A stretch of 20,216 nt of DNA from the IMG/VR virus record IMGVR_UViG_3300021961_000813, positions 1-20,216 of that record. One strand, written 5' to 3'. This document shows, piece by piece, positions 1-20,216 of the stretch. This stretch comes from a virus. Position numbers and translations under genes: made by a program. The notes under the pieces were generated by a model. That model had not been told where the DNA came from and did no database searches. It saw only the letters and a list, made by a program, of their open reading frames with translations. Position 1 is the first letter of the stretch, and each line of letters opens with the position of its first letter.

Positions 1-857
1 ACACCAACAGCAGTATTTCTTATTTCACAACGAACTGGTAGATTTGGGTTTGAAATATAAACTGTGGGATTATTGTTTGAGTGATAAAACTCATGAGCAG
101 TAATTAACTTTCCATCATGAGCAAAACCACAACGAACCCTACCAACACCTAACCACTGGAAGTCAATAAATGCAAGTTGAGTTTTTGTAAAATCAATATT
201 AAAACCAGAAGCACCGGTTCCATCACACTTATCTTTATTCCATTGGGATCTTGGAATTCTCGTTTCTGTTGCAGTACCACTTGTAAAAGTTCTAATGACC
301 CAGTTATAAGTTCCTATACCAGCATTGACACCATCTGATGTACTAAGACCTACTTGTTCTAGATAAATTCCATCTCTATCATCAAAATATCCAGTTCTTT
401 TTGTTGCGTTCTGTTGAGGTGCATAGAAATTAAAAGAACTAAAAATTAGTTGTGATTTTCCTGGTTGATAATGGTGGTAAAATTTTGTTTGGTGAATAGA
501 AAATGCTGTACTTCCAATACCAGTTTGCAATCGTGCTGCTGCTTGATTTGCTATAAATGTAACAGTTGAACCTGTTCCAGAAACGCTATCCAAAAAGTTT
601 GGATCAACTGCATAAAGATGTTTATAATCACCAAGGGTGAATGGTTCAGAAACTCTCTGTCTACCAAAAGCATCATATGCAGTTGTATCTGGATTAATGG
701 TTATTCCTAATCCAGTTTGTATTCCAACAGTTCCTGTAACTGGGAATGGATTATCTAAAGTTACTACCTCGCCATTTTTATTGGCGATCATATTTACTTC
801 AAAAAGCGTCCTCTCTTGATTTAGAAAGTCTTGATCATTTTTATTAAATTGTGCCAT
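1..857 (-). CDS. Virion structural protein, fibre- or adhesin-like (3' part cut by window edge)
   Basis: The ATG is at 855-857 and the frame stays open to base 1, so about 285 N-terminal residues are visible and the C-terminus lies outside. The start is supported by GGAG ten bases upstream (868-871). Residues 1-40 begin MAQFNKNDQDFLNQERTLFE. A conserved stretch, DAFGRQRVSEPFTLGDYKHL, lies near residues 62-81. Later come RTGYFDDRDGIYLEQ, AFIDFQWLGVGRVRCGF and AHDGKLITAHEFYHSN. These motifs match, from memory, a family of virion structural proteins common in marine T4-like phages. The pattern FIDFxWLGVGRVRxGF also occurs in other large phages. No signal peptide or membrane segment is seen. A role as a head or tail surface protein is inference; exact location in the virion is unknown. 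It follows the 104-residue gene by three bases and is probably co-transcribed with it. Confidence 0.8.
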   Translation of the reverse strand, partial: MAQFNKNDQDFLNQERTLFEVNMIANKNGEVVTLDNPFPVTGTVGIQTGLGITINPDTTAYDAFGRQRVSEPFTLGDYKHLYAVDPNFLDSVSGTGSTVTFIANQAAARLQTGIGSTAFSIHQTKFYHHYQPGKSQLIFSSFNFYAPQQNATKRTGYFDDRDGIYLEQVGLSTSDGVNAGIGTYNWVIRTFTSGTATETRIPRSQWNKDKCDGTGASGFNIDFTKTQLAFIDFQWLGVGRVRCGFAHDGKLITAHEFYHSNNNPTVYISNPNLPVRCEIRNTAVG

Positions 858-860
858 AAA

Positions 861-1175
861 TCAATCACTCCATGTCAAACTTTCTGGTCTATATCTTTGT
901 GTATTTTTAATTTTTAACGTGTTAGATGTTGATGGATAAATGTTATGAACAATCGCCCCTGGATATTCTCCTTGAAGTTGTTCTGCAAGTTCGTTTTTAT
1001 TCATCATTTTACCCTCAACTTCCATGCGATATAGTTTTCCTTGCCAAACTACATCAGCAATGAAAGATTCACCTACTGATTCTGGTTGTGTTTCAGAACT
1101 ATTTACATAAAGATTTCCATTGAAATCTCCAGCAATGTTAATACTTTCTGATATAAACTCTTTAAATGATTTCAT
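861..1175 (-). CDS. Small protein with T4-type capsid-targeting N-terminus; candidate internal head protein
   Basis: This 104-residue protein begins MKSFKEFISES. From memory, T4 internal proteins IPI-III begin MKTYQEFIAEA or close to it; that peptide directs them into the prohead core and is removed by the gp21 protease after an (I/L)-x-E site. Here I8-S9-E10 falls at the same position, and M1, K2, E6, F7, I8 and E10 are identical. After cleavage the mature part would be about 94 residues, starting SINIAGDFNG. It contains GESFIADVVWQGKLYRMEVE (about 35-54) and EYPGAIVHNIYP (about 70-81). I recognise it as a cyanophage hypothetical family but know no function. It sits one base after the basic 591-residue gene. 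The packaging role is inference from the N-terminus alone; the start context shows only a weak GGAA upstream. Confidence 0.8.
   Translation of the reverse strand: MKSFKEFISESINIAGDFNGNLYVNSSETQPESVGESFIADVVWQGKLYRMEVEGKMMNKNELAEQLQGEYPGAIVHNIYPSTSNTLKIKNTQRYRPESLTWSD
868..871 (-). promoter_or_regulatory. Ribosome binding site GGAG for the partial fibre-like gene
   Basis: GGAG is formed by the Trp-Ser codons at the end of the 104-residue gene and lies ten bases before the ATG at 857. It supports that start codon. Confidence 0.65.
1146..1175 (-). other. Putative capsid-targeting sequence with gp21-type cleavage site
   Basis: These bases encode residues 1-10, MKSFKEFISE. The peptide matches the length, charge pattern and terminal I-x-E of the T4 capsid-targeting sequence. 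Predicted cleavage is between E10 and S11. This rests on remembered T4 sequences and was not run through an alignment. Confidence 0.6.
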
Positions 1176-1176
1176 T

Positions 1177-2952
1177 TTAGTTACAGTTCCAACGACGAAG
1201 GGCTCTGTTGATTCTTGAATCTGGATCTCTTGCAGTCTTTTTAGAAGTGAGCTTTTCTTTCATACCTTTCATACGACGACAGAAGTTAGCACGACGCTTT
1301 GCCCTTTTCCCTTTTGGTTTCTTTTCAGTTACTGCAGTCTGAAGTTTTGAACCTGGATTCTCACGACGATAAGCATCAACTGCTGCCTGACTTAAACCAT
1401 CAGTTTTATCTTGACGGTTTACTTTCTGCCAATCTTCCAGAAGCTCTTTTCTCCAATCAGAGAACTCTTCCTTTTTAACACAATCAGGAACCAGTCTTCT
1501 ACCCTTTTTCTTCATACCTACTTGTTTGTGAGTATCCCAGCAAGGGTCTGCATCTTCACTAACAGTTTTCCAACCACCACCTTTTGACTTATACCATTTC
1601 GATGCCCAACCATTGGCATATGCACTGGGATAAACATCAAACTTTTGCTTAGCTAAAGATTTTGCTCTCGACCAAAGTTCTGGATTTGTTGGGACATTTT
1701 TTTCCATGATATTGTCACCAACAAACTCAACATCCTCTTTTCCTAAGATTTGTTTAATTTGGTTTTCTTTTTCTTTGTTTTGTGCCTCAATTTTACCAGC
1801 AACACCTTTTGCTTTATCATATACCGCTTTACCTACTGCAGCAGTTCCTGCCATTAAAGCAAGACGAGCTATATTTGCAGCATTTTCATTCATTTCACCA
1901 CTATCAACATAGTCTGCTGCAGCATCAATATAATCTGCTGCTTTGGTAATTTTTGACTGTACCCAAGCTTCAATATTACCCTCACCCTTCTTCATTTTTT
2001 TCTTAAGTCTTTTCGCTGCAGAAATAATTGTGGAAAGTTCTGAGCGAGCCATCGAATATTCATGGTCATATGACTCTGGGAAATTACCTGGATGTGGAGT
2101 GTTCGGTGTGTATTTCTTCCCAAGACTCACTGGTAAAGAAAACATATCCCAGTATCTTTGTCCATATTGACACTCATCACGAGTCTCGTCTTTTTTACAT
2201 TTAGGGCAATATCTAACCATCATTGCTTCTTGTATTTTGTTAGAAACCATTTTAGGTTTTCCTCCTTTTCCTCTTCGGTTTGCTACAGGATCGCTTTCTC
2301 TTTTTCTTCTTACCGCTGCAGCAATTTCATCTTTAGACATTTTTGCTGCCTTTTCATTAGATAGGCATTTCGGTTTTGGTTCTCCAGGTTCACGAGCACA
2401 AGGACCAATTGCTTCACCTTTAGTATTAAACCTTCTCCAGTTACCTTCTGGAGCATCTTTAGAAAACCATCTTCTTAGATCTTCTTTTACTTCTTTTTTA
2501 ATTGGATCTGGTTTAACCAAATCAATTATTTCAGCAAAAGTGTTTCCATCGCTATCTTCAATAGTGATATTTTCCTTTACGTCTTTAAATTTTTTATGAT
2601 GTTTTTTAGCGGATGCTTCCATCTTTTTTAGACGTGTGTAATAGTCAGGAATTTCTTCAAGATGTTGGAGAGCGATATCGGTTGCAAGATCCTTATCTTT
2701 TGTATGCTCATGCTCAATTGGAATACCCATATCTAGTTGCTTTTGAATGAAAGAAACTTCTAAGCGATGTTTCTTTGCAATTTGTTCAACTGTCTTATGA
2801 GTTTTTACTTCATGCATTTCATTAAATGGGGATTTGGATTTAGTATCTTCTCCCTTTGCTCTTTTCTTTCTACCTGCACAATGAGCACGCTGAGAAAAAC
2901 CGCGTGGATTGTCGCAGTCAATTGATCTTTTATAATCTTTAGACCAAACCAT
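1177..2952 (-). CDS. Basic, cysteine-containing mosaic structural protein (591 aa), function unknown
   Basis: The protein is very rich in Lys and Arg and looks like a string of short modules. Residues 1-31 carry C13 and C25 in SIDCDNPRGFSQRAHCAGRK. Residues 47-115 are helical, with the motif MGIPIEHEHT, resembling DUF5661-type domains (memory, not checked). Residues 158-245 hold RRWFSKDAPEGNWRR and two cysteines, C185 and C196. A possible zinc site is C249-x2-C252-x8-C261. A small-residue helix spans about 357-388. Residues 422-461 contain YPSAYANGWASKWYK. Residues 466-494 form another two-cysteine module, DPCWDTHKQVGMKKK to PDCVKK. Residues 500-591 are highly basic, containing FCRRMKGMKEKLTSKKTARD and ending RRWNCN. 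Similar modules occur in marine phage structural proteins. DNA binding or condensation in the head is inference. An AAGGAG motif lies 15 bases before the ATG. It directly follows gene 16, where gene 17 is expected. Confidence 0.8.
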   Translation of the reverse strand: MVWSKDYKRSIDCDNPRGFSQRAHCAGRKKRAKGEDTKSKSPFNEMHEVKTHKTVEQIAKKHRLEVSFIQKQLDMGIPIEHEHTKDKDLATDIALQHLEEIPDYYTRLKKMEASAKKHHKKFKDVKENITIEDSDGNTFAEIIDLVKPDPIKKEVKEDLRRWFSKDAPEGNWRRFNTKGEAIGPCAREPGEPKPKCLSNEKAAKMSKDEIAAAVRRKRESDPVANRRGKGGKPKMVSNKIQEAMMVRYCPKCKKDETRDECQYGQRYWDMFSLPVSLGKKYTPNTPHPGNFPESYDHEYSMARSELSTIISAAKRLKKKMKKGEGNIEAWVQSKITKAADYIDAAADYVDSGEMNENAANIARLALMAGTAAVGKAVYDKAKGVAGKIEAQNKEKENQIKQILGKEDVEFVGDNIMEKNVPTNPELWSRAKSLAKQKFDVYPSAYANGWASKWYKSKGGGWKTVSEDADPCWDTHKQVGMKKKGRRLVPDCVKKEEFSDWRKELLEDWQKVNRQDKTDGLSQAAVDAYRRENPGSKLQTAVTEKKPKGKRAKRRANFCRRMKGMKEKLTSKKTARDPDSRINRALRRWNCN

Positions 2953-2964
2953 TAAAGAAAAGAA

Positions 2965-3387
2965 CTACTCCTTATTATTTAGAAAACCTTGCTTGAGTAG
3001 TTTTGATAACTCTGATGTTGATCCTACAAATACCGCATTATTGGTAACATTGTTAGTTGTTTTATTACTATCTTCCTCAACATCCTTTAGTTTCTTTTGT
3101 AAGTCAATTAATTTATCTGTTACATCTCCAACACTTTTGATAAGTTGACCTGCCACTTCATATGCTCTTGGAGAATCTGATTCTCCCGCAAGTTCCATAA
3201 TTCCATTTATTGCTTCTTGTCCCTTTTCAATAAGCGAATATAAGTTCGCACGAGTATATTCATAATCTTTTTGAATATCTCCAGTTGTTGTTTTAGTAAC
3301 AACGTCTATTTCAGAGGTAGTTTTTTCTACCTCAACAATGCTGCTCTCAATATTCAGAGCTTTATCAATACTATCAAAGTTTGGCAT
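2965..3387 (-). CDS. 16: Small terminase subunit, gp16
   Basis: In T4, gp16 binds the concatemeric DNA and stimulates the gp17 packaging motor. This 140-residue protein is a little shorter than T4 gp16 (164). Recognisable features, compared with remembered T4 sequence, are DYEYTRANLY at 41-50 (T4 DDYGVVRRNM), DSPRAYEVAGQLIKS at 71-85 (T4 ADSPRHMEVFATLM), a long amphipathic helix to about 105, and NNAVFVGSTSEL at 116-127 (T4 NATVFMGSPTEL). The central helices should form the oligomerisation core. The stop is TAG, and the last codons, AAG GAG, double as a ribosome binding site for the next gene. The gene lies five bases after gene 15, in the T4 order. No Shine-Dalgarno is evident before its own ATG. 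The expected partner gene 17 does not follow. Confidence 0.9.
   Translation of the reverse strand: MPNFDSIDKALNIESSIVEVEKTTSEIDVVTKTTTGDIQKDYEYTRANLYSLIEKGQEAINGIMELAGESDSPRAYEVAGQLIKSVGDVTDKLIDLQKKLKDVEEDSNKTTNNVTNNAVFVGSTSELSKLLKQGFLNNKE
2968..2973 (-). promoter_or_regulatory. Ribosome binding site AAGGAG for the 591-residue gene
   Basis: AAGGAG is the last two sense codons (Lys-Glu) of gene 16. It lies 15 bases from the ATG at 2952, which is longer than optimal. Confidence 0.5.
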
Positions 3388-3392
3388 GGTTA

Positions 3393-4439
3393 TTAAATAT
3401 CAATTTGACGAGTAGGACTAAATTCTTTTGAATCTCCTAAGAAAGTCCAATCTTCGTTGAAACCAAAATCATCATCCGCTTCAACAAGAGCATCATCTGC
3501 TGCAGTGAGTTTATTGATGGTTACGTTTTCTAGATGTGAAGATGCTACAGTGTTATCATATCCTCTTTGGACATTTAATGTTTGTCCATCTATTATTTTA
3601 GTGACAAGCATCACTTCACTTCCAATTGATATTCTATCATTAACACTTAGATTTCCAGTGGTAACAACATTTAAAATTAAAGTATTTGCATCAATTGCCT
3701 TTGTTAAGAATGCACTACCATCATTATTGTAATCTTTGAGTGCTTTTGGTGTAGCAACATATCTCATCTCCCTTCTTGCAGTAGTTCTATCAGTTGTGCC
3801 GTAAATATCAACTTGTACTTTCTTGATGAGACCATCAGTACTGTCTGCAATAGGACCAAATAGATATGTTTTTGCAGTAAATCTTAAAGTATAAATTAAT
3901 GCTCTTCTTGTTGAAAAATCTCCTTCATAGTCATCTTGAAAATTAATGCTGTCTAGGGTAACTGGAATATCTCTTTTTTCTCCTATCGCATCTATAAGGT
4001 CAACAGTAATATTAAATGCTGGTTGAAAATATGGTAATATTTGTTCAATAATTTGTAATGCATCATCATTTAATTTACTTAAGATACTCAACTCAAAACC
4101 AATGTTATATGGAACTGGCATGAAAACTTTTTTTATGTTTCCATTATCACATGCTTTAAATGTCTGAGTTACTCCTGCCTTTCTTGTTGCATCATATTGA
4201 ATAGAAACCATTTCAAAAGACATTCTAGGCAATGTAATTTGAACAGGTTTGTTAAGTTCTGGTTGTTGTTGAATTCTTGCTAAGAATTTTTGAATAGGTG
4301 CATATGCAAGTGGAACTCTTATTTGACTGATGTTATTACCATCTTCATCTTTATGTCTTATATGAATTTGATTAAAAAGAGTACCAAAAGATATGATAGT
4401 CTTTCTAATTATTTCGTGATAATAGTAAGTTCCTAACAT
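3393..4439 (-). CDS. 15: Tail completion and sheath stabiliser protein, gp15
   Basis: In T4, gp15 caps the tail tube and sheath so that the tail can join the head. Residues 1-215 follow remembered T4 gp15: an aromatic start MLGTYYYHEI, FGTLFNQIHIRHK at 18-30, IRVPLAYAP at 40-48, LPRMSFEMVS at 70-79, and the diagnostic IEQILPYFQPAFNI at 131-144. DSTDGLIKK at 199-207 matches the region around T4 AEGLIRTT. The protein has 348 residues against 272 in T4. The extra length is largely an inserted module at about 241-312 with IGSEVML, QRGYDNT and SSH, followed by a conserved-looking tail with DDDFGFNED at 322-330. Its ATG overlaps the stop of gene 14 as TAATG, so translational coupling is likely. A similar module is found in the giant protein at 9228-16346. 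Confidence 0.92.
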   Translation of the reverse strand: MLGTYYYHEIIRKTIISFGTLFNQIHIRHKDEDGNNISQIRVPLAYAPIQKFLARIQQQPELNKPVQITLPRMSFEMVSIQYDATRKAGVTQTFKACDNGNIKKVFMPVPYNIGFELSILSKLNDDALQIIEQILPYFQPAFNITVDLIDAIGEKRDIPVTLDSINFQDDYEGDFSTRRALIYTLRFTAKTYLFGPIADSTDGLIKKVQVDIYGTTDRTTARREMRYVATPKALKDYNNDGSAFLTKAIDANTLILNVVTTGNLSVNDRISIGSEVMLVTKIIDGQTLNVQRGYDNTVASSHLENVTINKLTAADDALVEADDDFGFNEDWTFLGDSKEFSPTRQIDI

Positions 4440-5851
4440 TAATAACTACCAAATGGATTCGATTCTGAAAAATCTAAAATGAGATCAGCAGCTGCTTCAA
4501 TTTCATCATTTTCACTATATTTATCATAAAGATCCATTTCTTCATAAGACTGAACAGAATATCTTGCTGAAGAGCTAGAACCTACAATTATTTCTCCTGG
4601 ATAGAATGTTGGTGTTGTTTTTGCTACTCCAACAAAAGAAACTTTTAAAATCTTAGTATCAACGTCCCAATGCTTAACTCTTGCTTGTAAATTAGAACGT
4701 GAACCAACGACTATTTCATTAAATAAATAAGTTCCAATGCCAGTAATTACTGGTGGTGCTGCAATTGTAACTACTGGTGATGAAGTATATCCATATCCTG
4801 GATTTGATATGTAAATAGATTGTAATATGTTGTTCTTGGTGGAAGAAATTCCAACCGCAGTAACTCCTACTCCAGGACCAATAGATGCTGGACTTGCAAT
4901 TGTAACCACAGGATTAGTTGTATATCCAGTTCCACCATCATTAATAATAAATCTAACTACACCACTATTTGGAGAATTTCTTACCGAGCAAGTTGCTGCT
5001 GCTCCAGTACCTCCACCACCACTTATGGTAATTATAGGTGCTACAGTGTATCCAGCACCTGCATTTGTTAAAATGAGACTTTCAATCGAATAAACTCCAC
5101 CTCTATTTGTTGTAATCGCAACTGCTTTTGCATCATAGGCAGAATTATTTCTTGGTGAAGTTGATATTGAAACCACGGGTTGAGAAGTATATCCCGAACC
5201 ATCATTATTAAGATATATTTGATCAATATATCCAGTATCAACAAGAGCGGTTACTGACGCAGTAGCTCCTATACCAACGAGTTTTAATGTAGTAATGTAA
5301 CCTTCTTCTTCAATTTGTGTATCAATTTCTTCAATGGTCGTATTAATAACCTCATCTTCATACTCAAAGAGTTCACATTTTAGTTCATATACATAAGTCT
5401 TTCCTAACTGATAAAATGGTTGTTCATGTTCAACAAACTTTACTTCGAATAACCTTTCTCCCAATGGAAAATAGATTAAATCTCCTTCTCTTGGACGAGT
5501 TGCTAAAACAATTTCATCAGCATCTGAACCAGATAAAAATGGTGTAATAAAATCTTCAAATCTTTCTTTTGAAATAGTGACAATTAATTCATCTCTTAAA
5601 CTCATTCCAAATTTTGTTAAAATATCTCCTGCACCACCATATCCATCATAAGTATTAACATATGCCTCAAGTGCAAAATTGTCATCAAATCTTGATGACT
5701 GTATTTCTTCAATAATTGTTTGCTTTCTTACAAATTTTCTGGGAATGTAAACAACTTCAACACCATACATTCTCAACTGTTCATTGATTAAATCCTGAAC
5801 TAGTCGTTGTTCACTTGATGTGCCTTGTAAGAAAAAAGGATTAAGTGCCAT
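4439..5851 (-). CDS. 14: Neck protein gp14 with an inserted beta-repeat array
   Basis: In T4, gp13 and gp14 form the neck that closes the filled head and joins it to the tail. Residues 1-165 match remembered T4 gp14: MYGVEVVYIPRKFV at 28-41 (T4 MRGVECVYVPREYV), AYVNTYDGYGGA at 63-74, and EGDLIYFPLGERLFEVKFVE at 122-141, then PFYQLGK at 145-151. The C-terminus DFSESNPFGSY recalls the T4 ending around SFESSPFDND. T4 gp14 has 256 residues; the extra 214 here are mainly an insertion at about 190-370 with four repeats of the type GxGYTxxP-(V/I)-(V/I). A further module near 400-440 reads FYPGEIIVGSSSSARY. The insertion probably projects from the neck; this is inference. Its start codon overlaps the gene 13 stop (TAATG), and no strong Shine-Dalgarno is seen. 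Confidence 0.92.
   Translation of the reverse strand: MALNPFFLQGTSSEQRLVQDLINEQLRMYGVEVVYIPRKFVRKQTIIEEIQSSRFDDNFALEAYVNTYDGYGGAGDILTKFGMSLRDELIVTISKERFEDFITPFLSGSDADEIVLATRPREGDLIYFPLGERLFEVKFVEHEQPFYQLGKTYVYELKCELFEYEDEVINTTIEEIDTQIEEEGYITTLKLVGIGATASVTALVDTGYIDQIYLNNDGSGYTSQPVVSISTSPRNNSAYDAKAVAITTNRGGVYSIESLILTNAGAGYTVAPIITISGGGGTGAAATCSVRNSPNSGVVRFIINDGGTGYTTNPVVTIASPASIGPGVGVTAVGISSTKNNILQSIYISNPGYGYTSSPVVTIAAPPVITGIGTYLFNEIVVGSRSNLQARVKHWDVDTKILKVSFVGVAKTTPTFYPGEIIVGSSSSARYSVQSYEEMDLYDKYSENDEIEAAADLILDFSESNPFGSY
4745..5240 (-). repeat. Four GxGYT beta-repeats inside gene 14
   Basis: Four related units encode GSGYTSQPVV, GAGYTVAPII, GTGYTTNPVV and GYGYTSSPVV. Their GYT cores lie near 5190, 5052, 4925 and 4790, which gives a period of about 45 residues. 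Between cores the protein alternates hydrophobic and polar residues, as in a beta solenoid or stacked beta-sandwich. Boundaries are approximate. Confidence 0.75.
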
Positions 5852-6687
5852 TATCCAATGAAGTCGTATGGGGGTAACTCATGTTCCAGAGCCATAACCT
5901 GTTTTAGACTCTGTAGTTCTCTTTCAGCATCTTCATATAGTTCTCTACCATTAAGTTCAATACCTCCAGGAAGTTTAACCCCTCTGAACTTAATTAAATT
6001 CTGCCCCCACTGCTTTTTAATAAGTGCCGTAAGATATTTTTTAAGAAAACTATCATTATAGACTTTCGTAAAAGTATTTGGATCTAAAATTCTATAACAA
6101 TCTAAGACTAGGAACTTACCTGCTGTTTGTGCTCCCCAATCAATATCCAAATACAACCTATTTTGTCTTTTATTAAATCTTACTTGCTTATCAGTTGTCA
6201 ATAAGAAATCAATATCTGACAGATACGATTTTACCATTGCATACTGTAAAAGTTCAACAGAGTTAAAATAATATAAGTCATTTAAGAATAACTGATACTT
6301 AATACTAAACATTCCTCCAGAGATGGAACTGGTATCAAATTTAAAAACATTTTCAATACCAATTACAGAGTCTGGAACTTGAATGTAGTTAGAACTTTCA
6401 TACCAGTTATAAGTTTTTCCAGTTGTTGAAGTTGCTGTAGTTGTGGTAATTCCAGGACCTCTTGGTGCTTTAGAAGTTGCACTGCCCCTATCAATATCTT
6501 CTTGAGTAATTTCATACTTAAGATACATCCTTTCAACACCATCAAAATGACGCTCCTGGAAGTATTGAAGAGCGTCATCTACAAGATCATCTATTTGATC
6601 ATCATCAACATTAATCTCCAACACAGGAGCACCTAGACGCCTTAGACAGTAATCTATGAGTTGTTGTCTAGTTGCCGGTTGTGCCAT
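5851..6687 (-). CDS. 13: Neck protein gp13
   Basis: This 278-residue protein lies directly before gene 14, as in T4, and is close to the usual gp13 length of about 300. It begins with RQQLIDYCLRRLGAP and a very acidic helix, DDDQIDDLVDDALQYFQERH, at roughly 27-46, a pattern familiar from cyanophage gp13. GVERMYLKYEITQEDID follows. A low-complexity Thr/Ser stretch lies near residues 80-92, and the C-terminus ends HELPPYDFIG. The motif set supports gp13, but the assignment rests on cyanophage family memory and gene order more than on a direct T4 match. The start is supported by AAGGGAAG a few bases upstream (6692-6699). The last codon overlaps the start of gene 14 as TAATG, which fits equal production of the two neck partners. 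Confidence 0.87.
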   Translation of the reverse strand: MAQPATRQQLIDYCLRRLGAPVLEINVDDDQIDDLVDDALQYFQERHFDGVERMYLKYEITQEDIDRGSATSKAPRGPGITTTTATSTTGKTYNWYESSNYIQVPDSVIGIENVFKFDTSSISGGMFSIKYQLFLNDLYYFNSVELLQYAMVKSYLSDIDFLLTTDKQVRFNKRQNRLYLDIDWGAQTAGKFLVLDCYRILDPNTFTKVYNDSFLKKYLTALIKKQWGQNLIKFRGVKLPGGIELNGRELYEDAERELQSLKQVMALEHELPPYDFIG

Positions 6688-6688
6688 T

Positions 6689-6904
6689 TTACTTCCCTTC
6701 TGGTTTATTTTTACTTAATAGCGCATCATATTTGTTTTGAAGTTCAAGGTTTGTCGCTAAAAGTTGATTTTTTTCTTCTTCAAAATCAGATGTTAAAGTT
6801 TGAAGTTTTGCTTCTAGTAAAACGTTTTGGTTTGTTAGCGTTGCTAATTTTTGATTATATAAGCGCACTAAAACATTAACGTCAACTTCACCGTTATTTG
6901 TCAT
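6689..6904 (-). CDS. Small coiled-coil protein, function unknown
   Basis: This 71-residue protein is almost entirely one predicted coiled coil. Heptad-like Leu, Val and Asn spacing runs from about residue 10 to 62, through VRLYNQKLATLTNQNVLLEA and LATNLELQNKYDALL, ending in a polar tail. No cysteine, signal peptide or membrane segment is present. The start is supported by GGAGG (6918-6922) lying inside the last codons of the upstream fibre-like gene, although the spacing of 13 bases is long. Its stop lies one base before gene 13. A small coiled-coil gene between fibre and neck genes is reminiscent of the T4 wac (fibritin) position, but no sequence link to fibritin is visible. A role as an assembly chaperone or minor neck component is speculation. 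Confidence 0.72.
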   Translation of the reverse strand: MTNNGEVDVNVLVRLYNQKLATLTNQNVLLEAKLQTLTSDFEEEKNQLLATNLELQNKYDALLSKNKPEGK

Positions 6905-6907
6905 ATA

Positions 6908-8581
6908 TTAAAAAGTTCCTCCATCTAATGTTGATGTCCAATGTGGTTTATTAGTATGTATACCAGTTACGGCAGTTGGGATTACTGAAAGATTCTGAAT
7001 AGAACCGTTATCACCCTCTTTTCTTAAGTTATAAGTATTCGTAAAAGTTCCTTCAACTCCAGTTAATACAAGAGTTGAAACTGTTCCTCCAGTTTTTACA
7101 ACACCATAAGCATTAGATGAATCTTGCTTAATGATATCACCAACAACTACAGTAACAGAACTTCCAAGAGTTAAGTTAACTTCAGAAACAGCAGTTAAAA
7201 TCTGCTTCGAAGTAATAGTTGGAGCGTTTGGATTATTTGTAGAAGTTTGTAATCCATTCTCATCAAAATAGACTACACCGTGAGTATTGTAATCACCAGT
7301 TTGATAGTAGATACCTTTAATATCAAGATATCCTCTAGTACCAGTTACAACACTGTTAGTAATAGTCGCATCTGGGATGTAAGTCCAAGATCTTACCGTT
7401 GCTGAACTACCAACGTTTGCACCATCAATATAACCAAAGAAACCAGTTTTATTATTTGCAGTACCACTACTTGTGTTGTAGTTGAAACCAACACCACGGT
7501 CAGTATTTGTGTCAAATGCGTGAGTAACAGTTAGTTGTGTTGTTGTGCTGATACCTGGAGCAACTGTTGCATCTTGAAGGGTAACAATTTTATTAGATGT
7601 ATCATATGCAGTTACTGTATTGACACCAGACAATGATAGTGCTGCGTTTCCACTAAAAACGTCTCCAGTATTAATACCAATAACTGAGTCCAGTCTAATT
7701 GTACTTACACCAGCAACAACCGTAGTCATTACTGTTCTAACACTTGTTACATCACCAAGAATAATAATAGGATCATTTAAATCAACGGTCGTTGAATTTA
7801 TAGATGTTGTAGTACCATCAACTTGCAAGTTACCTTTGATGATAACTGTTCCTTCATTACTTAAACCATCTGGATATGGATCGATGTAAAGTTCATTTCC
7901 AGAAATTGTGGATATTACATTATCCTGAATTTTAACTACGTCAAAAAATACTGCTCCACCAACGCTGACGTTTCCACCAACGTTCAGATTTTTCTCAATT
8001 CCAACACCACCCTCAACAACAAGAGCACCAGTATCTTTATTGGTAGATTCTGTTACATCACCAATATTGATTGCAACTCCATTTGCAAATGCCCAGTCTG
8101 CACCTTCAATTTCAAATCTATCATCGGTTGCTTCATCATAGCGCATTGCTACGTTTTTATCATCACCAAAACTGAGGTAAGTGTCATCAGGAATTATGAC
8201 GCTACCAATTCCAGTAGGATCGATAATAATATTACCATCAGTATTTGTCGATGATAATGTATTTGTATCTAACCTTAAGTTATCAACATTCCATTGATCT
8301 ACTTTTCTATTACTATCAAGAATAGCAACAATACCGCCATCACTATTTCTTGTATTAGCAACACCATCAATTGCACCTGGTTGGTGCTCCATCATAGATG
8401 TATAGTAATATCCACCTACTGGATTTACATTAGAACCATCATCACCAATAAAAACTCTATCTTTATATTGATTAGTTCCCCCGTAACTGCCAATACCAGT
8501 TACGTATGCTAATTCACCCCAGTTTAGACTTGATGGTTTATTAGTACCAGAGGATCTTTTGATCCTGATAATACTTGCCAT
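6908..8581 (-). CDS. Fibre-like virion structural protein (557 aa)
   Basis: The N-terminus MASIIRIKRSSGTNKPSSLN, continuing to GELAYVTG, is a typical phage fibre attachment leader in which a short basic strand precedes PSSLxxGELAY. Residues near 185-210 contain GALVVEGGVGIEKNLNVGG, a motif widespread in phage tail fibres. The middle is Ser/Thr/Asn-rich beta sequence. RSWTYIPDATITNSVVTGTR and GYLDIKGIYYQ lie near 390-430, and a module VGDIIKQDSSNAYGVVK follows. The protein ends TSTLDGGTF. It occupies the place of T4 gene 12 or wac, so it is probably a fibre or whisker of the tail or neck, though no domain proves which. The start has a strong GGAGGT (8591-8595) at good spacing and overlaps the preceding stop as TAATG. 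Its own last codons carry the ribosome binding site for the next gene. Confidence 0.82.
   Translation of the reverse strand: MASIIRIKRSSGTNKPSSLNWGELAYVTGIGSYGGTNQYKDRVFIGDDGSNVNPVGGYYYTSMMEHQPGAIDGVANTRNSDGGIVAILDSNRKVDQWNVDNLRLDTNTLSSTNTDGNIIIDPTGIGSVIIPDDTYLSFGDDKNVAMRYDEATDDRFEIEGADWAFANGVAINIGDVTESTNKDTGALVVEGGVGIEKNLNVGGNVSVGGAVFFDVVKIQDNVISTISGNELYIDPYPDGLSNEGTVIIKGNLQVDGTTTSINSTTVDLNDPIIILGDVTSVRTVMTTVVAGVSTIRLDSVIGINTGDVFSGNAALSLSGVNTVTAYDTSNKIVTLQDATVAPGISTTTQLTVTHAFDTNTDRGVGFNYNTSSGTANNKTGFFGYIDGANVGSSATVRSWTYIPDATITNSVVTGTRGYLDIKGIYYQTGDYNTHGVVYFDENGLQTSTNNPNAPTITSKQILTAVSEVNLTLGSSVTVVVGDIIKQDSSNAYGVVKTGGTVSTLVLTGVEGTFTNTYNLRKEGDNGSIQNLSVIPTAVTGIHTNKPHWTSTLDGGTF
6918..6922 (-). 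promoter_or_regulatory. Ribosome binding site GGAGG inside the 3' end of the fibre-like gene
   Basis: GGAGG encodes the Gly-Gly of the C-terminal DGGTF and lies 13 bases before the ATG of the 71-residue gene. The spacing is long, so initiation may be less efficient. Confidence 0.6.
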
Positions 8582-8808
8582 TAAAAGTTACCTCCGTTGA
8601 TGTCTAAATTCTGGGTTGCTCCAGGTGTTAAAGTTAAGGTTGCATCCCATTTTTTAGTAGATCCGTTATAAACAAGAACCATACCATCTAAGAGATTAGT
8701 GGCATTAACATCAATTAATTCACTTAATGCAAGACCTCCAGCACCAGCTAATGACGAAACGACCTTTACAGCATTTTGTTGACCTACTCTAACCTTTATT
8801 TCTGCCAT
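8581..8808 (-). CDS. Small virion-associated protein (75 aa), function unknown
   Basis: The sequence starts MAEIKVRVGQQNAVKVVSS and contains LSELIDVNATNLLDGMVLVY, with a C-terminus DINGGNF. It resembles a small protein family recurring beside cyanophage fibre genes (memory). SELxDVN...DGxxLVYN followed by KKWDAT is a pattern often seen in phage fibre segments, so this may be a small fibre or fibre-tip subunit. Its last residues, GGNF, resemble the GGTF end of the next protein. The gene has its own late promoter box (8838-8845) 29 bases before the ATG and is the first gene of that transcript. GGAAG lies about 12 bases upstream of the start. The stop overlaps the start of the 557-residue gene, which suggests coupled translation. 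Confidence 0.78.
   Translation of the reverse strand: MAEIKVRVGQQNAVKVVSSLAGAGGLALSELIDVNATNLLDGMVLVYNGSTKKWDATLTLTPGATQNLDINGGNF
8591..8595 (-). promoter_or_regulatory. Ribosome binding site GGAGG inside the 3' end of the 75-residue gene
   Basis: The minus strand reads ACGGAGGTAACTTTTAATG. GGAGG encodes the Gly-Gly of the C-terminal GGNF and lies nine bases before the ATG at 8581. It strongly supports that start. Confidence 0.8.
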
Positions 8809-8837
8809 TTATAAAATAGCTTCCAGGATCTAAATTA

Positions 8838-8845
8838 TATTTATA
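8838..8845 (-). promoter_or_regulatory. T4-type late promoter box TATAAATA
   Basis: On the minus strand this reads TATAAATA, the full T4 late consensus recognised by the gp55 sigma factor with the gp33/gp45 co-activators. It is followed by a 29-base gap to the ATG of the 75-residue gene; transcription would start near 8832, leaving a leader of about 24 bases. The stop TAA of the upstream 66-residue gene (8841-8843) lies inside the box. Confidence 0.75.
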
Positions 8846-9041
8846 TTCCTTCTATTCCAAGAGATAAACTGCCAGAAGCAAAATTAGAAATCACTTCTTG
8901 CTGCTTCAAATAAAGTTTGTAATAACATTTTGCAACATTCTGCAAAGTTTTAACATCAGTTATAGAATCTATTTCTGATGCATATTTAAAATACTCAAAT
9001 GATTTACTCAGATTTTCTAGACTAATTTTGTCTGGGTCCAT
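8841..9041 (-). CDS. Small conserved hypothetical protein (66 aa)
   Basis: The sequence MDPDKISLENLSKSFEYFKY continues into a helical, Lys/Tyr-rich protein with AKCYYKLYLKQQEVISNF and a C-terminus of SLSLGIEGI. It contains one cysteine and no known motif. An AAAGGAG Shine-Dalgarno (core 9049-9052) lies seven bases before the ATG, so expression is well supported. The first 20 bases overlap the end of the preceding 68-residue gene in another frame. A similarly placed small gene is found in other marine T4-like phages, as far as I recall. Its function is unknown. It sits between the giant baseplate gene and fibre genes, and a role in fibre or baseplate assembly is only inferred from that. Confidence 0.7.
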   Translation of the reverse strand: MDPDKISLENLSKSFEYFKYASEIDSITDVKTLQNVAKCYYKLYLKQQEVISNFASGSLSLGIEGI

Positions 9042-9228
9042 TAATAATCTCCTTTAACAGGTCTTTAATTTCAGAAATATCATTTTTAATTTTTTCAATT
9101 TCCTCACGCTGTTTTTGCTTTTCACTTTTCATTTTAAGATATTGGGAATATCCAAATGTATCACAATTTACAATTGCTCCACTATTTTCATCTCTATAGA
9201 GATTTTTTTCTCCTTCTACTGGTATCAT
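9022..9228 (-). CDS. Small conserved hypothetical protein with coiled coil (68 aa)
   Basis: The N-terminal part, MIPVEGEKNLYRDENSGAIV, then NCDTFGYSQYLK, is a motif I recognise from a small protein encoded in many cyanophages at this location. From about residue 30 to 63 it is a charged coiled coil with EEIEKIKNDISEIKDLLKEI. It contains one cysteine and no signal peptide. Its ATG overlaps the stop codon of the 2372-residue gene by one base (TAATG), so it is probably translated by reinitiation and made in proportion to that protein. Its 3' end overlaps the next gene by 20 bases. Its function is unknown; assembly factor or small baseplate subunit are possible readings. Confidence 0.75.
   Translation of the reverse strand: MIPVEGEKNLYRDENSGAIVNCDTFGYSQYLKMKSEKQKQREEIEKIKNDISEIKDLLKEIINGPRQN
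9049..9052 (-). promoter_or_regulatory. Ribosome binding site AAAGGAG for the 66-residue gene
   Basis: GGAG with flanking AAA lies seven bases before the ATG at 9041, inside the coding sequence of the upstream gene. It decides the start within the 20-base overlap. Confidence 0.8.
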
Positions 9229-12200
9229 TATGCTAAGGCAATAACTCTAATATCTTTGAATAATGGAGTTTTAGCTTCATTTGTAGAACTCATTACAATC
9301 TTAATGGCAAACCCAGTAAACTGTCCAAGGTTTTCAGCGGTAAACTGATATTCTAAGAACTCATTATCTTTGCTTGGTCTTACAAATGCATCAGGTCTGC
9401 CACTATTCTTTGCAGCATTAATCACCACATCACCAAAACCATCTCCATCAGAATCTCTCAGGTTATCATATCCAGGGAATAGAATGAATGATTGATCAAT
9501 TTCACTAGAATCTGACTTAAACAATTGATAAAGAACTCTAAAATCAGATGATGCAGGTCTGTAAGCAGAAAGTAATACTTTGAGAGATGTTGCTGGTTGC
9601 TGTAAGTCAACTCTATTTGAAATATAGATAGAACTATGGGGATCACCCGTTATTAAGTTAGTTCTACCATCAGTTGTATAGTCACTAACTGGATTGTTTA
9701 CTCTAGAGCGAGATAGAATGAAGAAAGCATTTTGAGTATCTAAAACTGGCGATAGATTTGGATCTTCGCTAGTCATATTAACTCTAAGTGTGAGTGACTT
9801 ATTCTTAGGTAAAGACGTAAGTCTTTCAGTTTCGTTCTTTTGTGAGCAAACAATTCTAGGCGTTGATAAGAAGTTCATCTTATTCAACTGAACTGCCTGA
9901 TAACCTTGATCTAAGAATGATACTTCCGTTCCACCAGAACTCGTACCACTCACAGTTCTCATCTGTGCAGAAACTTTTGTATTCTTTCCAGGAGTAATAA
10001 TATTAAAGTGTGGTTCTATTCCGTTGAATTGATAGTTTTGTGAAACAGAAACTTTGTCTCCACCAACATTTTTCTCATCTGTGAAACTAACTTGGTTAGT
10101 TCCTGTAGTTCTCAATCCACGACTTACTTGTACATGATAAGTATCTAAGTCTCTTATCTTCTTCAGATATGAATCTGAAGGTAACGTGTGCGTCTTATTA
10201 ATACTGGTCAATGAAATACCATTTAGTTCATATTTGTAGCAAATATCGCCAGTGGCATGATTAGTAATCAGTGTTCCATCAACACCTCTGGTAGTAATAC
10301 CTAGAGTTCCACCACCCGCTGTACCTGCAGAAATTGAGGTATAGTACATAATTTCATTATTAACCTTTACATATCCTCTAGAAGTTGTAATACCCTCAAA
10401 TGTACTGAATATTGTAGTATTAGCAACAGAGACTGTTGTATCGCTAATGGAAAGATTTCCAGTTAATTGAACTGGAACTGTGTCTGGAGCAACATTCTTT
10501 ATTTCAATAACATTAGAATCAGAATGCATACCATGATTAAACTGATTAATACCAATTACATTTCCACTGTATAATGTATTAATTTCTGAAGAAGTTCCCC
10601 TGATCGTTGTACTTGCAGTAGCAACAGCAGTGCTTCCATCGTAGTATATCAATGTTTGACCATTTGTAAACTCTTCACCTTGAACGTTTGTAAGATAGAG
10701 TGTATCAATTCCATTGATTGATGAGACGGAGATTTTCGCATCTCTTCCCTTGATAACATTGCTTGTTGTAATACCTAAAACGTCACCAACAGCATATCCA
10801 TTTCCAGTATTAGCAATACTTACAGTGTTTACAAATCCACCACTGGTTATTGTAACAGTTGCTGTTGCACCAGAACCTTGACCAGTTATTGTGTAGAGAG
10901 GAACATTACTATAAGTTCCGCCAGAAGTTCCACCGGAATATCCAATACCCGTATTTGCTACAGAAACACTTACAATTGATCCACCAGTTTTTTCAACATA
11001 TCCACTTGAACCTGGAGACGAAATAGAACCATTACTTACTTTTCTACCAACAGTTAGAACTGAATTCATTACTGTAGTAGTTGTAATACCAACTTTCAGT
11101 TTTCTTGGATAAGTTGTAATTGCATTATTGTTTAAATATGCAATTGCAGAAGACTCTGGTATTAGAGGTGGATTATAAAATACAACATCACCAGTGTTTG
11201 CTGTAAACTTAGCTTTATAAAGTTTAAACTTCAGGTCTTCAAACTGACTTGCAGTCCAAATAGTTCCATTTTGAGATTTAAATAGACTTCCACCACTATA
11301 CTGTTTTGTTACAACAACACTTTCTGCAGATGGTAAACCTGCGGTATTAACAGTCTTCTCACCCATCTTAGCAATCCACATCTTATATTTGTCTGTCGTT
11401 GGTGCTAAGAACACCAATGCATATTCAACGTTTGGTTGAAGATAGACTGGAGATGGGAATTTGATGTTTGTAACAACACTTGCATCCGATGATGTATTAA
11501 TTTGTGTAGGATCTAAAGCAACCCTTGCATAGTCAGCAACAAGTTGACTTGTTGGGGTTCCTAGTTCAACAGTTCTCAATTCAACATATAGTTTTTCATT
11601 TGGATCTTTTTCACCAAAATAAACATCGACTGACGTTAAGAATGCTCCAGTACCATCTACAGTAAACGACTGTGCAAGTGGGTCTTTACCGCCACCGCGA
11701 CGTGGTGGTGGTGGGGGAGGTGGTGGGGGAGGATTTCTTACCTGAACTATATTTGTGATCTGGGTTTGAATTACACCAGTTCCACTGTATGATGTTTGTG
11801 CAGAAGAAATAGAAGATGCATCTCCAGGCAATGGACGTGCATTTTCTGAACTTTGAGTTAATTTGAATACTCTTTCACCACTTCTAATTCTTACCAGTGG
11901 AACTGGTGTTGAATTTGGATCCCTAATAAAGAAACAACCAAACAGATCACCATACGTATCTGTTACTAGTTTAATATCAGATACTGTTGCGACAGCTCCA
12001 CTAGTTTTACCTATTAATTTGGCACCAACCTGAACATATCCACCATATCTGGTTAAAGATTCTTCTGCTAAAGAGAAAGTATCAATATTTAAAACTGTAG
12101 ATGATGCTGAGTATGCTGAAGGTAATGCGACAGATCTATTATATGGATTAGCATTATATTCTGTAGTTGGGTTTGTATATGAACCAGTCTTATGTGTTGG

Positions 12201-15200
12201 TTTTGCAGTTCTGAATGTAATAATTTTTTGAGCACCTACATATCCATCAACATCTTCACCAATATTAAATGCTCCAGAAATCATAGAAATTTCTAGTAGT
12301 TTTGGAACAATATCAATTGAACTTATGTCATCAATAAAACTGTAATGTCTTGTCAAAGGTCTTAGAGAACCAGATCTAAATTCTACATTTCTAGACCTTA
12401 AGAAAGGATCGGGTTCACTGCTTATCTTAACACTTTCAACATAATCATAACTTCTACCATCTTGTTGCCCATCACTAATTGTTCTTGTATTCTTAATGTA
12501 AATATTTCTTACCCAGTTGTCTGATGATGGATTTAAAAGTACTCTACCAGCATATTCGACAATATTAAATGGATTAACATTTTCAACTTGAGATGCAAAT
12601 GGTTGTTCTAACCAACCAACTTCATCATATTTGAGTGTAATTAAATCACCAGTCTTTCTTACATTTGTATCTAACAGTGTCAAATTGGATGAGAAATCTG
12701 CTGTTGTAGTATCAATACTTGGTGCTAAAGCAAGTTCTGCTTTTAAAGACCAAAAATCAGTAGCAGGAATCAATTGCTCTTCTTTAGTATCGACATCACA
12801 TTTTACATCTGGATTTGTTTTGTTGATAAGATCATTATTCTTGAAATCATCTACAAAGAAACCCGTTTTAAATCTTGACAATCCATCAGTGTCTTGAACT
12901 TGAAGTGTTTTTGTATTAACTTCAAGTAAAGAAAGTGACGTTGTTAGTTCTAAAGTTTCAATTCTATCTTCGAGAGTTCCAATGTCTCTCATAGTATATC
13001 TTCTATTATCTACTAAAGTAATCTTTGCATCTTGTGGGTTGTAAAGATACGCTGGAAGACTAATAGTAGCAATATCCATAGACTCTTCTACATTTAAAGA
13101 GACTTTTGGTTGCAATGATGATACACCTTTTATTACAGAGAATTCACCAAGTTTATTAAGAACAATTTTGTCTATTCTTGGTAGATAATAACTATATCCA
13201 AGTAAAGAACTCTCATTTGGAGTTATAACTGAGTATGATGATGATGTTACAAATGAACGTGCTGCATAATCAAATGGTGATGCTGTTGCTGAAGTAAACT
13301 CAGATACTCTAGGTCTAAAATCAAGTGTATCAGATGCTCTTAAACCGTTGGCAAGAATTGGAACATCTTTAGAGAATCTTTCTTCTTGATATGAATTAAC
13401 TGTAAATAAGTCTCCATCATCATTAGTTGCAACATCATAATAATTAAATACTACTAATAATCTTCTAGAAGGAGACGTAGTTCCACCAACTCTAACTATT
13501 CGTGAATAATCATAAAACTGTTCTTTCTGACCTTTATCTAAAGTATATTCGGTAGTTTTATTTAAATAACTTCCTGATGTTATAGTTTGAATATTTGTTG
13601 TGATATTTGATTCTTCAAATGTAACAGTTTCTCCCACTTGGAAAGTCTGAGAATTGAGATATACAAATTCTACTTCTGTTCCTGATGGTAATAAAGTTAC
13701 TGCTTGTGCAACTGCTCCGGTTGAACTTCCGATAATTTTTTCACCAAGTATAGCATTAGTATTCAAGCTTAGTCCAGAAACAAACGTTAATTTGTCTAGA
13801 ACTGGATCAGACTGATTAAGCGATTCATATATTGCAATTACATTGACAACATCTGGAACATTTAAAGAAATTTCATTATCTTCAACTCTTGTGCCATAAA
13901 ATTGACTTGTAGTTAATCCACTAATAGCAGTTGAAAATCCAGTGCTTGTCTTATTAACAACTAATTTTCTACTTCTTACGTAATTTTTATTCTTATTCTT
14001 TAATATCTGTTTTCTTAGTGTGGTATTTACTGTAACGTTAGAACTTTGACTTGCCTTCAATCCTGTTAAAGTAACTTGGGTTCCATCATTATTCAGTTGG
14101 AATTGATCTGAAGACAAATCTTCTATTGTGCCATCAGCATAGAATACAGAATACCTTTCTGCATCAAAAGACTCAAAAAATGCACTAGAAATACCGGTAT
14201 TTGAAACTGTTATAACCGCTGTTCCTGCTGAGTTTGTAGAAACCTCTCTAACTTGTGAAGTTACCAGTAGGTTAGAGTTTGAAAGGTTTACTGATGATAT
14301 ATTATTTGCATTTAACTTTGTGTATAATGATGCTTTATCTGAGTTCTTAATTTCAGGAACTGCTAGACTAAATGTGCTAGTTTCTGAAGATGAGGGAAGT
14401 GTTCCATCACATACACCATTTACTGATGGGACACTGGTGACAGTCATTGAAAAACCATCAGCAGAGACAGAAACCACTTTATTGAAAGTATCTACTGTTG
14501 TTGATACTCCAGATTTCTGATATCTGATAATTGAGTCTGTTCTAATTCCTAAGAAGGTTTTTCCTGGGCAAGTAACAATACCTGCAGAGTTTACGGTAAT
14601 TCTATCTGTAATATTAAATCCAGATGGTATTTTTCTAAACAGAGAAGCATCCGCAGAAAAAGCAGTTTTTAACGCTGGGGTAATTCCTACTGCATTTTGA
14701 TAAACCGATTTAACATCTTCTGTAGAATACTCAGTTAAGAAATTAATTGAACGTGAGTTTTCTAAACTTTCATTGATAATAATCTGTTCACCAACTATGA
14801 AAGTTCCTGAAGTTTGAGTTATTGTCAAACTTCTTGATGTTGATGGTGCAGTAACTACATATCCAGATGCACCACTACTCAATCCACGAATGTATGATCC
14901 TGCAGGACATTGTGCAGAATTTAAAGTTTCGTTTAAATTAAGAACCGTATAAGTTTGAACATCAAATAAGTACAAGTCCCATGGAGTTGTTTGATTTGTA
15001 TAAGTTGAATCAGTCAAGTTAAAGGCATAGACTCTAGCTTCACCAACAAGAGTTGTCCCTGATCCAACTGCACCTTTTCTTTGATTGAAAAGTTTTACTG
15101 TATTTCCACTTGTATTGATACCTACAAAAGGAGTTCCAACAACATTGTTAATTCTTAACAGATTTCCCATTTCAAATGGGACTAAAGCAGTGTTAACTGT

Positions 15201-16346
15201 TTGAATATCTCTTGGTTTTTCAATATCTAAAATTGTAGATGATGGTAGATCAATATCATATCCTCTTACATATGCTGTTCCTGGAGAAACTTTATAGCAT
15301 AAAAGATCATCAGAAGGTGTGTTACCATCATCTGTTTTTTGATTTGGTAAATATATTCCTTCATTCGAAATTCTATCGTTTAAAGAATTTAAAGCACTAA
15401 CATCAAAGTTTTTTAATGCATAGTCACCAGATTCTTCAAAGGTTCTTTTAGCAAAATAGTCTTTGATGACAGAATAAACAGATTTATCTTGTAATTTTTT
15501 AACCTCTCCGTTATCAATTCGAATTAACTCAACAAAGTCTTTATCATCAAAATCGTCTATATCTTTTTTGGATAAAACAGTGCTGATTTTAAATCTATCG
15601 GCACCTGGAGCCGCATAGTTTGAAAAACCTCTTGCGTTATCATTTAATGAAGGATCATCATTCGCAGTGACAATTTCTTCAAAAATGCTTAGACCAACTC
15701 TATATGTTGGTGAATTAGAGTATGGTTCAAGTATGACTAGAGAATCTTGTACATCTACAAAAGTCCCTCTAATGAAGTAAACACCTGCAGATAAACCGAC
15801 TGCGGAACCAGTAGCAGTTGCATTTACATCAATTAAAGATGCAACTGTATCTCCAGAGTTAATAGCAGTATTCCCATATACTAAAGTATCAAGGAGAATT
15901 AATGTTTCACCATCTTCAAAGGTGATGGTTTCAAAATCTGTTCCTCCAGAAGTATACTTAATATAGAGAGTAACATCTTCTACATTATTATCTGGTGGAA
16001 TACTATAATTTTTAACTGTAGCGACAACTCCAGAATTTTGACCTTCTATTCTTTTTCCTACAAGTTGGTCTAGATATAGAGATACATCAATTCCAAGATG
16101 TTCAGAATTTATTTTTATTGAATAATATTTTGAATCATAAGTTACGGATCCTGGAATAACCATGGATCCTTCTTTAAAAATATGACTACCGAACGATTCT
16201 ACCTGATGCTGTAGAATAGACTGTAAAGTTGTCAGTTCTCTTGACTGAACAGGGTATCCTGGTTTAAAAAGAACCCTATAGAAATTTTTATCGACGCTAA
16301 AATCGTCGAAATATGGGTTAATGTTGAAATTAGTTTTCTGTGGCAT
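9228..16346 (-). CDS. Giant baseplate or tail structural protein (2372 aa), DUF4815-type N-terminus
   Basis: The N-terminus NFNINPYFDDFSVDKNFYRV, then LFKPGYPVQSRELTTLQSIL, matches the DUF4815 family of phage baseplate-linked structural proteins (memory). Most of the chain is beta-rich, with recurring modules such as GEKIIGSSTGAVAQAV. Residues 1539-1548 are ten prolines followed by RRGGGKDPLAQSFTV, the start of a domain found in many marine phage tail proteins. Two GxGY repeats lie near 1795-1855. A module with NNEIMYY, TRGVDGT and NHATGD lies at about 1960-2035, similar to the insertion in gp15. The C-terminus holds D2298-x-D-x-DG-x-x-D2306, a calcium-loop pattern, and ends FKDIRVIALA. It fills the T4 gene 9-12 interval, so it probably links baseplate wedges to fibres. 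It starts three bases after gene 8, without a clear Shine-Dalgarno. Confidence 0.85.
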   Translation of the reverse strand: MPQKTNFNINPYFDDFSVDKNFYRVLFKPGYPVQSRELTTLQSILQHQVESFGSHIFKEGSMVIPGSVTYDSKYYSIKINSEHLGIDVSLYLDQLVGKRIEGQNSGVVATVKNYSIPPDNNVEDVTLYIKYTSGGTDFETITFEDGETLILLDTLVYGNTAINSGDTVASLIDVNATATGSAVGLSAGVYFIRGTFVDVQDSLVILEPYSNSPTYRVGLSIFEEIVTANDDPSLNDNARGFSNYAAPGADRFKISTVLSKKDIDDFDDKDFVELIRIDNGEVKKLQDKSVYSVIKDYFAKRTFEESGDYALKNFDVSALNSLNDRISNEGIYLPNQKTDDGNTPSDDLLCYKVSPGTAYVRGYDIDLPSSTILDIEKPRDIQTVNTALVPFEMGNLLRINNVVGTPFVGINTSGNTVKLFNQRKGAVGSGTTLVGEARVYAFNLTDSTYTNQTTPWDLYLFDVQTYTVLNLNETLNSAQCPAGSYIRGLSSGASGYVVTAPSTSRSLTITQTSGTFIVGEQIIINESLENSRSINFLTEYSTEDVKSVYQNAVGITPALKTAFSADASLFRKIPSGFNITDRITVNSAGIVTCPGKTFLGIRTDSIIRYQKSGVSTTVDTFNKVVSVSADGFSMTVTSVPSVNGVCDGTLPSSSETSTFSLAVPEIKNSDKASLYTKLNANNISSVNLSNSNLLVTSQVREVSTNSAGTAVITVSNTGISSAFFESFDAERYSVFYADGTIEDLSSDQFQLNNDGTQVTLTGLKASQSSNVTVNTTLRKQILKNKNKNYVRSRKLVVNKTSTGFSTAISGLTTSQFYGTRVEDNEISLNVPDVVNVIAIYESLNQSDPVLDKLTFVSGLSLNTNAILGEKIIGSSTGAVAQAVTLLPSGTEVEFVYLNSQTFQVGETVTFEESNITTNIQTITSGSYLNKTTEYTLDKGQKEQFYDYSRIVRVGGTTSPSRRLLVVFNYYDVATNDDGDLFTVNSYQEERFSKDVPILANGLRASDTLDFRPRVSEFTSATASPFDYAARSFVTSSSYSVITPNESSLLGYSYYLPRIDKIVLNKLGEFSVIKGVSSLQPKVSLNVEESMDIATISLPAYLYNPQDAKITLVDNRRYTMRDIGTLEDRIETLELTTSLSLLEVNTKTLQVQDTDGLSRFKTGFFVDDFKNNDLINKTNPDVKCDVDTKEEQLIPATDFWSLKAELALAPSIDTTTADFSSNLTLLDTNVRKTGDLITLKYDEVGWLEQPFASQVENVNPFNIVEYAGRVLLNPSSDNWVRNIYIKNTRTISDGQQDGRSYDYVESVKISSEPDPFLRSRNVEFRSGSLRPLTRHYSFIDDISSIDIVPKLLEISMISGAFNIGEDVDGYVGAQKIITFRTAKPTHKTGSYTNPTTEYNANPYNRSVALPSAYSASSTVLNIDTFSLAEESLTRYGGYVQVGAKLIGKTSGAVATVSDIKLVTDTYGDLFGCFFIRDPNSTPVPLVRIRSGERVFKLTQSSENARPLPGDASSISSAQTSYSGTGVIQTQITNIVQVRNPPPPPPPPPPRRGGGKDPLAQSFTVDGTGAFLTSVDVYFGEKDPNEKLYVELRTVELGTPTSQLVADYARVALDPTQINTSSDASVVTNIKFPSPVYLQPNVEYALVFLAPTTDKYKMWIAKMGEKTVNTAGLPSAESVVVTKQYSGGSLFKSQNGTIWTASQFEDLKFKLYKAKFTANTGDVVFYNPPLIPESSAIAYLNNNAITTYPRKLKVGITTTTVMNSVLTVGRKVSNGSISSPGSSGYVEKTGGSIVSVSVANTGIGYSGGTSGGTYSNVPLYTITGQGSGATATVTITSGGFVNTVSIANTGNGYAVGDVLGITTSNVIKGRDAKISVSSINGIDTLYLTNVQGEEFTNGQTLIYYDGSTAVATASTTIRGTSSEINTLYSGNVIGINQFNHGMHSDSNVIEIKNVAPDTVPVQLTGNLSISDTTVSVANTTIFSTFEGITTSRGYVKVNNEIMYYTSISAGTAGGGTLGITTRGVDGTLITNHATGDICYKYELNGISLTSINKTHTLPSDSYLKKIRDLDTYHVQVSRGLRTTGTNQVSFTDEKNVGGDKVSVSQNYQFNGIEPHFNIITPGKNTKVSAQMRTVSGTSSGGTEVSFLDQGYQAVQLNKMNFLSTPRIVCSQKNETERLTSLPKNKSLTLRVNMTSEDPNLSPVLDTQNAFFILSRSRVNNPVSDYTTDGRTNLITGDPHSSIYISNRVDLQQPATSLKVLLSAYRPASSDFRVLYQLFKSDSSEIDQSFILFPGYDNLRDSDGDGFGDVVINAAKNSGRPDAFVRPSKDNEFLEYQFTAENLGQFTGFAIKIVMSSTNEAKTPLFKDIRVIALA
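10785..10950 (-). repeat. Two GxGY beta-repeats inside the giant gene
   Basis: The units encode SVANTGIGYSGG and SIANTGNGYAVG, about 138 bases apart. They have the same core and period as the array in gene 14. Boundaries are approximate. Confidence 0.65.
11703..11732 (-). repeat. Ten-proline codon tract with 12-bp tandem repeat
   Basis: On the minus strand, ten consecutive proline codons occur. The first eight are two copies of CCTCCCCCACCA, and two CCA codons follow. Bases here are strikingly G+C-rich compared with the surrounding gene. It marks a flexible or rigid linker between the N-terminal part and the KDPLAQSF domain, and is a slippage-prone site. Confidence 0.9.
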
Positions 16347-16349
16347 TTT

Positions 16350-17903
16350 TTAAAATTCCAGGATAACTTTAATATCTTCTTTTTGACGGGTATTTCTAGA
16401 AATAAGGGGTCTATTATCCAAGTAAATAATTTCCCCTGAGCCTTTATTTATCTCTGGACTTGCAAGACCATTTGCGAAGTTAACACCCAAGTTAATAACT
16501 TTGTTTCCGGATGGATTTGTACTAATTCCTGTAAAACTAGTGTCAACAGAACCAGAAAATCCTGAAGAACCTCCAGTTATTGGGTTTGCTGACGATTCAA
16601 AATCTAAAACTCTTGCTGAAGTTGAAATGCCAATGTAGTCAGTTTGATCGAGTGTTGTTTGGTTATAGTATAGTGAACGATCTTTGATATATTTTAAAAC
16701 TTTAGTTTCAGCGTCATACGATGCTACATAACCAATTGCTTTTCCACTGGTTACAGTCTGAGTAATTTTTTCACCTATCGTTGGAGTTCCTGTTATTGAA
16801 GAAAACTTTAGAGAATAAAGAGAAGAAAATTCACTTGCAGTAAATACTGATGTAGATCCAATAGATGTTGGATTTTTTACAATGCCTACTTGTGCAAACT
16901 TGGTATCAATTGGAAAATCTTTAGTAGAATCATCAAATCTAGCATATAAAAGAACCTTATCAGTTCCAAGTTCTTTGTAAATATCGTATCCATGACCTCT
17001 TGATGGAGGAATAATAGGGACTAACTTTGCGAAAGATCCTCCAGAACCTCCATTAATAGATCCTAAGTCTACTATTCCATAACTGTAACCTTTACCACCA
17101 GAAGAGACTGTAGTATTAGTTACTTTTCCGTTTACAACATCAACTAATACTTTTGCACCACTACCATCTCCAAGAATATTAACTTCTTGACCTAAACCAT
17201 TAGAATAATTTGCACCTTGCTTTTCAACATAAACTTTTTTAATTTGGTTTTCATTTATTGTTGAGTCACCATTTTCCCTTACTGCTTGTATTTGAGCATC
17301 AGTAGTCGTTGACCAATTGCTAGGAACAGTGATATACTCTGTAGAATCAAACTTAATAATATCGCTTGGAGTTACTGAAAAAAGATATTTCCAAATATAT
17401 CCATCACCACTTTCTCCTGCCTTTGAAGGTTCTAAATCTGTAAATGTTGGTTCGTCTTGAGATGCATTACCTACTGTATTAATTCCAGATGAACCATTAT
17501 CAATGCAAATATAAACTCTATAATCTGAGTTCATGACATAATAATTTGCATCATAAAGTCTTGATGCCTGAGTAACTGGAGATGGGTTGTTTACGCTATA
17601 ATCATCACGATACATTTCATATCGAGTTCCTTTTGCCCAGTCAATTCTTCTAACTACTCTTTTGATATTTGCAGACGTTACTTTCTTAGCAAAAAGCATC
17701 GTGTCATATGCATGACTTTGATAGCTAAAATTATCAGTTGGGTTGGGTACGTTAGTATTCCAAGAAGATGATCTTCCAAAACCACTCTGAGTTGGATTTG
17801 GAAGACCTACAAAAACATAATAGGAGTTAGAGCTATTTTCAACAGATTCTATAAAATTATTCGCGTTTAAAATTCTAAACTGATCTGTGACAATTGCGGA
17901 CAT
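16350..17903 (-). CDS. 8: Baseplate wedge protein gp8
   Basis: In T4, gp8 is a dimeric wedge subunit that binds gp7, gp10 and gp6. Matches to remembered T4 gp8 include AIVTDQFRI at 3-11, YYVFVGLPNPTQSGFGRSSS at 28-47 (T4 IFITFGRSEPW), RRIDWAKGTRYEMY near 85-98, GDGYIWKYLFSVTP near 176-190 (T4 GDGYVWEYLFEIPP), and the C-terminal GEIIYLDNRPLIS (T4 GEMIYMENRPPII). Length is 517 residues against 334 in T4. The extra residues fall mainly between about 225 and 480 and contain two GxxYS-type repeats and a GEKITQTVTSGKAIGYV module. The gene is preceded by its own late promoter box only 18 bases from the ATG, and no Shine-Dalgarno is visible in the A-rich leader. The upstream neighbour is gp7-like, as in T4. 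Confidence 0.92.
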   Translation of the reverse strand: MSAIVTDQFRILNANNFIESVENSSNSYYVFVGLPNPTQSGFGRSSSWNTNVPNPTDNFSYQSHAYDTMLFAKKVTSANIKRVVRRIDWAKGTRYEMYRDDYSVNNPSPVTQASRLYDANYYVMNSDYRVYICIDNGSSGINTVGNASQDEPTFTDLEPSKAGESGDGYIWKYLFSVTPSDIIKFDSTEYITVPSNWSTTTDAQIQAVRENGDSTINENQIKKVYVEKQGANYSNGLGQEVNILGDGSGAKVLVDVVNGKVTNTTVSSGGKGYSYGIVDLGSINGGSGGSFAKLVPIIPPSRGHGYDIYKELGTDKVLLYARFDDSTKDFPIDTKFAQVGIVKNPTSIGSTSVFTASEFSSLYSLKFSSITGTPTIGEKITQTVTSGKAIGYVASYDAETKVLKYIKDRSLYYNQTTLDQTDYIGISTSARVLDFESSANPITGGSSGFSGSVDTSFTGISTNPSGNKVINLGVNFANGLASPEINKGSGEIIYLDNRPLISRNTRQKEDIKVILEF

Positions 17904-17921
17904 ATTATTAGTTTTTTTCTA

Positions 17922-17929
17922 TATTTATA
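17922..17929 (-). promoter_or_regulatory. T4-type late promoter box TATAAATA
   Basis: The minus strand reads TATAAATA directly after the stop TAA of the gp7-like gene (17930-17932). It shares the 12 bases AATATAAATATA with the box at 8838-8845. Transcription would start near 17916, giving a leader of only about 13 bases for gene 8. Confidence 0.75.
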
Positions 17930-20216
17930 TTACACATTGGATTGTTTTCTAAGAGCGCCAGTTTCTCTTAAACCAAATCCTCTTCTTTGTATAGTTGGGA
18001 AAGTCGATAAACCAGAATCGACAGTCAGACCCGACACCCCAATGGCAACTGGAGTAGATCCTCTTGCTATTGATGAAAGTCTACCCCAAGAGAATTTACC
18101 TACTGGTGCGGAAACGCTTCCAGTAGTTGCAATTCCTACGGTATTAGTATCAGATTTAATGTTAGTCACTATCTCTGCATTTGTTCCACCAACAGAAAGA
18201 CTGTGAATAATGTAAACATTATCTACGTTAGTTGTACCGAGACCAACCACTGAGGTATCTGCAGAGTTAATTGAAGTCACTCCAGAACCAACGGTAGTTT
18301 CCTTAATGTAAATTGGGTATCCAACAGATAAGTCGGTAAAGTTACTTGCGTTTAAGAAGAACTTAAGTGCTAGTGGATTTCCACCAGTTCCAGTCGTAGT
18401 AGTAATACCAGTTACAATTCCAGATGAACCTTGTACGACTGTGATGTTTGAAACCTTTTCAACTTGAGTTCTGGGGTATGGTGCAATAACTTGTGGAGCA
18501 ACACTATATCCAAAACCTGGGTTAGTGATTGTAGCACCAGTTATCACTCCACCAACAACTGTTAAGGTTGCCGTTGCGGTAGTTCCTACTCCAACACCAA
18601 TAGATTTTGGAGCAGCAATTTTGACAGTTGCCGTTGAACCAGTATATCCAAAACCAGGATTTACGACTGTTAGATTTGAGATTGTTCCTGCAGCAGAAAC
18701 TGTTGCAGTTATTGCTGCGGCAATAGGATCAGTACCTTGAACAATAAGTCCCTCTACACTTGTAATAGAAATTGAGTAGTTATTTTCTTCATAGTTGAAG
18801 AATCTAGCGTCATCAACAAATATTTCAGTATCAGATGTACTAATATCTTTTATGATCTTTGCAGTTGGATAAATCTGAGACTCGATAGAATCTCTTGACT
18901 TATAAACATAATCGCCATTGATAATTCTATCAACCTTTTGCTTAGTCCACGAAAGAGGTCTATAGATGTTTTGATCAATTCCAATACCAGTGTAGATATT
19001 TGTTTCTATAGTATCCGATCCAGGAATGTTATCAATTCTTCTAATATCTTGAGTTAATGTAGAGGGATAATCATTATTTTTAAATACTTGTACAAGATCA
19101 CCAATCTTAACAGTTTCATTAACGTTAATAGAAACACTGTCTTCATTTCTAGTTCCTCTATAGAAGAATATGGAAATATTATCTTCAGGTCTTGGTGGAT
19201 CTGAGAATACAAAAGAAGTACCACCTTCAAATTGATATGCACTTCCAGGAACTTGTATTACTCCATTGATAAAGATTAGGAGAACAGAATCTAAATCAAT
19301 GTTTACAGAGTTTGGATCCGATGGATCTTTTTCAAAACTTAGAAGTTGTCCATTATAGTATAGTGGGAATCTCTTTCTTTGACCATCCTGTAAGTTTTTA
19401 ATTGAATCGATATAGTCTAACTCTCCAAACTGCCAAGAAGAGAATGAGTCGGTGAAAATATCTAATACTGTAAGTTCAAACTCTTTTAGTGGAGCACTAA
19501 GACCTAATGCCGTAACAAGTCCAACAGGTTTGAATACATCTCCAACTTTAAATCCATATCCAGGTCTAGAAATCTTAAAGGAAGAAACTTCAAATAATGT
19601 AGATCCTATACCTGTTGTAGAAATAGCTCCAACATCCAGACTTATTAGAAGATTTCTTCCAGTCTCTGTCGTAGATCCAATTCCAGCTCTAGATACGCCT
19701 ATCACTGATAGATTTTCATATGATGGGTCAGATACGGTGACAGAAACAGTTGATGTACTATAACCTGTTCCACCAGAGTTAACAACAAAACTGAGTGTTC
19801 CACCAGCACCAACAACTGCAGAAATATTTGCTGCTGTGCCGGTATGAGATGAATCTGTTATGGCAATGGAAACTGGATTTCTATATCCAGATCCATAATT
19901 CAAGTTATACCATGGGAAAATAGTACCCATTCCAACATAAGTGTGTGGTAGAGTGCTATATCCCACAAAAGCACTGAAAGTGGTTGCAGAAACAATTCCA
20001 CTAACACCATATGAACCTGAGAGACCAGATAATGGGAAGTATGAGGTAACTCCTGAAGATGATGGGCAAGTAAACCCTAAACCAATTAATTTAATTAAAT
20101 CTCCACCATTTAATTCGTGTGGAATAGTTGTTGTAATTTCAACAATACCAGTAATGTTATCATAATAAGCAGTGCTTACATTCTTTCCAGTGCCTGTATA
20201 AGCGACTCCAGTTACA
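17930..20216 (-). CDS. 7: Very large baseplate structural protein, gp7-like (5' part cut by window edge)
   Basis: The frame is open from the TAA at 17930-17932 to the window end, so about 761 C-terminal residues are visible and the start lies outside. A GTG at 19964-19966 is internal. The first visible stretch, with AYYDNITGIVEITTTIPHEL, GLGFTCPSSSG and VGYSTLPHTYVGMG, is a copy of a repeat found many times in giant cyanophage structural proteins (memory). Five GxGY-type beta-repeats follow near 19890, 19767, 19556, 18650 and 18510. Between them is a more unique domain with SSWQFGELDYIDSIKNLQDG, FINGVIQVPGSAYQFEGG and PPRPEDNISIFFYRGTR. The C-terminus RRGFGLRETGALRKQS is typical of this cyanophage family. 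The gp7 assignment (baseplate wedge initiator) rests mostly on position directly before gene 8; direct similarity to T4 gp7 is not evident. Confidence 0.7.
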   Translation of the reverse strand, partial: VTGVAYTGTGKNVSTAYYDNITGIVEITTTIPHELNGGDLIKLIGLGFTCPSSSGVTSYFPLSGLSGSYGVSGIVSATTFSAFVGYSTLPHTYVGMGTIFPWYNLNYGSGYRNPVSIAITDSSHTGTAANISAVVGAGGTLSFVVNSGGTGYSTSTVSVTVSDPSYENLSVIGVSRAGIGSTTETGRNLLISLDVGAISTTGIGSTLFEVSSFKISRPGYGFKVGDVFKPVGLVTALGLSAPLKEFELTVLDIFTDSFSSWQFGELDYIDSIKNLQDGQRKRFPLYYNGQLLSFEKDPSDPNSVNIDLDSVLLIFINGVIQVPGSAYQFEGGTSFVFSDPPRPEDNISIFFYRGTRNEDSVSINVNETVKIGDLVQVFKNNDYPSTLTQDIRRIDNIPGSDTIETNIYTGIGIDQNIYRPLSWTKQKVDRIINGDYVYKSRDSIESQIYPTAKIIKDISTSDTEIFVDDARFFNYEENNYSISITSVEGLIVQGTDPIAAAITATVSAAGTISNLTVVNPGFGYTGSTATVKIAAPKSIGVGVGTTATATLTVVGGVITGATITNPGFGYSVAPQVIAPYPRTQVEKVSNITVVQGSSGIVTGITTTTGTGGNPLALKFFLNASNFTDLSVGYPIYIKETTVGSGVTSINSADTSVVGLGTTNVDNVYIIHSLSVGGTNAEIVTNIKSDTNTVGIATTGSVSAPVGKFSWGRLSSIARGSTPVAIGVSGLTVDSGLSTFPTIQRRGFGLRETGALRKQSNV
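18503..18659 (-). repeat. Two near-identical GFGY repeats in the gp7-like gene
   Basis: The units encode NPGFGYTGSTATV and NPGFGYSVAPQV, about 135 bases apart. At DNA level both carry a nearly identical core (plus strand TATATCCAAAACC then TGG or AGG). The period equals that in gene 14. Confidence 0.75.

Follow-up and report, generated by a model that had tools for sequence, protein, structure and literature searches.

In this article, I describe a basic mosaic protein from a cyanophage-like virus in which eight conserved modules are strung on poorly ordered linkers, and the explanation I lean towards, judging from sequence patterns, is that T4-like cyanophages carry it inside the head as a cargo polyprotein, which the prohead protease would cut. 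The head-interior reading is drawn because single modules also occur as stand-alone genes with capsid-targeting leaders and because protease-type sites are concentrated in the linkers. I consider it about evenly balanced whether the gene is, beyond this, a shuffled module cassette that is packaged as one chain and freed by the prohead protease, such that exchange of modules would swap the injected or DNA-associated cargo.

Genomic setting and family membership

The window, meaning the whole stretch of 20,216 nucleotides analysed here (IMG/VR record IMGVR_UViG_3300021961_000813), is a cyanophage-like fragment, and profile searches match the genes preceding the mosaic ORF to a T4-type head-tail adaptor, neck protein, gp15 and gp16. 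The first-pass annotation had placed the mosaic gene beside the small terminase and next to a gene with a head-targeting leader, and both neighbours are as described, with the gp16 match directly upstream (slashes mark putative cuts throughout):

861..1175, minus strand: downstream gene, 104 aa, with leader MKSFKEFISE/S and module M10 (phrog_1742)
1177..2952, minus strand: mosaic protein gene, 591 aa, with a PHROG_727 match and the cyanophage T4-GC119 locus
2965..3387, minus strand: small terminase, gp16-like, the usual upstream neighbour of the mosaic gene

The whole 591-aa chain has a computed pI of 9.6 and a net charge of +39. PHROG_727 covers most of it (residues 106-590, E 6.5e-58); other PHROGs match single segments. 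By profile match and gp16-adjacent location, the protein is a member of PHROG_727/T4-GC119, which occupies the same locus in S-SM1, S-SM2 and P-SSM2, while the best whole-length match is in Synechococcus phage S-SRM01 and at least one module is shared with relatives in hundreds of cyanophage records. The gene sits in the cyanomyovirus g15-g18 region, a stretch reported to be hyper-variable in these phages (PMC2984593; PMC3037559). Upstream of the neck genes, the window also contains a 2372-aa ORF (9228-16346).

A mosaic of conserved modules

The modules of the protein are as follows:

2860..2952, minus strand: M1, residues 1-31, SIDCxNPxGFSQxAHC
2599..2796, minus strand: M2, residues 53-118, DUF5661, contains HEHT
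2287..2478, minus strand: M3, residues 159-222, WF...GPCAR...PKC, with C185/C196
2131..2214, minus strand: M4, residues 247-274, RYCPxCxxxETRxxC, with C249/C252/C261
1900..2067, minus strand: M5, residues 296-351, DHEYSMAR...AWVQSKITKAADY helical unit
1570..1671, minus strand: M6, residues 428-461, YPSAYANG unit, DUF5872-like below threshold, Cys-less variant
1468..1545, minus strand: M7, residues 470-495, CWxxHKQVGMKKKG...PDC, with C471/C491
1183..1434, minus strand: M8, residues 507-590, DUF6321, net +17, with C558/C590

In Pfam, M2 matches DUF5661 (PF18905) over residues 56-112 with 55.1 bits against a curated cut-off of 27 (E 1e-14), and the HEHT motif at residues 81-84, which the first-pass annotation had read as a helical module of its own, lies within this match. 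The strongly basic tail that it had pointed out corresponds to M8, which matches DUF6321 (PF19846) over residues 514-588 with 47.1 bits against a curated cut-off of 28.5, and M6 reaches 22.9 bits with DUF5872 (PF19197), below the cut-off of 27.5 (E 1.4e-4). The cysteine groups at 13/25, 185/196, 249/252/261 and 471/491 are all there, and a fifth pair in the basic tail, C558/C590, had been missed. The Cys-bearing modules of the window protein are therefore the five M1, M3, M4, M7 and M8, whose Cys columns are 99-100% Cys across 41-125 unique instances, and the cysteines of an additional module, M9, are likewise 99-100% conserved. Among relatives, the two M6 cysteines are both present in 41 cases and both absent in 13 (the Cys-less form found in the window protein), a truncated row being the sole exception, which fits pairing, by disulfide or metal. 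M4 resembles half a zinc ribbon, with only three conserved cysteines against the four metal ligands of a zinc ribbon, and a residue other than Cys might conceivably serve as a fourth. Sequence comparison of relatives also reveals long invariant stretches besides these near-invariant cysteines.

Profiles made for ten segments (M1-M10) and run on the fetched loci returned 140 multi-module proteins in about 50 architectures, containing the modules of the window protein and two more, M9 and M10. The order varies (M7 before M4, M4 before M3, M7 doubled in some relatives), M1 and M10 are separate genes in some relatives, and M10, its own gene downstream in the window, forms part of the mosaic protein in many others. 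Modules thus change places, drop out, are doubled or become genes of their own. M8 nearly always forms the C-terminus, and the reading frame is also kept in nearly all members. The earlier suggestion of independent mini-domains strung together is borne out, each segment being conserved separately and recurring in other proteins and orders. Modules also appear in other proteins: in Vibrio phage VPs20 (4392-5660 of the fetched locus), a protein encoded near the terminase and annotated DUF2213 contains DUF5661, and a protein of Methylophilales phage Melnitz (1987-3939 of its locus) combines a leader-like start, an apparent cytidylyltransferase domain and M7.

AlphaFold2, given 31 sequences, modelled the mosaic protein with a mean pLDDT of 56 and a pTM of 0.23, the linkers being low and M5 and M6 low as well. 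This whole-chain model argues against one globular fold, without thereby establishing the folds of the modules, and at a pLDDT of 56 it is unsuited to fold search. Modelled alone, M8 reached a pLDDT of 72, yielding no PDB match and only its own family in a viral library, and a sequence search of solved structures gave nothing credible (best E 0.54). The first-pass annotation had further proposed DNA binding or condensation, and here the charge of +39 is compatible with DNA binding, but no DNA-binding fold was found in the solved-structure sequence search or the M8 fold search.

Capsid-targeting leaders and protease-type sites

The internal proteins of T4 carry a ten-residue leader, in which residues 4/7 target and 8/10 are processed, and gp21 cleaves after L/I-x-E (PMC9026906). 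M1, M8 and M10 also exist as stand-alone genes with a T4-type leader of this kind. In several relatives M1 is a 51-aa gene (MKTFKQFQE/EWTNKYKKS...) immediately upstream of mosaic ORFs without M1; M8 occurs behind MKTYNDFITE/VAAW... or MKTFNQFIAE/EAW...; and M10 follows MKSFKEFISE/S.. directly downstream in the window. Fused relatives have internal leader-like motifs just before M8 (RSFGQYIKE/VAAW, KTFENFMSE/VAAW, QPFSSFLEE/SAAW). The window mosaic protein starts MVWSKDYKRS and lacks an N-terminal capsid-targeting leader, and the linker before its M8 resembles an internal targeting and processing site in sequence:

1435..1467, minus strand: linker before M8, residues 496-506, EFSDWRKELLE/, aromatic-xx-aromatic plus LxE
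2227..2235, minus strand: predicted prohead-protease site IQE/A between M3 and M4, by motif only

The prohead-protease-type motif was taken as hxE, that is [ILVMF]xE, with the cut rule borrowed from T4, and the LxE close to the N-terminus of cyanophage gp23 fits, without proving, the use of this rule in cyanophages. Such motifs occur in all seven inner linkers of the window protein (shuffle P 0.0005), strict [IL]xE in only some of them, and the whole protein has 11 sites against 5.2 expected from shuffles (P 0.003); besides IQE/A, sites predicted by motif only end at E45, E127, E157, E293, E356, E417, E466 and E506. Single-linkage clusters gave just 17 linkers, and an independent set of 97 was added, in which kinship is reduced but not removed so that its z-scores should be read loosely: here hxE stands at about 1.65 times shuffles, a level reached by 0 of 500 shuffles. 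Other spacings gave 0.79 (hE), 1.12 (hxxE), 0.90 (hxxxE) and 1.20 (hxD), hxE is depleted inside modules (0.86), and the controls were 1.64 for the gp22 scaffold of three phages and 1.16 for 27 other cyanophage proteins. The slight rise in ordinary phage proteins and the mild rise of hxD in linkers count against reading the motifs as cut sites.

The boundary before M8 was followed most closely, with Glu counts anchored on the M8 Trp, as spacing varies. A Glu lies 2-5 residues ahead of this Trp in 93/96 unique cases, with a hydrophobic P3 in 67/86, and the two cases without it come from Pelagibacter phage Lederberg and Planktothrix phage Pra-JY27. A further scan found the Glu in 29/29 fused copies versus 0/44 leaderless stand-alone copies (eight of these 44 ORFs had a too-early automatic start, the evident one being MAKTPAW), and 27 of 34 loci with fused copies, against 4 of 44 with stand-alone ones, have T4-like genes close by. 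Since the Glu precedes M8 in fused or leader-bearing copies only, it lies outside the module proper. The existence of M8 alone and leaderless in loci without T4-like genes counts against processed cargo and shows that M8 is able to act outside the prohead route. Prochlorococcus podovirus P-SCSP1a has DUF6321 as a gene of its own, placed between those for the major capsid and the tail tube (4959-5213 of the locus), a position that suggests a head role outside T4-like phages.

Virion evidence from relatives

In S-CREM2, ORF137, which comes after the small terminase and one more gene, ends in M8 and has only M8 and an M10-like region in common with the mosaic protein, is listed in the virion MS table with 4 peptides and 4.1% coverage. 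S-SCSM1_29 (M3-M7-M4-M8) is annotated 'virion protein', a label I read as MS detection, the genome paper reporting 45 MS-detected proteins (PMC9602691), and S-P4 annotates its own copy as structural protein, T4-GC0119. The leader+M8 protein S-SZBM1_192 is absent from the S-SZBM1 virion list, which counts against the reading. The gp16-adjacent S-SZBM1_195, abundant in the virion, was set aside because by eye it looked unrelated to the modules. Four S-CREM2 proteins have the leader pattern at their annotated starts (gp14 kinase, gp15, gp154 cytidylyltransferase and CP12), and all of this small set except CP12 (3/4) are in the MS table.

The first-pass assignment to the head thus gains support from the leaders on stand-alone modules, from the hxE sites in linkers and from virion reports or annotations for relatives. 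Three findings that could have told against that annotation went the other way, in that the model shows no single fold, virions are reported to contain relatives, and conservation of the cysteines was found. What it did not see was the likely processing by a protease.

A proposed route and its rivals

Cleavage, leaderless targeting, binding to DNA, injection and the role of the individual modules are what I infer, along the following lines. The mosaic protein would enter the prohead core, where, leaderless as it is, it could possibly be targeted via internal sites such as EFSDWRKELLE; a gp21-type prohead protease would then cleave its linkers C-terminal to [I/L/V/M/F]xE, and the released small modules, mostly basic and Cys-paired, would stay with the DNA inside the head and probably be delivered into the host like the internal proteins of T4.

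The main rival, which I regard as possible but distinctly less probable, is that this is an uncut virion protein, perhaps also head-internal, that works as a flexible string of DNA- or protein-binding domains with Glu-rich linkers as mere spacers. The linkers are indeed disordered in the AlphaFold2 model and rich in Glu (0.115-0.12), and cleavage is a prediction from motifs; however, spacers of this kind do not account for an enrichment tied specifically to hxE spacing and equal to that of gp22, for the loss of the Glu before M8 in stand-alone copies, or for complete leader+site motifs at the internal boundaries of fused relatives. A cytoplasmic late protein, acting alongside the terminase or on nucleic acid of the host, with the virion detections explained as carry-over, would suit the usual position beside gp16 and the low MS coverage of S-CREM2 ORF137, but it is improbable given that stand-alone versions of three modules bear capsid-targeting leaders and that in two isolates, S-CREM2 and S-SCSM1, a relative is in the virion list or carries a virion annotation. 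Least credible, and already weakened, is a fast-evolving collection of non-functional or selfish short modules, an idea that the hyper-variable location (PMC2984593) and the numerous architectures invite, but against which stand the near-invariant cysteines, the long invariant stretches and the preserved frame and C-terminal position of M8 in nearly all members.

Comparison with known systems and significance

In a comparison of features, the processed-cargo reading places the mosaic protein closest to T4 IPI/IPII/IPIII and Alt (PMC9026906), with which it shares basic cargo, a short leader of like type where modules stand alone, [L/I]xE-type sites and a T4-like head gene neighbourhood. However, each internal protein of T4 has its own gene, is trimmed at one terminus and bears an N-terminal leader, whereas the mosaic protein consists of many fused modules with predicted sites between them and has no such leader in the window. 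The T4 scaffold gp22, which is cut into many pieces by gp21, is similar in its many internal hxE sites and in their enrichment, but it is Glu-rich and mostly removed from the head, whereas the mosaic protein is basic and has conserved Cys modules. T4-GC119/PHROG_727, catalogued as a hypothetical protein, shares the gp16-adjacent locus and several modules, although the S-SM1 copy is without M1, M2 and M5, all of which the window protein has, and the Pfam families DUF6321, DUF5661 and DUF5872 each cover one domain without an assigned function and do not describe the whole chain.

Relatives have so far been annotated merely as hypothetical or structural, and in the literature searched I found no earlier paper that describes these modules as head cargo undergoing processing. 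If the proposal is true, several marine-virus domains of unknown function would gain a function, a rapidly changing terminase-adjacent gene would be explained as exchangeable head cargo, and a simple rule, a leader or an hxE boundary, would predict the cargo that cyanophages carry into cyanobacteria. The S-CREM2 virion list also contains an APH-like kinase with the leader MKRFDAFLTE and a neighbour annotated Cas9 (10579-12846 and 7704-10313 of the locus).
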